A stretch of 64,000 nucleotides of DNA from Candidatus Woesearchaeota archaeon (GTDB lineage: Archaea; Nanobdellota; Nanobdellia; Woesearchaeales; GW2011-AR4), in the NCBI GenBank assembly GCA_016187465.1, contig JACPJQ010000003.1, positions 186,001 to 250,000 of the forward strand, read 5' to 3'. The notes beneath the pieces were generated by a model, which saw only the letters and a list, made by a program, of their open reading frames with translations, did not search any database and was not told the DNA's origin. The position numbers and the translations under genes were made by a program. The stretch's first letter is position 1. Each line of letters opens with the position of its first letter. Of the stretch, positions 1-64,000 are shown in pieces.

Positions 1-1
1 A

Positions 2-949
2 ATGAAGGGAAATGACATCGAGCCTTTCAACAATAACTTTGCTACTTTCACAATGATGGGCAGGTTTGGCAATGTAATGCTTGTAAATGGCGAAACCGAC
101 TACAAATTGAATGCTAAGAAAGGTGATATTGCCAGATTTTATCTGACAGATTCTGCAAACACAAGAACCTTCAATTTCATGATTGAGGACCACAAGCTGA
201 AACTAATAGGAAGCGATTCAGGAAAGTATGAAAAAGAATCAATTGTTGATTCAATAATAATGGCATCAGGGGAAAGATATATTGCAGAAGCTCTTTTTGA
301 CAAGCCAGGAACTTACAAAATAATCCATAAAACGCCACAAAAAGAATACACTCTAGGAGAAATAATTGTTGAGAATTCTGATATAATACCAGAAGATTCT
401 TTTTACGAGCTCAAGGAAAATAGAGACATAGAACAATCAATAGAGCCATTCAAGAAATATCTCTCTCCAAAGCCTGATTATGAATTCCGTTTGGACGTAG
501 AGCAGAGTGCAATGGGCGGCGGCATGGGAAGAATGTCAGATAATGAAGAAATTGAATGGGACGATGCAGGCCATAATGCAATGATGAATTCAATGTCTAC
601 CAGCAAGAATGTGAAATGGATCATCAAAGATGAAAAAACAGGAAAAATAAACATGGAGAATAACTACAATGTCAAGGTTGGGGATGTAAAGAAAATAAGG
701 TTTGTGAATAGCAAGAATTCCAAGCATCCGATGCAGCATCCGATGCATTTGCACGGCCAGAGATTCCTTGTTTTGAGCATTGACGGAAAGCAAAATGAGA
801 ATTTAGCGTGGAAGGACACTGTATTAGTTCCTGCCGGCAAAACAGTTGACATTCTTGTCGAATTTTCAAATCCTGGCGAATGGGTGATGCACTGCCACAT
901 AGCAGAGCATCTGGAAGCAGGGATGATGACACAGTTTACAGTATCATAG
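2..949 (+). CDS. Multicopper oxidase, C-terminal part (cut by window edge)
   Basis: C-terminal cupredoxin domains of a multicopper oxidase (laccase/CueO/CopA class), which oxidises metals or organics and reduces O2. Copper ligands are visible: HPMHLHG at about residues 246-252 and HCHIAEHLEAGM at 297-308, giving the type 1 set H246, C298, H303, M308 and the type 2/3 histidines. A Met/Gly-rich stretch at about 171-198 resembles the Met-rich inserts of copper-handling members. The N-terminal cupredoxin domain with the other histidine pairs is missing, so the true start lies left of the window. The next gene begins 10 nt downstream, suggesting an operon with the redoxin and CcdA-like genes. Substrate unknown. 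Confidence 0.9.
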   Translation: MKGNDIEPFNNNFATFTMMGRFGNVMLVNGETDYKLNAKKGDIARFYLTDSANTRTFNFMIEDHKLKLIGSDSGKYEKESIVDSIIMASGERYIAEALFDKPGTYKIIHKTPQKEYTLGEIIVENSDIIPEDSFYELKENRDIEQSIEPFKKYLSPKPDYEFRLDVEQSAMGGGMGRMSDNEEIEWDDAGHNAMMNSMSTSKNVKWIIKDEKTGKINMENNYNVKVGDVKKIRFVNSKNSKHPMQHPMHLHGQRFLVLSIDGKQNENLAWKDTVLVPAGKTVDILVEFSNPGEWVMHCHIAEHLEAGMMTQFTVS

Positions 950-959
950 AGGTAAAAAA

Positions 960-1640
960 ATGGAAGACAACACATTTCGGATAAAGAAAAAGTATGTTTA
1001 TGCAGGATTCATAGGATTAATATTGATAGTGGGATTTTTCATGTATTCGCTTGGGGGCAACAGTGGCAGAGCCGCTGCAGGAACCCAGGAAGCCGAAATG
1101 ATGAATGGCAATCCAAGCAGCAATTCAATGGCAGATCATCACAAGCCCTTCCAGGAAAAACCAAGCGGGTTTTTTGAAACTGCTGTCGGAAAGAAGGCTC
1201 CGGACTTTGACCTGCAGGACATAAAAGGAAATGCTGTAAAATTAAGCGGCTACAAAGGAAAAAATATTGTCCTTTTCTTCAATGAAGGCAGCATGTGCTA
1301 TCCAGCGTGCTGGAACCAGATTGGAGCGCTTGCAAATGATAATAGATTCAACTCAGATAACACAATTTCATTTTCCATAGTTGTTGATTCTCAGGCGCAA
1401 TGGAAAAAAATAATGCAGCAGGTCCCTCAACTGTCAAACTCAAAAATTCTTTTTGACACAACCAGAAAAGCCTCCTCTGATTATGACGTGCTTTTTCTTG
1501 AATCTTCAATGCACAAAGGGACTTACCCTGGGCACACTTATTTTGTCATTGACAAAGAAGGGATAATACGCTACACAAAAGACGATCAGTCAATGACTAT
1601 AAGAAACAATGAACTGGCTGCAGAATTAGAAAAGCTTTGA
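960..1640 (+). CDS. Membrane-anchored thioredoxin-fold (redoxin/peroxiredoxin-like) protein
   Basis: One N-terminal membrane segment (about residues 14-31), a low-complexity linker (35-70), then an AhpC/TSA-type redoxin domain beginning KKAPDFDLQDIKG. The usual active-site position holds GSMCYPACWNQ, with C113 and C117 in a CxxxC arrangement. The domain should face outside the membrane, on the same side as the neighbouring oxidase. GAGGT lies upstream of ATG 960. The following CcdA-like gene could pass electrons to it across the membrane. Thiol peroxidase versus thiol-disulfide reductase cannot be decided from sequence alone. Confidence 0.8.
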   Translation: MEDNTFRIKKKYVYAGFIGLILIVGFFMYSLGGNSGRAAAGTQEAEMMNGNPSSNSMADHHKPFQEKPSGFFETAVGKKAPDFDLQDIKGNAVKLSGYKGKNIVLFFNEGSMCYPACWNQIGALANDNRFNSDNTISFSIVVDSQAQWKKIMQQVPQLSNSKILFDTTRKASSDYDVLFLESSMHKGTYPGHTYFVIDKEGIIRYTKDDQSMTIRNNELAAELEKL

Positions 1641-1650
1641 GGTGCATAAA

Positions 1651-2541
1651 GTGGAATTTACCCTTATAATAGCCTCTCTGGTTGCGGCATTTATTGCAGG
1701 GATAGCGGCTTTGTTTGCTCCGTGCTGCATAACAGTCTTATTGCCTACATACCTCGGCTCAATTTTCAGGCAAAGAAGAACAGTTGTCGCAATGACTCTA
1801 GTTTTCTTTTTGGGATTGCTTGCGGTGTTCCTTCCGCTTGGACTGGGTTTTGCCAGTATCGGAACTTTGTTCAGCAGGAACCATGACTGGCTTTTCATAA
1901 TAGGGGGATGTTTCTTGTTGCTTCTTGGGGCATCAATCTTATTGGGCTTTCATCTTTCATTGCCATTCACAAAGCATCCGAAAACAAAAATAAAAGGGGC
2001 AGGCTCTGTTTTCATTCTCGGCGTATTTTCTGCCTTTGCAACGCTTTGCTGCGCTCCTGTGCTTGCAGGGGTTATGGCACTGTCCATATTGCCGGGCTCA
2101 ATTTTCTGGGGAGCAATGTATTCTCTCGCCTATGTTGCAGGAATGATTGCGCCTTTGCTGCTGATAGCAGGATTCCTTGACAGGTTTGATTTCACAAAGA
2201 AATTTGAGAAACTGAGCCAAGGCGTAGCTTACAGGATCGCTGGAAAGGTAATCAGCATAACGATTGCTGAGATGATTTCCGGGGCAATGTTCTTGCTGCT
2301 CGGGGCTTTCATAATCTACCTTGCGCTGGCAGGAAAGATTGCAATGGAAAATAATGATTTCCAGACATCAGTTAATATTTTTATGAGCAATCTAACAGAT
2401 TCTATAAACAATGTAATGGGCAGAATGCCTCTGCTTTTCTGGCCTGCACTGGCATTATTTTCGGCAGTAATAATTTATAAATACGTTAAACATCACAAAC
2501 AAAACAGCAATGCGCTGAAAAAATCACGGAGGATGAGATGA
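1651..2541 (+). CDS. CcdA/DsbD-like thiol electron transporter (cytochrome c biogenesis family)
   Basis: Polytopic membrane protein with about six hydrophobic segments and two cysteine-proline sites, FAPCC near the N terminus and LCCAPV in the middle, as in CcdA/DsbD transmembrane domains that carry reducing equivalents across the membrane. A GTG at 1642 is also in frame, but GAGGTG at 1639-1644 is well placed as a ribosome-binding site for GTG 1651, so that start is preferred. It follows a membrane-anchored redoxin, the expected electron acceptor. No c-type cytochrome maturation genes are visible, so a role in thiol redox balance is more likely than haem attachment. Confidence 0.82.
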   Translation: MEFTLIIASLVAAFIAGIAALFAPCCITVLLPTYLGSIFRQRRTVVAMTLVFFLGLLAVFLPLGLGFASIGTLFSRNHDWLFIIGGCFLLLLGASILLGFHLSLPFTKHPKTKIKGAGSVFILGVFSAFATLCCAPVLAGVMALSILPGSIFWGAMYSLAYVAGMIAPLLLIAGFLDRFDFTKKFEKLSQGVAYRIAGKVISITIAEMISGAMFLLLGAFIIYLALAGKIAMENNDFQTSVNIFMSNLTDSINNVMGRMPLLFWPALALFSAVIIYKYVKHHKQNSNALKKSRRMR

Positions 2542-2603
2542 GAGAAAATTCAATGGGGCTGTTATAATAAAATTTTATAAATAAAGCACGATTTCCAGAT
2601 TTT

Positions 2604-2900
2604 ATGGGTTATCATATAAGAGCAAGTGTTGACGAAGGTTTTCGCGTAAGCAGCCCTCACCAGAATATCGAAGTTATTCTAAGAGATATTATTAAAAATG
2701 GAGATAAGATAGCCTTCAAGGTTCAAGTTTACGATAGCCCGTTAATAAAAACAGGAACTTTCAGAGAGATGGGAATCGATTCGGCGTTGGAATTGGCGAA
2801 TGACACCGAAGTCACTATACGTAAATACCACCCAATTTCAAAAAGGCTCAAATTTTATATTGACAAGCCGGCTGACTACAAAGTTTTTCCAATAAAATGA
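2604..2900 (+). CDS. Hypothetical small protein
   Basis: 98-residue soluble protein that I do not recognise; predicted mostly beta, with alternating hydrophobic and charged residues and no membrane segment. A TATA-like TTTATAAATA lies about 28 nt upstream of ATG 2604 with no ribosome-binding site, so it is probably transcribed as its own leaderless unit. It converges on proS. Confidence 0.6.
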   Translation: MGYHIRASVDEGFRVSSPHQNIEVILRDIIKNGDKIAFKVQVYDSPLIKTGTFREMGIDSALELANDTEVTIRKYHPISKRLKFYIDKPADYKVFPIK

Positions 2901-2913
2901 GCATTCCAAACAC

Positions 2914-4365
2914 TTAGTAACCTTTCCCAAACATTGCCCAGAATTTCGCCTCTTTCCCGCACTGCACGCACTTGCCTTTTGCGGGCTTCTGCTCGAACGG
3001 AATGCATCTGCAAGTCGCCCCTTCTGATTTGTCTTTGATTGCGTCCTCGCATTCAGTCTGGCCGCAGAACATGGCTTTTGCCAGCTTTTTGCCTTTTATC
3101 GCTTTCAGAAAATCATTGAAATTGTGGACTTCCTCAACACCTTTTTTAAGCTGCTCTCTTGCTTTTTTAAGCAGGCTGTCCTGAATGTTATTCAGAATTT
3201 CTTCAGCTTTCTTGTCAATCTCCTTTGCTTTTATTGTGAGCTTTTCATTAGTGTCCCTTCTTACGAAAACAACCTGCTCAGCTTCAACATCCCTTGGCCC
3301 AATTTCTATTCTCAAAGGCACTCCTTTCAGCTCCCACTCATTGAACTTCCAGCCGGGCGTGTAAGAATCCCTGTCGTCCAATTCTGCCGCATAGTTTTTG
3401 GCTTTCAGGATTTTCATGACTTCCTTGGCTCTTGCAATAACCTTGTCCTTGTTTTCCTTGAACACGATTGGAACTACGATTATCTGCACAGAGGCTATCC
3501 TTGGAGGCATAACCAATCCTCTGTCGTCCCCGTGCATCATCACAACCGCCCCAATTGTCCTTGTGCTTAATCCCCATGATGTCTGCCAAACATGCTTTTC
3601 CTTTTCATCCTTATCAAGAAATTTAATGCCGAATACCTTTGCAAAATTCTGCCCAAGCAGATGAGAAGTGCCCATCTGCAGAGCCTTGCCGTCAGGCATG
3701 AAAGCCTCAACTGTGGTGGTGTATTCAGCGCCTGCAAATTTTTCTTTCTCGGTTTTCTTTCCGGCGATTACCGGAATCGCCATGTAATTTTCAATCAAAT
3801 CAACATACTCAAACAGCTGCTGCATTACTTCCCTTTCAGCTTCCTCTTTTGTTGCATGGGCCGTATGGCCTTCCTGCCATAAGAATTCCCTTGTTCTCAA
3901 AAACGGCTTTGCGTGCTTGAATTCCCACCTTACAACAGAATTCCATTGATTGAGAAGCAGAGGCAAGTCCCTCCAGCTCCTTATCCATTTGGAGTAGCTT
4001 TCATACATCACAGTTTCGGATGTGGGCCTTATTGCGAGCTTTTCGCTCAATTCAGTATCGCCTGCTTTTGTAACCCATGCAACTTCAGGCGAGAATCCTT
4101 CAACGTGCTCTGCCTCCTTTCTCAGCAGGCTCTCGGGTATGAACATCGGGAAATAGCAGTTTTTATGTCCTGAGCTTTTTATCTTGCCGTCAAAGATTTT
4201 CTGGATTTTTTCCCATATCGCATACGAATTTGGCTTGAATATGATGCAGCCGGATACAGAGCTGTAGTCAATCATGTCTGCCTTCAAGACAACCTGGTTG
4301 TACCACTCGTTGAAGTCTTCGGATTTTTTAACTGTCATTCCAATTCGTTCTTCTTTTTGTTCCAT
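2914..4365 (-). CDS. proS: Prolyl-tRNA synthetase (archaeal/eukaryotic type)
   Basis: Class II aminoacyl-tRNA synthetase that charges tRNA-Pro. Visible signatures are RPTSE (113-117), motif 2 FLRTREFLWQEGHTAHA (155-171) and motif 3 with HGDDRGLVMPPRIA. The C terminus has a cysteine cluster (CGQTEC...CRC...CVQC) and ends KFWAMFGKGY, typical of the short ProS type without the bacterial editing insertion. The length of 483 residues is normal. A tRNA-Pro gene lies about 2.3 kb away on the same strand. Confidence 0.97.
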   Translation of the reverse strand: MEQKEERIGMTVKKSEDFNEWYNQVVLKADMIDYSSVSGCIIFKPNSYAIWEKIQKIFDGKIKSSGHKNCYFPMFIPESLLRKEAEHVEGFSPEVAWVTKAGDTELSEKLAIRPTSETVMYESYSKWIRSWRDLPLLLNQWNSVVRWEFKHAKPFLRTREFLWQEGHTAHATKEEAEREVMQQLFEYVDLIENYMAIPVIAGKKTEKEKFAGAEYTTTVEAFMPDGKALQMGTSHLLGQNFAKVFGIKFLDKDEKEKHVWQTSWGLSTRTIGAVVMMHGDDRGLVMPPRIASVQIIVVPIVFKENKDKVIARAKEVMKILKAKNYAAELDDRDSYTPGWKFNEWELKGVPLRIEIGPRDVEAEQVVFVRRDTNEKLTIKAKEIDKKAEEILNNIQDSLLKKAREQLKKGVEEVHNFNDFLKAIKGKKLAKAMFCGQTECEDAIKDKSEGATCRCIPFEQKPAKGKCVQCGKEAKFWAMFGKGY

Positions 4366-4571
4366 TGAACATTAAAACTTTTAGTTTGTATTTAAAGATT
4401 TTGATTAATTTTTTGATATAATTTTCCTAATTACAATGACAATAGGGATATTTGGGTGAAGTTGCTCGCATTAGTCTTTTGGAATTTGCATGAGGGCTGG
4501 CTCTAGGGTATTAACTCTAAGGTAGTAGCAAAAACGGAAGATTAATAAAGCCCTACCCTGTGCCATAGTAC

Positions 4572-5237
4572 ATGGCAACATTGGATAGATTAATGTTTAC
4601 AAGAGAGCATTTTCCTCTAGATTTAGAAGCTTTTGATTTTAAAGGAAAAAACTTTTGGGAATTCATAAGAATTGAGATTCCTCCTTATCACCCTTCTATG
4701 GCAAAAGAGGGAATTAATTTTAAGTCGGTACCGAACTTACTTTACGAAGCTGTGGAAGCAACAGTTAAGGATTTAGAAGAGATTGCTAAGAGAAGAATAG
4801 ATATCCAAAAACTTCTTGAAAATGTGAGAAAAGACAATAAAACTAAAAAGATTTTATATGAACCAGAGGTAGTTGAGGAAGATGATTCAGGTATCAAAAT
4901 TGGTTCTATTCCCCTTATCGATTCTGTATATGTCGGGAAGGACAACATCAACCCCTATGATTATATGGGGGGTCAAGGTATCACAATAGACCGAAATAGA
5001 GGTGCACCCTTCTTTAAAGTTCCTAAAAAAGTTACTTTCACTCCAGAATTGATGAGTGAATATGAAATGACAGATAGGGGCTTACTTTTTGGAAAAAAAC
5101 AAATTGAATGTTCTAACGGATGGCATAGGCACAATTTAGCTGACATTAACGCTATCTTTTATAAGAATTTAGTTATTGCTTTGGATAATGCAGTTGTAAG
5201 AGAAAAATATCAGAAAACATCAATCTCTGAAGGATAA
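4572..5237 (+). CDS. Hypothetical protein
   Basis: 221-residue soluble protein not matched to a family by eye. It has an acidic middle (VVEEDDSG near 100) and an aromatic/histidine patch NGWHRHN near the C terminus. Codon use is more AT-rich than in proS. Probably leaderless: ATTAATAAAG lies about 30 nt upstream and no ribosome-binding site is visible. Confidence 0.6.
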   Translation: MATLDRLMFTREHFPLDLEAFDFKGKNFWEFIRIEIPPYHPSMAKEGINFKSVPNLLYEAVEATVKDLEEIAKRRIDIQKLLENVRKDNKTKKILYEPEVVEEDDSGIKIGSIPLIDSVYVGKDNINPYDYMGGQGITIDRNRGAPFFKVPKKVTFTPELMSEYEMTDRGLLFGKKQIECSNGWHRHNLADINAIFYKNLVIALDNAVVREKYQKTSISEG

Positions 5238-5376
5238 TATGTCCAGCCATCATATAATAGATGGGCACTAACTCTCACCTTTTTCTTTGTGCGTCTTATA
5301 TCGGACATTTTTTCCATTAATGAAATGAACTTTCTGTCAGTTAAGTTTAAAAATATCAGAATAATCATCAGGGATT

Positions 5377-5964
5377 ATGCCGGAAAAAGAAAAAAGCGCC
5401 GAGCAAAAGGAAACTGAAGCGAAGAATTCAGAACAGAATACAAAGAAAATCCTTGAATTGTCGGAGATAAGCATATGGATTGACACTTATGATGACATCT
5501 TCTCTGATTTTGACCCGAGACCTTATTCTCAAAGATCCCTGTCCGATGATTTTTTGACAGAGTCCAGGAAAGCCAGCATGGATAAAGCAGGCAAGCTGGA
5601 GTTAAGGCTGCTGGTCTCTGAAGAAAAAAGGGATGCTAAAAACGAGTCGGTTATAAAGAAAAGGCTGCATGAGCATTTTACCAAGCACGCGCAAATGCTT
5701 AAAAAAGAAATAAAAAGCACAAGAAACAAATCCGTTATAGCGGCGTTTATAGGCATTCTGATGCTGCTCAGCGCCACCTATATCGGTTCTTTTGAATCGA
5801 GTGCGTTCATAATGCGTTTTCTTTTTGTTCTGCTGGAACCGGCAGGCTGGTTCACAACATGGTTTGCGCTTGACAGGCTGTTCTACACTACAGAGAAGAA
5901 AAAGGAAGAGCATAATTTTTACGAAAAGATGTCAAAATGCGAGATTATGTTTTCGTCTTATTGA
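5377..5964 (+). CDS. Conserved hypothetical membrane protein
   Basis: 195 residues: a charged N-terminal linker, a conserved-looking segment ISIWIDTYDDIFSDFDPRPYSQR (about 32-54), a helical region, then two transmembrane helices (about 118-160) and a charged tail. The DxFSDFDPRxYSxR pattern resembles a family of uncharacterised membrane proteins found in bacteria and archaea; function unknown. Its 3' end overlaps the rhomboid gene tail-to-tail by 20 nt. Confidence 0.7.
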   Translation: MPEKEKSAEQKETEAKNSEQNTKKILELSEISIWIDTYDDIFSDFDPRPYSQRSLSDDFLTESRKASMDKAGKLELRLLVSEEKRDAKNESVIKKRLHEHFTKHAQMLKKEIKSTRNKSVIAAFIGILMLLSATYIGSFESSAFIMRFLFVLLEPAGWFTTWFALDRLFYTTEKKKEEHNFYEKMSKCEIMFSSY

Positions 5965-6580
5965 TTATCTTATAAATCAACGCAAAAACAGCCCCAAAAA
6001 CAAATCCGCCTATGTGGGCAAAGAATGCTATGCCGCTTTGCGCTCCAAACAAAGAGAATGTGCCGCTTATCAGCTGGAACAAAAACCATATTCCAATCAT
6101 GAATTTTGCCGACACCCTGTCATGGTAAAACCTGCTGATTACATAAACTTTAACATGAGGAAATAATATTACATAGGCTCCAAGAACGCCGCTTATTGCG
6201 CCGCTTGCCCCCACTGCAGGAACATCCGAGCCTAGGTTCAACAGGAAGTGCAACAGCGAGGCGGCAATGCCGCTTAAGATATAGAAAATTATGTATTTGA
6301 AGCGCCCAAAAACGTCTTCAACATTGTCGCCGAAGATATGCAGAAACCACATGTTGCCGAAGATATGCGCTATGCCGCCGTGCAAAAACATGCTCGTGAA
6401 TATTGCCAATATGCTGAATTCTGCAGGCTTAAATCCATAAGCGTTTATGAACTGCTCAAAATCGCTCAGAGATAAAACAAAAACAGCGATATTTACTGCT
6501 ATAAAAATCCAGTTCACAAGCGGAAACCTTTTTCTTGGGTTTTCGTCTTTCAGCGGAAAAAACTGCGCTTTTTTGTTCAT
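5945..6580 (-). CDS. Rhomboid-family intramembrane serine protease
   Basis: Six-helix rhomboid. Catalytic serine in GASGAISG (after VPAV), catalytic histidine in AHIGGF, plus the HGGIAHIFGNMWFL motif on helix 2. Cleaves transmembrane helices within the membrane; substrates unknown. 211 residues is the normal size for a minimal rhomboid. It lies downstream of the tRNA-Pro gene on the same strand, about 54 nt away. Confidence 0.93.
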   Translation of the reverse strand: MNKKAQFFPLKDENPRKRFPLVNWIFIAVNIAVFVLSLSDFEQFINAYGFKPAEFSILAIFTSMFLHGGIAHIFGNMWFLHIFGDNVEDVFGRFKYIIFYILSGIAASLLHFLLNLGSDVPAVGASGAISGVLGAYVILFPHVKVYVISRFYHDRVSAKFMIGIWFLFQLISGTFSLFGAQSGIAFFAHIGGFVFGAVFALIYKIINKTKT

Positions 6581-6633
6581 TTTGTCTTTGATTTATTTTG
6601 CTGTTTTTATTTATCCATATTTTTGAATGCTGA

Positions 6634-6827
6634 TGGGGCTGCGGAGATTCGAACTCCGGCCACGAGGCTTTTCTCCAAACTTTTCCATCGTTCCGAGGGA
6701 TTGTGTGACTTGTGAGCGAGTGGTACGAGCTCACTCGCATGTCACTCCCTCATTGCATGCTTTTAGTCAAGCTTTTGGCAAAAGGTTGGCCCCGAACCCC
6801 GGATACTGCCAACTATACGACAGCCCC
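6634..6827 (-). tRNA. tRNA-Pro(CGG) with 122-nt intron
   Basis: Read on the minus strand. Acceptor stem GGGGCTG (6827-6821) pairs with CAGCCCC (6641-6635), with discriminator A at 6634. D arm GTAT/GTAT; anticodon stem CGGGG/CCTCG; loop TTCGGG gives anticodon CGG followed by G37, as expected for proline; T arm CGGAG-TTCGAAT-CTCCG. The 5' exon is 37 nt (6791-6827) and the 3' exon 35 nt (6634-6668). The intron is at 6669-6790, canonical position 37/38. It can fold into a rod: AGGGA/TCCCT, GTGAC/GTCAC and GCGAGTG/CACTCGC. I did not verify the bulge-helix-bulge by computation. Confidence 0.9.
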
Positions 6828-6904
6828 ATAAAATGCCAAGGTTAAATTCAACAATTTAAATCTTGCCTAAAAAGATTTAAAAATACGCGATATTTGCTTA
6901 AAAT

Positions 6905-7294
6905 ATGAATCATGAATTTAGTATAGGGAGTATTGCAAGGATTCAAGAAAGCACTCCACAAGCCAAAGGCCTTGTGCTCTTGATAGCAGATTCTACGTTA
7001 CAGGAAAGATATAGGCAATTTGCAAAATCTGGAAATGTGTTGATGGTTCAAAATTTTCCGGAAGCTTTGAAAGAATCAAGTATATCTGACATTTCTGCTC
7101 ATATAATATATCCGGAACGCGGCTATTCTTTTCTGAATTTTGCGAAATCAATAAGAATTGCCAAAGGTCCTGCACATCTCATAGTTGTTGTAGGCGATCC
7201 TAAGTATAGAGAAAGCGTAGAAAAAAATAATTACAGATATGTTGATAGAGATGATGAGGACCACATCAATCAAGTTCTGAAGTACATCCTATAA
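6905..7294 (+). CDS. Hypothetical protein, possibly receiver-like fold
   Basis: 129 residues, no membrane segment. Alternating hydrophobic strands (GLVLLIADS, AHIIYPE, AHLIVVVGDP) and a C-terminal helix suggest an alpha/beta fold like CheY receivers, but the acidic pocket and phospho-acceptor pattern are not convincing. ATTTAAAAATA lies about 30 nt before ATG 6905, indicating a leaderless promoter. Not recognised further. Confidence 0.6.
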   Translation: MNHEFSIGSIARIQESTPQAKGLVLLIADSTLQERYRQFAKSGNVLMVQNFPEALKESSISDISAHIIYPERGYSFLNFAKSIRIAKGPAHLIVVVGDPKYRESVEKNNYRYVDRDDEDHINQVLKYIL

Positions 7295-7308
7295 ATCTGA
7301 TAAGATTT

Positions 7309-7893
7309 TCAAACCATCGGCGCAATAATACTCGATATCCCTTTTGTTATGAATTCTACTGCAATGGCAGCCAAAATTATTCCCATAACCCTCGAGATTA
7401 CATTAGTCCAGTGGTCTCCTAGCACTTTGTATATCTTAAAGGCGTTTATCAATATAAGCCATGTTACAAGGAGCGTTAAGAATGCGGCTATAACTGTTAC
7501 CAGAGTTCCATTCTCCTTGACTAATATCACTGTTGTTGTTATTACTCCCGGCCCTGTGAGCAAAGGAGTGCCTACAGGCACGCTCAAGTCTTTGCCGTGT
7601 AACTCGCTGATCTTGTACATATATCCGAATATATAAAATATTCCCAGTATCAGCAAAACAATTCCGCCTGCAATCTGGAAACTGTCTAGGTTTATGCCAA
7701 AAAAGTCAAAGATTTGCTGTCCAAGGAACAGGAACGCAAAAAGAAGCACGGCTGCCACAAAAACAGACTTATCTACACTATTTTTCACTTCTTTCAATGG
7801 CATTCCCTTTGTTAATCCTATGAATATAGGCAGGCTCCCTATAGGGTCCATTATCACAAACAGGGCTATGAATGCCTCGATCACTCCGTCCAT
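7309..7893 (-). CDS. MarC-family integral membrane protein
   Basis: Six-helix membrane protein of the MarC/UPF0056 family: starts MDGVIEAFIALFVIMDPIGSLPIF, contains GTPLLTGPGVITT, and ends with a hydrophobic helix. Transport function in the family is unproven. An upstream in-frame start exists, but ATG 7893 is preceded by GAGGTGA, which also contains the stop of the broken upstream gene, so 7893 is preferred (194 residues). Confidence 0.85.
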   Translation of the reverse strand: MDGVIEAFIALFVIMDPIGSLPIFIGLTKGMPLKEVKNSVDKSVFVAAVLLFAFLFLGQQIFDFFGINLDSFQIAGGIVLLILGIFYIFGYMYKISELHGKDLSVPVGTPLLTGPGVITTTVILVKENGTLVTVIAAFLTLLVTWLILINAFKIYKVLGDHWTNVISRVMGIILAAIAVEFITKGISSIIAPMV

Positions 7894-7895
7894 CT

Positions 7896-8064
7896 TCACC
7901 TCTTCTTTAAATTGCAAAATATGTTGTCAGCGCTTGCGATGGTGAATAATACAGCCACAACCATCAATACGTAATTTTTTGCTTTGAGTGAGTATATCGC
8001 AGCCACAAATCCAATATATTGCCAAAATCAAATAAAGTGCAGCAATTTTTGTGGATTTCTTCAT
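7896..8064 (-). pseudogene. Frameshifted small membrane protein
   Basis: From ATG 8064 one frame reads MKKSTKIAALYLI..., then the +1 frame carries the plausible continuation FWQYIGFVAAIYSLKAK...LMVVAVLFTIASADNIFCNLKKR, ending at TGA 7896-7898 inside the marC ribosome-binding site. Removing a single base after the TTG of the LYL codons would restore a roughly 55-residue two-helix protein. ATG 8064 abuts the stop of the upstream frame. Either a real one-base insertion or a sequencing error. Confidence 0.5.
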
Positions 8065-8181
8065 TTAAACTTTGCCTGATTTTTTTGCCGTTTGAAATTT
8101 AAATTCCTTCTTCGGCAATAAAATGAATATTGAAATGCCCACAACGATTATTGTGTAGATTATAGAGTATCTGACTATATC
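8065..8181 (-). pseudogene. In-frame extension beyond the amber stop of the upstream membrane gene
   Basis: After the TAG at 8182-8184 the same frame stays open for 38 codons (DIVRYSIIYTIIVVGISIFILLPKK...SGKV) to TAA 8065-8067. It contains a clean hydrophobic helix with positive residues after it, like a fourth helix of the upstream protein, and has no good start codon of its own. This suggests a nonsense mutation in, or readthrough of, a longer gene. Confidence 0.5.
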
Positions 8182-8481
8182 CTATGCATCCACAGCCTTG
8201 TATGCATAAAAAATTAGGCTGGCCATTCCTGCAAAAAAAAGCACTGGCGCAAGTGCGTGGTAGCCCATCTTCTCCGTATGTAAATAAACTCCCGAGACTA
8301 TGAAGAAAGAAACAATGGTTATAAACAGAAACACGACCACGATATTCATGTACCTTATGCTTTCAAAATGTATTGTTGAGTATATTGATATGTACATAGT
8401 AAATAGAAACGCAGCCAATATAGACACAAGATAAAACCATTTTGGAGACTTATCTGAGCTGACCTCTTTTTTATCTGCCAT
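8182..8481 (-). CDS. Hypothetical three-helix membrane protein (probably truncated by TAG)
   Basis: 99 residues with a charged N terminus and three hydrophobic segments (about 17-37, 44-66, 75-94), ending AYKAVDA at TAG 8182-8184. The frame continues open downstream, see 8065-8181. An AT-rich TATTTAAATATT lies just upstream of the start. Not recognised. Sits in the minus-strand run between the serine protease and MarC. Confidence 0.6.
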   Translation of the reverse strand: MADKKEVSSDKSPKWFYLVSILAAFLFTMYISIYSTIHFESIRYMNIVVVFLFITIVSFFIVSGVYLHTEKMGYHALAPVLFFAGMASLIFYAYKAVDA

Positions 8482-8528
8482 ATCAGCTCACTTAAGTAAT
8501 CAATATTTAAATATTGCGGAAATGGAAT

Positions 8529-9470
8529 TTATGGATTCTGCTTTGACTCATAATCACTTATCATTTTCTTGACAACGCTTCTGACATCATTTGAGGAAAT
8601 AGCAAATCCCAGCCCTTCAAAACCGCCGACCTTGAAATTATTTATGCCTATGATTTCGCCTTTTGCGTTGATCAAAGGACCTCCGGAATTCCCGGGATTA
8701 ATCGGCACATCTGTTTGGATGTACCTTATTCCGTTTGAGGAGTCCCTAAACGCGCTCACAATGCCCTCTGTGACCGTGAAGGATAGCCCCGCAGGATTGC
8801 CTGCTGCGATGACCTTCTCCCCGACTTTGACTTCGTCAGAATCTCCAAAGTCAAGAGAGTTCAGGCTTGATGCGCTGACCTTCAGCACAGCAATGTCTGC
8901 TGCCTCATTGTAACCGACAAGGGTATTTGCATTATAAGAGTCTCCAGAGTATGTAACAACCTTGATTGTTGACGCACCGTTTATGACATGCACATTCGTG
9001 ACAATATAGCCGTTCCTGTCAATTATCGCCCCGCTTCCCTGTCCTACATTAGTTTTGACGCTCACAACAGACTGCAGCACATCATCGACAATCGCTGAAA
9101 AATCAGCGCTCTTTATCTGTATATCCTTCAGTTCGCTTTTCAGCTCGCTCAGCTTTATGCTGCTCTGCTGCTCAATCTGGTCAATTAAGTTTGACAAAGT
9201 TATTATTTCATGCTGGTTCTCCTGCTTAAAGCTGTTGAGGTCTGCCCCCACCGAGCCGATTTGCGACGACAGGTTCAAACCCAAAGCATTTATCTGGGTT
9301 TCAATGTTCATCAGATTTTCAGCCGTTTGCCGGTTTAAATTAGAAATTTTTGCCTCATAATCCTGCTTCACCATTCTTATGCTATAATTGAAATAATAGG
9401 TTATGCCCCCGATTAAGATTAAGACTGAAAGAATTGCAAAAATTAAATTTTTTGGGCTTTTTCTTGCCAT
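8529..9470 (-). CDS. Membrane-anchored trypsin-like serine protease (HtrA/DegP-type catalytic domain, no PDZ)
   Basis: 313 residues: N-terminal membrane anchor (about 8-30), an alpha-helical coiled-coil stalk (about 35-120), then an S1C-type protease domain. Catalytic triad in VTNVHVI (His), AADIAVL (Asp) and NPGNSGGPL (Ser). The protein ends about 15 residues after the last catalytic-domain helix, so the PDZ domains usual in HtrA are absent. Probably an extracytoplasmic protein-quality or processing protease. The upstream membrane gene ends 4 nt before its start, suggesting co-expression. Confidence 0.92.
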   Translation of the reverse strand: MARKSPKNLIFAILSVLILIGGITYYFNYSIRMVKQDYEAKISNLNRQTAENLMNIETQINALGLNLSSQIGSVGADLNSFKQENQHEIITLSNLIDQIEQQSSIKLSELKSELKDIQIKSADFSAIVDDVLQSVVSVKTNVGQGSGAIIDRNGYIVTNVHVINGASTIKVVTYSGDSYNANTLVGYNEAADIAVLKVSASSLNSLDFGDSDEVKVGEKVIAAGNPAGLSFTVTEGIVSAFRDSSNGIRYIQTDVPINPGNSGGPLINAKGEIIGINNFKVGGFEGLGFAISSNDVRSVVKKMISDYESKQNP

Positions 9471-9474
9471 TTTG

Positions 9475-9768
9475 TTACTTTATTTGATACTCCGCATCAA
9501 CATAATCCTTGGTTTTTTGTTTTTTACGAACCCTGTTTAAGGAGTGCATCTTAAACATTGAAATTAAAAACAGCAGCAGCATGACGATTAATACTATAAG
9601 CAGTATCGCAATGGGCAATGCAATCAAAATTCCCGCAATTATGAGGTACCATTTTGATGCAAAAGCAAGCGCGCCCCACCCTTTGTCTCTTGAGTAAAGA
9701 AAAATAAAATAGACTACTATGAGGCTGAATACTGTGCCCAACCCAAAGCTCCATCTTCTTTGAAACAT
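9475..9768 (-). CDS. Hypothetical small membrane protein
   Basis: 97 residues with two to three hydrophobic stretches (about 7-25 and 37-72, the latter very Leu/Ile-rich) and a basic C-terminal tail. Its ATG directly abuts the TAA of the upstream helical-repeat gene, and its stop is 4 nt from the protease start, so the three are probably translated from one mRNA. No family recognised. Confidence 0.65.
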   Translation of the reverse strand: MFQRRWSFGLGTVFSLIVVYFIFLYSRDKGWGALAFASKWYLIIAGILIALPIAILLIVLIVMLLLFLISMFKMHSLNRVRKKQKTKDYVDAEYQIK

Positions 9769-10155
9769 TTAAGCCTCGACAAAATTCTGCTGTATGAAAA
9801 AAGCCATCTGCCTGTTGTCGGCAGCCTCGTATGCCTTTGCAGCCAATCCATATTTTTTAGATTGTATGCACAAAACAGCGGCATTATTAAGCCTTTGCTT
9901 GTCTTTTGTTGGGATGAAACAAAGCGTGGCCAATTCTATTTTATTTTCCTCCAGGAATAAATCGCCAAGTTTTGCCAGCTTTTCAGTATCTCCGGCTTTT
10001 GCCATCATTTCAATTGCCTCTGAGAATTTACTTTGCTTGTAGAGCTTTTCACCCACATCGCTCAAAATCTTTTTTCTTGCAGTTTCATCAAGCATGGAAA
10101 GGTTTACAGAGTTTATACCTTCTTTCAGTATTTTTTCAACAATTGGGTGTTCCAT
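9769..10155 (-). CDS. Helical-repeat (TPR-like) protein, short paralogue of the 51.9-52.6 kb gene
   Basis: 128 residues of short helix pairs. The N terminus (GINSVNLSMLDETARKKIL) and C terminus (FFIQQNF) match the 250-residue protein at 51861-52613 (GIDNVNLSMFDENTKSKLL and QFIKENF), so the two are paralogues differing in repeat number. Repeat units carry the A-x-x-x-x-A-G-D and L-x-x-L/V-G-D/E patterns of TPR-like solenoids, usually protein-binding scaffolds. Partner unknown; it sits in an operon-like run with a membrane protein and a membrane protease. Confidence 0.7.
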   Translation of the reverse strand: MEHPIVEKILKEGINSVNLSMLDETARKKILSDVGEKLYKQSKFSEAIEMMAKAGDTEKLAKLGDLFLEENKIELATLCFIPTKDKQRLNNAAVLCIQSKKYGLAAKAYEAADNRQMAFFIQQNFVEA

Positions 10156-10164
10156 AAGTCAGCC

Positions 10165-10512
10165 TCAATTTTTGTAAATTAAGCCTATCGACAATCCGCT
10201 TAATCCAACTATACCATGTAACAGTGTGTCCAGCCTGTTAAATGCGTCCAATCCGCCAAAATCTGGAAATACAAATCCGAATATGGCAATATAGGTAAAA
10301 AAAGCTCCGTTAGCCAGACAGAATGGCTTCCAAAAATTTTTGTTGCTCCAGCCGTAATATAAGATGATTACGCCAAGCAAAACATGAAAAACCTTATGCC
10401 ACGTCTCTGGTCTGTGGCCGAATTTTAAATAATCATTGATTAATGTTATAACTACAAGCACAAAGAATATGCCAATTGTTCTCGTGTACCACTTTTGAAG
10501 TTCTAATCTCAT
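10165..10512 (-). CDS. Four-helix membrane protein (DUF4383-like)
   Basis: Four transmembrane helices with ...HGI/VLLGVIILYYGW...FNRLDTLLHGIVGLSGLSIG, the spacing and DxxLHxxxG pattern of DUF4383-type membrane proteins; function unknown. A longer in-frame start at 10578 is rejected because those 22 codons lie inside the tRNA-Arg gene; the first ATG after the tRNA is at 10512. Confidence 0.7.
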   Translation of the reverse strand: MRLELQKWYTRTIGIFFVLVVITLINDYLKFGHRPETWHKVFHVLLGVIILYYGWSNKNFWKPFCLANGAFFTYIAIFGFVFPDFGGLDAFNRLDTLLHGIVGLSGLSIGLIYKN

Positions 10513-10520
10513 TTTAACAA

Positions 10521-10650
10521 TGAGCCTGTTGGGAAATGCGTGCGATAAGCATGCTAGCTTACCGCAATTCGAACCCAAACGAACCGGTTTCTGTGAACTT
10601 ATTTCGCGGTTCTCCGAAGCCGATTATGCTGTCCGTTACATCACAGGCCC
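10521..10650 (-). tRNA. tRNA-Arg(UCG) with two introns, one in the T loop
   Basis: Minus strand. Acceptor GGGCCTG (10650-10644) pairs with CAGGCTC (10528-10522), discriminator A 10521. D arm ATGT/GCAT with GG in the loop. Anticodon stem ATCGG (10624-10620) pairs with CCGGT (10587-10583); loop CTTCGG gives anticodon UCG. A 25-nt intron occupies 10589-10613 at position 37/38. T stem TTGGG (10578-10574) and loop TTCGAAT (10573-10567) are separated from the 3' half CCCAA (10533-10529) by about 33 nt, which fold as GCGGTAAGC/GCTTATCGC: a second intron in the T loop. Without removing both, no cloverleaf forms. Confidence 0.88.
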
Positions 10651-10696
10651 AATTTATATATCTTCCCATCAATGGTTATTAAACATTTCTAAAATA

Positions 10697-10788
10697 TAGA
10701 AAACGACAATAATTAATGGACAATAGTTGTCGTTTTCTAATTAGTAAAAGGCATCATTTATGTCCTAAAATTTGTGTCTTTTACTAAT
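10697..10788 (+). repeat. Two-hairpin intergenic repeat, copy A
   Basis: Two adjacent perfect inverted repeats: TAGAAAACGACAA (10697-10709) with TTGTCGTTTTCTA (10727-10739), then ATTAGTAAAAG (10740-10750) with CTTTTACTAAT (10778-10788). Order, arm sequences and loop text (ACAATAGTTGTC; ATTTGTGTC) match a second copy on the opposite strand at 59548-59630. Could be a mobile or RNA-structure repeat; there is no coding frame through it. Confidence 0.65.
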
Positions 10789-11019
10789 ATTGCCGGATAA
10801 TGAATAGGCGCGGAGGGGAAGCGCAAAAGGAGTTTTAGCTCAACTGCCGAATGCCGACGCGCACTATCTGTAGTGAGCGAAGCGAACGTATTGAATTTAT
10901 TATTTAATAATTCCTACAAATTAAATGTCTAACTTAATGTTTGCCTTTGACAATAAGGCAATCTCAATAAACGACTTTTGCAATTAAATTTTTTAAAATA
11001 ATCAAAATAAAAGAATCAG
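10789..11019. other. Gene-less stretch with weak RNA-like structure
   Basis: GC-richer island at about 10805-10890 in otherwise AT-rich DNA. ATAG-GCGCG can pair with CGCGC-A-CTAT (about 10804-10872), and CACTA/TAGTG forms a small alternative hairpin. No coding frame with a start is convincing. The rest (10891-11019) is AT-rich and contains the alba gene tail-side flank; nothing else seen. Confidence 0.3.
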
Positions 11020-11340
11020 CTACTGCCGGTTTTTGCTCAAGGTTATCTCAATTGTCGATACTCTCACATCCCTTCCTTCCATATTCTTGAAGCCTTCTGA
11101 ATCAATCTTTATGCCGGTGACGCTAACTGCACTGTCCATAAACCTTTTTGCCGCCACTTCCGCAACATCAACTGCCCTGCTTATGAATTTTCCTCTTGCC
11201 TTTATTATGACATCTTCCGCATTTTTTGTCGTGAACTGCATCACAACCCCTGTTACATAGTTCATAAACGGCTTACCGCCTATAAAAATGCTGTTGTCGT
11301 TCATTCTGCTGCTTTCATCAAGCTGTGTTATGGCTGACAT
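11020..11340 (-). CDS. alba: Alba chromatin/RNA-binding protein
   Basis: Alba-family nucleic-acid-binding protein, a dimeric chromatin and RNA-coating protein of archaea. Recognised from IFIGGKPFMNYVTGVV, VIIKARGKFISRAVDVAEVAAKRFM and the C-terminal VRVSTIEITLSKNRQ. A GTG at 11358 is in frame, but the GGGGGTG around it is a better ribosome-binding site for ATG 11340, giving 106 residues, the typical Alba size. Confidence 0.93.
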   Translation of the reverse strand: MSAITQLDESSRMNDNSIFIGGKPFMNYVTGVVMQFTTKNAEDVIIKARGKFISRAVDVAEVAAKRFMDSAVSVTGIKIDSEGFKNMEGRDVRVSTIEITLSKNRQ

Positions 11341-11397
11341 TGTAATCTGCACCCCCAAATAATGCAGTTTAAATCAGAATATTTAAATGTTTTGAAA

Positions 11398-12633
11398 TCA
11401 GCTCTTTACAATCTTCGCCTTGAGCACTTTCTTGCCCTGCACATCCTCCATTATTATTTTGTAGCTTTGGTGCTCTATGACATCCCCTGCCTTGGGGGCT
11501 TTTCCAAGAGTTGCAAGCACAAAGCTGTCCAAGTCCACAAAATCTGATTTTTTCAGTGACATGCCTGTCTTCGAGTTTATCTCCTCGAGCTCTGTTGAGC
11601 CCTTCACAACCCATTCGTTCCTTGAGACTTGCTCGAGGCTTGGATTTATCCTGTCTGTCTCGTCTATAATCTCGCCGACAATCTCTTCCAGAATGTTCTC
11701 GATGGTTATCAAGCCGACAACGTGGGCCTTTTCATCTATTACTATAGCCATATGCTGCTTCCTGCTCTGAAATAGCCTGAGCAATGTATCCATCTTCTTG
11801 GTCTGGAAGACAAAGAATGGCTTTCTCATAATCTGTTTTGCGGATATGTCGAACTTGCCATCCTTAACAAACCTGAGAGTGTCCTTTAAAGACAGGATGC
11901 CTACAATATTATCCTTGTGTTTCTCGTAAACTGGAAACCTTGAGTACATCTTGGCTGTTGGAAGCTGAAGAACATCTTTGATTTGCATATCAGAGCTCAC
12001 TGAAGTTATGTATTTTTTTGGAGTCATTACATCTCCTGCAGTGATATTGTCAAAATCAAAAATCCTTTGTATCAGCTTTTTTTCCATTTCCTTTATTGAG
12101 CCTTCCTCCTCGCTGACTTTTATTATGCTCCTGAGCTCCTCTTCAGAGATGAGGGGTATCTTTTTAGCGCCAATCAGCTTGTTTATGCCCTTCAGAAAAT
12201 ACTCTAAGACTTTTATTAGGGGGTAGATGGCCACGCTTAAGTTCCATATCACAGGAGCCACTATAGGCGCTAAAACTTCGTTGTTGTTTGCTCCGATTGA
12301 TTTTGGGGTTATATCCCCGAAGATTAGAATAAAGAATGTAGCTATCCCTGTTGCTATCCCGATGGCATTATGCTGGAAAATTTCCATTGCAATTGAAGTT
12401 GCGATTGCCGCAGCAGCAGTGTTCACAAGATTATTGCCTATAAGGATTGTTGACAGCAGCAATTCAGGATTGTCTTTTAATTTTTTCACATAAGCTGCGC
12501 CAAACTTCTTTTTCTCAGCCCAATGCCTTACTTTAAACCTGCTTAATGACACTAACGCAGTTTCTGACATGGCAAAGAAAGCAGAGAGCACTATCATCAG
12601 CAAGAACAAAATCAATTCTGTGTTTGACGCCAT
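11398..12633 (-). CDS. CNNM/CorC-type transporter-associated protein (DUF21-CBS-CorC_HlyC)
   Basis: About 411 residues: N-terminal DUF21 membrane domain (three to four helices, beginning ELILFLLMIVLSAFFAMSETAL), a CBS-domain pair (about 200-320, VMTPKKYITSV... and ...IVIDEKAHVVGLITIENILEEIVGEI), and a C-terminal CorC_HlyC domain. Family members take part in Mg2+/Co2+ efflux, with CBS domains sensing nucleotides. The argS stop at 12636-12638 is 2 nt before ATG 12633; a GTG at 12639 overlaps it. Translational coupling with argS is likely. Confidence 0.9.
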   Translation of the reverse strand: MASNTELILFLLMIVLSAFFAMSETALVSLSRFKVRHWAEKKKFGAAYVKKLKDNPELLLSTILIGNNLVNTAAAAIATSIAMEIFQHNAIGIATGIATFFILIFGDITPKSIGANNNEVLAPIVAPVIWNLSVAIYPLIKVLEYFLKGINKLIGAKKIPLISEEELRSIIKVSEEEGSIKEMEKKLIQRIFDFDNITAGDVMTPKKYITSVSSDMQIKDVLQLPTAKMYSRFPVYEKHKDNIVGILSLKDTLRFVKDGKFDISAKQIMRKPFFVFQTKKMDTLLRLFQSRKQHMAIVIDEKAHVVGLITIENILEEIVGEIIDETDRINPSLEQVSRNEWVVKGSTELEEINSKTGMSLKKSDFVDLDSFVLATLGKAPKAGDVIEHQSYKIIMEDVQGKKVLKAKIVKS

Positions 12634-12635
12634 TT

Positions 12636-14297
12636 TCACATCCTTTCCAATACATCTATGCCAAGCAAGCCTAACCCGTTCTTTATTACCTGCCTGACGG
12701 AGGTTATCAATGACAATCTGGCATTTTTTGTTTTTTCGTCGGATTTGAGTATCTGATGAATGTGGTAATACTCATTGAATTTCTGCGCTATGGTATACAG
12801 GTAAGAGGCGACCAAATGCGGCCTTAAATCAGTTGTTGCCTTGCCGACAATTTCCGGGAAGCTTGAAACCAGTTTGACCAGTTCAGCCTCTTCTTTTTCT
12901 TTTAGCATGCTCAAGTCTGCCTTAGGGCTAATCTTTTTCGCTTTTTTCAGAATGCTGCTTATCCTTGCGTAAGCGTACTGTATGTAAGGCGCTGTCTCGC
13001 CTTCAAACGAAAGCGCCTGCTTCCAGTCAAAAATAACATTTTTTTCAGGGCTTACTTTCAGAATGCCGTACTTAATAGCGCCGTAAGCAATTGCCTTCGC
13101 AGCCTTTTCATCAAGTTTATCGTACCTCTTCCTCAGCTCATCTGTGGCTTTGTTTACAGCTTCTTTCATAAAATCCTCAAGCAGCACCACATTTCCCTTT
13201 CTCGTTGACATCTTGCCTTCCTGCAGTAGGATAAATGAGTAGTGAACAACTCCGGGGGGTTTCAGCTCAAGTTCCTTTAAGACTGCTGCAATCTGATCCT
13301 GGTATAATTTCTGGTCCTCTCCAAGCACAACTATACTGTCTCCTTTTTCCAGCTTGTCAAAATTATAGGCAATATCCCTCAAAGGATAAAGTGATGTGCC
13401 GTCCGCCCTAGTCAGCACCAAGATAGGAATCTTCATTCCAAGCCCGTAGCCCTTCTGGTCTAAAACCCACCTGTTGAAGCCGTCAATAAACAGCTTGCCG
13501 GTTTTCTCGAGCCTTTTCAGAGCTTCATCAGTTTTCCTGCTCCACAAATATTTTGACTCGTAATCAAATGAATCATACTTGATTCCCAGCTCTGAAAGGA
13601 TTTTCACCTGCCCTTCAACACATGTTCTTACTATTTTTTCAAATTTTTTCTTAACATCTTTGTCATTTTTTTCCAGTTCGTTCAGCAATTCCAGCACTCG
13701 TTTTTCCAGCTCGGGATTTTCCTCGATTTTTTTGTTTATATCAATGTATATTTTTAATAAATCCCCAAAGCTGACATTTTTCTTTCCTTCTGCGCCAAGG
13801 ACAAGCATTGCGATTTGCTTTCCGACGTCATTGACAAAATAATGAGTGTCCACTTTATACCCCTGGAATTTGAGGATTCTTACTATTGAATCTCCTATAA
13901 TGGCGTTTCTCGCCCTGCCGACGTGGGGAGATGCATTCGGGTTTATGCTTGTATGCTCAACCAAAATCTTTTTGCCCTTGCCGATTCCGCTCGAGCCGTA
14001 TTTATTTTTTTGCTTCAGAACTTGGGTTATTGCGCTTTCCGTAATTCTGAGCTTATTGATAAAAAAATTAAGATACGGGCCTATGACTTTAACAGAGCTG
14101 ACTAAATCATTTGATTTGAATTTCCCGCTTAGCTCCTGCGCAATATCATTTGGGGATTTCTTCCAGCCTTTGGCAAGCATAAAGCACGGGAACGCGTAAT
14201 CGCCCATTTCAGGATTGGGAGGTACTTCTAATTCTATGCTTTCAAGCTTGGTCTCTTTTTTAAGAAAGTCTGTGATTGCTGATTTGAATTCGTCCAT
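12636..14297 (-). CDS. argS: Arginyl-tRNA synthetase
   Basis: Class I synthetase that charges tRNA-Arg. N-terminal Add-1-like domain (1-90), HIGH-type signature NPNASPHVGRARNAIIGD (about 115-132), KMSK-type signature EGKMSTRKGN, and the C-terminal DALR anticodon-binding domain (about 440-553). Length 553 is normal. The substrate tRNA-Arg(UCG) is encoded 2 kb downstream. Coupled to the CNNM-like gene. Confidence 0.97.
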   Translation of the reverse strand: MDEFKSAITDFLKKETKLESIELEVPPNPEMGDYAFPCFMLAKGWKKSPNDIAQELSGKFKSNDLVSSVKVIGPYLNFFINKLRITESAITQVLKQKNKYGSSGIGKGKKILVEHTSINPNASPHVGRARNAIIGDSIVRILKFQGYKVDTHYFVNDVGKQIAMLVLGAEGKKNVSFGDLLKIYIDINKKIEENPELEKRVLELLNELEKNDKDVKKKFEKIVRTCVEGQVKILSELGIKYDSFDYESKYLWSRKTDEALKRLEKTGKLFIDGFNRWVLDQKGYGLGMKIPILVLTRADGTSLYPLRDIAYNFDKLEKGDSIVVLGEDQKLYQDQIAAVLKELELKPPGVVHYSFILLQEGKMSTRKGNVVLLEDFMKEAVNKATDELRKRYDKLDEKAAKAIAYGAIKYGILKVSPEKNVIFDWKQALSFEGETAPYIQYAYARISSILKKAKKISPKADLSMLKEKEEAELVKLVSSFPEIVGKATTDLRPHLVASYLYTIAQKFNEYYHIHQILKSDEKTKNARLSLITSVRQVIKNGLGLLGIDVLERM

Positions 14298-14352
14298 ATC
14301 CCGCTAACAGAACAAGCATGATTTAAAGGTTTTGGTTAAAAAAAGGTTAAAA

Positions 14353-14934
14353 TTATTTTTTGTAGAGTTTTGTATATAATGTATCTAAATAGATTGCATC
14401 TCCCTTGAGCAATTCTAAATTTCTATGGACACCTGTTGCTGATAATGACCCAACATAAATACCAATAAACCCCGTAGCTATGGGAGCACCAACTAACAAG
14501 GTAACATTTATTAGGAATGTCCTTCTGTCTATTCCTTGTTGTTTATTAATTTGATTAATCCCAATAGCAGCCCCTGCAGCAGCCAAACCTGCACTCCCAT
14601 ATACTAAACTGCTTCCTGTAGGATTCATAAGAGATTTATGCACCATAGAATCCCCTAAATCAGAATCGCCTATACAGGCTTCCAAATCAGCCACTTTTTC
14701 CTTAAAATCTTTAGGTAGAGAATATGGTTTAAAAACTCGTTCCTTAGTATACTCACCAAATGCTTTTTGATATTCTTGAAGGAAAGTTGTTTTTCCTTCC
14801 ATAACAGTATGAACAACTGGATTTTTTGTCTTCCATTCTTCAAATTCTTCTCTTATTTCTTTATCCTTATCTACAGAAACATATGAAGGAATTTTATCTA
14901 TAACTTTAATCCTATCAACAAGTATTTCTATCAT
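14353..14934 (-). CDS. Hypothetical protein with C-terminal membrane segments
   Basis: 193 residues: soluble, charged N-terminal two-thirds and two hydrophobic helices near the C terminus (about 108-128 and 141-165). Third codon positions are more AT-rich than in argS or ribB on either side, and I recognise no family, so it looks like one of the orphan inserts of this region. Confidence 0.6.
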   Translation of the reverse strand: MIEILVDRIKVIDKIPSYVSVDKDKEIREEFEEWKTKNPVVHTVMEGKTTFLQEYQKAFGEYTKERVFKPYSLPKDFKEKVADLEACIGDSDLGDSMVHKSLMNPTGSSLVYGSAGLAAAGAAIGINQINKQQGIDRRTFLINVTLLVGAPIATGFIGIYVGSLSATGVHRNLELLKGDAIYLDTLYTKLYKK

Positions 14935-14960
14935 TGTTTAGTAGAAATAATTTATTCTAT

Positions 14961-15560
14961 TTAAATATTTCTAACCAAATCTCTTATCATAATAATCTTT
15001 AAATCATACCTCTTAGCCATTCTCTTTAACTCCGGCATTTTCGCCATCCTGCCATTTTCCCCTATAATCTCGCATATGACCGCAGCAGGATAAAGTTTTG
15101 CAAGTTTGCACAGCTCAATCGCAGCTTCTGTATGACCCTGCCTTTTGCCAAGACCTTTCTCGTCGTATCTTAATGGGAATACGTGACCTGGCCTTGCCAA
15201 GTCGCTTGGCTTTGTATTTTTATTTATTAATGTTTTAATTGTTTTCGCCCTGTCATAAGCAGAAATTCCTGTTGTTGTCCCTTTTTTTGCATCAACAGAA
15301 ATTGTGAATGCGCATTTTGTAAACTCTGTGTTTATTTTCGTCATCAAAGGTAAACTTAATTCATCAAGCCTTTTGCCAAGCATTGGAACGCAAACCAAGC
15401 CTCTTGCTTCCTTAATCATGAAGTTTATTTTTTGCGGCGTAACTTTTTCCGCAGCAAGAACCAAGTCAGCCTCATTTTCGCGCTTTTTGTCGTCAATGAC
15501 AATCACAAACTTGCCTTTTTTGAAGTCTTTGACGGCATCTTTAATTTCAGAATATGCCAT
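14961..15560 (-). CDS. ribB: 3,4-dihydroxy-2-butanone 4-phosphate synthase
   Basis: Converts ribulose 5-phosphate to 3,4-dihydroxy-2-butanone 4-phosphate and formate for riboflavin synthesis. Signatures: DDKKRENEADLVLAAE (metal/substrate loop), ARPGHVFPLRY and GQGHTEAAIELCKLA-like text (RQGHTEAAIELCKLAKLYPAAVICEI). 199 residues, stand-alone domain. 78 bp downstream of ribD, which is on the same strand; ribA is 4 kb away. Confidence 0.96.
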   Translation of the reverse strand: MAYSEIKDAVKDFKKGKFVIVIDDKKRENEADLVLAAEKVTPQKINFMIKEARGLVCVPMLGKRLDELSLPLMTKINTEFTKCAFTISVDAKKGTTTGISAYDRAKTIKTLINKNTKPSDLARPGHVFPLRYDEKGLGKRQGHTEAAIELCKLAKLYPAAVICEIIGENGRMAKMPELKRMAKRYDLKIIMIRDLVRNI

Positions 15561-15638
15561 TTTTGTTTAAGTATTTAATGAATAGGCGGCCTTGACAATA
15601 GGGCACTTACGATATTTTAAAACAAATTTTTAAAAAGC

Positions 15639-16709
15639 CTACAGATACCCTTCAATCAGCAAATCCTTTCCTATTTTTTTCGTCGTGGGATTTTTCAGGC
15701 TGATTGCATTGTTTATCTTCTTGATTCCAAGATTGCCGATTGCGCCGAGCCCGTTGCCGATGATTTTAGGCGCTGTGAAAATAAGTATCTTATCCACTAC
15801 CCCTTCTTTTATTGCAGAGCTGTTAAGCTGCGCCCCTCCCTCTATCATGACGCTTGTTATTTCATGCCTGCCCAGCTGCTTCACCAGGTCCTGCAGATCA
15901 ACCATTCCTTTTTTGGAGTTTGTTACAAGCACATTCACCCCTTTCTGCTGGAGCTTCTTTACGTAATTCTTGGGCGCTTTGCTTGTCGTGGCAATTATAA
16001 GCTTTCCAGGCTCTTTCATGAGATGGCTGTTTTTCGGAATTTTTAGATTGCTGTCAACAACAATCTTCATTGGGTCTTTGCCGTTGACAAGCCTTGGCGT
16101 CAATTCAGGGTCGTCCCTTAAAACGGTGTTAAGCCCGACCATCACAGCATCCATCTCGCTCCTTAACTGGTGGACATAAGTTCTTGCTTCTTTGCTAGTT
16201 ATAAATTTTGAGCTGCCGGTAGAAGTTGCTATTTTTCCGTCAATGCTCATGGCAACCTTTATTGTTACAAATGGCCTTTTTGTTTTTGTGTACTTGATGT
16301 AGACTTCGTTTAGTTTCTTTGCATCTTTTTCCAAAATGCCGATTTTTGTCTTAAGCCCGCGAAATTTAAGCTCCCGGAAGCCGTCCACCAAAGGATTGGG
16401 GTCTCTCATGCCTATAACTACTTCCCTCACGCCGGCTTCGACAATTCTTTCCGTGCAGGGGGGAGTTCTGCCCCAGTGCGAGCATGGCTCCAGATTGACA
16501 TACAATGTAGAGTTCATTACTTTTTTGCCTGCATCGTTGATTGCAAGAACTTCAGCATGCTCAGTGCCCGCTTTTTTATGGCAGCCTTTGCCGACAATTC
16601 TGCCGCGCTTAACAATTATACAGCCGACCATAGGATTTGGCGATGCAAAGCCCCTGCCCTTTTCGGCAAGCTTTATTGTCAAGTCCATGTATTTCTTATG
16701 AGATATCAA
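15639..16709 (-). CDS. ribD: Bifunctional diaminohydroxyphosphoribosylaminopyrimidine deaminase/reductase
   Basis: Deaminase domain (1-145) with Zn ligands HAEVLA and PCSHWGRTPPCTE, and reductase domain (146-356, KVAMSIDGKIATSTGSSKFI...VMIEGGAQLNSS). The deaminase/reductase fusion is bacterial-type; many archaea use separate enzymes. The start appears to be TTG at 16709, preceded by GGGGGTT. Works with ribB and ribA; riboflavin synthase and lumazine synthase are not in the window. Confidence 0.95.
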   Translation of the reverse strand: MISHKKYMDLTIKLAEKGRGFASPNPMVGCIIVKRGRIVGKGCHKKAGTEHAEVLAINDAGKKVMNSTLYVNLEPCSHWGRTPPCTERIVEAGVREVVIGMRDPNPLVDGFRELKFRGLKTKIGILEKDAKKLNEVYIKYTKTKRPFVTIKVAMSIDGKIATSTGSSKFITSKEARTYVHQLRSEMDAVMVGLNTVLRDDPELTPRLVNGKDPMKIVVDSNLKIPKNSHLMKEPGKLIIATTSKAPKNYVKKLQQKGVNVLVTNSKKGMVDLQDLVKQLGRHEITSVMIEGGAQLNSSAIKEGVVDKILIFTAPKIIGNGLGAIGNLGIKKINNAISLKNPTTKKIGKDLLIEGYL

Positions 16710-16829
16710 AGTAACCCCCTAAAACATGCAGAAATCCCTAATTCATATTTAAATTTAAGGTTTTGTTTTTAGCTATTTGAAAGTGGCGAATGGGGAAAGT
16801 TTTAAGAATTTGGGAATTTTCTTTTTCTG

Positions 16830-17447
16830 ATGGTTAAATCTAAGAATAATGAGGTAGTTAAAGTATTTCATAGTGCGTCCAACATCGAAGAAGTCTTAGA
16901 AAATGGAGGTATGTGGTCAGCAGCAAGACTTTTATTAAAAGATACTCCTATTAAAGGTATAGAGGCGCATTATAAGAAAAAAAGGCGAGAGTATGACAAC
17001 CTCACCGAACAGCTTGCATCAATCACTTTAAATCATTTTGCTCGCGATTCTACATTTAAATCAAATCCGCATACTGAAGCCCGACTGGCTGATATCGCTG
17101 TAAATCTGCATTTGGCGCCAAAAAAAATGCAAGAGGATTATAAAAAATTAAAAAGCGTGTATTTTGTCTTCAGCTATCGCGATTATGGCAAAACCGGGGG
17201 TGTTAAAAAGGACATCTCTATTTGTGAATTCGGCATGCTTCCAGAAGAAACAAGACAAGACGGAGATATCATGGTTTTGGTCTGGCGCAAGCTGCCTTTG
17301 GAAAGGCTAGTCAATATACATGCCATTCCGGAAAATAGTGACAAATTATTTTTAGAAATCAGTAAATATGGATTAAGTGTGAACATAACTGAAGTAAGAA
17401 AGGAGTATAAACCCGTGTACCATCAGCGATTGTATGGAAATAAATAA
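16830..17447 (+). CDS. Hypothetical protein
   Basis: 205-residue soluble, mixed alpha/beta protein with no recognised motif. A basic helical stretch (about 48-62) and a C-terminal strand-rich half with FVFSYRDYG are visible. AT-rich codon use. TTTTAAG lies about 30 nt upstream. First of three consecutive unrecognised or isolated genes between ribD and the ACT-domain gene. Confidence 0.6.
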   Translation: MVKSKNNEVVKVFHSASNIEEVLENGGMWSAARLLLKDTPIKGIEAHYKKKRREYDNLTEQLASITLNHFARDSTFKSNPHTEARLADIAVNLHLAPKKMQEDYKKLKSVYFVFSYRDYGKTGGVKKDISICEFGMLPEETRQDGDIMVLVWRKLPLERLVNIHAIPENSDKLFLEISKYGLSVNITEVRKEYKPVYHQRLYGNK

Positions 17448-17452
17448 AGTGT

Positions 17453-18058
17453 TTATTGGATCATTACGTTTAAATTTTGTCCTTTAGTTGGTTGAGAAGG
17501 TATTGCTTCACCATTATAGAATACATCGCTTATCTCTTTTGCTGTTTTGGGCAACATTTTTTTATTATTGATATCTACTCTAGACTCAAAAACAGCCCGA
17601 GCTAACTCTCGGAGATTATCAGCTAACTCGTCATAAAGCACAATTGATGGTGTATGACCAAAAATCTTGCTACCTGCTTTGTATGCCCCATTGTAGAACC
17701 CTCTGGCCAATTCGAATGAGTGCTCCAATCCGAATCTTGACTCCTTACTCCCAGCCAGCTGTTCTGGAAAACGTGACATGAAAAGTATCATATCACCATA
17801 TTCTGCTGACATGTCAAATGCGTGCATGTCACTACCGACCACCATTGGGGATTCCACTGAATCCAAATTCCAATTAATGTTCACCCTTCCGTTTAACCCT
17901 CCGGGTTTATTAAAAGTTTCTTCCATATTAAAATATTTTAACATAACTTCAACCACATATTTACAATGGTGCCTATCAGAAATCAAATCATGAAAGATAT
18001 CACTAAAGAATCGGCGTGGACTTGTCTTAATAATATACTGTAAACTACTTTCTCCCAT
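17453..18058 (-). CDS. Hypothetical protein
   Basis: 201-residue soluble protein, convergent with the previous gene (5-nt gap). It has no membrane helix and no recognised motif; aspartates and histidines cluster at GSDMHAFDMSAEYGDM (about 74-89), and HS/ELARGFYNGAYKAG (about 113-128) is a helical stretch. AT-rich codons. Function unknown. Confidence 0.6.
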   Translation of the reverse strand: MGESSLQYIIKTSPRRFFSDIFHDLISDRHHCKYVVEVMLKYFNMEETFNKPGGLNGRVNINWNLDSVESPMVVGSDMHAFDMSAEYGDMILFMSRFPEQLAGSKESRFGLEHSFELARGFYNGAYKAGSKIFGHTPSIVLYDELADNLRELARAVFESRVDINNKKMLPKTAKEISDVFYNGEAIPSQPTKGQNLNVMIQ

Positions 18059-18217
18059 CTTTAATTTTAAACAATTTCATAATCAATATTTAAAATTTTC
18101 TTTTCTAATACCCCTCCCACCTCTTGATTTCCATGTCAACGTAGATTCTTTACCCTCAATCACTAAAAAAGAATAGTTTGAAGTTATTAATAGGGCGTAG
18201 TTTGATATTTTAAAGTT

Positions 18218-18778
18218 TTATTGCCGCCTACATGCTGATGGCCGTTTCGCCATATATTCCAATGCGAGTTGTTTTTCAAGTCTTGAATGATTTTCAAAGT
18301 AACCATTGTAGGTTATACCATCTATGCTTACAAATTCTTTTGGTTTTCCAATCCAATGTTCATACTTTTCATTTGGACTTATCCTATCTTTACGTGAACG
18401 CAGATTAAATTGTTTAAAGTCATATCTGACTGCAGTCAATAAATCGCTTCCTACACCCTTTTCTTGCTCATTGGGACTTACTGCAAATGTTTTTAGATGC
18501 GGCGGAATTCCATAACCTGGTGCAGGTATCACTATCGCCAATCCTTTATCTGCAGTTTCATAGTATACCAAGGCATCGCAGCTTAATAATTGGTCAATAT
18601 AATTATCAACAACTCGTTGATTAAAAGACTCCTCAACCAATTTTTGTATTACGGCGTCATTAAAATTACGTATTGGGTACCTAATTATCTTATGACCTTT
18701 CGGTAGGTCTTCAAATGGTACAACATCACCTAAATTTGGCGCTACACTGCTTAACATAAATTTAAGGAAAGTTTGCAT
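18218..18778 (-). CDS. GNAT-family acetyltransferase, NAGS-like (DUF619 type)
   Basis: 186 residues. An acetyl-CoA-binding motif LKTFAVSPNEQEKGVGSDLL (about 94-113) identifies the GNAT fold. The following segment, with LRSRKDRISPNEKYEHWIG and IDGITYNGYFE, resembles the SR-x-x-N-P-x-x-x-W...DG layout of NAT domains fused to acetylglutamate kinases or in N-acetylglutamate synthases. No arginine-pathway gene lies nearby, so the substrate is open. Confidence 0.6.
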   Translation of the reverse strand: MQTFLKFMLSSVAPNLGDVVPFEDLPKGHKIIRYPIRNFNDAVIQKLVEESFNQRVVDNYIDQLLSCDALVYYETADKGLAIVIPAPGYGIPPHLKTFAVSPNEQEKGVGSDLLTAVRYDFKQFNLRSRKDRISPNEKYEHWIGKPKEFVSIDGITYNGYFENHSRLEKQLALEYMAKRPSACRRQ

Positions 18779-18886
18779 TGGATTCTTAAACCTAACGCTT
18801 TGCTTAAGACAAAAATAAACAAAAATGTCTGAAAAGAAACATTTAAATATTTAATAGAGATTTTATTATTTTTGAATGTGTTATAT

Positions 18887-18941
18887 TGAAATTAATGCGT
18901 TGTGAAAGCTGCTCAAAACATAAAATAAAACATTAATTTCA
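18887..18941 (+). repeat. Inverted repeat upstream of the ACT-domain gene
   Basis: Perfect 11-bp arms TGAAATTAATG (18887-18897) and CATTAATTTCA (18931-18941) separated by 33 nt, 40 nt before the next ATG. Could be an operator or an RNA hairpin in the leader; AT-rich composition makes chance pairing possible. Confidence 0.35.
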
Positions 18942-18981
18942 CATTTAAAAAAACATTAAATAAATCCAATAATGAAAAAAT

Positions 18982-19614
18982 ATGCCAAACATCACAAAAC
19001 TAGCGGAAGATTATATTTCCGAGCATCCTTCGGTAAAAGATTGCGTAAAGAACGGGCTGGTGAATTATTCATCATTGTCGAGGAAGATTGCCTCTGAGCT
19101 TAATCTGAACAAAAAAAATTTCGACGCAATCCTTGTTGCCTGCAGGCGGTTCAGGAGCAAACTGAGAAAAGATGATGTTTTCGAGAACAAAATCAGGAGC
19201 ATCCTGAAGAAAAGCAGGGTGGAAATCAAAAACAAGGTTATTGCAATAGTCCTTGAGAAGGATATATATTTTGAGAATTTGATTAATCTGGAAAAGGAAA
19301 TAAAGAGAAAGATGGAGATATTCAGGATTATTGAAGGCGCATCCGGAATAACTGTGATAACTGCAGAGGATTTCCTTGACTTGATCAAAAAATACTTTAG
19401 GAACAAAATAATTCTGGAAAACAAGAATCTTGCCGAAATCATAATAAAAAGCCCTGAAGAGATTGAAACAACTCCAGGCACTTATGCCTATCTGGCATCT
19501 CTGTTCGGAGAAAACAACATAAACATTGTTGAGTCATTGAGCTGCTTCACTGACACAATTTTTCTTGTAAAAGAGCAGGATGCGGGAAAGGTGATTAATC
19601 TGCTGAGGTTTTGA
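18982..19614 (+). CDS. ACT-domain protein with N-terminal helical (winged-helix-like) region
   Basis: 210 residues. The N-terminal half (1-80) is helical and basic, resembling a winged helix (VNYSSLSRKIASEL...DAILVACRRFRSKL). The C-terminal part, TTPGTYAYLASLFGENNINIVESLSCFTDTIFLV, has the strand-helix-strand layout of an ACT ligand-binding domain. This suggests a ligand-responsive regulator; ligand and targets unknown. Convergent with ribA (2-nt gap). Confidence 0.7.
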   Translation: MPNITKLAEDYISEHPSVKDCVKNGLVNYSSLSRKIASELNLNKKNFDAILVACRRFRSKLRKDDVFENKIRSILKKSRVEIKNKVIAIVLEKDIYFENLINLEKEIKRKMEIFRIIEGASGITVITAEDFLDLIKKYFRNKIILENKNLAEIIIKSPEEIETTPGTYAYLASLFGENNINIVESLSCFTDTIFLVKEQDAGKVINLLRF

Positions 19615-19616
19615 AT

Positions 19617-20222
19617 TTACTTCACAATTCCTTTCTCTTCCAGATAATGCCCTAGCTTTTCCTTCTTGATTTGGAGATATTTTTTATTTAATTTAGTTGG
19701 TTTTATTATTATTGGAACTCTTTCAACTATGTTCAAGCCATATTTCTCCAGTCCAAGAATTTTCCTCGGGTTGTTTGTCAGGAGCCGTATTGTCGTCAGG
19801 CCCAGGTCTGCAAGTATCTGCGCCCCTAAAGTGTAATCCCTTGCATCTGCCTTGAACCCCAGCCTTAAGTTTGCCTCGACTGTGTCCATTCCACGATCCT
19901 GGAAATGGTAGGCAGCTATCTTGTTCATCAAGCCTATGCCTCTTCCTTCCTGCGCCATGTAAAGCAGAACTCCTCCTTTTTTGCTGATTAGCTCAAGAGC
20001 CTTTTCCAGCTGCGGCCCGCAATCGCACCTTAATGAGCCAAGCGCGTCTCCTGTCAAACATTCTGAATGAACCCTGACAAGAACGTTCTTTCTGCCTTTG
20101 ACCTCGCCTTTAATCAACGCAAGATGCTGCCCCTTGTTGCAGTCCTCGTAGCAAATAACCTTGAAACTGCCGTACTTTGTAGGCAGGTTTGCTTCTGTTG
20201 TTTTCCTGATCAGCTTCTTCAT
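19617..20222 (-). CDS. ribA: GTP cyclohydrolase II
   Basis: First step of riboflavin synthesis: GTP to diaminohydroxy-phosphoribosylaminopyrimidine, formate and PPi. Zn-binding cysteines in [18 protein letters not shown], and the catalytic region [28 protein letters not shown]. Bacterial-type enzyme, 201 residues, not fused to ribB. Many archaea use the unrelated GTP cyclohydrolase III; the presence of this enzyme with fused ribD points to a bacterial-type pathway. Confidence 0.96.
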
Positions 20223-20306
20223 GCAAAAATAGGTTTGAGTGTTTTATTTAAAGGTTTTTGAATTAAAAAACGAACATTTAAATATTAGAATGGCATTAGC
20301 AATTGC

Positions 20307-20480
20307 ATGGAAATAAACAAAACAATCCTTATAAGCATTTATGTTGCCTTATCACTCTACATTCTTTACAAGCTTTTCTTCAAAAAGAACCCTTACCGGG
20401 AAGAATATGAAAGAATGTACAACGAGATTCTGAACTCAAGCAAGCACAAGGTTAAGGGGCAGTACGATAAGGAAGAGTGA
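20307..20480 (+). CDS. Small single-helix membrane protein (57 aa)
   Basis: 57-residue frame starting ATG 20307: N-terminal transmembrane helix (about 6-26) followed by a charged tail with KKNPYREEYERMYNE and GQYDKEE. A TATA-like ATTTAAATA lies about 30 nt upstream, fitting a leaderless mRNA. Membrane-helix plus amphipathic charged tail and a matching promoter support a real gene. Function unknown. Confidence 0.6.
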   Translation: MEINKTILISIYVALSLYILYKLFFKKNPYREEYERMYNEILNSSKHKVKGQYDKEE

Positions 20481-20520
20481 GTTACAAATTTTTGTAGTTG
20501 GTTTATACGTAAACTTCCGG

Positions 20521-20835
20521 TTACCGTGCATCGATTTTTCGAGGAAATTCTCGTGATCTGTAGCTTTGCATAAACTCATTTAACTTCTCTTCCAATAAAG
20601 AAGTTCTGTGCTCTTCTAATTCACGTCGATGCATCCTGTCTCCAATAAAATAAGCTGTTACCCCAGTTAAGGCATAAGAGGCTACCTGAAGTGGGTCCTT
20701 GTCCAATATTTTGGGCATATCGGATTCTAAGACTCTCATTAATAACTTTCCAGAATGAGAGAGCAGTGCCCAAGTAACAAGTGAACCACCGATAATCTTT
20801 GAGGTGTACCCAATTTTGGAATATTTAATTTTCAT
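20521..20835 (-). CDS. Hypothetical small membrane protein
   Basis: 104 residues with two likely hydrophobic helices (about 12-32 and 50-66) and a charged, Glu/Arg-rich C-terminal helix. AT-rich; no recognised family. Confidence 0.55.
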   Translation of the reverse strand: MKIKYSKIGYTSKIIGGSLVTWALLSHSGKLLMRVLESDMPKILDKDPLQVASYALTGVTAYFIGDRMHRRELEEHRTSLLEEKLNEFMQSYRSREFPRKIDAR

Positions 20836-20900
20836 CTCTTGCGCTAATTTGCATATTTATAAAAATGTTTCTACAGTCTTGACTGAGGGATGGTTACAAT

Positions 20901-21143
20901 CTATTTTGCAAACCTAAAACTCAAAAACATCCAAACTAAAAATATCACTAAAGATAGTATTGTTACAAACCACACCATTCTTTTATCATTCCCGAATCCG
21001 AATGGAATGAAGCCTATAAATCCGCCAACTGCAACTTTTGTTTTTGATGAAGCGCCTTCTTTAGAACCCATTAAAGCGCCAAAAAAGACTAATGCAAAGC
21101 CTACAATAATCATAAGAATCCCGATGTTTACAAATTGCTCCAT
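20901..21143 (-). CDS. DUF131-family membrane protein
   Basis: Two hydrophobic helices flank a conserved-looking GGFIGFIPFGFGNDKRM (AVGGxxxxxPxxFGxDKRM is the DUF131 signature of small archaeal membrane proteins). ATG 21143 is preferred over 21155 because it removes a non-conserved tetrapeptide; ATATTTAAA lies about 25-30 nt upstream. Function unknown. Confidence 0.75.
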   Translation of the reverse strand: MEQFVNIGILMIIVGFALVFFGALMGSKEGASSKTKVAVGGFIGFIPFGFGNDKRMVWFVTILSLVIFLVWMFLSFRFAK

Positions 21144-21265
21144 TTTAAGTGGCATGCCCTAATGCAATATTTAAAACACCTACTTAAATATTTCCTATTT
21201 CACAATTTATATTCTCCAGTATATATCAAAACCGAAAGATATTTAAATAAGTAATATACAAAAAG

Positions 21266-21308
21266 GTATACCAGTATATCACTTCGAATAAAGAGTATAC
21301 TGGTATTC
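21266..21308. promoter_or_regulatory. Paired GTATAC-type palindromes
   Basis: GTATACCAGTATAT (21266-21279) and GTATACTGGTATTC (21295-21308) each differ from the exact palindromes at 27149-27162 and 54199-54212 by one base. A TATA-like ATTTAAATA lies at 21241-21249. The pair straddles the expected transcription start of the structured leader that follows. Inferred operator. Confidence 0.5.
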
Positions 21309-21432
21309 AAAAAAGAGGCATACGCAGGATTTTCCATGCAATATCTTGGAAGGCAAAGAAACAATCGATATACTCACTCAAAGTGAGCTCATGTTCAACT
21401 TTAAGCCTTTGAAGACCTTGCCTCTTTTTTGA
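21307..21432 (+). ncRNA. Structured leader or small RNA candidate
   Basis: A perfect 14-bp terminal stem, TCAAAAAAGAGGCA (21307-21320) with TGCCTCTTTTTTGA (21419-21432), encloses hairpins TTCCA/TGGAA (21332-21351) and CTCACT/AGTGAG (21373-21387). It ends 15 nt before ATG 21448, with GGTGA between, so it may be a 5' UTR element of the coiled-coil gene or a separate RNA. No known RNA class recognised. Confidence 0.45.
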
Positions 21433-21447
21433 GACCCTTGGTGAAAA

Positions 21448-21699
21448 ATGGAACCAGAGCTTGAAACTTTCAGGGAAAATGTGGATTCTTGGATAAAGCA
21501 GATTAGAAGGGAGTTTACAGAATTCTCGGAACTGCCGACAATTGTAAACGAAAACGCGGACAATATCCAGCATAATTATGAATTGATTTACGAGCTTAAA
21601 GACCAGATTGAGGAATTAAAGCAGGAAATCAATGCTTTGAAATTAATCCAGATAATAAGCTTAAAGCAAAAAATGAGCCAGAAGGCAGAGCAAACTTAA
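21448..21699 (+). CDS. Small coiled-coil protein
   Basis: 83 residues, almost entirely helical with heptad-like hydrophobic spacing (IVNENADNIQHNYELIYELKDQIEELKQEINAL). GGTGA lies 5 nt before ATG 21448. Preceded by a structured leader and GTATAC palindromes, so probably regulated. Its 3' end overlaps the convergent gene by 4 nt. Function unknown. Confidence 0.65.
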   Translation: MEPELETFRENVDSWIKQIRREFTEFSELPTIVNENADNIQHNYELIYELKDQIEELKQEINALKLIQIISLKQKMSQKAEQT

Positions 21700-22007
21700 T
21701 CAAATTCGTTTATTATTTTCTTTAATGCGCTGTCAACTGCTACAAACAGGTTCCTGTCTACGATTTCAGATGCAAAAACCTTTCCGTCGTCTATTACTTT
21801 TGCATGAATCTCATATTTCTCACTTTTTTCTCGTTCATGGATTGGCTTTAAGGTTATATGCAAAGTCTGCAGGTTCTTGCAGTGTTCTGATATTTTTCTT
21901 GCATAAGTGCCCACGAGTTTTTTGATTATGACCATAGAAGAGCTGTCCATATCCCTGAATCCAGATAGTTCTATATTGCCGCCAAGCTTATGGCTTTCTT
22001 CGTCCAT
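21696..22007 (-). CDS. Hypothetical protein, possible ribosome hibernation-factor-like fold
   Basis: 103 residues with the pattern strand-helix-strand-strand-strand-helix: NIELSGF, SSMVIIKKLVGTYARKISEHC, LQTLHITLKPI, YEIHAKVI, KVFASEIVDRNLFVAVDSALKKIINEF. This is like the single-domain HPF/RaiA fold, but the basic residues that contact the ribosome are not obvious. The assignment is a guess from secondary-structure layout. Confidence 0.6.
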   Translation of the reverse strand: MDEESHKLGGNIELSGFRDMDSSSMVIIKKLVGTYARKISEHCKNLQTLHITLKPIHEREKSEKYEIHAKVIDDGKVFASEIVDRNLFVAVDSALKKIINEFD

Positions 22008-22122
22008 GCCTTTTTGCCATATATTGGATTATAAAAAGATTTTGATTTGAACTTTTGTAATAATTATTTTCTATATAGCAAATAAGTTAAGAATATATAA
22101 TACTTATCACTTATCGCTGTTT

Positions 22123-23514
22123 ATGGCTCTTGTAGAATCATTTTCAGGCATAAGGGGCATTTACGGCAAGGATCTGACAGAAAGCATTGCCTGCGGATAT
22201 GCATACTCTCATTACACTTTTTTGAAGAATAAGGCCAGGAAACGCAATGTAACTATTGTGTTGGGAACGGATACGAGACCTTCCGGCACAAGATTAAGCG
22301 ACACCATAATGGGGATCTTGGACTGCAACTTCATTGACATTGGCATTGCCCCGACTCCGGTTATTGAATTTGCAGTCAGGCACTTCAATGCTGATGGAGG
22401 CATAATAATAACAGCTTCCCACAATGAGCCGTACTGGAACGGCTTCAAGTTTTTGGGGAAAGACGGCGCCGTATTAAGTGAAAATGATATGATCTCTGTG
22501 ATAAATAATTCCAAATCGTTTAAAGATTTTCACAGAATACAGGAAAGGGGGATACAGGAAAAAAACACAGAAGCGGTGAAGGAATATACAAAATTTATTT
22601 TTAACATTATTGGAAAAGAGGATATTGAAAGGATAAAAGATTCAAACCAAAAGATTGTTGTTGATCCTAACGGCGGCACAGGTGCAATTTCAAAAAAGAT
22701 TCTTGAGCAGATAGGTGTTGAAGTGGTAGGAGTCAACATGTCCTATGGCGTTTTCAGCAGGGCTGTTGAGCCAACCGAAGACTCATTAGTTTACCTAAAA
22801 AACGTCATAGACGGGAACAAAGCGGATTTTGCAGCCGGATTCGACTGCGACGCTGACAGAATCGAAATAATGCTAAATAACGGACAGCTTCTTTCAGGGC
22901 ACTGTATCCTTGCTCTGGCAGTGGACGACGCACTGTCAAACACAAAAAACCCAAAAAACAAGTTTGTAGTCGTAAATGATGTGACCTCTAATGTTGTCAG
23001 GGACATTGTTCAAAGATATGGCGCAAAGTTGAAAGAGGTTGAAGTTGGTGAAACAAACGTTGTTAGAGAGATAGATAACTTAAAGGCAATAATTGGCGGT
23101 GAAGGCTCCAGCGGCGGCGTCATTATTCCGCCGTCAAAGTGCAGGGACGGAATTCTGACTTTGCTGACGGTGCTGTCAGTAATCGCAAAAAGGGAAAGAA
23201 ATCTTGCCGACATAATAGGAGAGTTTCCGGAATATTTCACCATTAAGAAAAAAATAGAGTTTGATGCGGAAAAACACAATTCAATAAAAAAATTCATAAA
23301 AGACAATTACTCAAAAAAGGGCTTTGAAACAAGAGAGACAGGGGGAATAAAAGGCGGCCTGAAGATAATAACAGGAAAAGATTCCTTTGTGTGGTTCAGG
23401 GCTTCAAGGACAGAAGGCAGCGTGTTTAGGATAGTTACCGATTCTGACAGCAAAAAAGACGCTGAAAAACTGATGGAAGAGGCCGTTGGGGTTTTTAAGA
23501 AGGCAGATGGATAA
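22123..23514 (+). CDS. Phosphohexomutase (phosphoglucosamine/phosphomannomutase family)
   Basis: 463-residue alpha-D-phosphohexomutase: active-site serine in TASHNEPYWNGFK (about residue 98), Mg-binding FDCDADRIEI, sugar-binding loop GEGSSGG, and the C-terminal phosphate-binding domain (ASRTEGSVFRIVTDS). Interconverts sugar 1- and 6-phosphates, likely glucosamine-phosphate (GlmM-like) since a separate Man/Glc-type mutase is encoded at 42.3 kb. That substrate split is inference. Overlaps the next gene by 8 nt. Confidence 0.92.
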   Translation: MALVESFSGIRGIYGKDLTESIACGYAYSHYTFLKNKARKRNVTIVLGTDTRPSGTRLSDTIMGILDCNFIDIGIAPTPVIEFAVRHFNADGGIIITASHNEPYWNGFKFLGKDGAVLSENDMISVINNSKSFKDFHRIQERGIQEKNTEAVKEYTKFIFNIIGKEDIERIKDSNQKIVVDPNGGTGAISKKILEQIGVEVVGVNMSYGVFSRAVEPTEDSLVYLKNVIDGNKADFAAGFDCDADRIEIMLNNGQLLSGHCILALAVDDALSNTKNPKNKFVVVNDVTSNVVRDIVQRYGAKLKEVEVGETNVVREIDNLKAIIGGEGSSGGVIIPPSKCRDGILTLLTVLSVIAKRERNLADIIGEFPEYFTIKKKIEFDAEKHNSIKKFIKDNYSKKGFETRETGGIKGGLKIITGKDSFVWFRASRTEGSVFRIVTDSDSKKDAEKLMEEAVGVFKKADG

Positions 23515-24292
23515 GAAGATAATTGAGAGATTGGAATCGGAATTGTTATTGAGGTTGGTTGATTATGTCCTGCCAGTCATAAATAAAAAAATCAAAACCC
23601 GGGCAATAAACAAAGACAAAACAAAAAATCTTGAAAATCTTGTCAATTCCAAGCCAAAAATTTCTTTTGAAGACATAAAAGAACTGGAGTCAATTCTATT
23701 AAAAAACTTAACTGAAAATGTTAAAGTAAATAAAGATAGAACAATAAATTCTGGCAATGTTTTCTATTCATTAAACCTAATGAAGAAGAAAAACATTAAT
23801 GACAAATCCAATAACTATTCAATATCAATAAATTACGAAGAAAATCAAAAAGAAGATAACTTAAAAATTTCTGTAAAACAAGCTGAAAATGAACTTTATT
23901 CTGCTGAAATTAAGACTATAAAAGACATAAAAGACAATGTTATTCCGTATGGCCTCAGCATTTCTTATGAAGACAATTACGCCGAAGAGAGGCTGGCCAT
24001 AACACATAAGCAGCAATTAAAGAATTATCTTCAAAAACATATCCAGGAAAAAGAGGACATGAGCAGCAGAGTTCCTCTGAAATGGCTTAATATTCTGCCG
24101 GAAACAATGATGGGCGGTGTTCTTGGGTTCACTTACATTGGCGATCATTCTATGGGAAGAAGGGCGGACCTGACTGGAAGCACGGCGCGAATGGTTGACA
24201 TTCATGAAAGCATCCACACCCCCGACGAATACGAAACAAGGGTTTTGACGAGCTGGATAATGGAAAAGGTTAAGGGAAGGTATGTGAAGTAA
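23507..24292 (+). CDS. Putative metallopeptidase with HExxH motif
   Basis: 261 residues from ATG 23507 (overlapping the mutase stop; an upstream in-frame start at 23486 is less likely). Lys/Asn-rich helical N terminus (1-185), then a C-terminal domain with MVDIHESIHTPDEYETRVLTSWIM: an HExxH zinc site followed 6-7 residues later by acidic residues that could supply a third ligand, as in minigluzincins. No signal peptide. Substrate unknown. Translational overlap suggests co-expression with the mutase. Confidence 0.65.
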   Translation: MDKKIIERLESELLLRLVDYVLPVINKKIKTRAINKDKTKNLENLVNSKPKISFEDIKELESILLKNLTENVKVNKDRTINSGNVFYSLNLMKKKNINDKSNNYSISINYEENQKEDNLKISVKQAENELYSAEIKTIKDIKDNVIPYGLSISYEDNYAEERLAITHKQQLKNYLQKHIQEKEDMSSRVPLKWLNILPETMMGGVLGFTYIGDHSMGRRADLTGSTARMVDIHESIHTPDEYETRVLTSWIMEKVKGRYVK

Positions 24293-24298
24293 TTAGCA

Positions 24299-25087
24299 TT
24301 AAAAATTTACTTGCCACTTAAATATCTCTTTTTCATGATTAGAAGTCAGTTTGTCTATTCTTTCTCTAACTGTATTAAATTCATCAATATGGTTTTTGCA
24401 ATATTCATAGAATGCATTAACTAACTCGTCTAATGATGTTTCTGGCCTTTTGAAATCAAATAATTCTCCTCTTGTGACCATTCTCCTAACTTCTGCAAGA
24501 TCATCATCTGTCTCAAGTTGTAAGGCATGGATTGGATTATGGGTAAGTGTTGCCGCTGCTGTTTTATGGTTACCGTCTAATAGGATGTAATTTGCTCCAG
24601 TAGTCATTAGGTTTACAGCTTTATCTCGAATACCTTGGTAATCTTGTAGTTCATCCCCCAGCATCTTCTGCGAATGCGCCAATCTTGCGCTAATCATTTT
24701 TAAATCATGGTCAAGCTCCCCCTCCACAACATAATATTTTGTTGGAAATGTCATTTTGTATCTTGTACCGATTCCTATTTGTAAAAGCTGTTCATGCACT
24801 TGGTCATCATCAGTATAATATTTTCCTTCACTATCCCTATTCAATCTACCGACAACAGTATTTAAGCGTTCTCTGTTTTGCTTTAAATCTGCAACATCTC
24901 GCTCATATTGCCTAAGAAACTTGTCATAAATCTTCTCTGTAGCACTACCTGTAACAATTGCTGGTGGTAAATCTTTGCCATGTCCTCTATCAAATATTCG
25001 AAAGTATATCTTTAGAATTGACTCGTTATGTAGCTCGTATTCACCAGGAGCAATTAATTGATGTGGCTGTAATATTAGTTTTTTCAT
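24299..25087 (-). CDS. ParB/sulfiredoxin-superfamily-like protein
   Basis: 262 residues. LLDGNHKTAAATLTHNPIHALQLE (about 169-192) matches the DGxHRxxAA...P motif of ParB-like N-terminal domains, which bind nucleotide or phosphotransfer substrates. No helix-turn-helix or parA neighbour is visible, so chromosome segregation is not implied. The C-terminal 60 residues are helical. AT-rich codons; isolated gene. Confidence 0.5.
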   Translation of the reverse strand: MKKLILQPHQLIAPGEYELHNESILKIYFRIFDRGHGKDLPPAIVTGSATEKIYDKFLRQYERDVADLKQNRERLNTVVGRLNRDSEGKYYTDDDQVHEQLLQIGIGTRYKMTFPTKYYVVEGELDHDLKMISARLAHSQKMLGDELQDYQGIRDKAVNLMTTGANYILLDGNHKTAAATLTHNPIHALQLETDDDLAEVRRMVTRGELFDFKRPETSLDELVNAFYEYCKNHIDEFNTVRERIDKLTSNHEKEIFKWQVNF

Positions 25088-25208
25088 GTTAAAAGAATTG
25101 ATATTATTCGCTTTATAAATTTATTGTTTTGATACTACTTATTAGTTAAAAATTTCTATTTTTTCCGAAACCAAAAACCTTTAAATCCCTCACGATTTTC
25201 TTTATTTT

Positions 25209-26597
25209 ATGCCAAAAATCAACTTCATCACACAAGGGTGCAGCAGCAATCTTCGTGAATCAGAGATAATGATGGGGCTGCTTGAGAATTCTGGTTTTGA
25301 TGTTACAAACAAGGAAAATGAGTCTGATGTCAATGTTGTCAATATCTGCACGGTCAAGGGAGATACAACAGCGTTAAGGGAAATCAGGAGATTAAAAAAG
25401 CAGCATCCGGAAAAGAAACTGGTTGTTGCAGGCTGCATAACAGAAAGCATCATCCCGAAAATCAGGCAGATTGATGAAAGCGCAAGCTTTGTAAACACTC
25501 ACAACTTGGGGAGAATTTCAACTGTTGTTGATAATTCATTGAATGGAACTTCCTTGGAGCTTCTTGATAAAAAATACGAGCAGAAAGTCAATCTTCCGTC
25601 TGTAAGAAAGAATCCGGTCGTAGGAATCGTGCCTATCCTGAACGGCTGCAATTACTTCTGCACATTCTGCTCTACAAAGCTTGTGAAGGGCAAACTTTTC
25701 TCTTACCCCATGGATGCAGTAAGGCAGGATGTAAAAGAACACTTAAAATCAGGCTGCAGGGAAATCTGGATAACATCAAACGACACAGGCGCTTACATGG
25801 TCGAGCAGGGCGGCAGGCAGAAATTAGTTGAACTGCTTGAGCAGATTTTGTCAGTGCCTTTTGAATTCAAAGTAAGGGTTGGGATGATGAATCCGGGCAA
25901 TACACTTCCAATTCTGGATGAGCTGATAAAAATCTACAGGCACCCGAAAATGTTCAAGTTTTTGCATGTTCCATTGCAGTCCGGCAATAATGAAATATTG
26001 AAATTAATGAACAGGAAATATTCAGTTGAAGATTTCATTGAGGTAGCCGAAACTTTCAGGGAGGAAATGCCGGAAATAACAATCTCTACAGACATGATTG
26101 TCGGCTTTCCCTCTGAAACTGACAACCAATTTGAAGACTCACTCAATATTTTAAGAAAAATAAAGCCCGACGTGCTTAATTTATCAAGGTATGCTGCAAG
26201 GGAAGGCACAATCGCAGCCAAAATGAAGCAGTTTGCAACCAACACGCTAAAGCAAAGGTCAAGGATAATGACAAATCTGTATCGCGAAATTGCTTATGAA
26301 AATAACAAGAAATGGCTCAACTGGCAGGGTAAGATATTAATTGATGAAGAAGGCAAAAACAATTCATGGATTGGAAGAAACTACAGCTACAAGCCTGTTG
26401 TTGTTAAAGGTGATTTTAAGCTCGGAGATGAAATTAATGTCAAGATTAACGATTGTACAAGCTTTGATTTGAGGGCAGAGGCAACTAATTATTCAATATC
26501 AAATCAAAACAAAAACTGCAAAAGTCTAGCTGATAATGCTGCCGATATAAAAAATGCTGAAAATGCCGATTGTATTAAGCAGATAGGAGATGACTAA
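25209..26597 (+). CDS. tRNA t6A methylthiotransferase (MtaB/CDKAL1-like radical SAM)
   Basis: Archaeal e-MtaB-type enzyme adding a methylthio group to t6A37. N-terminal cysteines in TQGCSSNLRESE, NICTVKGDT and VAGCITES (second Fe-S cluster), radical-SAM site GCNYFCTFCSTKLVKG, and a C-terminal TRAM RNA-binding domain (about 365-430). A tail of about 30 residues after the TRAM domain (NQNKNCKSLADN...) overlaps the convergent membrane gene by 72 nt. TTTAAATC lies about 28 nt upstream of the ATG. Confidence 0.92.
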   Translation: MPKINFITQGCSSNLRESEIMMGLLENSGFDVTNKENESDVNVVNICTVKGDTTALREIRRLKKQHPEKKLVVAGCITESIIPKIRQIDESASFVNTHNLGRISTVVDNSLNGTSLELLDKKYEQKVNLPSVRKNPVVGIVPILNGCNYFCTFCSTKLVKGKLFSYPMDAVRQDVKEHLKSGCREIWITSNDTGAYMVEQGGRQKLVELLEQILSVPFEFKVRVGMMNPGNTLPILDELIKIYRHPKMFKFLHVPLQSGNNEILKLMNRKYSVEDFIEVAETFREEMPEITISTDMIVGFPSETDNQFEDSLNILRKIKPDVLNLSRYAAREGTIAAKMKQFATNTLKQRSRIMTNLYREIAYENNKKWLNWQGKILIDEEGKNNSWIGRNYSYKPVVVKGDFKLGDEINVKINDCTSFDLRAEATNYSISNQNKNCKSLADNAADIKNAENADCIKQIGDD

Positions 26598-27116
26598 GAA
26601 TATTTTCAATGAGATTGTCCTGGAAGCTGCCAGCAGCGACACTCCGATTTCATCCGGCAAGGGAGAGGCGATTATAAAGCCGGCTACAACAGGGATAAGA
26701 TACTTCTTCAATATGCTGGGAGTTTTTCTATTGATGTAGAGTGATATCTTTTCTTTTGAGAGTTTTCTGATTTCATCGCTCATGGAATGCTCAACAAAGC
26801 GGAATATAAGCAGATCACTTACGAGTGCGCCAAACCCGGCAATAAGACCTGCTAAAAGGATATTTTGTCCCTTACCCAGAATCAACAGCACTGCGGTTGC
26901 CGGCGCTGCAGTGAACCCGTAGGCAAACATTATGCCCGCTAGAAATGTGCCGAAATAGCCTGTTGACAATAAAAAATCATTGAAAGGAGGGTATGCCCTG
27001 CCATCAAATATAAGGTATGCCAATAAGAATGTCAAGAATAAAAGAAGGAATTTAGGGTATTTTCCAGCGTACTTGACTGCTAATTTATTGTAGTGCATGG
27101 TCATCCTTGATTTCAT
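26526..27116 (-). CDS. DedA/VTT-like membrane protein
   Basis: 196 residues with about five hydrophobic segments. The segment ASPLPDEIGVSLLAASR resembles the PLPDE-x-G-x-x-L-x-x-xR motif in the re-entrant half of VTT/DedA-type lipid scramblase-like proteins; glycine-rich helices precede it. Its 3' end overlaps the methylthiotransferase gene by 72 nt. The promoter has GTATACCAGTATAC (minus strand) 11 nt upstream of the TATA box, exactly as at ftsZ. Confidence 0.65.
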   Translation of the reverse strand: MKSRMTMHYNKLAVKYAGKYPKFLLLFLTFLLAYLIFDGRAYPPFNDFLLSTGYFGTFLAGIMFAYGFTAAPATAVLLILGKGQNILLAGLIAGFGALVSDLLIFRFVEHSMSDEIRKLSKEKISLYINRKTPSILKKYLIPVVAGFIIASPLPDEIGVSLLAASRTISLKIFLVISYLLNTIGIFSIFYIGSIIS

Positions 27117-27127
27117 ATAAATTTGGA

Positions 27128-27162
27128 GTATATAAATTTTTCTTTTTTGTATACTGGTATAC
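27128..27162 (-). promoter_or_regulatory. TATA box plus 14-bp GTATAC palindrome
   Basis: Palindrome GTATACTGGTATAC at 27149-27162, an 11-nt spacer, then GTATATAAAT (27128-27137), which on the minus strand is a TATA box for the VTT-like gene starting at 27116. The same 14-mer, spacing and TATA core occur upstream of ftsZ (54178-54212). Confidence 0.6.
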
Positions 27163-27271
27163 TGATTACTATATTTAATATGGATTAATTTTTAAATTGA
27201 GTTTATTTCTTTAAGAGTATTATGACAATAGATTCTTGAACAATGATTACGTATAATATCTAAAAATTATT

Positions 27272-27475
27272 CTGGCTGAAATAGAGAAACGTTATTTTCT
27301 CAATCCTGAAACAATCGGCTTCGATGAATACCATGTTCATATGCTAATGCAGGCAGCTCCACGATACTCGCCTTCAAGAGTCGTGCAGATTGTTAAGAGC
27401 ATCACTGCTAGAGAAATATTCAATAAATTTCCAGAAATTTGTGTAATTTGGACAGTGCGGCGAATTAAAGACTAA
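27272..27475 (+). pseudogene. IS200/IS605 TnpA transposase fragment
   Basis: Open 67-codon frame reading ...TIGFDEYHVHMLMQAAPRYSPSRVVQIVKSITAREIFNKFPEI..., matching the HUH motif (HVH) and the P-x-YSP-x-x-V-x-x-xKS-x-x-R-x-IFxxFPE stretch of Y1 transposases. It has no start and lacks the part carrying the catalytic tyrosine, and the last 13 residues diverge. A dead remnant; no terminal palindromes or tnpB seen. Confidence 0.75.
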
Positions 27476-27479
27476 TGAC

Positions 27480-27716
27480 TTGATGGAGCAAAAGGAATCA
27501 GCAACTGCTCTTGAGCTTGTATGCAACATAGCTGCTTACTGGAATGCAAGGAAAATTAGCGAAGCAGTTGAATATTTGAAGGAACATGGGGAAAATATTA
27601 AGGATGATGATATAAAGTTTATAACTCCTTTGATAACTTCCCATATCAACAGCTTTGGCAAGTTTGATTTTGACCTTGAAAAGAGAAAAAGTGTTATAAT
27701 GGGTGATGAAAACTAG
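27480..27716 (+). pseudogene. Tn3-family transposase C-terminal fragment
   Basis: 78-codon frame: ALELVCNIAAYWNARKISEAV...ITPLITSHINSFGKFDFDL corresponds to the extreme C terminus of Tn3 TnpA (LNLLVNAIxxWNTxY...AVxxL...LSPLxxEHINxxGxYxFDL). The catalytic DDE part is missing, so it cannot transpose. It may be translated from TTG 27480 or ATG 27483, but function is unlikely. Directly follows the IS200 fragment. Confidence 0.7.
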
Positions 27717-27721
27717 TAGAA

Positions 27722-28015
27722 TCATTTAGACACATTTGCAGCAAAGCCCAATATCATCTGCGATATTTCTTTGCCTTTTTCACTCAATGTATAAACTGCT
27801 TTTCTAGGGTTGTCTAAAATAATCTTTTCAATAAGACCAAATGCTTCAAGCAATTTCAGTTTTTTTGATAATGCTCTAGAAGTTAATCTCAACCGCTTTT
27901 TTATTGTATTAAAATTTGTTTTTTCATATAATAATAGAAATACTAACAATGGCACTATCCATTTCTTACCCAGAACTTCCATAAATTCAAACAGCATGTT
28001 ATAGTTTTGCAGCAT
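27722..28015 (-). CDS. HxlR-family winged-helix transcriptional regulator
   Basis: 97 residues. KKWIVPLLVFLLLYEKTNFNTIKKRLR-LTSRALSKKLKLLEAFGLIEKII...YTLSEKGKEI matches the HxlR wHTH, with helix 3 containing SRALSKKLKLLEA and the wing DNPRKAVYTLSEKG. HxlR proteins act as dimers, some responding to thiols or aldehydes; only one Cys-free N terminus is seen here. A near-palindrome overlaps its predicted transcription start, suggesting autoregulation. Confidence 0.8.
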   Translation of the reverse strand: MLQNYNMLFEFMEVLGKKWIVPLLVFLLLYEKTNFNTIKKRLRLTSRALSKKLKLLEAFGLIEKIILDNPRKAVYTLSEKGKEISQMILGFAANVSK

Positions 28016-28019
28016 TGTG

Positions 28020-28050
28020 GTATACGGCCATATACTTACGCTTATATATG
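28020..28050 (-). promoter_or_regulatory. Autoregulatory operator and TATA box of the HxlR gene
   Basis: GTATACGGCCATATAC (28020-28035) pairs 7 of 8 positions as a palindrome and lies between the TATA-like ATATATAAG (minus strand, about 28042-28050) and ATG 28015, covering the expected start point. This is the usual place for a repressor site. It shares the GTATAC half-site with the palindromes at 27149 and 54199. Confidence 0.5.
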
Positions 28051-28108
28051 ATTTGGTGATATTAGAATATTGATTTTATTTAAAATTTTCGGTTGATTAG
28101 TGATTCCT

Positions 28109-30049
28109 ATGAAAATATTTTTTGCAAGCCAGTCATTTTATCCGAATATTGGAGGGGTTTCAACATATTTGCTCAACTTGGCTAAAGGCTTAATACAAAG
28201 GGGAAACGAAGTTATCGAAGTCCATTTAAGGCCGCCAAATGAGTCAAGCGAAGAAAGCGTCAAGGGAATCAAGGTGTTTAGGATACCCAAAGAGCCATTA
28301 AAGGAGGAATTGCTTAAAGGCTACAGCAATTTCAAGGAAAGAATTTACAAGGAATGCCATGGCGAAGGGGAGCTTTTCAAAAAAGAACCATTAATAACCT
28401 ATGGGTATGACGAGTACAACCAAATAAACTTGTCCATTGGAAAGCAGATAGAGGAGCTTCTTGAAAAACACCCCACCGAGATTGTCCATATTCACGATTT
28501 CCAGCTCTTATTGATTTACAGGAACACTCCGAGAGGAATCCCGGTTATATTGACATGGCACATTCCCTTTATAGATTCTATATCCAAGCACCTCAAGCAG
28601 TTTCTGATCAAGCATATGAAAGAATTTGACAAAGTGATTTTTTCCTGCGAAGAATATGCAAGATCGGCTGTAAGAGCAGGATTGCCTCATGAGAAGGTGG
28701 AAATAATTCATCCAATCGCGAATACTAGTTTGTTCAAGCCTAAAAAGGTCGGGAATGAAATAAAACAACTCTACAAAATACCTGAAGACTGCAAGATTAT
28801 TTTATGCGTCCAGAGAATAGACTCAAAAAGCGGCCATTTGCAGCTGATAAAAGCAATGCCAAGGGTAATTGAAAAATTGCAAAAAGTCAAGCTAATGTTT
28901 GTCGGTGGCGAGTCTATGACAAGCAGGATATCGCACGAAAGAGATATCTACCAAAATGAGGTCCGCGAGTTGATTAAAAAGCTTAAACTCGAAAATGATA
29001 TAATTTTTACAGGAAGCGTTGATTATGAAAAGCTCCCTCTTTACTATAATACTGCGGATATAGTTGCTTTGGCTTCTAAAAACGAAGGGTTTGGACTGGC
29101 TTTGACAGAGGGCATGTCCTGCGGAAAGCCGTTGGTAGGGACAAATGTCCCGGGCATTGCCCTGCAGGTAAAAGACGGCGTGAATGGATTTTTGGTGGAA
29201 GTTGGCGATTATGATAAAACAGCCGACAAGCTGCTCAAATTGCTGGAAGATGGCAAGTTAAGGGAAAAGATGGGAAAAGAAAGCCTGCGCATTGTCAAGT
29301 CAAAATTTGAAATGTCAAAAGGGATTGACATGCATCACCAGCTTTATACGAGATTATTAAAAGAAAAAACCGACTGGCGGCTTGAAAAAATAAAGCTTGA
29401 TGATGTTTCAGCAATCATAACAGATTTTGACAGGACTATCACAGATGAGCCGGGAGTTGTAGATGAATCAATTTTAAGAGAGCTGGAATCATTAAACAAG
29501 CCCTTGTTTCTTGTTACCGGAAGAGAAGCTGAGTACGCAAAAAAGCTTTATAAGAAATATCCTATATGGGATTGCATAATTGCAGAAAATGGAAGTTATA
29601 TATATTTTCCCGCTAGTGAGCTTGCATGGACATTCACATCAGAAAAATTTGAAGAGGCAAAAAGAATGCTCAAGATGAGCGGGTTTCCGGCAAATTTCGG
29701 CAATGCTGTAATAAGCGTTTCAATAAAGCTTGAGCAGAAACTGGCTGATTTGCTCGAAAGCATTACAGGATATCTCGGCTTCAGGACAAATGTAGACGAA
29801 GTTATGGTATTGCCAAGAGGAATAGACAAAGGTGTCAGTGTTAAGCTGGCTTTGAATTATCTTAGTTTGGACCCTGAGAAAACCATAATAATTGGAGACG
29901 GAGAAAATGATATAGATTTGTTTACGATACCTGGGTTCAAAATAGCTGTTGCAAACGCTGCTGGCCGGCTGAAGCTTTTTGCAGATGAAGTGACAAAAAA
30001 GCCTTCAACTGAGGGCATTCTTGAGATAATAGGTAAATTAAGGATGTAG
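28109..30049 (+). CDS. GT4 glycosyltransferase fused to HAD sugar-phosphate phosphatase
   Basis: About 646 residues from ATG 28109 (GTG 28100 is in frame but lacks a ribosome-binding site; ATTTAAAAT lies about 27 nt upstream of the ATG). Domain 1 (1-425): GT-B glycosyltransferase family 4, with SFYPNIGGVSTYLLNLAKGL, and KNEGFGLALTEGMSCGKPLVGT near the nucleotide-sugar site. Domain 2 (430-646): HAD phosphatase of the sucrose-phosphatase/Cof type, with DFDRTIT, VTGRE and GDGENDIDLF. The synthase-phosphatase order suggests synthesis of a free disaccharide or glucosyl solute via a phosphorylated intermediate. Followed 7 nt later by two mscS genes. Confidence 0.9.
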   Translation: MKIFFASQSFYPNIGGVSTYLLNLAKGLIQRGNEVIEVHLRPPNESSEESVKGIKVFRIPKEPLKEELLKGYSNFKERIYKECHGEGELFKKEPLITYGYDEYNQINLSIGKQIEELLEKHPTEIVHIHDFQLLLIYRNTPRGIPVILTWHIPFIDSISKHLKQFLIKHMKEFDKVIFSCEEYARSAVRAGLPHEKVEIIHPIANTSLFKPKKVGNEIKQLYKIPEDCKIILCVQRIDSKSGHLQLIKAMPRVIEKLQKVKLMFVGGESMTSRISHERDIYQNEVRELIKKLKLENDIIFTGSVDYEKLPLYYNTADIVALASKNEGFGLALTEGMSCGKPLVGTNVPGIALQVKDGVNGFLVEVGDYDKTADKLLKLLEDGKLREKMGKESLRIVKSKFEMSKGIDMHHQLYTRLLKEKTDWRLEKIKLDDVSAIITDFDRTITDEPGVVDESILRELESLNKPLFLVTGREAEYAKKLYKKYPIWDCIIAENGSYIYFPASELAWTFTSEKFEEAKRMLKMSGFPANFGNAVISVSIKLEQKLADLLESITGYLGFRTNVDEVMVLPRGIDKGVSVKLALNYLSLDPEKTIIIGDGENDIDLFTIPGFKIAVANAAGRLKLFADEVTKKPSTEGILEIIGKLRM

Positions 30050-30056
30050 CAATAAA

Positions 30057-31109
30057 ATGGTAATAACAGAGTTAATGAATGATTTAATGAAAAATAAATT
30101 TTTGATTGCAGTACTTGGCATTTTGCTTTCTTTTTTGATGGCGAAAATTCTTTATTTTATAGTCAACAAGTACGTCAAAAGCCTGGCACAAAAGACTAAA
30201 ACTGACATAGACGATAAGATTCTTGCCGCTCTTGAGATTCCTTTCGTTATCGGGATAGTCCTTATAGGAATCTATTTTTCGCTGCTGCAGGTTGATTATA
30301 TAAGGCAGTATACCCCGCCGATGAATGATATTTTCTTTGTTTTTGGAGTTCTATGGGCTGCGTTTGTCCTGTACCGTCTTACAAAAGTCGGGATGCAAAA
30401 ATGGATGGCAATAAATCCGCAGTTCCAGAACATGCCAAGGCTAGTTATAAAAATAGCAAATATTTTTGTTTATTTTATTGGGCTTATTATTATATTAAAA
30501 CATTTTAATGTGGAAATAACGCCTTTAGTAGCGACTTTGGGCATTGGCGGAATTGCGATTGGCTTTGCTTTGCAGGACACATTATCAAATTTCTTTGCAG
30601 GGCTGCATATAATCTCTGACAAGCCCATAAATATCGGAGATTTTGTGGAATTGGAGGGCAACATAAGCGGTTATGTTGAAGATATTGGATGGCGTTCAAC
30701 AAGAATAAGGACCTTGCCAAACACTTTGGTGATAGTCCCGAACTCAAAAATTGCCTCCACAACCATAACAAACGATTCTTTGCCTGTGCCTGAGATGAGC
30801 GTAGTTGTCCAATGCGGGGTTGCTTATACGTCAGATTTGGAGAAGGTGGAAAAAGTGACCATAGAAACTGCCAAAAAGATACAGAAAAATGTGCAAGGAG
30901 CTGTAAGAGATTTTGAGCCATTTATAAGGTACCATACATTCGGGGATTCCAATATAAATTTTTCAATAATACTGCGAGTCCAAACTTTCGTTGACAAATA
31001 TCTTGTGACGCATGAATTCATTAAAGCACTAAAGAAATCTTATGATAAGGAAGGAATTGGAATTTCATGGCCAGTCAGGAAGATATATTATGGAAATGCT
31101 GATAGCTAA
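30057..31109 (+). CDS. MscS-family mechanosensitive channel
   Basis: 350 residues: N-terminal transmembrane helices (about 14-140), pore helix GGIAIGFALQDTLSNFFAGLHI, then the beta-domain KPINIGDFVELEGNISGYVEDIGWRSTRIRTLPNTLVIVPNSKI and a C-terminal alpha/beta domain. Opens on membrane tension to release solutes on osmotic downshock. Same operon as the GT4-HAD gene and a second MscS. Confidence 0.93.
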   Translation: MVITELMNDLMKNKFLIAVLGILLSFLMAKILYFIVNKYVKSLAQKTKTDIDDKILAALEIPFVIGIVLIGIYFSLLQVDYIRQYTPPMNDIFFVFGVLWAAFVLYRLTKVGMQKWMAINPQFQNMPRLVIKIANIFVYFIGLIIILKHFNVEITPLVATLGIGGIAIGFALQDTLSNFFAGLHIISDKPINIGDFVELEGNISGYVEDIGWRSTRIRTLPNTLVIVPNSKIASTTITNDSLPVPEMSVVVQCGVAYTSDLEKVEKVTIETAKKIQKNVQGAVRDFEPFIRYHTFGDSNINFSIILRVQTFVDKYLVTHEFIKALKKSYDKEGIGISWPVRKIYYGNADS

Positions 31110-31121
31110 GCATACATTAAA

Positions 31122-31958
31122 ATGGCAATAGTCGACACCGATAAGCTGCTCGGGGAAGTCTCATTTCAGAACTTCCTGCTGTTTATTTTTGTAGTTATAC
31201 TTTCTGTAATTTTGGGCAATATTCTGAGGCTTTTGATAGCCAGATTCCTCAAGGATAAAGCAAAGCCGGTATTCTACAAGGCGCTTTCAAGGGCAGTGAT
31301 GTATTCTGTTTATTTTATTGGATTTTATTTTGCCTTTCAGAAAATCCTTAATTTTAACATACCTGCATTTTTAGCTGCATTGGGAATTTTGGGGATAACT
31401 TTTCTTTTGACCATGCTGCCAGTTTTGCAGAATGTATTTGCCGGAATTGTCCTGTCGCTTGAAAGGCCGTTTCGTGAAGGCGATATAGTGGAAGTTGACG
31501 GAGCCATTTGCATTGTCAAAGACATTATGCTCAGAAAGACATTTTTGAGGTCATTGGACGGGAAAATCATTATAGTGTCCAATATAAGATTTGTCACGGG
31601 AAGCGTCATAAATTACAGCCAAGGCGAATTCATCAGGGTTGATTTGGATATTAATATTAAAAATGATTCAAGTTACCAAAAAGCAATAGATAGAATAAAT
31701 AAGATACTCCGTGAGGAGCCAAATATTCTGCCCCATGTGCCGAAAAAGGAGTTCAGCATAATACAAAAGTTCTTTGTAATGCCAAAGAACATCAGCGTGC
31801 TTGAGCCAAAGATATTCATAAGAAATGCCAGCAAGGACAAAATAAGCCTGCAAGTCTGGTTCTGGATTTGGGACATTTTGAGGAAAGAAAGCATTGTTTC
31901 CAATTTTTATGAGACGCTGCTGCAGGAATTCAGGAATGAAAAGATAAGCTTTGGTTAG
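31122..31958 (+). CDS. MscS-family mechanosensitive channel, divergent second copy
   Basis: 278 residues, shorter N terminus (about two to three helices). Pore region LGILGITFLLTMLPVLQNVFAGIVL lacks most of the Gly/Ala zipper seen in its neighbour; the beta-domain RPFREGDIVEVDGAICIVKDIMLRKTFLRSLDGKIIIVSN is clear. Different pore and conductance are expected. 12 nt after the first mscS. Confidence 0.88.
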   Translation: MAIVDTDKLLGEVSFQNFLLFIFVVILSVILGNILRLLIARFLKDKAKPVFYKALSRAVMYSVYFIGFYFAFQKILNFNIPAFLAALGILGITFLLTMLPVLQNVFAGIVLSLERPFREGDIVEVDGAICIVKDIMLRKTFLRSLDGKIIIVSNIRFVTGSVINYSQGEFIRVDLDINIKNDSSYQKAIDRINKILREEPNILPHVPKKEFSIIQKFFVMPKNISVLEPKIFIRNASKDKISLQVWFWIWDILRKESIVSNFYETLLQEFRNEKISFG

Positions 31959-31966
31959 CTGCACAC

Positions 31967-33187
31967 TCACTTTAGAACCAATCTCTTCAGATATTTGGCA
32001 GCTCCTAAAACATCATCAGCCACTGTGCCAGTGTAGTATTCAATTATCTTCATGTAGTCAAAAAGATGCCTCGTAATCAGGAAATTCTTCCTCACGTGCT
32101 CTTTGCCGGCAATGCCCATTTGAGTTCGCAGTTTGTCATCTCTTATTAGCTTCACACACCAGTCTGCTGCCTCTCTTTCTGTTCCTGCCAAAGCACCAGT
32201 ATGTTTGTGTATGACTTGAAGCGGAATTCCGCCTACTCTTGTTCCAATAACGGGCGTTTCCTTCCAAAGCGCTTCTGAAACTGTAAGGCCAAACCCTTCT
32301 CTCTTTGAGTTTTGAATGACTACATGCGATGCCCTCTGCAATGCATTCACAAGCAGGTCATCTTTCTTTGTAAGCACATGTACATCTTTCATTTTTCCTG
32401 CTTCCTTAATGACCCTGTTATAAATTTCAGGACCTTCGGGATCATCTGTTGCCATATCACCAATCATGACAAGCCTTGCATCAGTTCTTTCTTTGACCCT
32501 TTTGAATATCCTAAGAACCCCCAGAGGATTTTTCCATTTGTCGAATCTTGATCTCAACAGAATCCTGTAAGATTGCCCTTGGCTTAATTCCTTGTTCTTA
32601 AGCGACAATGGATCTATTGATGGAGCTACAAAATACTGCGGAATATTCAAGTCTTTTTTCTTGTATTTTGTAAGGGAAAAAACGGCTCCATCATATTGCT
32701 TTGCAAAATTATGGAGAAACTTCCAGACATTCCTGTCTGCATTTTTTATCTGTATGTGGCTTCTCCAAATCCACGGCTGTTTCCTTTTCTTTACAAACTT
32801 AATGAGTCCGAGAGGCTGCGGGTCATGGATAAATACCATATCATGCTCGCGGAAATGAAGCATTAAGGCATTTCTTTCAAGCTCGTCAAGATAAATTTTT
32901 TTGTCTTTTTCTGTAAAACTTACTTTTTCGCCTTGCAGGGCGTTGTGGAATTTTTTTGTGACATCAAAAAAAGAATGGCTGCCTTTAAGAAGTCTCCAGT
33001 CTGTATTAATTCCCAATTGATTGATAAGCACAACCAGGCTATTTAGAATTTCCGCAACGCCGCCGCCTGAGTAGGTGGAATTTACGTGCACAATGTGCTT
33101 GCCCTCGAGTTTGATTGCTAAGTCCTTTATCTCCTCTATTTTTTCTTTTCCTATGAACTGCTCGTAATCCTCGATTTTAGGGAGCAT
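31967..33187 (-). CDS. TreT-like trehalose synthase (GT4)
   Basis: 406 residues. KHIVHVNSTYSGGGVAEILNSLVVLINQLGINTDWRLLKG and SKREGFGLTVSEALWKETPVIGTRVGGIPLQV are characteristic of trehalose glycosyltransferring synthase, which makes trehalose from an NDP-glucose and glucose. Full length for the family. Faces the GT4-HAD/MscS operon tail-to-tail (9-nt gap), consistent with compatible-solute synthesis and release in one region. Alternative: another retaining GT4 acting on a different acceptor. Confidence 0.85.
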   Translation of the reverse strand: MLPKIEDYEQFIGKEKIEEIKDLAIKLEGKHIVHVNSTYSGGGVAEILNSLVVLINQLGINTDWRLLKGSHSFFDVTKKFHNALQGEKVSFTEKDKKIYLDELERNALMLHFREHDMVFIHDPQPLGLIKFVKKRKQPWIWRSHIQIKNADRNVWKFLHNFAKQYDGAVFSLTKYKKKDLNIPQYFVAPSIDPLSLKNKELSQGQSYRILLRSRFDKWKNPLGVLRIFKRVKERTDARLVMIGDMATDDPEGPEIYNRVIKEAGKMKDVHVLTKKDDLLVNALQRASHVVIQNSKREGFGLTVSEALWKETPVIGTRVGGIPLQVIHKHTGALAGTEREAADWCVKLIRDDKLRTQMGIAGKEHVRKNFLITRHLFDYMKIIEYYTGTVADDVLGAAKYLKRLVLK

Positions 33188-33295
33188 GAATAAGGACAGA
33201 AAGAAATTATATAAATAACTTTTTATTTTAGGCTGGTTTCTGGGTATCCTGAAGTATACCTACTATTTTATAATACGAATTGGCAAATTAACACT

Positions 33296-34636
33296 ATGGA
33301 AAACCTGGCAAAAAGGCCGCTGAAGAAGTCGCTGACGGGGTTTGAAGTAGAGCTGTTCACGATAAACCGCGAAGGATATATTGTATGGGAAGCAGACAAG
33401 CTTCTGAAAAAGTCAAAAAGCGACAGGAATTTTACCATAAAAAGGGAATGCGCCGCAAATATGATTGAGATTGCAAGCTACCCAAGCGAAAATGTCCGCA
33501 ACACGATGGATTATCTGTTGAGGGAATTGGAATATCTCGTGAGCATTTCAGAAAAGGAAAAAATACTGCTTTGCCCGCTTGGCAGCTATCCTGGAAAATT
33601 CAATCCGGTAATGCGCAATGACAGGCAGTATAGCATCAAAGAGTCCATTTTCGGAAGAAACAGGTGGAAGATTGCGGGCAGGTGCGTTGGATTTCATTGC
33701 CATTACACCCTGCCAAAAGGAATATTTGATGCGCAGCTGAGAGTTTTGAAAATGCTTGTGAAATCAAAAATAAAAGACAGCCTTGTCAACAGCCACAATC
33801 TTTTGATAGCCGCTGATCCGGCATTGACTGTGTTTATGCAGTCTTCCCCATTTTATCAGGGAAAGCATCTAGGGAAGGATTCAAGGCTGATAATGTACAG
33901 GGGAGGCGTGCATTTAGGCAATAGGGATGGGCTTTATGCGAATCTGGAGGAGTTTGGGGGGCTTCCGCCATACAAACTCACAGCATTTGACATTATGGAT
34001 ATAGTAACAACAAGATACGAGAAATGGAAATCCCACATAAAGAGCCTGGGGCTGAACATAAAGACGCTGTCGCTTTATGGCTCGATACTTGATACAACGT
34101 GGAATCCTGTAAAAATAAATCCAAATGGCACGCTGGAGCAAAGAGGCATGGACATGAACCATCCGATTTACATTGCAGGAGCCGGAGCAATAATAAAATG
34201 GGTGCTGAAAAGGCTTCAGGAGGAGTATTATGCAGTTGTGCCGTCTGAAATAGGGATAAAAGAGCCATTTAAAGTTGAAGACGATACAATTTATATCCCC
34301 CCTTACCCTTATGTAAGAAACGAATTGCAGAAACTTTCCGCGTACAAAGGCTTAGAAAGCGGCATAGTTTATGATTATTGCAGGAGATTCCTGAAATTAG
34401 CCGAGTCTGCCATGCCAAAAGACCGCCTGAAGCTGATTGAGCCGTTTAAGGTTATGCTGAGCAGGAGAAAAACGATTTCCGACGAGATTATTGATTTCGC
34501 GGGGAAAAGGGGATTTAAAAGAAGCAACAAATTCATTTCAAACAAGCTGGCAGCGGAGATTGCCCTGCACCATTCGGAGAGGCTTCTCAAAGAGATTATT
34601 TCAACAGAAAATCTCATCAAAAATTATATATATTAG
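33296..34636 (+). CDS. Glutamate-cysteine ligase family 2 (GCS2)-like carboxylate-amine ligase
   Basis: 446 residues. SLTGFEVELFTINREG, RECAANMIEIAS and GFHCHYTLPKG match the nucleotide- and metal-binding strands of the GCS2/carboxylate-amine ligase fold. These enzymes form gamma-glutamyl-type amide bonds; substrates here are unknown, and no glutathione synthetase is nearby. Starts ATG 33296, divergent from treT with TATA-like sequences on both strands between them. Confidence 0.8.
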   Translation: MENLAKRPLKKSLTGFEVELFTINREGYIVWEADKLLKKSKSDRNFTIKRECAANMIEIASYPSENVRNTMDYLLRELEYLVSISEKEKILLCPLGSYPGKFNPVMRNDRQYSIKESIFGRNRWKIAGRCVGFHCHYTLPKGIFDAQLRVLKMLVKSKIKDSLVNSHNLLIAADPALTVFMQSSPFYQGKHLGKDSRLIMYRGGVHLGNRDGLYANLEEFGGLPPYKLTAFDIMDIVTTRYEKWKSHIKSLGLNIKTLSLYGSILDTTWNPVKINPNGTLEQRGMDMNHPIYIAGAGAIIKWVLKRLQEEYYAVVPSEIGIKEPFKVEDDTIYIPPYPYVRNELQKLSAYKGLESGIVYDYCRRFLKLAESAMPKDRLKLIEPFKVMLSRRKTISDEIIDFAGKRGFKRSNKFISNKLAAEIALHHSERLLKEIISTENLIKNYIY

Positions 34637-34798
34637 GCGGCATTGAAAAGTTGAAGGTTGCCATCAATATGCGAGGCTCTTATATGCCAATGTTTTGGCA
34701 AAATTCGGAGTTCCAGAGAGAATTTTGCAATCAGCCATAAAAATCACAGCCGAGCCGATGGCAATCCCGAAGCGAAGCTGAGGACTTTTCAATGCCGC
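34637..34798 (+). ncRNA. 162-nt highly structured element, candidate ncRNA or inverted-repeat element
   Basis: Starts right after the stop of the GCS2-like gene. Nested perfect pairing: GCGGCATTGAAAAGT (34637-34651) with ACTTTTCAATGCCGC (34784-34798), 15 bp; GGTTGCCATC (34656-34665) with GATGGCAATC (34757-34766), 10 bp with one G-U; GGCTC (34675-34679) with GAGCC (34752-34756); inner hairpins TGCCAA/TTGGCA (34685-34700) or GCAAAATTC/GAATTTTGC (34698-34728). No start-to-stop coding frame fits. Could be a structured RNA or a small non-autonomous element. Confidence 0.5.
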
Positions 34799-34842
34799 AT
34801 AGATTAAAAAAATTTAAATATGCTTGAAACAAATCCCTGAAT

Positions 34843-35160
34843 ATGGCGAAGAAAAAAAGTGCTGAGGCAAAGAATATTTTTAATAAATACCTCGAGGAAT
34901 TTTTGTCCTTCTTGCTTTCATTGCTTGAGGAAGGCACAGGCGATTTAATAAGGAAATTCGGGGATATTATAAATTTCAGAAAAAGACTAAGGAGGTATAC
35001 TGTTTTTTTGATTTTGATTACAGCTTCTATCACTATTTTTTTGATTGGCATAGCTGAGTTGATTGAATCATTTTATCCAAACCTGAGACCGGGCACAACA
35101 CATATTTTATTAAGCGTTATTGTGATTTTAATAGCGCTAATCTACAAAAAATTTTATTAA
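34843..35160 (+). CDS. Hypothetical two-helix membrane protein
   Basis: 105 residues: amphipathic, lysine-rich N terminus and two C-terminal transmembrane helices (about 48-70 and 83-101). Stops 1 nt before the AI-2E transporter start, so probably co-translated and possibly associated with it. TTTAAATATG lies about 27 nt upstream. No family recognised. Confidence 0.65.
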   Translation: MAKKKSAEAKNIFNKYLEEFLSFLLSLLEEGTGDLIRKFGDIINFRKRLRRYTVFLILITASITIFLIGIAELIESFYPNLRPGTTHILLSVIVILIALIYKKFY

Positions 35161-35161
35161 A

Positions 35162-36229
35162 ATGCCGCAAAAAAACAGCTACGAGCATGTTGTGCATTTT
35201 ATTATTTTTTCATTGGCTGTTATTTTGTTCTTTAAGATTATTGAGCCGCTGATAACAATATTGCTTACGAGCGTTATAATAACCTATGTATCGTTTCCTT
35301 TATACAAGCGCATTAAAAAAATCATAACAAGCCAATTCATCTCAATCATTTTAACGATTGTTATAATTACGCTTATTTTATTGCTACCATTTTCCTATCT
35401 GGTATTCAAAATCGGACAGCAAAGTTTTGATTTTTACAATTCGTTGTCAGGCAATATTGCCAAGGGGACTTTATTCGGTTTCACATGCAAAAGAGCTGAT
35501 TCAGACATTTGTTCTCTTATCAACAGCGCAGAAAAATTCAGCGCAACAAGATTGTCAAAAGTAGGAGCTGACAATTATGTGCAAAAGGCGCTTTCCCGCA
35601 TGATAGAAATAACCACTAATTATTTGGTCAGGATACCCCAAGCAATACTAGGAACCGGATTGGCGTTATTTATTTCTTATTTTCTATTCAGAGATGGGGA
35701 AAAAATAACAAAGAGAATAATTAACTGGCTCCCTTTCAGGGAGAAAACAGTAGATAAGCTTACAAGTCAATTCAAAAAGATAACATATACAATAGTTTTT
35801 GCGCAGTTGTTTGTGGCATTGGCACAGGGCATAGTGGGAATGGCTGGATTTTACATTTTTGGAGTTCCTTTAGCAATATTTTGGGGTGTTGTGATGGCTT
35901 TTTTTGCTTTAGTGCCAACAATAGGAACGGCAGTTATATGGGTACCCACATCCTTATTTTTGATATTCAGCGGATATCTTTCTCAGGATTATATAATTGT
36001 GGCTAAAGGCGTTGGTTTATTTATTTATGGATTATTAGTCATAAGCACAATAGATAATCTTTTAAGGATAAAGATTATTCATGTAAAGGCAGAAGTGCAT
36101 CCGATAATCGTAATCAGCGGAGTAATAGGCGGTGTCAGTTTATTTGGCATAATTGGATTGTTCATAGGGCCAATTTTGCTGTCGATGCTTATCACTTATT
36201 TTGGGACATTCAAGGAAAGATTCATGTGA
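35162..36229 (+). CDS. AI-2E-family transporter (UPF0118/PerM)
   Basis: 355 residues with about seven to eight helices. C-terminal signatures: FFALVPTIGTAVIWVPTSLFLIFSG, STIDNLLRIKII...VHPIIVISGVIGGVSLFGIIGLFIGPILLSM, typical of the AI-2E/PerM family. Members transport signals or Na+/H+; the substrate cannot be read from sequence. Followed by a small basic ORF with a GAGGTG ribosome-binding site overlapping the stop. Confidence 0.88.
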   Translation: MPQKNSYEHVVHFIIFSLAVILFFKIIEPLITILLTSVIITYVSFPLYKRIKKIITSQFISIILTIVIITLILLLPFSYLVFKIGQQSFDFYNSLSGNIAKGTLFGFTCKRADSDICSLINSAEKFSATRLSKVGADNYVQKALSRMIEITTNYLVRIPQAILGTGLALFISYFLFRDGEKITKRIINWLPFREKTVDKLTSQFKKITYTIVFAQLFVALAQGIVGMAGFYIFGVPLAIFWGVVMAFFALVPTIGTAVIWVPTSLFLIFSGYLSQDYIIVAKGVGLFIYGLLVISTIDNLLRIKIIHVKAEVHPIIVISGVIGGVSLFGIIGLFIGPILLSMLITYFGTFKERFM

Positions 36230-36238
36230 GGTGAAAAA

Positions 36239-36409
36239 ATGGCAAAAAGATTGAGAAAAAAGATGAAAAAGGCTGTAAAAAAGGGTAAAAAATTGCTTAG
36301 AAAAGCGATGAAAGATCCCTTAGTCAAGGAATATGTTGCCAAGCAAAAGAAATTAGCCAAATCGACTTTGAGAAAAGCAATAAGGCGTGTTGAGAAGAGG
36401 ATAAAATAA
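36239..36409 (+). CDS. Very basic 56-aa protein
   Basis: ATG 36239 preceded by GAGGTGAAAAA, stop TAA 36407-36409. Lys and Arg make up nearly half of the 56 residues (MAKRLRKKMKKAVKKGKKLLRKAM...RRVEKRIK), with helical spacing and no cysteines. The ribosome-binding site is strong and overlaps the AI-2E stop. Could bind nucleic acid or polyanions or the membrane surface; no family recognised. Confidence 0.6.
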   Translation: MAKRLRKKMKKAVKKGKKLLRKAMKDPLVKEYVAKQKKLAKSTLRKAIRRVEKRIK

Positions 36410-36427
36410 ATCTATTTAATATGTTTT

Positions 36428-37606
36428 ATGGCAGAATCCCTAATCTCAACCATAGAATTTCAGATGAGCCTTCTTTTGTTTGTAGCTTTAGCTGGCTATC
36501 TTCTTGCAGCAAGAATAAACCAGTCAGCTGTAATCGGCGAAATTTTAGTTGGCATAATGATAGGACCAAGCCTGCTTGGATTAATAACTTACACAGATTT
36601 TGTAGCAAGCGTTGCACATTTAGGAGCAATAATCTTGTTGTTTGTAGTCGGGCTTGAATTTAAATTAAAGGATATTTTTAACCTGAAGTATACCTGGATT
36701 GCATTATCGGGAGTTATAGTCCCTTGGATAATGGGGTATTATCTTGCAAAATTATTCGGCTATGACTTTGGAAGCGCAGTATTTGTAGGAACAGCTCTTA
36801 CGGCAACAAGCATTGCGATAACTGCAAATGTACTTCGTGAAATGGGAAAGCTGCAGACAGATGCGGCAAAGGCAATTATAGGAGCGGCAGTTATTGACGA
36901 TGTATTAAGCCTTCTTGCCCTTTCAATCTCAACACAAATTGTAGGCGGCACTTTCTCTGTTGGCTCAACTGCAATAATCCTTCTAAAGTCGATAGCTTTC
37001 CTGGGTATTGGCTCATATGTAGGGCTGAAATTCCTAAGCCCCATGGTTGAGAAGCTGGACAGAAGCAATATTGCAAAAAAGTTTCCGGAGTTTGTGTTCA
37101 TCTTTGCAATGATGCTCGCTTTCCTGTACGCAATGGTTGCTGAAGTCATCCACTTATCCGCAATAGTCGGCTCATTTCTGGCAGGAATGGTTCTTGAGGG
37201 CGCATTTGTTAAGCACGGGAAGGATTACAGGGAAGGTGCGGAATATTTGCACATAATTTTTGCATCTATATTTTTTGTATCATTGGGGATACTCGCAGAT
37301 GTCAAGGCATTATCATTAAATGTGATTTGGTTCCTTTTGGCGCTGACAGTTATTGCAGTAATTTCAAAAGTTATAGGCTGCTACATTCCGGCAAAATTGC
37401 AGGGATTATCCCACAAAGATGCATCAATAGTGGGGTGGGGAATGTCGCCAAGAGGAGAAGTTGCAATGATTGTTGCATTGATAGCGCTTAATGCAGGGCT
37501 GATAAAGCAGGATATTTATGTTTCGCTTGTTTTAATGAGCTTGCTCACGACAATTTTAACACCTATAATATTAAGAAACTGGCTATACAGGCAAGCAGTT
37601 AATTAG
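36428..37606 (+). CDS. CPA2-family monovalent cation/proton antiporter
   Basis: 392 residues, about 12 helices. Typical Kef/NapA features: LVGIMIGPSLLG, GLEFKLKD, ALTATSIAITANVLREMG, and AAVIDDVLSLLALS, with the paired acidic residues (IDDV) of electroneutral or electrogenic exchangers. Exchanges Na+ or K+ for H+. No C-terminal TrkA-N domain. Fits the osmotic/ionic theme of the preceding cluster. Confidence 0.92.
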   Translation: MAESLISTIEFQMSLLLFVALAGYLLAARINQSAVIGEILVGIMIGPSLLGLITYTDFVASVAHLGAIILLFVVGLEFKLKDIFNLKYTWIALSGVIVPWIMGYYLAKLFGYDFGSAVFVGTALTATSIAITANVLREMGKLQTDAAKAIIGAAVIDDVLSLLALSISTQIVGGTFSVGSTAIILLKSIAFLGIGSYVGLKFLSPMVEKLDRSNIAKKFPEFVFIFAMMLAFLYAMVAEVIHLSAIVGSFLAGMVLEGAFVKHGKDYREGAEYLHIIFASIFFVSLGILADVKALSLNVIWFLLALTVIAVISKVIGCYIPAKLQGLSHKDASIVGWGMSPRGEVAMIVALIALNAGLIKQDIYVSLVLMSLLTTILTPIILRNWLYRQAVN

Positions 37607-38204
37607 CGGCTTTGTTTTTGTCCTTAGGATTTATCATCCAGTGACCAATCCTTAAAAACCATTCAACGAACGCAATAAAGAGCAGATATTTCGCAACTTT
37701 TGGAATTTCCTGCACAAAGTTGTAAAACGAAGTTTGCGCACTCTCTATGGTAATTGATTGGGGGTCTGTCAGGAAAACTATTATCAGCGCCCATGGAAGC
37801 AATTTTGCCATGTCTTCTGCTAATTTTGAGCTGACGTAAGCAGCTATCCTTGTGACTGAAACTATGACTATCCCAAAGAACATGATTTCGCTTGTTGCTC
37901 TTGACTTGGCAATCAACACTAAAAGGAATGAAAATATCAGGAACCAGATGAATGAATAGAGAGGAAAGATGATTATGTATTTGGTAAAGTAAACAAATCG
38001 GTTTATGAAGTTTACAAACTTGCTATCGGAGTCTATTTTGGGAATTTCAAATAAATTCTTTTTGGATAACTGCTTGTGGTAAAAATACCACATGATAAAA
38101 ATTGCCAAAAATAAAACTATAGTTGAGCTTAACAAAACCAAAAATTGCCTGTCAATAAAGAAATCTTCCAGAAGCTGAATGTAAAGATTCCAATTCATTT
38201 TCAC
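37599..38204 (-). CDS. Hypothetical polytopic membrane protein
   Basis: 201 residues, about five hydrophobic helices (around 20-41, 75-98, 104-125, 137-150, 171-188). The segment SVTRIAAYVSSKLAEDMAKLLPWALI may be a conserved core. Overlaps the antiporter tail-to-tail by 8 nt and is the last gene after gap on the minus strand (3-nt gap). Function unknown. Confidence 0.65.
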   Translation of the reverse strand: MKMNWNLYIQLLEDFFIDRQFLVLLSSTIVLFLAIFIMWYFYHKQLSKKNLFEIPKIDSDSKFVNFINRFVYFTKYIIIFPLYSFIWFLIFSFLLVLIAKSRATSEIMFFGIVIVSVTRIAAYVSSKLAEDMAKLLPWALIIVFLTDPQSITIESAQTSFYNFVQEIPKVAKYLLFIAFVEWFLRIGHWMINPKDKNKAAN

Positions 38205-38207
38205 ATG

Positions 38208-39218
38208 TTACCTTATCCCAAAAGTTTCATTCGTCATCTTAATTGACTTCTCGCCATCCTTGAATCCCGTCATTGCCCTTATGCAGTCTATGTTTTCAGG
38301 TATAACATCAGACTCCTGGTGTATGGCCTGCATGTAAAGAAGCTTGTTATGTGCATTGGATATTACTCCGATTGCTTCCTGCCACACGCAGATTTCAGGC
38401 ATGTCCCCCCTTAATCTTCCCATGTCTCTTGCAAATTCCATTATTTCAGCTGTTGACCTTAAATGCTCTGCATTCCTGACAACCCTTATTCTTGTTGAAT
38501 TCCTGAACAGCTCAACAACATCATCAACATTTGCTTTTTTCTTCAAATCGACGGTTAAAGTGTGCAAATGCATCAGGGTTGAAGGCACGCTCAAAGCTGT
38601 AGTGAATATCTCAATGTTCTTCAGCACAGTCTGCACATCCGGCCCGTGATGGCTTGGCATTTCCAAAACAGGAACTATTGCATTTATAGGCCCGTGATGG
38701 ATGTCGCCGGGGTCAGCTCCCCTTCTTATCATTGTAGCATGAACGCTCGCAATTCCATACTTCATGTTGACAGCATTCAATGTCCTGCATAATCCTGTGG
38801 TATTGCAGCTCACTATTCGAACATAATCCTTGTCTATAGCCTCATTGTAATTGCACTGCGCAACAAAAGAAGTTCCCGCAACTTCGTGTTTTTCCCCGCC
38901 CTGGAGTATTGCCTTTATTTTTTTTTGCCTGTAATACTTGTCAAGGTTCTCCTTTCCAATTTTTTTTGGAGTCGCATCGACAATGACATCAGCTTCTTCC
39001 AGCAGGCTATTAATGTCGCCATCAGGCTTTATGCCATTTGCCTTCAGATCATCGTCTCCTGATGCAAATATCCTATAGCCTTTTTGCTTTGCGACTTCCG
39101 TGTTAAAGCTGTAGGAATGCGCTGTTACCCCGACTAATTTCATGTCTTTCTGCATCGCGACTGCATCTGCAACTCTTTTGCCGATTGTGCCGTAGCCGTT
39201 AATTCCGACTTTTATCAT
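38208..39218 (-). CDS. gap: Type II (archaeal) glyceraldehyde-3-phosphate dehydrogenase
   Basis: 336 residues from ATG 39218: KVGINGYGTIGKRVADAV (NAD(P) fold), ATPKKIGKENLDKYY, catalytic cysteine in VSCNTTGLCR, and RRGADPGDIHHGPINA. This is the archaeal type II enzyme, unlike the bacterial-type aldolase just upstream. ATG 39218 lies 1 nt after the aldolase stop (39220-39222); the longer in-frame start within fba is rejected. Phosphorylating, reversible; probably gluconeogenic or glycolytic. Confidence 0.95.
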   Translation of the reverse strand: MIKVGINGYGTIGKRVADAVAMQKDMKLVGVTAHSYSFNTEVAKQKGYRIFASGDDDLKANGIKPDGDINSLLEEADVIVDATPKKIGKENLDKYYRQKKIKAILQGGEKHEVAGTSFVAQCNYNEAIDKDYVRIVSCNTTGLCRTLNAVNMKYGIASVHATMIRRGADPGDIHHGPINAIVPVLEMPSHHGPDVQTVLKNIEIFTTALSVPSTLMHLHTLTVDLKKKANVDDVVELFRNSTRIRVVRNAEHLRSTAEIMEFARDMGRLRGDMPEICVWQEAIGVISNAHNKLLYMQAIHQESDVIPENIDCIRAMTGFKDGEKSIKMTNETFGIR

Positions 39219-39219
39219 T

Positions 39220-40245
39220 TCACTGCACCGCCGCAATATCTAATTCCATTTCTTTTGTATATTTGCCCATTGTCGCCAGGCTGTTAAGCTTTGCCCTTTT
39301 CAGGAAAGCCTGCTGTCCTGCCTCAAGATTTTTGCCGTGCCATGCCTTTAACGCAGGATCCTGCAATGCCCTTGCATAGGAAAAGCTCACATACCAGGGC
39401 AAATTCTCTCCCAAAGTGTGCATCCTGTTTAGATGGGCAGTTGCTTCCTGGGGCGTTTGCCCTCCTGACAGGAAATTGATGCTCGGCAATTCATGAGGCA
39501 CATTAGCCTTTAGCACCATTATAGTCTTTTTTGCAACCTCGTCCACACCCGCCCTTGCAGCTGCTTCCTTGCCTGAGATTACCATGCTCGGCTTTAATAT
39601 TGCACAACCAATCATCACATTTTCTTTTTTCAGGGCTGCAAAAACCTCCTTTAAGACTTTATCAGTAACTTTATAGCAGTCATCAATAGAGTGGGTGCCG
39701 TCAATCAAGACTTCAGGCTCTACTATCGGCACTAATCCATGCTCCTGGCAGATTTTTGCGTACTTGGCAAGGTCATCAGCATTTCTCCTGATAGCCATTT
39801 CTGTAGGTGTATCTTTAGTTATGTGATAGACTGCGCGCCATTTAGCGAACCTGCAGCCGAATTTTTTGTATTTTTCAAGCCTGCTGCCAAGCCCTTCAAG
39901 CCCTTTTGTGTACTGCTCGATTGAGCCTTCAAATTCAGCCAGCCCTTCATCAACCTTTATTCCCGGCACAACTCCGACTTTGGCAAGATGCTCAGGAAAC
40001 AAAATTCCGCTGTTGGTTTTTTGGCTTAGGGTCTCTTCAAACAGGATAACCCCGCATATATACTTTTCAATGCCCGGTGCTGTCAATATCAGGTTGCGGT
40101 ACTGCCTTCTTGTTTCCTCAGTTGATTCAACATTAATGCTCGCCAGCCTTTTTGCCGCGGTTTTGACGCTCTCGTCCGCAGCTAAGATTCCTTTTCCAGC
40201 AACAACCATATCCCTGATTGTATCCTTAAGCTTCTGTGTTGACAT
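39220..40245 (-). CDS. Class I fructose-bisphosphate aldolase (bacterial/eukaryotic type)
   Basis: 341 residues from ATG 40245, preceded by GGGGTGA; an in-frame GTG at 40254 is part of that site. GKGILAADES, GVILFEETL, Schiff-base lysine in GCAILKPSMV, and INFLSGGQ...YVSFSYARALQDPALKAWHG identify the glycolytic class I family of animals and bacteria, not the archaeal DhnA type. Cleaves or forms fructose 1,6-bisphosphate. Lies between gap and glpX in a gluconeogenesis cluster. Confidence 0.95.
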   Translation of the reverse strand: MSTQKLKDTIRDMVVAGKGILAADESVKTAAKRLASINVESTEETRRQYRNLILTAPGIEKYICGVILFEETLSQKTNSGILFPEHLAKVGVVPGIKVDEGLAEFEGSIEQYTKGLEGLGSRLEKYKKFGCRFAKWRAVYHITKDTPTEMAIRRNADDLAKYAKICQEHGLVPIVEPEVLIDGTHSIDDCYKVTDKVLKEVFAALKKENVMIGCAILKPSMVISGKEAAARAGVDEVAKKTIMVLKANVPHELPSINFLSGGQTPQEATAHLNRMHTLGENLPWYVSFSYARALQDPALKAWHGKNLEAGQQAFLKRAKLNSLATMGKYTKEMELDIAAVQ

Positions 40246-40330
40246 AAGATTCACCCCGTGATTTTTTATTTTATTTTTTTGATTTTTATTGGATATTGTT
40301 AATGCAGTTTTGTTGATTTTTACTGAGTTT

Positions 40331-41287
40331 TTAATATTCCGGAAAATGCTCGAAATGATGGATTGCCTCTATAAATCTTATTGTTTTTGTTTTTGCGCGC
40401 ATCACTATGGAGTGTGTTTTCGCTCCGTGGCTCAAGAATTGCACTCCTTTGAGTATTGTGCCGTCGGTTACTCCTGTTGCGGCGAACATTGCCTCGTTTC
40501 CTTTTACTAGTTCTTCCATCGTGAATTTTTTGCTTAAATCCCTGATGCCCATCTTCCTTGCCCTCTGCTTTTCCTCGTCATTCCTCAATTTTAACCTGCC
40601 CTGGATTTCTCCTCCAAGGCATTTCAATGCAACTGCTGCAATTACACCTTCAGGAGCGCCTCCTGTCCCCATCAGGATATCGACTCCGGATTCCTCTATT
40701 GCAGGCGCTAAAGCTCCGGCTATATCCCCGTCCCTTATTAACCGTATCCTGCAGCCGCATTTCCTCACCTTCTCAATAGTTTCCTTATGCCTGTCCCTGT
40801 CCAGTATTATCACAGTGACTTCATCAATGGGCTTGTCAAGCTTTTTTGCAACAGCATGAAGGTTCTCTTCAACAGAAGAATCAAGGCCGATTGCGCCGAC
40901 GCATTTTGGGCCGACGGCAATTTTGTCCATGTAAGTATCAGGGGCATTAAGCAGGCATCCTTCAGGAGCGGCTGCAAAAACAGACATGGCATTCGGGTCG
41001 CCTCTTGCAGTTATTGTTGTGCCTTCCAATGGATCAACTGCAATATCAAGCTTTAAACCCTTGCCGGATCCTACTTTTTCTCCGATGTAGAGCATAGGTG
41101 CCTCGTCCCTCTCGCCTTCCCCAATGACAATTGTGCCCTGCATGTCAATCACGCTGAAGGCCTTCCTCATTGCCTCGACAGCGGCATGGTCTGCAGATTT
41201 TTCATTTCCCTTGCCCATCCACAATGCCGAGCTTAGGGCAGCAGCCTCTGTCGCCCTTACAAAATCCAGCGCTAAGTTTCTGTCCAT
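40331..41287 (-). CDS. glpX: Fructose-1,6-bisphosphatase class II (GlpX-like)
   Basis: About 318 residues from ATG 41287 with AAGGTGG upstream. GEGERDEAPMLYIGE, DIAVDPLEGTTI and GTGGAPEGVIAAVALKCLGGEIQGRL are diagnostic for the Li+-sensitive class II enzyme of bacteria. Removes the 1-phosphate for gluconeogenesis. Many archaea instead use the bifunctional type V aldolase/phosphatase, so pairing class I aldolase with GlpX is a bacterial-style solution. Confidence 0.95.
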   Translation of the reverse strand: MDRNLALDFVRATEAAALSSALWMGKGNEKSADHAAVEAMRKAFSVIDMQGTIVIGEGERDEAPMLYIGEKVGSGKGLKLDIAVDPLEGTTITARGDPNAMSVFAAAPEGCLLNAPDTYMDKIAVGPKCVGAIGLDSSVEENLHAVAKKLDKPIDEVTVIILDRDRHKETIEKVRKCGCRIRLIRDGDIAGALAPAIEESGVDILMGTGGAPEGVIAAVALKCLGGEIQGRLKLRNDEEKQRARKMGIRDLSKKFTMEELVKGNEAMFAATGVTDGTILKGVQFLSHGAKTHSIVMRAKTKTIRFIEAIHHFEHFPEY

Positions 41288-41408
41288 AAACCACCTTTGC
41301 CTGCGCATTGCCCCTTATATTTAAACTTTTCCATTTATCATACTTTATCATACAAAAATAGAAAGATTTATAAATATGTTTAAAAAGTCGCCTTTTAGGG
41401 GGCTTTGA

Positions 41409-42269
41409 ATGAAAGAACGGGTTACTATAACTCTTGACAAGGATTTGATCAGCCAGATCGACAAAAGGATAGACGGCATCAACATAAAGAACAGGTCGCA
41501 GGAGATAGAACTGTTGCTTGCCGAGGCTCTTGGCACCAACATTCCGGGCAAGGCAGTCCTTTTGGTCGGCGGCCGAGGAACAAGGCTGAGTCCTTTGACA
41601 GACAAAACTCCAAAAGGCTTGCTTGAAGTGCAAGAAAAAACAATCATAGGGCATTTGTTTGACTTATTAAAAAAGTACGGCATAAGGGATGTAGTCTTAT
41701 CAACAGGCTACCTTAAAGACAAAATAAAAGAGAATTTTGGCGATGGCAGCAGTTTTGGCATGAATATAAGTTATATCGAGGAAAATGAGCCGTTGGGAAC
41801 TGCCGGTCCTTTGAAACTGGCGAAGAAATATCTCAAGGACAGCTTTATTGTTTCAAACGGCGACGAGCTGAAAGACATAAACATTCCAAGAATGTTCAGG
41901 CTGCACAAAAGAAAGGATGCGCTGGCAACAATCGCCTTGACAACAGTTGATGACCCCTCACATTATGGAGTTGCCAGGTTGGATGGCTCAAGGATTATAG
42001 AGTTTGTTGAGAAACCGCCCCATCCGCCTTCTAATTTGATTAATGCGGGATTTTATATCTTAGAGCCGGAGGTTATTGACATGATACCAAACGGGTTTTC
42101 TATGCTAGAGAGGGATGTTTTTCCAAAGTTGGCTCAATTGGGAAGACTGAGGGGATTTCCGTTTGCAGGGCAGTGGTTTGACATAGGCAACATTGAAAGG
42201 TACAAGACAGCCCAGAAAAACTGGAAAGGGATATCCCGTTTTGAAGAGGAAGAGAATGAGATGGGGTAA
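41409..42269 (+). CDS. Ribbon-helix-helix domain fused to sugar-phosphate nucleotidyltransferase
   Basis: 286 residues. Residues 1-45 (KERVTITLDKDLISQIDKRI...RSQEIELLLAEAL) are a CopG/Arc-type ribbon-helix-helix DNA-binding module. Residues 49-270 are a nucleotidyltransferase: VLLVGGRGTRLSPLTDKTPKGLLEV, SNGDEL, GVARLDGSRIIEFVEKP, NAGFYILEPE. Similar to mannose-1-P guanylyl- or glucose-1-P thymidylyltransferases. A GGGGG ribosome-binding site lies before ATG 41409, and GATTTATAAATA further upstream. Downstream phosphomannomutase suggests a GDP-mannose role; the DNA-binding domain suggests autoregulation. Confidence 0.88.
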   Translation: MKERVTITLDKDLISQIDKRIDGINIKNRSQEIELLLAEALGTNIPGKAVLLVGGRGTRLSPLTDKTPKGLLEVQEKTIIGHLFDLLKKYGIRDVVLSTGYLKDKIKENFGDGSSFGMNISYIEENEPLGTAGPLKLAKKYLKDSFIVSNGDELKDINIPRMFRLHKRKDALATIALTTVDDPSHYGVARLDGSRIIEFVEKPPHPPSNLINAGFYILEPEVIDMIPNGFSMLERDVFPKLAQLGRLRGFPFAGQWFDIGNIERYKTAQKNWKGISRFEEEENEMG

Positions 42270-42319
42270 TTCTAAATTCAAAACAAACATTTAAATAAAA
42301 AATATAAATTAAAGTTACA

Positions 42320-43666
42320 ATGCTTTCCGAAATCTTCAAAGCGTATGATGTCAGAGGAATTTACGGCCACAATCTGACAGAAGAAATTGCTTACAGGATA
42401 GGAAGGGCCTTTGTTTATTTCCTTAAGTGTAAAGATGTTGTAGTTGGGACGGACATGCGTGTTTCTTCTCCGAAATTGAGCAAGGCTTTCATGAAAGGAG
42501 TTACAGAGCAAGGTGCAAACGCAGTTTACTTAGGCCAAGTCTGCACCGACGCTGTTTATTTTGCTTCTGGCTTTTTAAAAAAGCCTGCAGTTATGTTCAC
42601 CGCCTCCCATAACCCTAAGCAGTACAACGGCATGAAATTCTGCAAAAGCGATGCCGTCCCAATAAATGAAGACACTGGATTAAAAACAATAAAAGAAATC
42701 ATTGAAAAAAAACAATATGGAAATACCAATATTAAAAAGCGTGGGAAAATAATCAAGAAAGACATTCTAAAAGACTACATAAAGCACGTAAAAAAATTCA
42801 TCAACGTTGAAAAATTAAGAAAATTAAAAATTGCAGTTGACGCGGGCAATGGAATGGCTGGAAAGATTATCCCGTTAGTTTACAAAGATTTGCCTGTAAA
42901 AATTGTTACTCTTTATTTCAGGCTTGACGGCACTTTCCCGAACCATCCCGCAGACCCGTCAAAATATGAGAATTTAAAAGCACTTCAGAAAGCGGTAAAG
43001 GAAAAAAACTGCGATTTTGGAATGGCGTTTGACGGCGATGCCGACAGGATTTTTTTTGTCGACGAGATTGGCAATGTTGTAAACAGCTCACTTATTTCAG
43101 CTTTGATAATAAAAAACATTCTAACAAAAAACAAGAGCCAGAAGGTAGTCCACAACCTCGTATGCAGCCGCATCGTACCTGACACAATAAAGAAATACGG
43201 CGGGATACCTATCCTTGAAAGAGTTGGGCATTCATTCATAAAGGAAACCATGAGGAAAACAAAAGCAGTGTTTGCGTGCGAGCATTCAGCTCATTATTAT
43301 TACAAAGAGAATTACAGAGCGGATTCCGGAATCATAACAAGCCTGATTGTTGCTGAGATTGTTTCAAAGGGAAAAAAGCCCTTATCACATTTATTGGAAG
43401 AGTTTAAGATGTACAATACAATCGAGGAAACCGGCATAGACGTCAAAGACAAGGAATCAAAGCTGAGGGAGATAGAATTAAAGTATAAACAGCAAAATCC
43501 TAAAAGAATATCAAAGCTCGACGGCATAACCATTGAGTTTGAAGGCTGGTGGTTCAATGTCAGGCCGAGCAACACAGAGCCTTTGCTGAGGCTGAATCTG
43601 GAAGCTGAATCTGAAGATTTGATGAACAGGAAGAAGGAAGAGTTGCTTAGTGTCTTGAAGCGATGA
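42320..43666 (+). CDS. manB: Phosphomannomutase/phosphoglucomutase
   Basis: 448 residues: TASHNPKQYNGMKFCKSDA (phosphoserine loop), AFDGDADRIFFVDE (Mg2+ site), CEHSAHYYYKENYRADSG (sugar selectivity), GWWFNVRPSNTEPLLRLNLEA (phosphate-binding C domain). Interconverts mannose or glucose 6- and 1-phosphates, feeding the nucleotidyltransferase encoded just upstream. Distinct from the GlmM-like paralogue at 22.1 kb. Confidence 0.94.
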   Translation: MLSEIFKAYDVRGIYGHNLTEEIAYRIGRAFVYFLKCKDVVVGTDMRVSSPKLSKAFMKGVTEQGANAVYLGQVCTDAVYFASGFLKKPAVMFTASHNPKQYNGMKFCKSDAVPINEDTGLKTIKEIIEKKQYGNTNIKKRGKIIKKDILKDYIKHVKKFINVEKLRKLKIAVDAGNGMAGKIIPLVYKDLPVKIVTLYFRLDGTFPNHPADPSKYENLKALQKAVKEKNCDFGMAFDGDADRIFFVDEIGNVVNSSLISALIIKNILTKNKSQKVVHNLVCSRIVPDTIKKYGGIPILERVGHSFIKETMRKTKAVFACEHSAHYYYKENYRADSGIITSLIVAEIVSKGKKPLSHLLEEFKMYNTIEETGIDVKDKESKLREIELKYKQQNPKRISKLDGITIEFEGWWFNVRPSNTEPLLRLNLEAESEDLMNRKKEELLSVLKR

Positions 43667-43801
43667 AGAAGTAAAATATTTAACCGTCTGAAAAAAGCTA
43701 AAGATAAATGCGAATATTCACAGTGGTATGTAAATGGCAAATTATATTCCAGGTCAACCACTAAGTTCTGATGTATTTCATTGGAAACTTGAGAAGAATA
43801 A

Positions 43802-44089
43802 TTAATTACTTTCTAGAGCTGTTAATAATTCTTCCAATTTATGTTGTGGTATCTCATCAACGTTTTCTGACCTTCTGAGATCATTAGGTACTCCAGAAAT
43901 GATAATAGGGTTTATATTTTCTTCTTGGACACTTTTTTCTTTAAGTTCACGAAATTCTTTAATGCATTGATTCCAAGGTATAAACCATTGAGCTCCTTGT
44001 GATACCGCTTGATGATATTTGGTATACCGATATAATGGTTCTTTAGAGGGATAATACATTCTGTAAAGCATTATTGTATCAACTGGCAT
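43802..44089 (-). CDS. Hypothetical protein
   Basis: 95-residue soluble protein with aromatic-rich N-terminal half (MLYRMYYPSKEPLYRYTKYH) and acidic C terminus; no family recognised. AT-rich, isolated between manB and the RNase P/proteasome cluster. Confidence 0.5.
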   Translation of the reverse strand: MPVDTIMLYRMYYPSKEPLYRYTKYHQAVSQGAQWFIPWNQCIKEFRELKEKSVQEENINPIIISGVPNDLRRSENVDEIPQHKLEELLTALESN

Positions 44090-44278
44090 TTTCTAAATTA
44101 ACATATTCTACTTTAAAAATGTATTCTTTTCATAATCCAAAACATAATCTTTAAATACTATTAGGTAATTCTAGGATCCAACAGAGAGAAGAGAAAGGCG
44201 TTATTATATTTCTTCTCGTGTCCAAAATTGAAAATTTTTGAGCATGCCCGAAATTGCGGAAATTTTCGACAGTATGGG

Positions 44279-44641
44279 ATGATAAAGACGAAATTAAAGC
44301 CTGTTTTACCAAGCTTAAGGGGAAAAAAGCGTTACCTAGTCTTTGAAGTCATCTCGAAAGAAGGCGTAAAAGACATAAACGCTGTATCAAACGCAATAGT
44401 GCATTATTCATTGCAGTTCCTGGGTCAATTGGGCACAGCAAAAGCTGGCGTAATGGTGCTCAACAACAAATGGGATTCGGAATCACAGCGAGGAATCATA
44501 AAAGTCAGCCACAAGCACGTTGATGCTTTAAAGGCAGCATTAACTTTAGCAGATAAAATCGAAGGCAAAGATGTTATTTTCAGAAGCCTAGGAGTTTCGG
44601 GAATTTTAAACAAAGCTGAAAGAAATTATTTGAAAGCGTAA
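44279..44641 (+). CDS. rnp2: RNase P protein component 2 (Pop5)
   Basis: About 120 residues from ATG 44279, MIKTKLKPVLPSLRGKKRYLVFEVIS, with HYSLQFLGQLGTAKAGVMVL and GIIKVSHKHVDALKAALTL, the ferredoxin-like fold of Pop5 that supports pre-tRNA 5' processing by RNase P. The in-frame upstream start at 44228 adds 17 non-conserved residues and is rejected. Its position just before psmA/SBDS/exosome genes is the archaeal superoperon order. Confidence 0.88.
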   Translation: MIKTKLKPVLPSLRGKKRYLVFEVISKEGVKDINAVSNAIVHYSLQFLGQLGTAKAGVMVLNNKWDSESQRGIIKVSHKHVDALKAALTLADKIEGKDVIFRSLGVSGILNKAERNYLKA

Positions 44642-44782
44642 GCTTATATTTTAAAAGTATTTTTAAATTAAAATTTATAATGGCAAAGGCGTTTAATGCG
44701 TTAGGTAAGAAATAAAAAATTAACTATGACGTTCAATAGAATAAGAGAATTCAATAATAAAAACATTAACTAAAAAATTAAG

Positions 44783-44895
44783 AGGTAAAGATTAAAATGC
44801 AACCAATCTCACTTTGTTCGTGAGTTGCATTTTAATGTGATGATTTAGGTTAATCAAAAAGAAAAACAGGAGGTAAAGATTAAAATGCAACCAAT
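44783..44895 (+). promoter_or_regulatory. Duplicated psmA initiation site with competing hairpin arm
   Basis: A 25-nt exact direct repeat, from AGGT of the ribosome-binding site through ATGCAACCAAT, occurs at 44783-44807 and again at the real psmA start, 44871-44895. Between them GTTGCATTTTAAT (44824-44836) is a perfect 13-nt complement of ATTAAAATGCAAC in both copies (44791-44803; 44879-44891). Pairing with the upstream copy leaves the psmA start free; pairing with the downstream copy buries ATG 44885. The upstream copy also opens an 8-codon reading frame from ATG 44797. Confidence 0.6.
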
Positions 44896-45634
44896 GCAGC
44901 ATCAAATGATGGGGTACGACAGGGCAATAACCATGTTCAGCCCCGATGGAAGATTATTACAGGTAGAATACGCTAAAAAGACAGTAAGGCAAGGCTCAAC
45001 AGCGATAGGCATGGTATGCTCAGACGGAATTGTGCTGGTGGCAGACAAGAGAGTGGTTGATTCCTTGGTTGTGCCAGAGAGTGTTGAGAAGATATGGATG
45101 ATTGACGAGCATATAGGGGCTGCCGCCTCAGGAATTTTGAGCGACGCAAGAGTCCTGGTTGACAGGGCCCAGGTAAGAGCACAGCAAAACAGAGTCACGT
45201 ATGACTCAGAAATTGACAGCTTGACCATTGTAAAAGACATGTGCGACTTGATGCAGGTTTGCACCCAAAGCGGGGGCTTGAGACCTTTTGGCGTTTCTGT
45301 TTTGGTCGCGGGCATTGATGACCATACCCCGAGGCTTTTTGAAACAGACCCGATAGGCATATACTTCCAGTACAAGGCGACTGCGATCGGAGAGGGAGAA
45401 GTGGAAGTTGAAGAGATCCTCCACAGCGAATACAAGCCGGAGCTCACAATAGACGAAGGCTTAAAATTGTCATTAAAGGCGTTAAAAAAAGTTTTAGGAG
45501 AAAACTTCAGCATACAGAGAATTGACGCCGCATATATAACCATTGCAGAAAAAAAATTCAGAAGGCATACAAAAGCCAAAATAGAGAAGACTGCAGCAGA
45601 GCTGAAAGACGACAAAAAGCCTGCGAAGAAATGA
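44885..45634 (+). CDS. psmA: Proteasome alpha subunit
   Basis: 249 residues: YDRAITMFSPDGRLLQVEYAKKTVRQGSTAIGM is the alpha-subunit N-terminal signature that gates the 20S pore; the C-terminal helix (KIEKTAAELKDDKKPAKK) is charged. Starts with an extended, Met/Gln-rich N terminus (MQPMQHQMMG). GGAGGT precedes ATG 44885, within the duplicated leader described separately. First gene of the superoperon psmA-SBDS-rrp4-rrp41-rrp42. Confidence 0.97.
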   Translation: MQPMQHQMMGYDRAITMFSPDGRLLQVEYAKKTVRQGSTAIGMVCSDGIVLVADKRVVDSLVVPESVEKIWMIDEHIGAAASGILSDARVLVDRAQVRAQQNRVTYDSEIDSLTIVKDMCDLMQVCTQSGGLRPFGVSVLVAGIDDHTPRLFETDPIGIYFQYKATAIGEGEVEVEEILHSEYKPELTIDEGLKLSLKALKKVLGENFSIQRIDAAYITIAEKKFRRHTKAKIEKTAAELKDDKKPAKK

Positions 45635-45646
45635 ATGTGAGAAGGC

Positions 45647-46348
45647 ATGGTTTCGGTAGATCAGGCAATAATAGCAAGATTAAAGACGCAAGGCCATAAC
45701 TTTGAGATCCTTGTGGACTGCAGCAATGCGCTTGCGCTGAGGGAAGGCAAAAGCGTGGACATGCATGATGTCCTTGCAGCCATGAAAATATTTTCAGACG
45801 CAAAAAAAGGCCTAGAAGCGTCCGAAACGGCAATGAAGCAGATTTTCGGCTCTACTGATGTTGAGCAGGTAACAAAAAGCATAATACAAAAAGGCGAGAT
45901 ACAATTAACGCAAGAGTACAGGGAAAGATTAAGGGAGGAAAAAAGAAAGCAGATTGTGAGCATAATACACAGGAACGGCGTTGATCCAAGAACGCATTTG
46001 CCGCATCCTCCGCAAAGGATCGAAAACGCATTTGAAGAGGCAAAGTTTCACGTCGATGAGTTTATGCCGGTCCAAGAGCAAGTCCAAGAGGCGTTAAAGA
46101 AGCTGAGGCCGATACTTCCAATAAAGTTTGAAGTCAAGGAAATCGCCCTCAAAATCGGGCCTGACTATGCCCCCAAATGCTATTCAACTGTCAAGTCATT
46201 TGGCACAATTTTAAGGGAAGAGTGGCAGAGCAGCGGCTACTGGGTTGCTGTTGTTGAAATGCCGGGCGGCATGGAAAATGATTTTTATGATAAATTAAAC
46301 AGGATATGCCACGGAAATGTGGAAAGCAAGATTTTGAAGATTAAATAA
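45647..46348 (+). CDS. Ribosome maturation protein SBDS
   Basis: 233 residues, three SBDS domains: FYSH-like N terminus (FEILVDCSNALALREGKSVDMHDVLA), helical middle (QKGEIQLTQEYRERLREEKRKQIVSIIHRNGVDP, diagnostic) and ferredoxin-like C domain. Helps release the anti-association factor aIF6 from 50S subunits. 12 nt after psmA. Confidence 0.96.
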   Translation: MVSVDQAIIARLKTQGHNFEILVDCSNALALREGKSVDMHDVLAAMKIFSDAKKGLEASETAMKQIFGSTDVEQVTKSIIQKGEIQLTQEYRERLREEKRKQIVSIIHRNGVDPRTHLPHPPQRIENAFEEAKFHVDEFMPVQEQVQEALKKLRPILPIKFEVKEIALKIGPDYAPKCYSTVKSFGTILREEWQSSGYWVAVVEMPGGMENDFYDKLNRICHGNVESKILKIK

Positions 46349-46385
46349 TTATTTTCAATATTATGAAAAAACAAATTAAAACAAG

Positions 46386-46423
46386 AGCGGTCTTTGAAAG
46401 TAATCATTTTAAAGATAACCGCT
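46386..46423 (+). other. Leader hairpin before the operon orphan
   Basis: AGCGGT (46386-46391) pairs with ACCGCT (46418-46423) around an AT-rich loop, 30 nt before ATG 46453, in the longest gap of the operon. Could be a weak processing or regulatory hairpin; short arms make it uncertain. Confidence 0.25.
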
Positions 46424-46452
46424 TATACTTTTAGCAAACTGAGGTAAGAAAA

Positions 46453-46800
46453 ATGGAAGAAGTGTTGATAGAACCAGACGTGGTAATCAATGAAATTGGC
46501 GTTTTGAGCAGGAGAGAAGGTATAGTGGTAGATGAAGATGATTTAGAGGCAAGAATAGGAGAAGTTGAAAGTCTACTTGCTGAGCAAGAAAGATTATCTA
46601 ACCCTAATGTACTGTATGAAGAAAGGAGACAACATTACATAAAAACACAGAAAACCCTTTTGGGAATGGCACAGATTGGCGGTGAAAATGAAGCATTGCA
46701 ACTTGCAAAAAGGTTCACTGAAATGTATCTTTCATTAATACCTTCTCAAAAAAGAAGAGAAGAATATCTTCTAAGAATTGCACAATCAAAAAAATCATAA
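46453..46800 (+). CDS. Hypothetical protein inserted between SBDS and rrp4
   Basis: 115 residues, acidic, mostly helical (ARIGEVESLLAEQERLS..., EALQLAKRFTEMYLSLIPSQKRREEYLLRIAQ). GAGGTAAG precedes ATG 46453. AT-rich codon use relative to rrp4. The archaeal superoperon normally has no gene here; not recognised. Confidence 0.6.
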   Translation: MEEVLIEPDVVINEIGVLSRREGIVVDEDDLEARIGEVESLLAEQERLSNPNVLYEERRQHYIKTQKTLLGMAQIGGENEALQLAKRFTEMYLSLIPSQKRREEYLLRIAQSKKS

Positions 46801-46826
46801 TTAAAACATGAAAGGTGAAATAAAAA

Positions 46827-47510
46827 ATGTCAAAAATAATTGTTAAGGACAAAGAAATATCAGTTCCGGGGGAAACTCTGGCGATAGGCATGGACACTTT
46901 GCCGGGCGCAGGAACTTACAGGGAAGGGGAAAGGATTGTTGCCAACAGATTGGGATTGGTGATGATAGACGGAAGGACGATAAAACTGATTCCTTTGTCA
47001 GGAAGGTACATTCCGAAAACAGGCGACACGATAATCTGCAAGGTGATAGATGTCGGATTTAACGGCTGGCGTTTAGATACAAATTCAGCATACTCAGCAA
47101 TGATGTCATTGAAGGATGCTACGTCTGAGTTCATAGCAAGGGGAGCAAACCTCACGCAGTACTATGACCTGGGCGATTATATAGTTTGCAAGATTGTCAA
47201 TGTAACGAGCCAGAAGCTTATTGACGTAAGCATGAAAGGGCCGGGCCTGAGAAAACTAAAGGGAGGCAGGGTGATTGAGGTTGACCCGAACAAAGTTCCA
47301 AGAATCATAGGCAAGCAGGGCTCAATGGTGATAATGATAAAGGACGCGACAAAATGCAGCATCACGGTCGGCCAGAACGGGTTAATCTGGATAGACGGCG
47401 AGCCGATGAACGAGCTGCTTGCTATCCAAACCATAAGGAAGATAGAAAAAGAAAGCCATCTGAGCGGGCTGACTGACAAGATAAAGGAATTTTTGGAGAA
47501 GAAGAAATAG
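46827..47510 (+). CDS. rrp4: Exosome RNA-binding subunit Rrp4
   Basis: 227 residues: N-terminal domain (VPGETLAIGMDTLPGAGTY), S1 domain (about 62-140, GDTIICKVIDVGFNGWRLD...) and KH domain (RIIGKQGSMVIMIKDATKCSITVGQNGLIWIDG). Forms the RNA entry cap on the Rrp41/Rrp42 ring. The following gene starts 1 nt after its stop. Confidence 0.96.
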   Translation: MSKIIVKDKEISVPGETLAIGMDTLPGAGTYREGERIVANRLGLVMIDGRTIKLIPLSGRYIPKTGDTIICKVIDVGFNGWRLDTNSAYSAMMSLKDATSEFIARGANLTQYYDLGDYIVCKIVNVTSQKLIDVSMKGPGLRKLKGGRVIEVDPNKVPRIIGKQGSMVIMIKDATKCSITVGQNGLIWIDGEPMNELLAIQTIRKIEKESHLSGLTDKIKEFLEKKK

Positions 47511-47511
47511 A

Positions 47512-48651
47512 ATGCTAAACGATATTATTCCTCGTATGAGCATTACATCTCACATGAGCAGGAATGGAGGGTTATATGGCCTGATAGGTTTATCACCCGC
47601 CATAAGGCAGGTTTATAAAATCATAGAGTTAGTAGCCCCTACCAAAGCAACTGTACTGCTTATTGGTGAGAGGGGTACTGGTAAAGATAGAATAGCTAAA
47701 GTAATTCATGAGTACAGTCCAAGAAAAGAAGATATTTATTTTCCTATTAACTGTGCCCGTAATACAGAGTCAACGTTAGCAAACGAAATGTTTGGACATC
47801 AGAGTGGTTCTTATACAGGTGCATCTTCAGATACAAAAGGTTGGTTTGGGGCAGCTACAAATGGAACTATATTTCTTGATGAGATTAACAGAGCAAGTTC
47901 GGAATTTCAAGATGCCTTACTAAGAGTTTTGGAGGATGGTTCTTATACCCAGATTGGTGGTGAAAGAATTTTATACACAAGTGCAAGAGTTATTGCTGCA
48001 ACTAATGGAAATCTGGACTATGATGTATCAATTAAAAGATTTAACGCTGCATTAAAGGACAGGTTAGAAGTTGTGCCTATTCCTGTTCCTTCCCTAGAAG
48101 AAAGAATTGAAGATGTGCCTTTATTGGCAGAATATTTCGTTAAAAAGTACTCTGTGGATTATGGAAAACACGTTACGCTAACCCCAGGTGGTGTGGACTA
48201 TCTGATGTATGCTTCGTGGCCTGGAAATGTCAGGCAGTTAAAACATTTTATAGAAAGTGCCATTATACTAAATATTGGAGAATCCAGAACCAACGGCAGT
48301 GGGTTAGAATTAAATGAGAAAAACCTTGAAGGATGCATGCAGTACCTCACACATGTAAAAAACCCAGATTTCAGGAATACTATTGAACTAACAGATTATG
48401 GTAACAAACCTATACCTACTTTAAAAGCAGCTCGCGATGGATTTGAGAAAGCATATTTGTTGCGGATTTTAACCATAGCAGAATATAAGGTAACAAGGGC
48501 TGCTGCAATTGCTGGAAAGTATAGGTCTGATTTTTATGATTTGTTGAGGAAGCATAATATCAAGCCGACTGAAAGATGGAAGTATGGAGAAATTCTAACG
48601 TCTAAGGAACAAGTAATACCAATAAAACAAGTACAATCTATAACAAGGTGA
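47512..48651 (+). CDS. NtrC/sigma-54-activator-type AAA+ protein with Fis-like HTH
   Basis: 379 residues. The AAA+ core starts almost at once (about 22) with no receiver or sensor domain: Walker A GERGTGKD (52-59), L1 loop GSYTGA (99-104) in place of the GAFTGA that contacts sigma-54, Walker B TIFLDE (119-124), arginine-finger region RFNAALKDRL, sensor II WPGNVRQL (236-243). The C terminus has a Fis-type HTH (AYLLRILTIAEYKVTRAAAIAG...DFYDLLRKHNI). Sigma-54 is bacterial, so acquisition by transfer and a changed role are likely. AT-rich codons; starts 1 nt after rrp4, and its stop lies in the rrp41 ribosome-binding site. Confidence 0.93.
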   Translation: MLNDIIPRMSITSHMSRNGGLYGLIGLSPAIRQVYKIIELVAPTKATVLLIGERGTGKDRIAKVIHEYSPRKEDIYFPINCARNTESTLANEMFGHQSGSYTGASSDTKGWFGAATNGTIFLDEINRASSEFQDALLRVLEDGSYTQIGGERILYTSARVIAATNGNLDYDVSIKRFNAALKDRLEVVPIPVPSLEERIEDVPLLAEYFVKKYSVDYGKHVTLTPGGVDYLMYASWPGNVRQLKHFIESAIILNIGESRTNGSGLELNEKNLEGCMQYLTHVKNPDFRNTIELTDYGNKPIPTLKAARDGFEKAYLLRILTIAEYKVTRAAAIAGKYRSDFYDLLRKHNIKPTERWKYGEILTSKEQVIPIKQVQSITR

Positions 48652-48659
48652 AAGACAAA

Positions 48660-49370
48660 ATGACTTACAAGCAAAGAATTGACGGAAGGGGCTTTGACGA
48701 GCCAAGGAAGATAGAGGCAAAAGTGGGGGTAATCCAAAGGGCGGATGGCTCTGCAATGTTCAGGATAGGCAATACATGGGCTTATGCAGCAGTATACGGC
48801 CCGAGAAATCTGCATCCAAAGTTTTTGCAGGACCCTCAAAAAGGCATATTAAGATGCAATTACAACATGATGCCGTTCTCAAGCTCAGGAGAGCGAGTAA
48901 GGCCGGGCGGCTCAAGAAGATCAAAGGAGATATCATTGGTGACGGCAAAAGCATTGCTTCCTGTATTGAATCTTGACGAATACCCGAACTCAGTTGTTGA
49001 CGTGTTTATAGAGCTCCCTCAAACAGAGGCAGGCTCTAGATGTGCCGGGATCTGCGCAGCCTCTATGGCGTTGGCCGATGCCGGATTGGAGATGAAGGAC
49101 CTAGTATGTGCAGTCTCTGTAGGAAGGGTAGCTGACAAGCTTCTGGTTGATTTGGATTATTCTGAGGAGAGTTATCCCGACGTGCCGGTTGCAGACATAC
49201 CGATTGCAATAATGCCCAACTCGGGCAAGATAACCCTGCTGCAGATGGACGGCGAAGTCAAAAAAGAGGAGCTAATGAAAGTGCTTGAGATGGGAAAAAA
49301 GGCTTTGATGGACATCTACGAAGTGCAGAAAAAGGCACTGAAGGAAAAATATCACGGAGTTGAGGTATAA
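48660..49370 (+). CDS. rrp41: Exosome catalytic subunit Rrp41
   Basis: 236 residues from ATG 48660; the AGGTGA before it contains the stop of the AAA+ gene. RIDGRGFDEPRKIEAKVGVIQRADGSAMFRIGNTW, NYNMMPFSSSGERVRPGGSRRSKEIS and TEAGSRCAGICAASMALADAG identify the phosphorolytic RNase PH-fold subunit. Forms the hexameric ring with Rrp42; degrades RNA 3'-5' with phosphate. Confidence 0.97.
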   Translation: MTYKQRIDGRGFDEPRKIEAKVGVIQRADGSAMFRIGNTWAYAAVYGPRNLHPKFLQDPQKGILRCNYNMMPFSSSGERVRPGGSRRSKEISLVTAKALLPVLNLDEYPNSVVDVFIELPQTEAGSRCAGICAASMALADAGLEMKDLVCAVSVGRVADKLLVDLDYSEESYPDVPVADIPIAIMPNSGKITLLQMDGEVKKEELMKVLEMGKKALMDIYEVQKKALKEKYHGVEV

Positions 49371-50143
49371 TGCACAGGGAACTAAGAAGCCACATAATCA
49401 GCCTGCTGAACGCCGAAACAAGGCTTGACGGCAGGAAACTGACAGAATACAGGAAGCCGATCAACGTTGAGCATGGTGTTGTAAAGACGGCGGAAGGCTC
49501 TGCAAGAGTCAAGATAGGCGAAACAGACGTCATTGTTGGAGTCAAATTGGAAGTCGGCGAGCCGTATCCAGATACTCCAAATGAAGGCACAATAATTGTA
49601 GGGGCGGAATTGCTGCCGTTGTCCAATCCTGATTTTGAGCTTGGGCCTCCGGGAATCGAGGCGATAGAGCTTGCGAGGGTTGTTGACAGGGGGATTAGGG
49701 AAAGCAAAGCAATTGATTTCAAGAAATTGTGCATAGAGAAAGGCGAAAAAATTTGGATGGTTATAATTGACATATGCCCGATAAATGATGCCGGCAACTT
49801 GTTTGATGTATCTTCGCTGGCTGCACTGGCAGCATTGAAGGACACAAAGTTTCCCGCCTATGAAGACGGCAAAGTGGATTACAAGACAAAAACCAGCAGG
49901 AAGCTGGAACTGGAAAAGACGCCAATTGCAGTCACTGTGATTAAGATAGGCGACAGGTTCATAGTTGACCCTGACATTGAGGAAGAAAAGGTCATTGATT
50001 CAAGGCTTACGGTCTCTTCAATGGAGGATGGTACATTATGCGCCCTGCAGAAAGGCGGAGATTATCCATTGACGATGGAAGACATTGACAAGATGCTTGA
50101 CATAGGGATCGAGAAAGCAAAGGAACTGAGAAAGCATTTGTAA
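49370..50143 (+). CDS. rrp42: Exosome subunit Rrp42
   Basis: 257 residues. ETRLDGRKLTEYRKPINVEHGVVKTAEGSARVKIGETDVIVGVK and IVVDRGIRESKAIDF match Rrp42, the non-catalytic RNase PH-like partner. Start overlaps the rrp41 stop (TAATG), indicating translational coupling. Confidence 0.97.
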   Translation: MHRELRSHIISLLNAETRLDGRKLTEYRKPINVEHGVVKTAEGSARVKIGETDVIVGVKLEVGEPYPDTPNEGTIIVGAELLPLSNPDFELGPPGIEAIELARVVDRGIRESKAIDFKKLCIEKGEKIWMVIIDICPINDAGNLFDVSSLAALAALKDTKFPAYEDGKVDYKTKTSRKLELEKTPIAVTVIKIGDRFIVDPDIEEEKVIDSRLTVSSMEDGTLCALQKGGDYPLTMEDIDKMLDIGIEKAKELRKHL

Positions 50144-50181
50144 GGATAATATTTATAAGACAGTAATGGATTCTGTAGAGA

Positions 50182-50529
50182 ATGGCACAAGAAGGGTTTA
50201 CTGCGGAAGACTATGATAAGAGGGAAATCTCAAGGCATTTCTTAGGACATCATGTCCCCATATCTGTTTTCACTCCCAATAATACAACAAGAAAAGAATA
50301 CTTGGAGTTAAATCCAAATGTAAGTGAGGCATTGTATACGAGTGTTGAAAGGGCTAGACTAGCTTCAAAAAAAAATGATCAGCGAGAACTAAAAGAAAGT
50401 ATAGCGTATCTTAATTGGTTCGGAAAAGCATATGGGCTTAGGGGAATAGACAAATTAGTTGCGCAAATAACAGACTACTCGATTCAAAAACCAAACGGTT
50501 TACTTCATTATTATGGATTATCAGAATAA
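50182..50529 (+). CDS. Hypothetical protein between rrp42 and DUF357 gene
   Basis: 115-residue soluble helical protein, unrecognised (REISRHFLGHHVPISVF..., ELKESIAYLNWFGKAYGLRG). It seems to have its own leaderless-type promoter: ATATTTATAAG about 25-30 nt upstream. Its 3' end overlaps the DUF357 gene by 17 nt. AT-rich, like the other orphans in this operon. Confidence 0.55.
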   Translation: MAQEGFTAEDYDKREISRHFLGHHVPISVFTPNNTTRKEYLELNPNVSEALYTSVERARLASKKNDQRELKESIAYLNWFGKAYGLRGIDKLVAQITDYSIQKPNGLLHYYGLSE

Positions 50530-50800
50530 AAATAAACTCCAAGAAAAACTTTCCAGATACTTTGAGCTTACTTCTAAAGCTTTGAAAAAGGTAAAAATCG
50601 TCGAGAAACACAGGAAAGAGGCAGAGGACATTCTTGATTTGGCCAGGAGATATTATGATGATGCAAAGTACTTTGAGAAAAAAGGCGATTTAGTCAATGC
50701 CTACGGCGCGGTTGTCTATGCGCATGCGTTCCTTGACATCGGCGCAAGAATAAGATTTTTTGATGTTGGAAATGACAGCAATCTGTTTATGGTGGATTAG
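50513..50800 (+). CDS. DUF357-family protein
   Basis: 95 residues, helical, with ILDLARRYYDDAKYFEKKGDLVNAYGAVVYAHAFLDIGARI, the DUF357 signature. The family is archaeal and commonly found beside translation or exosome genes; it resembles HEPN-like helical bundles. Function unknown. Confidence 0.85.
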   Translation: MDYQNKNKLQEKLSRYFELTSKALKKVKIVEKHRKEAEDILDLARRYYDDAKYFEKKGDLVNAYGAVVYAHAFLDIGARIRFFDVGNDSNLFMVD

Positions 50801-50867
50801 CATAATTATAAAGCAGTAACAAAAATAAATATTTATAAAGTGCAGTTAGTTCTTATGTAAAATTAAG

Positions 50868-51233
50868 ATGGAAAAATCAAGTTTACGTTTGCCTGAAATA
50901 TTAGAAAAACTTGCAGGTGGTGTACAAGTAAAGGTTATTCCGACTCAAATCTCAGGTAATATGAACCTATATGATTTCAGCGATACAGTGAGAGATATAG
51001 CAAACAGGTTAGGAATTTCCTTACGTTCAAGTGGCATACAGGAAGACTATGAAGAAAGAAGAAGGGGTTCTTCTGATTGGAGACGATATCATGTTGAATT
51101 TGACTCTCCTGATGATGCAATAAGATTTGCGACGTACGTAAATGAGGGAAAATCAAGCGAATTGAATATGGTTGGATTACCGGATGTTCCCATCGCATAC
51201 CATAGAATTAGAGTTATAGAACGATTAGAGTGA
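50868..51233 (+). CDS. Hypothetical protein
   Basis: 121 residues, soluble. The layout HVEFDSPDDAIRFATYVNEG suggests a small alpha/beta domain, but no family is recognised. AATATTTATAAAG lies upstream. AT-rich. Confidence 0.55.
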   Translation: MEKSSLRLPEILEKLAGGVQVKVIPTQISGNMNLYDFSDTVRDIANRLGISLRSSGIQEDYEERRRGSSDWRRYHVEFDSPDDAIRFATYVNEGKSSELNMVGLPDVPIAYHRIRVIERLE

Positions 51234-51254
51234 AAAAAGCCTCAAATAATAAAT

Positions 51255-51650
51255 CTATTTCCTTCCGAAATAAAAGAACTTGTCAATGCTGACATCCTTT
51301 GGCTCGTAATCCCCGTATCTCGGCCTTACAGGCTCTGAATTCCTTTCAGCTCCGCTTTTGAACTCTTCCTTTCTCTCGTGGTCGGGCCTGCAGTCCACTA
51401 TTTCAACCTCTTTTTTTGGCCTTGAAATCTCTTCTTTATGCTGAGGCTCCACAAGCGTCTTCTGCACAGCATGCGCTTGCGGGGGCTGGAACTGAAGCCT
51501 TGAAATCTGGCTTTTGACAGAGTTTATCTCGCCGGCCATTGAGCACAGGCTCTCTTTAAGCAAGTTTATCTCCTGCTGTAGCTTCTTTGTAGCCATCTCT
51601 ATCATTAATTCAAATCTTTTTTGCGTGAATAAGTCAGCTTGCTGTTCCAT
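51255..51650 (-). CDS. Coiled-coil protein with disordered charged tail
   Basis: About 131 residues from ATG 51650 (an ATG at 51665 is also in frame). Helical coiled coil (about 5-50), then a Pro/Glu/Lys/Arg-rich low-complexity region and a short aromatic end SIDKFFYFGRK. Possibly a scaffold or adaptor; no family recognised. Confidence 0.55.
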   Translation of the reverse strand: MEQQADLFTQKRFELMIEMATKKLQQEINLLKESLCSMAGEINSVKSQISRLQFQPPQAHAVQKTLVEPQHKEEISRPKKEVEIVDCRPDHERKEEFKSGAERNSEPVRPRYGDYEPKDVSIDKFFYFGRK

Positions 51651-51860
51651 TTTTGCACTTTCCAATATTATTATTGTTATATTTTGTTAATGTGAGTTTG
51701 ATGTATTTTCTATTTGTCTTTGTTTCTCACATGACGCATTATTTTGCAATTATTATTTTTAAAAAAATTATTGAATTTTCGTCTAATGTTGAATCGTTAT
51801 TGTGTTTTATATCTTTTCTTTATTCTTGCCACTATATCCTTTAATATCAAATTTAAAAAT

Positions 51861-52613
51861 TTAGTAAGTCGAAAGCTTGTTGCCAAAATTCTCCTTGATG
51901 AACTGCACCATCATGTCGTTTCCTGCAATGGAATAAGATTTCAATGCAGTTGCCAGCAGGCCCTCCCTCAGGCAGACATCTCCCAAAGCGCTAAGCTTTT
52001 CCTTATCATGCGCCAGTTCATATGCTTTGGCGGCATACCCAATCTGCCTTTCCTTTAAGCATTTGTCGCCTATTTCCACGAGCTTGTGGGTGTTGTTTAT
52101 TGCGCTGAAGATTTCAATTGCATAATCCCATTTGTCCTTCTGAAAGCACTCATCTCCTACTTTGCTGAGATTTTCAATGTCGTTGCACAGCCTGAATGCC
52201 TTAATAGCGTCTGCAAAATGCCCGTTCTCAAGGCATTTCTTGCCGATTTTCAGCAAATGATCGTTTGCGTCTGCCAATCTGTAAGTGTCAATTGCATTGC
52301 CAAACAATCCCACTTCATCATAATGCTCGCCAACTTCGACAAGCCTCTGCCTGTTGCCCGCCAAAATAAATGCTTTCACCGCGTCATTCATGCTGCCTCT
52401 TCTGATGTATTCTTCGCCTAAAGCGTTAAGGAGCTTTGATTTGGTGTTCTCGTCAAACATTGAAAGATTTACATTGTCAATGCCTTTCTCCAAAAGCACA
52501 GGCACAATCCTCTTGAAATTCTCCATGTCCTGCGATTTGGACATGAACTTCTCATTGGAGTCCGCAATCTCAGAAACCATCTTCTTGACTATCATATCTT
52601 CATCAACTGGCAT
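51861..52613 (-). CDS. Helical-repeat (TPR-like) protein
   Basis: 250 residues, about six tandem helix-pair repeats with the unit A-I/V-x-x-x-x-L-A-x-x-x-x-x-L-x-x-x-G-x-x-C/H (for example AIDTYRLADANDHLLKIGKKC, AIKAFRLCNDIENLSKVGDEC, AIEIFSAINNTHKLVEIGDKC). Solenoid scaffold for protein binding. Paralogue of the short gene at 9769-10155, which shares its first and last segments. Partner unknown; ftsZ is two genes upstream on the same strand. Confidence 0.75.
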   Translation of the reverse strand: MPVDEDMIVKKMVSEIADSNEKFMSKSQDMENFKRIVPVLLEKGIDNVNLSMFDENTKSKLLNALGEEYIRRGSMNDAVKAFILAGNRQRLVEVGEHYDEVGLFGNAIDTYRLADANDHLLKIGKKCLENGHFADAIKAFRLCNDIENLSKVGDECFQKDKWDYAIEIFSAINNTHKLVEIGDKCLKERQIGYAAKAYELAHDKEKLSALGDVCLREGLLATALKSYSIAGNDMMVQFIKENFGNKLSTY

Positions 52614-52648
52614 TTTTGGTCACCTTTTTTTTGGTTATTTTTGTTTAT

Positions 52649-52966
52649 CTACCCTGAAACATCATAAAAAATTATGTCGAAAGCAGCATCTGCCTCAATA
52701 TGGCGACCTTTCATGGAAGACACACCTCTTGTGGACACTTGACTTTCAGATTGGTCGTCTTTAATTATATTTGATTTTCTTTCTGATCTCTCATAAAAGT
52801 TACTTAACAAAGATGAATAAAGCAGAGCTGTTGCTTCTTGATTTTCTGCAATTAACTTAAATTTTGCACCTTCACTTGGTATTACTAACTCAGCATAATT
52901 TATGTGTTTAAACTCTAATTCTTTAACTTTCCCAGTAAATTGTAGCGACTTTTTGAGCCAAGCCAT
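52649..52966 (-). CDS. Hypothetical protein
   Basis: 105 residues: basic N terminus, beta-like middle, charged low-complexity segment SERKSNIIKDDQSESQVST, and hydrophobic end AAFDIIFYDVSG. No family recognised. Lies between ftsZ and the helical-repeat gene, all on the minus strand. Confidence 0.5.
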   Translation of the reverse strand: MAWLKKSLQFTGKVKELEFKHINYAELVIPSEGAKFKLIAENQEATALLYSSLLSNFYERSERKSNIIKDDQSESQVSTRGVSSMKGRHIEADAAFDIIFYDVSG

Positions 52967-53014
52967 TTTACCCTATTTTAAACAAAATGTTCAAAAATTA
53001 TAAAAAAATTAAAT

Positions 53015-54094
53015 TTAATCAGCGAAGTAGTCTATTCCAAGCTCGTCGCTGAATTTTTTGGCCTCAAGCACTCTTGTTTTCTTGTCTCCTTTTCCAAGTA
53101 TCCATGGCGAGTTCACGCCTGTGATAATTGTCATGACAGCAAGCTTGCCCTTCATGGCCTCTGAAACCCTTGCTCCCCAGATGACGTTTGCATCCTGGTC
53201 AAGGCTTTCTGTGACCAGCTCGCCTATCCTGTTTACCTCGTCAAGAGTCATATCCGGGCCGCCTTCGACATGAATCAAAGCGCCTGTTGCTCCCTTGTAG
53301 CTTATCTCAAGCAATGGATTGCTTAAAGCTCCTTTGACAGCTTCTTCCACTCTGTTTGTAGTGTCAGAAACGCCAACGCCGATGGCAGCAACCCCGCCGT
53401 CCTGCATTATTGCCTTTACATCCGCATAATCCAGGTTGACCAGTGATGGAACTGCAATTGTCTCTACAATCCCTCTTATCATTGTTGCCACTAGCTCGTT
53501 TGCAACTGCAAAAGCCTGCTGCACAGGCAAATTGCCTGCAATGTTTACCAGCCTGTTGTTATCAATTACAATCACTGTGTCGGATGTCTGCCTTAGCTGC
53601 TGCAGTCCAAATTCTGCCTTGTCGATCCTTGCCCTTTCAATCTTGAATGGCATTGTAACTGTTCCAATGACAATAGCGCCTGCATCTTTTGCTACCTGCG
53701 CGACTACAGGAGCAGCTCCTGTTCCTGTTCCTCCGCCCATTCCTGCGCATACAAACACCATGTCAGAGCCTTTCAGAACATCTTTGACTTCCTGAATAGT
53801 CTCCTGTGCAGCCTTGGCTCCTTTGTCCGGGAATCCTCCACAGCCTAATCCTCTTGTAAGCTCTTTTCCGATCAGAAATCTCTTGTCAGATTCAGTAATC
53901 TCCAGATGCTGCTTGTCTGTGTTGCAGGCAATTATTTCCGCTCCTCTAATTCCTTTCCTGTAAAGCCAGCTCACCATGTTGCTGCCAGCTCCGCCACAGC
54001 CAATCACTTTAATATTAGCATGGCCTACCTGCAAATCGTCGTTTTGCGCAACTCCTTGTTTTAGCGCACTTTCAATAACAAAATCCATTCCCAT
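53015..54094 (-). CDS. ftsZ: Cell-division GTPase FtsZ
   Basis: 359 residues from ATG 54094, preceded by GAGGTGA; a longer frame to 54139 is rejected. [33 protein letters not shown], tubulin signature [14 protein letters not shown], and T7-loop-like [20 protein letters not shown]. Forms the constriction ring. The promoter carries a 14-bp palindrome 11 nt upstream of the TATA box, shared with the VTT-like gene. Confidence 0.97.
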
Positions 54095-54177
54095 CTTATT
54101 CACCTCAGCTTTAGCCTTTTTTAAGTATTCAAAACCCAATCTTTTTCAAAATTGGAGTAGTCTTAATATATGAACTA

Positions 54178-54212
54178 GTATATAAAGATTACTATTTTGT
54201 ATACTGGTATAC
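54178..54212 (-). promoter_or_regulatory. ftsZ promoter: TATA box plus 14-bp GTATAC palindrome
   Basis: GTATACTGGTATAC at 54199-54212, 11-nt spacer, then GTATATAAAG (54178-54187), which on the minus strand reads as a TATA box. Identical palindrome and spacing at 27128-27162. Position upstream of TATA suits an activator or a BRE-overlapping regulator. Confidence 0.6.
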
Positions 54213-54347
54213 ATCATTAAAATCTAAGAAAAGTGAGTTATTTTCTATATTGAAATATAATATTTGGTTTATAAATGGAAAGACAGACTATTGGGAAGTG
54301 GTGAAAAAGAAAGATTTAAAAGATGAGTTACACTTCCTTTTTGTACA

Positions 54348-54641
54348 ATGATAAGTGTAAGAGATGTTCCTAAGCCAGGAGAGAGAAAACCTGGCGAATT
54401 TGATATGATTATCGCATGGTTTCCAACGCCTCTATTACCAATTGAAGAAAGAATCTTGTGCGAGAGAGGTGCAACAATTGATGAAGTTGTTGGTCAGAAA
54501 GGTTATCTTATCCAAGGCTCACTAGGAACATTATCTTATGAGAAAGCACAAGAATTGAAAGAATATTATTTAAAACAAATAAAACAAAATCCTAAAGAAA
54601 GGTGCCTTGCTTTTTATGCTGTAGGTAGGACTCATCAATAA
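54348..54641 (+). CDS. Hypothetical protein
   Basis: 97-residue soluble protein (MISVRDVPKPGERKPGEFDMIIAWF..., SYEKAQELKEYYLKQIKQ). TTTAAAAG lies about 32 nt upstream. No family recognised. The following orphan starts 10 nt downstream. Confidence 0.5.
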   Translation: MISVRDVPKPGERKPGEFDMIIAWFPTPLLPIEERILCERGATIDEVVGQKGYLIQGSLGTLSYEKAQELKEYYLKQIKQNPKERCLAFYAVGRTHQ

Positions 54642-54651
54642 TCAAAGTAAA

Positions 54652-55032
54652 ATGGCTTTTAAAAATCATTCACAGATAGAAGAATTAAAGTTGTCGGAAA
54701 GAGTATTATGGAATAAAAGAGTTGGAAGAAAAAAAGGAAATCCTTTAGGAATCGAAACACCCCTCGGGCATTCCTACTCAATGATTCTTGAAGAATTAGC
54801 AAGTGAAAATTTGGATTCAACTCCGAATCCGGGAGAATTCTTACAGCATATCAAAGATGGCTTAATTCTGAGGGGCAATGCTTATGAATCAAGAAGAACT
54901 ACATTTGAAACACCTTGTTTTTCATCGTCATATACTTATCCTATCAAAACTTATATGGAAATGAAGGGGCTAAGCCAAAAAGCTCAAGCTAAAATAATGA
55001 AAGAAATATTGGGGGTAGATGCAGGGTATTAA
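54652..55032 (+). CDS. Hypothetical protein
   Basis: 126-residue basic soluble protein with GNPLGIETPLGHSYSMILEELA and a C-terminal helix (MKGLSQKAQAKIMKEILG). Likely one unit with the preceding orphan. Not recognised. Divergent ftsZ and downstream hicAB flank this pair. Confidence 0.5.
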   Translation: MAFKNHSQIEELKLSERVLWNKRVGRKKGNPLGIETPLGHSYSMILEELASENLDSTPNPGEFLQHIKDGLILRGNAYESRRTTFETPCFSSSYTYPIKTYMEMKGLSQKAQAKIMKEILGVDAGY

Positions 55033-55059
55033 GCAGTTTCTCAATAATCAAACTCTAAC

Positions 55060-55290
55060 TTACTTCTCCTGAATTTCAAAAAATTCTTCTCTTGTAAGCC
55101 CAGCTTCCCTTATTATTGCTCTTAATGTACCTTTTGCAATTTCATTATGATTGGGAATGGTTAGCCTTCTGTGCGGAGCATCTTTCTGCCGAAGAATAAC
55201 ATGGCTACCTGTCTGATGGTCAATTTCATAACCAACTTTGGCAAAAACTTTAACTAACTCTTTTCCAGAAATGAGTGGAAGTTTAGGCAT
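55060..55290 (-). CDS. hicA: HicA-family toxin (mRNA interferase)
   Basis: 76 residues of the dsRBD-like YcfA/HicA fold: SGKELVKVFAKVGYEIDHQTGSHVILRQ with the catalytic histidine in GSH, then RRLTIPNHNEIAKGTLRAIIREAGLTREEF. Overlaps hicB by 8 nt in the order hicB-hicA on the minus strand, so antitoxin is made first. Confidence 0.92.
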   Translation of the reverse strand: MPKLPLISGKELVKVFAKVGYEIDHQTGSHVILRQKDAPHRRLTIPNHNEIAKGTLRAIIREAGLTREEFFEIQEK

Positions 55291-55495
55291 TTACTTCTAC
55301 CATTTCTTCTTCGATAGAAGGAGGAACTGGCTCGTTATGTTTCTTGAGGCTTTCTAAGTATCCCTTGATTGCGTCCTTAATGTTGTTTAGAGCTTCTTTT
55401 CTGTCTTTACCTTGGGATATACAGCCAGGCAAAGAAGGGCATTCTGCCATGAAAATCCCGTCTTCATCCTGTTCTAAAATGATTCTATATTTCAT
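55283..55495 (-). CDS. hicB: HicB-family antitoxin
   Basis: 70 residues: YRIILEQDEDGIFMAECPSLPGCISQGKDRKEALNNIKDAIKGYLESLKKHNEPVP, the partially degraded RNase H-like fold that masks HicA. No C-terminal HTH or RHH domain is visible, so autoregulation would need another factor. Confidence 0.92.
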   Translation of the reverse strand: MKYRIILEQDEDGIFMAECPSLPGCISQGKDRKEALNNIKDAIKGYLESLKKHNEPVPPSIEEEMVEVNA

Positions 55496-55533
55496 AAGAG
55501 AACATTAATTATGTTCTATTTATAATTTTTGTT

Positions 55534-55869
55534 TCAATAATCAAACCTCGGGTCTGAAGAATCCCTTATCAGATCATTCTCGTCCTTGTACCTCTTGACC
55601 AGCATCAGCTTTGTTTTATTGCAGTAAGGGCATTTTATGGCTTTTGGCGAGCCTTTCCTGACTGAGAACTTGAACCTGCACGATACGCAGATGAATTTTA
55701 TGGTTTCGCCCTGCTCTGACTTTTCAAGCGTTAACTTTTCCTTTCGCTCAAGCTTGCCCTGCTTCTCAAGGCACCCTATACATATCAGTTTATGATTGTG
55801 ATCATATTTGATATTCTCAAAGTTAAATTCCCTTTTGCACCTTGAACAATTGTATAACGATAAAGGCAT
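55534..55869 (-). CDS. Two-zinc-ribbon protein
   Basis: About 111 residues from ATG 55869 (55878 also in frame). Two Cys4 zinc ribbons: CSRC...CIGC (about 6-32) and CVSC...CPYC (about 60-83), separated by a charged linker. Such proteins bind nucleic acid or act in transcription or translation; the second ribbon resembles hydrogenase/NrdR-like ribbons. Function unknown. Confidence 0.7.
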   Translation of the reverse strand: MPLSLYNCSRCKREFNFENIKYDHNHKLICIGCLEKQGKLERKEKLTLEKSEQGETIKFICVSCRFKFSVRKGSPKAIKCPYCNKTKLMLVKRYKDENDLIRDSSDPRFDY

Positions 55870-56024
55870 TTCCCACACCTAACCAGCTCAGTTAGGTTGT
55901 AATTATAAATAATTTGCGGTTTTAAAAAGTTTAACGCAATGGTTGAAATTTAGTATCTGATTATGTGCGCACTGCAGTGTTAAAACATACATTACCCATA
56001 AAAAATCCAAACTATAAAGGCTGA

Positions 56025-57548
56025 TTACCTTTTCCCCTTCTCAATCTCTTCTGTTATGTGCTCTATCTCGCGCATATCGGTAATGTCATGCTCCTGTTTT
56101 TTGGGCGAAATATTTTTGTCGATGAACTTCAGCAGTCTTTTTGTATAAATTTTTTCGTCTTTTTTTGCGGGTTTTTTCAATGCGTCCTCTTTTGATTGCT
56201 GCTTTGAATAATGCTTTTCCTCTTCATGCTTATGATACTTGCCAATGACTTCAAAGACAAGCCCTTCGCTCGGCCTTATGGTAAGGTATCTTTTAAAAAA
56301 GGAGTGCCCGATGCCCATTTCTATCAACCTTGCCTCTTTCATGGTCGGCAGCATAAGCAGTGAAACAAGCAGCCTTAAGATTCCGGATATTAAAAACACA
56401 AGAGGGATGCTTGAAAGAAAAATCCATGTTGGAAGGACATTTACCAAGATACCTCCAAATGCAGCTCCTGCAAAAATTGCCATGCTTTCAAAGAATTTAT
56501 AGTATGCAATGCACCTTACCCTGTTTTCCGGCTTTACAGCATCAAATATGAAGTTTGAAGAGCTTAAGTTGAATGCCGCCCACGAGACTCCGGAGAATGC
56601 TTCAACGATAATCAAATAATAAAAATTGGAAGAGAAAAGCCAGAAAAAAGGGATTAGCGGCGTAAGCGCCCCGCCGATGTATAGAATAGATTTTGTGCCG
56701 CGCTTGTCTATCATACTGCCCCAGATCCCCACCGCAACAAAGCTGGCTACAAGCTCTGCAGCAACAGTCATCGTAAACTGCAGGTATGTGAACTTTAAGT
56801 CTTTAAGGAGGTAGACGGCAAAAAAAGGGGCTGCTATGCTTGTTGCAAACTTAAACAATGTGATGTAGCTGACAAAATGGCCATAGTTGGTTTTGTCCAT
56901 CCTCTTCACAAAGTCAAAAAGCGAGAACTTTTCCTCGTGAGCCAAATCAGGCTGAGGATTCATTATCATGGATTTGAAAACACCGGAGAGTGTTCTTCCG
57001 ATAAATGCAAGAGCAAACAAAATTGAAAAGCCCAAATATGGATTCTTTAAAGAGAAATAGTTTAATATAAAGCCGGCTGCCAAAGCAGACACAAAAGAAG
57101 CAGCGCCGATAATCTTGTTCCTAAGCCCGAAAAACCTGCCTCTCTCGTAAGTCGGCACTATGTCGCCCAGCAGGGAATTGCCTATCGGCTGCATTATCTG
57201 AACAAGCATTGCCTGCAGTGATACATATACAATAAGCAGGTATTTCTGGTTTGGCGTTGCATAGGGGATGAGCAGCAATGGAATCCATAATATTGCATGC
57301 AAAAAAGAGCTGATAACGAGTATCTTCCGCCTGTCTTTCATAACTTCAAGAAGCTTTGCCACAAAAAGCTGAATAAAAGCCCCAACTATCTGGGGAATGT
57401 AAGTCAGCGCTGCAATCATCCCGACAGAAGCATTCAGCGCAACTGCAAAAGGAGTCAGGAAAGAAGCTGTAAGCCCGTCCATAACCGCAAAAGAAGCCCC
57501 GTCATAAAGCGAATATTTCAGGCTCTTTTTCACAACGTCTTCTGCCAT
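56025..57548 (-). CDS. Major facilitator superfamily transporter
   Basis: 507 residues from ATG 57548, preceded by GGGTGA; twelve hydrophobic helices and a charged C-terminal cytoplasmic extension (about 425-507, Lys/Glu-rich). Helix 2-3 loop AKLLEVMKDRRKILV fits the MFS motif. Substrate not predictable. Confidence 0.85.
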   Translation of the reverse strand: MAEDVVKKSLKYSLYDGASFAVMDGLTASFLTPFAVALNASVGMIAALTYIPQIVGAFIQLFVAKLLEVMKDRRKILVISSFLHAILWIPLLLIPYATPNQKYLLIVYVSLQAMLVQIMQPIGNSLLGDIVPTYERGRFFGLRNKIIGAASFVSALAAGFILNYFSLKNPYLGFSILFALAFIGRTLSGVFKSMIMNPQPDLAHEEKFSLFDFVKRMDKTNYGHFVSYITLFKFATSIAAPFFAVYLLKDLKFTYLQFTMTVAAELVASFVAVGIWGSMIDKRGTKSILYIGGALTPLIPFFWLFSSNFYYLIIVEAFSGVSWAAFNLSSSNFIFDAVKPENRVRCIAYYKFFESMAIFAGAAFGGILVNVLPTWIFLSSIPLVFLISGILRLLVSLLMLPTMKEARLIEMGIGHSFFKRYLTIRPSEGLVFEVIGKYHKHEEEKHYSKQQSKEDALKKPAKKDEKIYTKRLLKFIDKNISPKKQEHDITDMREIEHITEEIEKGKR

Positions 57549-57595
57549 AAAAATCACCCAGTTCAAGAATTAGCTTAAGGATATGCCTTTTGTTT

Positions 57596-57694
57596 TTACT
57601 CCTCTCTCTTCAGAGTCTCGCCGCATTCCGGGCAGTAACCCTCCTGCACATCAACCTCTGATCCGCACAAAGGGCACTCAAGTGTCGGTTTCAT
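57596..57694 (-). CDS. Tiny zinc-ribbon protein
   Basis: 32 residues from ATG 57694: MKPTLECPLCGSEV...GYCPECGETLKREE, a single CxxC...CxxC zinc ribbon. The frame extends upstream, but AAATATTTAAATTT at about 57717-57730 gives a TATA box at the right distance for a leaderless start at 57694, and the upstream extension is not protein-like. Function unknown; possibly nucleic-acid binding. Confidence 0.6.
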   Translation of the reverse strand: MKPTLECPLCGSEVDVQEGYCPECGETLKREE

Positions 57695-57788
57695 TTTAAT
57701 CAGCTTGATGTTACCTATCAAATATTTAAATTTAACTCTCCCGAATGGCCGATCCCATATAGGTTTGGATTTGGGAAAAGGGGGAATA

Positions 57789-58775
57789 CTACTGCCCAAT
57801 CCTGTAAATTCCGGGCTGCATAAACACTTTGTCTGTCCTTACTGCAATTCCTTTTTCAAGCATCATTTCTTCTGAGCTTATTTGCGCAGCGCCCAAGGCG
57901 ATTAATTCATTTTTTAATGTCATTATTGCAACAACTTCGTCTTTGCTTATTTTATCGTTCAGCTTGCTTATGCCGGGAACTTTTAAGTCAACACCATGGC
58001 AGATGCTTTCAACTGTCGTGTCAAAAACCCAAATTTTAGGCAGATGGTCTGCACCATTCTCAACAGGCTGGATTGCCTTTCTTAGAAACTTTTCATTTTG
58101 CTCTTCTTTCCAAAAATAATAGGCATCAGTCAATTCGTGCAGCGTGAACAAAGTTGATTCGTCAAAAGGGCCTGCCTTTGTTCTCCTAAGCTCCGCCATA
58201 TGCGCTCCTGTTCCCAATTTCTGCCCAAGGTCGTGGATTAATTTTCTTATGTATGTTCCCGCCTCAGTCCCGACTTTAAATAAAACATCTTTATCGTCTA
58301 TTTCCAGAATGTCAAGATAATAAATACTTCTTGTCCTCAATTGCCTTTTGACAGAGCTTTTTAACGGCGGCATCTGCCTTATTTTTCCTATAAAATTTTT
58401 GCTGATTGCTTCTTTCAAGGTTTTTTCATCGACATCCTTATGGAGATGCATTATCGCAACATACTCTTTTCCTGCTGTAAGCAGTGTCTGGACAATTCTC
58501 GTGGCTCTTCCTAAAGCGACTGGAAGAACACCGACCACTGCTGGATCGAGGGTCCCAGAATGCCCGCTCTTGTTTATGTGCAGTATTTTTTGAACATAAT
58601 CCGATACTTGGTGTGATGTGGGCCCTTTAGGCTTGTCTATGTTCACAATTCCATAATCTATTGTTTCTTCAGTTTTTCTTTCTTCAGGCCTGCAGCCGTA
58701 TCTCTCGTCTGTTTCAGCTTCTTTTCTTAAGAGAATTTTTCTTTCTATTCTTTCGAATGGAAGCAATGATTGCAT
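57789..58775 (-). CDS. cbf5: Pseudouridine synthase Cbf5 (H/ACA RNP catalytic subunit)
   Basis: 328 residues: LPFERIERKILLRKEAETDERYGCRPEER start, IDKPKGPTSHQVSDYVQ, catalytic aspartate in GHSGTLDPAVVGVLPVALG, RTRSIYYLDILE, GTYIRKLIHDLG, and a C-terminal PUA domain (about 245-325). Acts with L7Ae, Nop10 and Gar1 on guide RNAs to make pseudouridine in rRNA. Confidence 0.96.
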   Translation of the reverse strand: MQSLLPFERIERKILLRKEAETDERYGCRPEERKTEETIDYGIVNIDKPKGPTSHQVSDYVQKILHINKSGHSGTLDPAVVGVLPVALGRATRIVQTLLTAGKEYVAIMHLHKDVDEKTLKEAISKNFIGKIRQMPPLKSSVKRQLRTRSIYYLDILEIDDKDVLFKVGTEAGTYIRKLIHDLGQKLGTGAHMAELRRTKAGPFDESTLFTLHELTDAYYFWKEEQNEKFLRKAIQPVENGADHLPKIWVFDTTVESICHGVDLKVPGISKLNDKISKDEVVAIMTLKNELIALGAAQISSEEMMLEKGIAVRTDKVFMQPGIYRIGQ

Positions 58776-58818
58776 AAACGGAGAATACGTTTTTGGTTAA
58801 TAAAGTTAATTGATTTTG

Positions 58819-59370
58819 CTAAACGCTCTTCGGCGCAGTCGGATGCGCTTCCTGCTGCTTTGGCATTGCTGGCATTTTCGGGGCATGATGCTTTGGATGC
58901 TCTTTCTGCAGCTCCCTTATCTCTTCCTTTTCAATCTTCTTCGCTTCTTCTGCTTTTTCTTCCTTGGATTCCTTTAATTCTGATTCGAGCTTTTCCTGGG
59001 TCTTTTCCTTGAATTCCGCTTCCTTGGTTATTTTTTCTCCCGCTTTGGACGGTTTTTTCTTCTCCTCGGCTTTCGGCTCTTCTTTCGGAACGCCTACAAG
59101 TTCGACAAAAACCTTTCCTTTGTCGTCCTTGGTTGCGTTGACTTTTAATTTATGCGGCGGGTTTTTGGCGCCGTGAGTCCATACTGCAAGATTCAGGTAT
59201 TTGCCGACAGCAATTTCATTTGACTTCATATGCTTTGAAACAAATTCGATTACTGCCTTCATCGCCTTGTTTGCTTTCTTGAACGGGGGAACCTTCAGAG
59301 TCTCCCTTCTAAGCGGGATTGTGTAAACCCTTTCCAGTACTTTTTTTGGTGATTCTTCTTTCTTTGCCAT
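58819..59370 (-). CDS. rpl31e: Ribosomal protein L31e with long charged C-terminal extension
   Basis: 183 residues. The first ~95 are L31e (ERVYTIPLRRETLKVPPFKKANKAMKAVIEFVSKHMKSNEIAVGKYLNLAVWTHGAKNPPHKLKVNA). The remaining ~85 are Lys/Glu/Ala-rich with a His/Pro/Met end (EHPKHHAPKMPAMPKQ), absent from typical 90-100-residue L31e. The tail is probably a helical or disordered extension on the ribosome surface. Confidence 0.93.
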   Translation of the reverse strand: MAKKEESPKKVLERVYTIPLRRETLKVPPFKKANKAMKAVIEFVSKHMKSNEIAVGKYLNLAVWTHGAKNPPHKLKVNATKDDKGKVFVELVGVPKEEPKAEEKKKPSKAGEKITKEAEFKEKTQEKLESELKESKEEKAEEAKKIEKEEIRELQKEHPKHHAPKMPAMPKQQEAHPTAPKSV

Positions 59371-59374
59371 TTCA

Positions 59375-59586
59375 TCAAATTTTGTATACTATGTGTCGGC
59401 ACATAGTGCCTGGTCTTTTACGAAAATTGCTTTCTTCAATAGTGTTTATTGCTTCTTCTATCTTCTTCTTTAAAGCATTATCAACACTGCCTCTCTTCTC
59501 GTCAGCGGTTATTAACGCATAAAGCATCCCATCGGTAACGCTTGTATAGTAAAGGACACAAGTTTTTAGACAAAAATATGTCCTTT
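59375..59586 (-). pseudogene. Remnant coding fragment between rpl39e and rpl31e
   Basis: An open frame without a good start, reading ...TSVTDGMLYALITADEKRGSVDNALKKKIEEAINTIEESNFRKRPGTMCRH..., ending at TGA 59375-59377. The end, F-x-x-RPG-x-x-CR, faintly recalls the C terminus of Cas4/RecB-type nucleases, but the downstream cysteines are gone. Its 5' part runs through hairpin-repeat copy B. Probably debris; product not assigned. Confidence 0.4.
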
Positions 59587-59630
59587 ACTCATTACGAACG
59601 GACAACTATTGTATAATTATTTTTGTCCGT
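59548..59630 (-). repeat. Two-hairpin intergenic repeat, copy B
   Basis: AGTAAAGGACA (59548-59558) with TGTCCTTTACT (59579-59589), and ACGGACAA (59598-59605) with TTGTCCGT (59623-59630). On the minus strand the order and sequence match copy A at 10697-10788, including ACAATAGTTGTC and TTGTGTC(C/T)TTTAC. Lies in the gap between rpl39e and rpl31e. Confidence 0.65.
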
Positions 59631-59732
59631 GAGTATAGTTACATAAAAAGTTGCTCCATCGTGTTGGATAGGTTGCTTTATCAGTGATGTTGGTCCCCTT
59701 ATGCCCGTAAGTTCTTCCATATATGTTGTCAT
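59592..59732 (-). CDS. Possible 46-aa protein directly after rpl39e
   Basis: ATG 59732 lies 2 nt after the rpl39e stop, with GGCGTGA just before it; stop TAA 59592-59594. Peptide MTTYMEELTGIRGPTSLIKQ...GATFYVTILTDKNNYTIVVRS is mixed and strand-like. Its last third coincides with the hairpin repeat, so it may instead be the 5' part of a gene interrupted by the repeat. Not recognised. Confidence 0.35.
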   Translation of the reverse strand: MTTYMEELTGIRGPTSLIKQPIQHDGATFYVTILTDKNNYTIVVRS

Positions 59733-59734
59733 TT

Positions 59735-59908
59735 TCACGCCTTGTTCTTACTTCTTCTCCAGCTTCTCTTCATCTTGGTGTGCCTGCCCGGATGCACTCT
59801 TCTCGTCTTTCCGTATATTTTAGGTACTGTCCAGAAAGGGGCCCACCTGGTCTGCTTCCTGAACTTTGCCAGCCTTTTCTTCCTGCTTGGATGCTTATAC
59901 CGCGCCAT
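59735..59908 (-). CDS. rpl39e: Ribosomal protein L39e
   Basis: 57 residues: MARYKHPSRKKRLAKFRKQTRWAPFWTVPKIYGKTRRVHPGRHTKMKRSWRRSKNKA, read in short pieces here as ARYKHPSRKKRLAKF, PFWTVPKIYGKTRRVHPGR and KRSWRRSK. All are diagnostic for L39e, which lines the ribosomal exit tunnel. ATG 59908, stop TGA 59735-59737. Normally adjoins rpl31e; here 364 bp of other material separates them. Confidence 0.95.
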   Translation of the reverse strand: MARYKHPSRKKRLAKFRKQTRWAPFWTVPKIYGKTRRVHPGRHTKMKRSWRRSKNKA

Positions 59909-60081
59909 TTTATTTTTGATTATTTAATTTCTTTTTTTATGGTTTAGTTAATGCTCAATCGTTAATGGGTTTTGATTAATGTTTTCTTTTCTATTGTTTT
60001 TGTTCTTCTTGCCCTTGCCAAATGGGCACGTCCAATAAACTTTTATTTTTCAAACAATAATTAAAATTTTAAAAATCAACC

Positions 60082-60417
60082 TTAGACTCTCTTGATATTG
60101 ATTTCCTTCTTCTTTGGGGTTATCTGCTCCAAAATTTTTTTTAACAGGGAATCCTCAATCTTTCCATGAATCTGTCCTTTTTGTATCGCCTGAAACAAAA
60201 CCAAAAGCAACTGAAGCGCTTTCTCCTGATGGGCAGTTTTTAAACTCCCATATCTCGCTAATGCCTCTTTTGTGAAGAACTGCTTTACAGCCTCTTCCAT
60301 GTATCCAATCTGCTGCTGCATCTGCGCCTGATCCTGCGCCTGCTGATGTGATTTTTCCTGCTGAAGCTGCATCAGCTCCTCAAGCTTTCTTTTCCTAATC
60401 TCGTCAAGTGTCGGCAT
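60082..60417 (-). CDS. PDCD5-family DNA-binding protein
   Basis: 111 residues: charged N-terminal helix (EIRKRKLEELMQLQQEKS), three-helix core (EAVKQFFTKEALARYGSLKTAHQEKALQLLLVLFQAIQKGQIHGKIEDSLLKKILEQIT). Archaeal PDCD5 homologues are double-stranded nucleic-acid binders and possible NAC/prefoldin partners. 31 nt after rps19e, the usual archaeal neighbour. Confidence 0.94.
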   Translation of the reverse strand: MPTLDEIRKRKLEELMQLQQEKSHQQAQDQAQMQQQIGYMEEAVKQFFTKEALARYGSLKTAHQEKALQLLLVLFQAIQKGQIHGKIEDSLLKKILEQITPKKKEINIKRV

Positions 60418-60448
60418 TTTTGATTAAAGATTTTTAAAAATTGTCTTT

Positions 60449-61000
60449 TTAGATGGCACTTTTTATTTGGGCTCTGACTTCGGCTTTTTTCACGGCTTTC
60501 GGCTCTTGCGCCACTTCAACTATCTCTTTCTTGACTTCAACTTTTTCCTGCACTTTCACTTCGTGCTTCGGCTTTATGCCCTGCATTTGCGTCGCTATCT
60601 TGTCCAGGAATGCCCTTCCTTTAGGGGTCACAATCCTGCCCTTGTGCACGCCCTTTTCAACAAATTTGACAAACCCTGCCTTCTCAAGCTGCTGCAGCGC
60701 TTTTCTGAGTATATTTCCTGAACCCTTGTAAAAATGCTCTTTTTTGACTCCACGGTTCTTCTTGCCGCCGTATTTCGTCCTCAATTTTGAAACGCCGACA
60801 GGACCAAGCCTGTACACTGCCCTCATGACAGAAGCTGTTCTGATAAACCACCAGTCATTATTTGCAGGAGGCCTTTCCTTGTGAACTCCGGTCTTGACAA
60901 ATTTGGCCCATTCAGGCGGCTTTATTTCAGGAATTTTTTTCAACTCCTCTGCTGCCTTCTGAATCATCTCCTGTGAATCTACATCGTACATTGTTGCCAT
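60449..61000 (-). CDS. rps19e: Ribosomal protein S19e with C-terminal extension
   Basis: 183 residues. Core (1-145): [80 protein letters not shown], all S19e hallmarks. The final ~35 residues are Lys/Val/Glu-rich ([18 protein letters not shown]...) and exceed the usual ~150 length. Assembly of the 40S-like head. Confidence 0.94.
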
Positions 61001-61355
61001 TTTTTGTTTTAAGTTTTAATCTCTATTTTTATTTCAATCCGTCGCCTTCAGCGACAATATTTTGGCACGTCGGCATTATGCTGCGGAGCAATAAATCATT
61101 TCCTGCTCCCCCTCCGTGCTTATTTGTTAACTTTAAAAATCATAAGCGGATTACTTTTAACGCTGATACGTTCAAAAGTCGCTCTCGTGATTTTTGAAAT
61201 TATTTTGTTATTGTATTTTTTCTTTCACACCTTGCGGTGTCAGAACGGCTAAGTTGAGTTAGCGCATGACTTGGAAATCTTCATTAATTTATAAAGATTT
61301 AGTTTTTTAGAAGCCTTAGTTCTCATACCTCACCAAAAATTTTATAAACTCCTCT
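61001..61355. other. Gene-less stretch with several hairpins upstream of rps19e
   Basis: No convincing reading frame. Hairpins: GTCGC/GCGAC (61041-61055); nested GCACG/CGTGC (61065-61119) around GGAGCA/TGCTCC (61085-61109); AAAAATCA/TGATTTTT (61135-61195); ACACC/GGTGT (61227-61240). The GC-rich patches stand out in AT-rich DNA. TATA-like TTTATAAA occurs on both strands near 61285-61345. Could be a long rps19e leader or a small RNA gene. Confidence 0.35.
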
Positions 61356-61811
61356 ATGTTAATCGAAGATATGCGTGACCATGAATTAAGACATGCAGAA
61401 CACTATTTTTCAAGTATCCCTTTGATGACAGGAGAATCAATCACAATGCAGGGGGATACTCCTGAGTTTTGGGAGAGTTTAGGAACTGCACGTAAAGCGG
61501 TTTCAGAACTGAAGAAGTATGGAAAAAAGGGATTAGAGCATCTTGCATCAAAGTTCTATATACCGATGGCAGTTAGCACGGGAGATTCACAACATATTGT
61601 AAGGTTGTTATATGATAAGCTGGGGAGAAGTGACAGCATTACTTTAAAATATGATGATATTGAACAAATTGTCCGTGTTTTAGATACCTACATACAAATT
61701 GTTCCATATGAAGTTCTAGATAACTCCAAAATTGTCCAAGAAGCTGGAGAGATAGGTTTAAAGGAAGAATTAGAATTACTTGGCCTTGATAGCGCAGCCA
61801 AATCTTTATAA
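61356..61811 (+). CDS. Hypothetical protein
   Basis: 151 residues if started at ATG 61356; ATG 61371 is also possible and fits TTTTATAAA at about 61337-61345 better as a leaderless start. Soluble, helical (ARKAVSELKKYGKKGLEHLASKF...; DIEQIVRVLDTYIQIV). AT-rich; not recognised. Confidence 0.55.
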   Translation: MLIEDMRDHELRHAEHYFSSIPLMTGESITMQGDTPEFWESLGTARKAVSELKKYGKKGLEHLASKFYIPMAVSTGDSQHIVRLLYDKLGRSDSITLKYDDIEQIVRVLDTYIQIVPYEVLDNSKIVQEAGEIGLKEELELLGLDSAAKSL

Positions 61812-61898
61812 ATTTCTACATATTATCATTTAGTAACATTTTAAGTAAGTATATTTATTTTCAATATAGAAAACATTAATTTATCGTCGGTAAATAGA

Positions 61899-64000
61899 AT
61901 GATAACATACGCAGAAAAACCATACAAGCCTGAGCAGATAAAGCACATTTTGAACCCCATTGTAGATAAGTGGTTCTTCAGCAGATTTAAAGAGTTCTCA
62001 ATGCCTCAGTTATTTGGCGTGATGGAGATTCATTCAAGAAACAATATACTTGTCAGCGCTCCTACGGGAGCAACAAAGACTCTGACGGCTTTCCTTTCAA
62101 TCCTGAATGAGCTGGTTGATGCAAGCGAAAAGGGAATTCTTGAAAATAGAATTTATTGTGTTTATGTCTCTCCGCTGAAAGCTTTAAGCAATGATATACA
62201 AATAAATCTTGTTGAGCCGTTAAAGGAGATGGAAAAGATTGCAGGCAAAAAATTAAACATTAGAGTGGCTGTGAGGACAGGCGACACTTCAGCCTCGGAA
62301 AAGGCTAAAATGCTGAAGCACCCCCCACATATACTGATAACAACACCTGAGAGCTTGGCAATAACACTCTCCTCAATAAAATTCAGGGACTTGCTTAAAA
62401 ATGTTGACTGGCTCATAATTGACGAGGTTCATGCCCTGGCGGAAAACAAAAGGGGAGTCCATCTGTCATTGTCTATCGAAAGGCTGGACAGAATCTCGCC
62501 GTCAATGGCAAGGGTCGGATTGAGCGCGACAATCGCTCCGCTGGAGGAGATTGCAAAATTTCTTGTGGGCTGTGAAGAGGGAAAGCTCAGAAACTGCAAG
62601 ATTGTCGATGTGCAGTTCCTTAAAAACATGGACTTGAAAGTCTTGTCGCCAGTTCCGGATTTGGTTGACATCGAGCATTCTATCATGCACAACTCAATGT
62701 ACGCATTAATTGATGAATTGATTCAGAGCCATAAAACCACTTTGATTTTCACTAACACAAGGTCTGCAACAGAAAGAGTGGTGCATCACCTCAAGGAAAA
62801 GTTCCCGAGAAAGTACACGGAAAATATAGGCGCTCATCACGGCTCATTGTCAAAAAGCCTAAGGCACAGGATTGAGGACAGGCTTAGAAAAGGGGAGCTT
62901 AAGGTAATTGTTTCCAGCACGTCGCTGGAATTAGGCATTGACATTGGGTATATAGACTTGGTTATATGCCTGGGCTCGCCAAAGTCCGTTGCAAGGTTTT
63001 TGCAGAGAGCCGGCAGATCCGGCCATAAGCTGCACGACACTGTAAAGGCAAGAATTATTGTTCTTGACAGGGATGACTTGGTTGAGTGCGCTGTCCTAAT
63101 GAAATCGGCAATCGAGAAAAAGATTGACAGGATACATATTCCAAAAAACTGCCTTGATGTTCTGGCGCAGCAGATACACGGCATGAGCCTCGAGCAAAAA
63201 TGGAAAACAAGTGAGATTTACGGAATCATAAAGCAAAGCTATTGCTACAGCGAGCTTGAATGGAAGGATTTCATCGAAATTCTTGAGTACCTTTCAGGAA
63301 AGTACATATCATTGGAAGACAGGCATATTTATGCAAAGATATGGTATGACGAGGACACACAGGAAATCGGAAGAAAAGGCAAGATGTCAAGGGTCATTTA
63401 CATGACTAACATAGGCACTATTCCGGAAGAGTCTTACATCACAGTAAAAGTCGGGGAGCAGCCGATAGGGGCGATAGATGAGGCATTTCTCGAAAGGCTG
63501 CATCGCGGAGATGTTTTCGTCCTGGGCGGTGAGAGGTATGAGTTCCTGTATGCCAAAGGCATGGTCGCTTACGTAAACGCTTCTGTTTACAGGCCGCCTA
63601 CAATACCTTCATGGTTTTCGGAAATGCTTCCATTGAGCTTTGACCTCGCTTTGGAGATCGGAAGGTTCAGGAAGCTTATGAATGAGATGTTCTGCGCCCA
63701 CAAGCCAAAGAAAGAGATTTTGGATTTCATCAACAGCTACCTGTATGTAGACAAAAACTCTGCCGAATCAGTATACTGGTATTTTTACGAGCAGTTCAGC
63801 TACGCCGAGATTCCATCTCACTCCAGGATAATAGTGGAGCATTATAGCGACGACAAAAGCAAGAGAAAATATGTCGCTTTCCACACACTTTATGGAAGAA
63901 GAGTGAATGACTGCCTTTCAAGGGCTGTCGCGTTTGCAATAGCAAGAACACAGCACAGGGATGTTGAGATAGGGATTAATGACAACGGGTTTTATGTCGC
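61899..64000 (+). CDS. lhr: Lhr-like superfamily 2 DNA helicase (runs off window)
   Basis: 700 codons from ATG 61899 without a stop at the window end. Q-motif region FKEFSMPQLFGVMEIHSRNNILVSAPTGATKTLTAFLSIL, DEVH box (LIIDEVHALAENKRG), SAT (LSATIAP), IVSSTSLELGIDIG and RAGRSGH (motif VI), followed by the winged-helix and Lhr core domains. The P loop reads TGATKT where most relatives have TGSGKT. aLhr proteins are archaeal 3'-5' helicases of repair; the C terminus is outside the window. Confidence 0.95.
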   Translation, partial: MITYAEKPYKPEQIKHILNPIVDKWFFSRFKEFSMPQLFGVMEIHSRNNILVSAPTGATKTLTAFLSILNELVDASEKGILENRIYCVYVSPLKALSNDIQINLVEPLKEMEKIAGKKLNIRVAVRTGDTSASEKAKMLKHPPHILITTPESLAITLSSIKFRDLLKNVDWLIIDEVHALAENKRGVHLSLSIERLDRISPSMARVGLSATIAPLEEIAKFLVGCEEGKLRNCKIVDVQFLKNMDLKVLSPVPDLVDIEHSIMHNSMYALIDELIQSHKTTLIFTNTRSATERVVHHLKEKFPRKYTENIGAHHGSLSKSLRHRIEDRLRKGELKVIVSSTSLELGIDIGYIDLVICLGSPKSVARFLQRAGRSGHKLHDTVKARIIVLDRDDLVECAVLMKSAIEKKIDRIHIPKNCLDVLAQQIHGMSLEQKWKTSEIYGIIKQSYCYSELEWKDFIEILEYLSGKYISLEDRHIYAKIWYDEDTQEIGRKGKMSRVIYMTNIGTIPEESYITVKVGEQPIGAIDEAFLERLHRGDVFVLGGERYEFLYAKGMVAYVNASVYRPPTIPSWFSEMLPLSFDLALEIGRFRKLMNEMFCAHKPKKEILDFINSYLYVDKNSAESVYWYFYEQFSYAEIPSHSRIIVEHYSDDKSKRKYVAFHTLYGRRVNDCLSRAVAFAIARTQHRDVEIGINDNGFYV

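Follow-up and report, generated by a model that had tools for sequence, protein, structure and literature searches.

The window, a stretch of 64,000 nucleotides of contig JACPJQ010000003.1 from a Candidatus Woesearchaeota archaeon, carries an archaeal exosome operon in which the genes for the cap protein Rrp4 and the RNase PH subunit Rrp41 are separated by a gene for an AAA+ protein resembling the bacterial activators of sigma-54. The genes and features at this locus are as follows:

46827..47510, + strand: rrp4, exosome cap protein, RRP4 (S1/KH), identified by Pfam
47512..48651, + strand: NtrC-class (sigma-54-activator-like) AAA+ protein, ATG start, 379 aa, sensor-less, with a predicted C-terminal Fis-type helix-turn-helix
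47665..47688, + strand: Walker A motif GERGTGKD, residues 52-59
47806..47823, + strand: L1 loop GSYTGA, the GAFTGA equivalent, with Thr102 retained
47869..47886, + strand: Walker B motif IFLDEI
48040..48066, + strand: arginine-finger segment FNAALKDRL (usually FRxDLYYRL), with Asn in place of the first Arg and the second Arg retained
48217..48240, + strand: sensor II motif WPGNVRQL
48421..48552, + strand: predicted C-terminal Fis-type helix-turn-helix, residues 304-347, from the helices of the model and the sequence
48648..49370, + strand: rrp41, exosome RNase PH subunit, identified by Pfam, with conservation suggesting a start at ATG 48660
49370..50143, + strand: rrp42, exosome RNase PH subunit, identified by Pfam

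The protein encoded between rrp4 and rrp41 matches the Pfam families Sigma54_activat (PF00158; E 3.6e-49, 167.1 bits against a curated cut-off of 20.2) and AAA_lid_14 (E 4.5e-17). Its motif set comprises GERGTGKD, GSYTGA, IFLDEI, AATN and WPGNVR, with both sensor I and sensor II present. The GSYTGA form of the L1 loop recurs in the homologue from genome G217, and the bacterial matches show GSFTGA. The best NCBIfam matches are nifA and norR, all far under the equivalog cut-offs, and the closest relative in the PDB is the NtrC-family regulator 3dzd (186 bits). In the AlphaFold2 model most of the AAA+ core has a pLDDT of about 90. The top fold matches of this model are all sigma-54 activators (NtrC1, E 1.2e-27), and the fold also matches FleQ, ZraR and PspF. 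A Pfam search of the protein gave no significant helix-turn-helix match; three C-terminal helices, modeled at a pLDDT of about 77-89 in residues 304-347, and a reading of the sequence point to a helix-turn-helix of the Fis type. Pfam, the motifs and the model thus bear out the first-pass annotation, which had described an NtrC-class AAA+ protein with a Fis-type helix-turn-helix and no sensor domain. That annotation also called the ATPase intact. Walker A and B, the L1 threonine and sensor II are indeed in place, but the word is slightly too strong because the finger motif FRxDLYYR has lost one of its two arginines, the first, and keeps only the second.

In its AAA+ fold, Walker A and B motifs and L1 threonine, the protein is similar to the sensor-less bacterial enhancer-binding proteins (bEBPs) such as PspF and to NtrC, NorR, NifA and ZraR. 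Sensor II and the C-terminal Fis-type helix-turn-helix are likewise those of the PF00158-family bEBPs. Unlike these bacterial proteins, it has lost the first finger arginine and resides in an archaeon that has no detectable sigma-54. Its identity to the bacterial matches that were compared reaches about 44% at most.

The fit of the gene into the operon is close, as had been described from the sequence. The open reading frame starts 1 nt past the rrp4 stop codon, and its TGA both overlaps the upstream GTG of rrp41 at 48648 (4 nt) and falls within the probable ribosome-binding site for the ATG of rrp41 at 48660. The first-pass annotation had suggested coupling to exosome translation. The spacing is nothing special, however: 20.7% of the same-strand neighbor pairs in this genome are spaced by -4 to +4 nt, which makes translational coupling here ordinary. 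The gene rrp4 was found in 15 of the genus's 20 genomes, one of the 15 being that of the window. In 13 other congeneric genomes rrp4 and rrp41 are adjacent, with gaps ranging from a few nucleotides to about 480 nt, and none of these 13 has an AAA+ gene between the two. Among the genomes examined, the insertion into the exosome operon is private to the window's genome. In one relative, G014 (L036/L037), rrp4 itself appears broken, with residues about 104-136 missing and a frame break, and rrp41 is intact.

A gene that sits between rrp4 and rrp41 could encode a co-translated factor acting with or on the exosome, and recruitment of the ATPase to control RNA turnover had been proposed. The private position and the ordinary gaps argue against such control. 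The protein's relatives lie elsewhere, the nearest of them (G015 and G016) beside gyrA and hisS, so that a role coupled to the exosome is extremely improbable. The first-pass annotation had also considered that relatives without the insertion, combined with a chimeric contig, would undermine the finding. The relatives do lack the insertion, but a chimera was rejected, as the contig measures 408 kb and has the gene in its interior, flanked by adjacent genes of the exosome operon.

Homologues of the AAA+ protein were found in 25 of the 353 genomes of the order at E<=1e-14, at varied loci. The window's genome has a second copy (C4:223201-224340), which carries a GAFTSA loop and has a GAPDH gene on one side and a PolX/PHP-type gene on the other. 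Nearly all archaeal members of the family are devoid of an N-terminal sensor, unlike the bacterial matches, in which the AAA+ domain begins near residue 150 or later. One homologue, from G257, was set aside as possible contamination, having a REC-type N terminus and kinase and chemotaxis genes as neighbors. Several archaeal activators (G217, G175, G124 and G071; L083, L086, L088 and L096) carry a C-terminal extension instead of a Fis-type helix-turn-helix, in which a motif such as YLTPxxLxxFF appears to be shared.

Genes of this family have archaeal housekeeping genes around them. With neighbors named mostly by eye, they are found beside hisS or map (G008, G013, G016 and G017), near gyrA (G007 and G015) and beside asnS (G185 and G164). 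In G174 the NtrC-type gene (L138:5643-6662) is located, as judged by eye, in the spc cluster of ribosomal-protein genes, flanked by secY and a DUF106-like gene. The protein has VATGV in place of the GAFTGA loop and forms a VATGV clade together with those of G164 and G185. Aminoacyl-tRNA synthetase genes (hisS, asnS, proS and gltX) appear to be in excess around the activator genes. The NtrC-type proteins are 37% identical at the gyrA locus and 28% identical at the hisS locus, and the proteins flanking them are 71-74% identical. The diverged AAA+ proteins at shared loci may be fast-evolving orthologues or replacements.

The first-pass annotation had asked for a tree to place the protein. In this tree it groups with the proteins of G015 and G016, from its own genus, with support of 96/97. 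The loss of the first finger arginine is common to all three, and the G016 copy additionally has no L1 loop, Walker B aspartate, sensor II arginine or helix-turn-helix. A single archaeal clade was not rejected (p-AU 0.512) against a bacterial sample that was small and picked for its similarity to the window protein.

These results bear on the possibility that the gene is a passenger transferred recently, in a single event, from a bacterium. Its GC3 of 0.28 is below that of rrp4 (0.56) and rrp41 (0.52), in agreement with the earlier remark that its codon use is more AT-rich than that of its neighbors. As a sign of transfer, however, the composition is weak evidence because the exosome genes are the GC-rich ones: with a genome mean of 0.397 and a standard deviation of 0.084, the gene is inside the genome's range, at the 12th percentile. 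Among the loci that came back when 84,980 genomes were scanned with a pattern, no relative exceeds about 43% identity over a long stretch. This distance, the existence of a same-genus clade and the unrejected single archaeal clade make a recent transfer quite unlikely. A viral origin was rejected: viral contigs yielded no relatives of the AAA+ protein or of two archaeal RpoN proteins, phages none of one archaeal RpoN, and plasmids none of another. Bacterial plasmids frequently carry bEBPs, each at less than 60% identity.

The premise that sigma-54 belongs to bacteria does not hold in this lineage, because relatives of the window's genome, including the congeners G004 and G015 and further genomes from the order and the class, encode divergent RpoN homologues. 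These were found in G004, G015, G205, G173, G306, G122, G129, G179 and G508, the last of which belongs to another order of the same class. The 325-aa homologue of G004 matches PF04552, the RpoN DNA-binding-domain family, with E 2e-10. This family scores over its cut-off in all RpoN-bearing relatives except G015, whose protein was found through its homologue. Eight genomes of the order exceed the cut-off, including G101, which was set aside since its contig looks bacterial; a weak match in G432 was dropped, there being no open reading frame of at least 80 aa at that site. In G004 (L021:1420-2394) and G015 (L039:1495-2460) the gene occupies the same locus, downstream of a HAD gene. The two RpoN proteins are about 35-36% identical and the flanking HAD proteins 86%.

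The archaeal homologues are 19-36% identical to the one found first, and a profile of eight of them matches the Aquifex RpoN chain (5ui5) with E 1.8e-21. The eight best PDB fold matches of the G004 model are bacterial sigma-54 structures, to which Foldseek aligns about 325 columns of a model that is in parts of low confidence. By eye, the proteins have a region-I-like start, a helix-turn-helix and an ARRTxxKYR-like RpoN box. The helix-turn-helix and the RpoN box are shared with bacterial RpoN, and the start and the lengthwise fold match may resemble it too. They differ from it in their length (260-401 aa compared to about 475-480 for the solved E. coli-type chains), in their divergent core-binding part, and in residing in archaea whose genomes mostly lack a bEBP.

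For the window's own genome, the whole assembly (1,624,093 bases) was searched in six frames with a profile and with all filters off. No RpoN was found there by family, profile or filter-off search, the best match having E 0.36. In the sensitivity control, leave-one-out profiles recover every left-out RpoN member at E<=8.3e-21. The locus at which G004 and G015 carry RpoN is empty. The annotation had named rpoN with -24/-12 promoters as the finding that would speak against it; no rpoN was detected, and this outcome did not arise. The partner might be present and yet unseen, either as a sigma-54 that has diverged beyond the reach of the searches or in sequence absent from the assembly, the genome being 93.4% complete. 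The low identity among archaeal RpoN proteins, one of which escaped PF04552 alone, would be in keeping with this. A filter-off search of 1.62 Mb that returned nothing above noise, the outcome of its controls and the empty syntenic locus nevertheless make it unlikely.

A sigma factor of another type is encoded in this genome, outside the window. The protein, an ECF-type sigma-70 (G000:C5:138669-139535, minus strand), matches Sigma70_r2 (E 3.9e-13) and r4_2 (E 1.9e-10). Its gene lies between pyrK-like and pyrC-like genes and overlaps its neighbor by 4 nt, in a context resembling a pyrimidine operon of the order pyrB-pyrI-pyrD-pyrK-sigma-pyrC. Its presence agrees with the reported prevalence of sigma-70 proteins in Woesearchaeota (PMC8204110). 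The AAA+ ring might thus have been re-targeted and remodel an archaeal or sigma-70-type initiation complex rather than one containing sigma-54. Besides the ECF protein and the reported prevalence of its kind, the GAFTGA-like loops kept in genomes without RpoN fit this reading. It is unlikely all the same. The AAA+ activator and ECF sigma-70 genes have no genomic link in the window's genome. Moreover, no AAA+ activator is known to act on sigma-70 or TFB through its L1 loop.

RpoN and an activator are found together only in G015 and G205 (2 observed, 0.64 expected, P 0.13). Once G101 is left aside, six of the eight RpoN genomes show no match to PF00158 at 1e-10; G129 (98% complete) and G179 (96%) belong to these six. 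Most activator genomes are without RpoN and most RpoN genomes without an activator, and genomes that are 96-100% complete are among them. The -24/-12 pattern TGGCAYRNNNNTTGCW shows no excess in RpoN-bearing genomes (3.0 versus 3.2 per genome), the archaeal consensus being possibly different. With an overlap no greater than chance and unenriched -24/-12 sites, none of these genomes demonstrates a sigma-54 system that works on its own.

By combining these observations, the window gene can be described, with a probability of about one half, as a bacterial-type enhancer-binding protein that was taken up by the lineage and is now orphaned. The family is a small one of sensor-less, fast-diverging bEBPs spread thinly through the archaeal order. 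Because this order and one other order of the class also carry RpoN homologues, the lineage probably acquired the bacterial system of enhancer-dependent initiation in both its halves, with frequent loss. The window protein would bind DNA via its Fis-type helix-turn-helix, form a ring without the need of a signal, and spend ATP on pushing the L1 loop into an initiation complex of the sigma-54 type. In the window's genome the partner would have been lost or have diverged past recognition, and the remaining orphan would be drifting or have acquired another target. Its ATPase center is partly altered, one finger arginine having been lost, and a sister protein is decaying. The place in the exosome operon would give the gene steady expression and would say nothing about its target.

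Plain decay of an orphan fails to explain one feature: despite long divergence, the L1 loop has been retained where the genome has no RpoN. Many activators of such genomes have kept GAFTGA-type loops and finger residues. The gene content marks the organism as an archaeon, probably of a Woesearchaeota-like DPANN type and living as a symbiont. The activator might be delivered into a partner bacterium and use the RNA polymerase of that partner. In other species sigma-54 or sigma-70-like proteins would be delivered, each half working alone with host factors. The orphan activators, RpoN and ECF-like proteins would all be effectors made steadily from housekeeping operons, rewiring the transcription of the partner. 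This would explain why activator and RpoN are seldom in one genome, why genomes without RpoN keep the L1 and ATPase motifs, why sensors are absent, and why divergence at fixed loci is fast (the NtrC-type proteins at the gyrA and hisS loci as above; RpoN, 35%). No partner bacterium is known for the window's genome, however, and fast divergence and orphanhood fit decay as well. Delivery into a partner is very unlikely.

A 2025 survey (PMC12316311) states that archaea have no sigma factors, and its negative control for sigma-54 activators consisted of 380 archaeal proteomes. In contrast, activators and RpoN homologues are found here in archaeal gene neighborhoods, in several genera of one order. 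Like the sigma-70 proteins of Woesearchaeota, they are bacterial initiation factors embedded in DPANN genomes; the portions of PMC8204110 on such factors name sigma-70 only, and sigma-54 and bEBPs are the difference here. Components of a regulatory system so far regarded as confined to bacteria have thus entered archaea, with the partner missing from the window's genome. If sigma-54 works with an archaeal polymerase, enhancer-dependent, ATP-driven initiation is not limited to bacteria. Otherwise, the conservation of the orphan parts must be explained differently, for instance by action in a partner cell.

In G205, which also has RpoN, an ECF sigma-70 gene (L139:1169-1627) is close to a second NtrC-type AAA+ gene. 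In G508 (L172:828-3797) the RpoN homologue lies directly downstream of a Rad50-like gene, and in G217 (L125:3807-7804) the NtrC-type gene adjoins a Rad50-like gene. Near the activator gene of G015, the GyrA-like frame (L058:5215-7965) opens with an apparent LAGLIDADG-type intein, which ends in ...HN before TECRLTKL.
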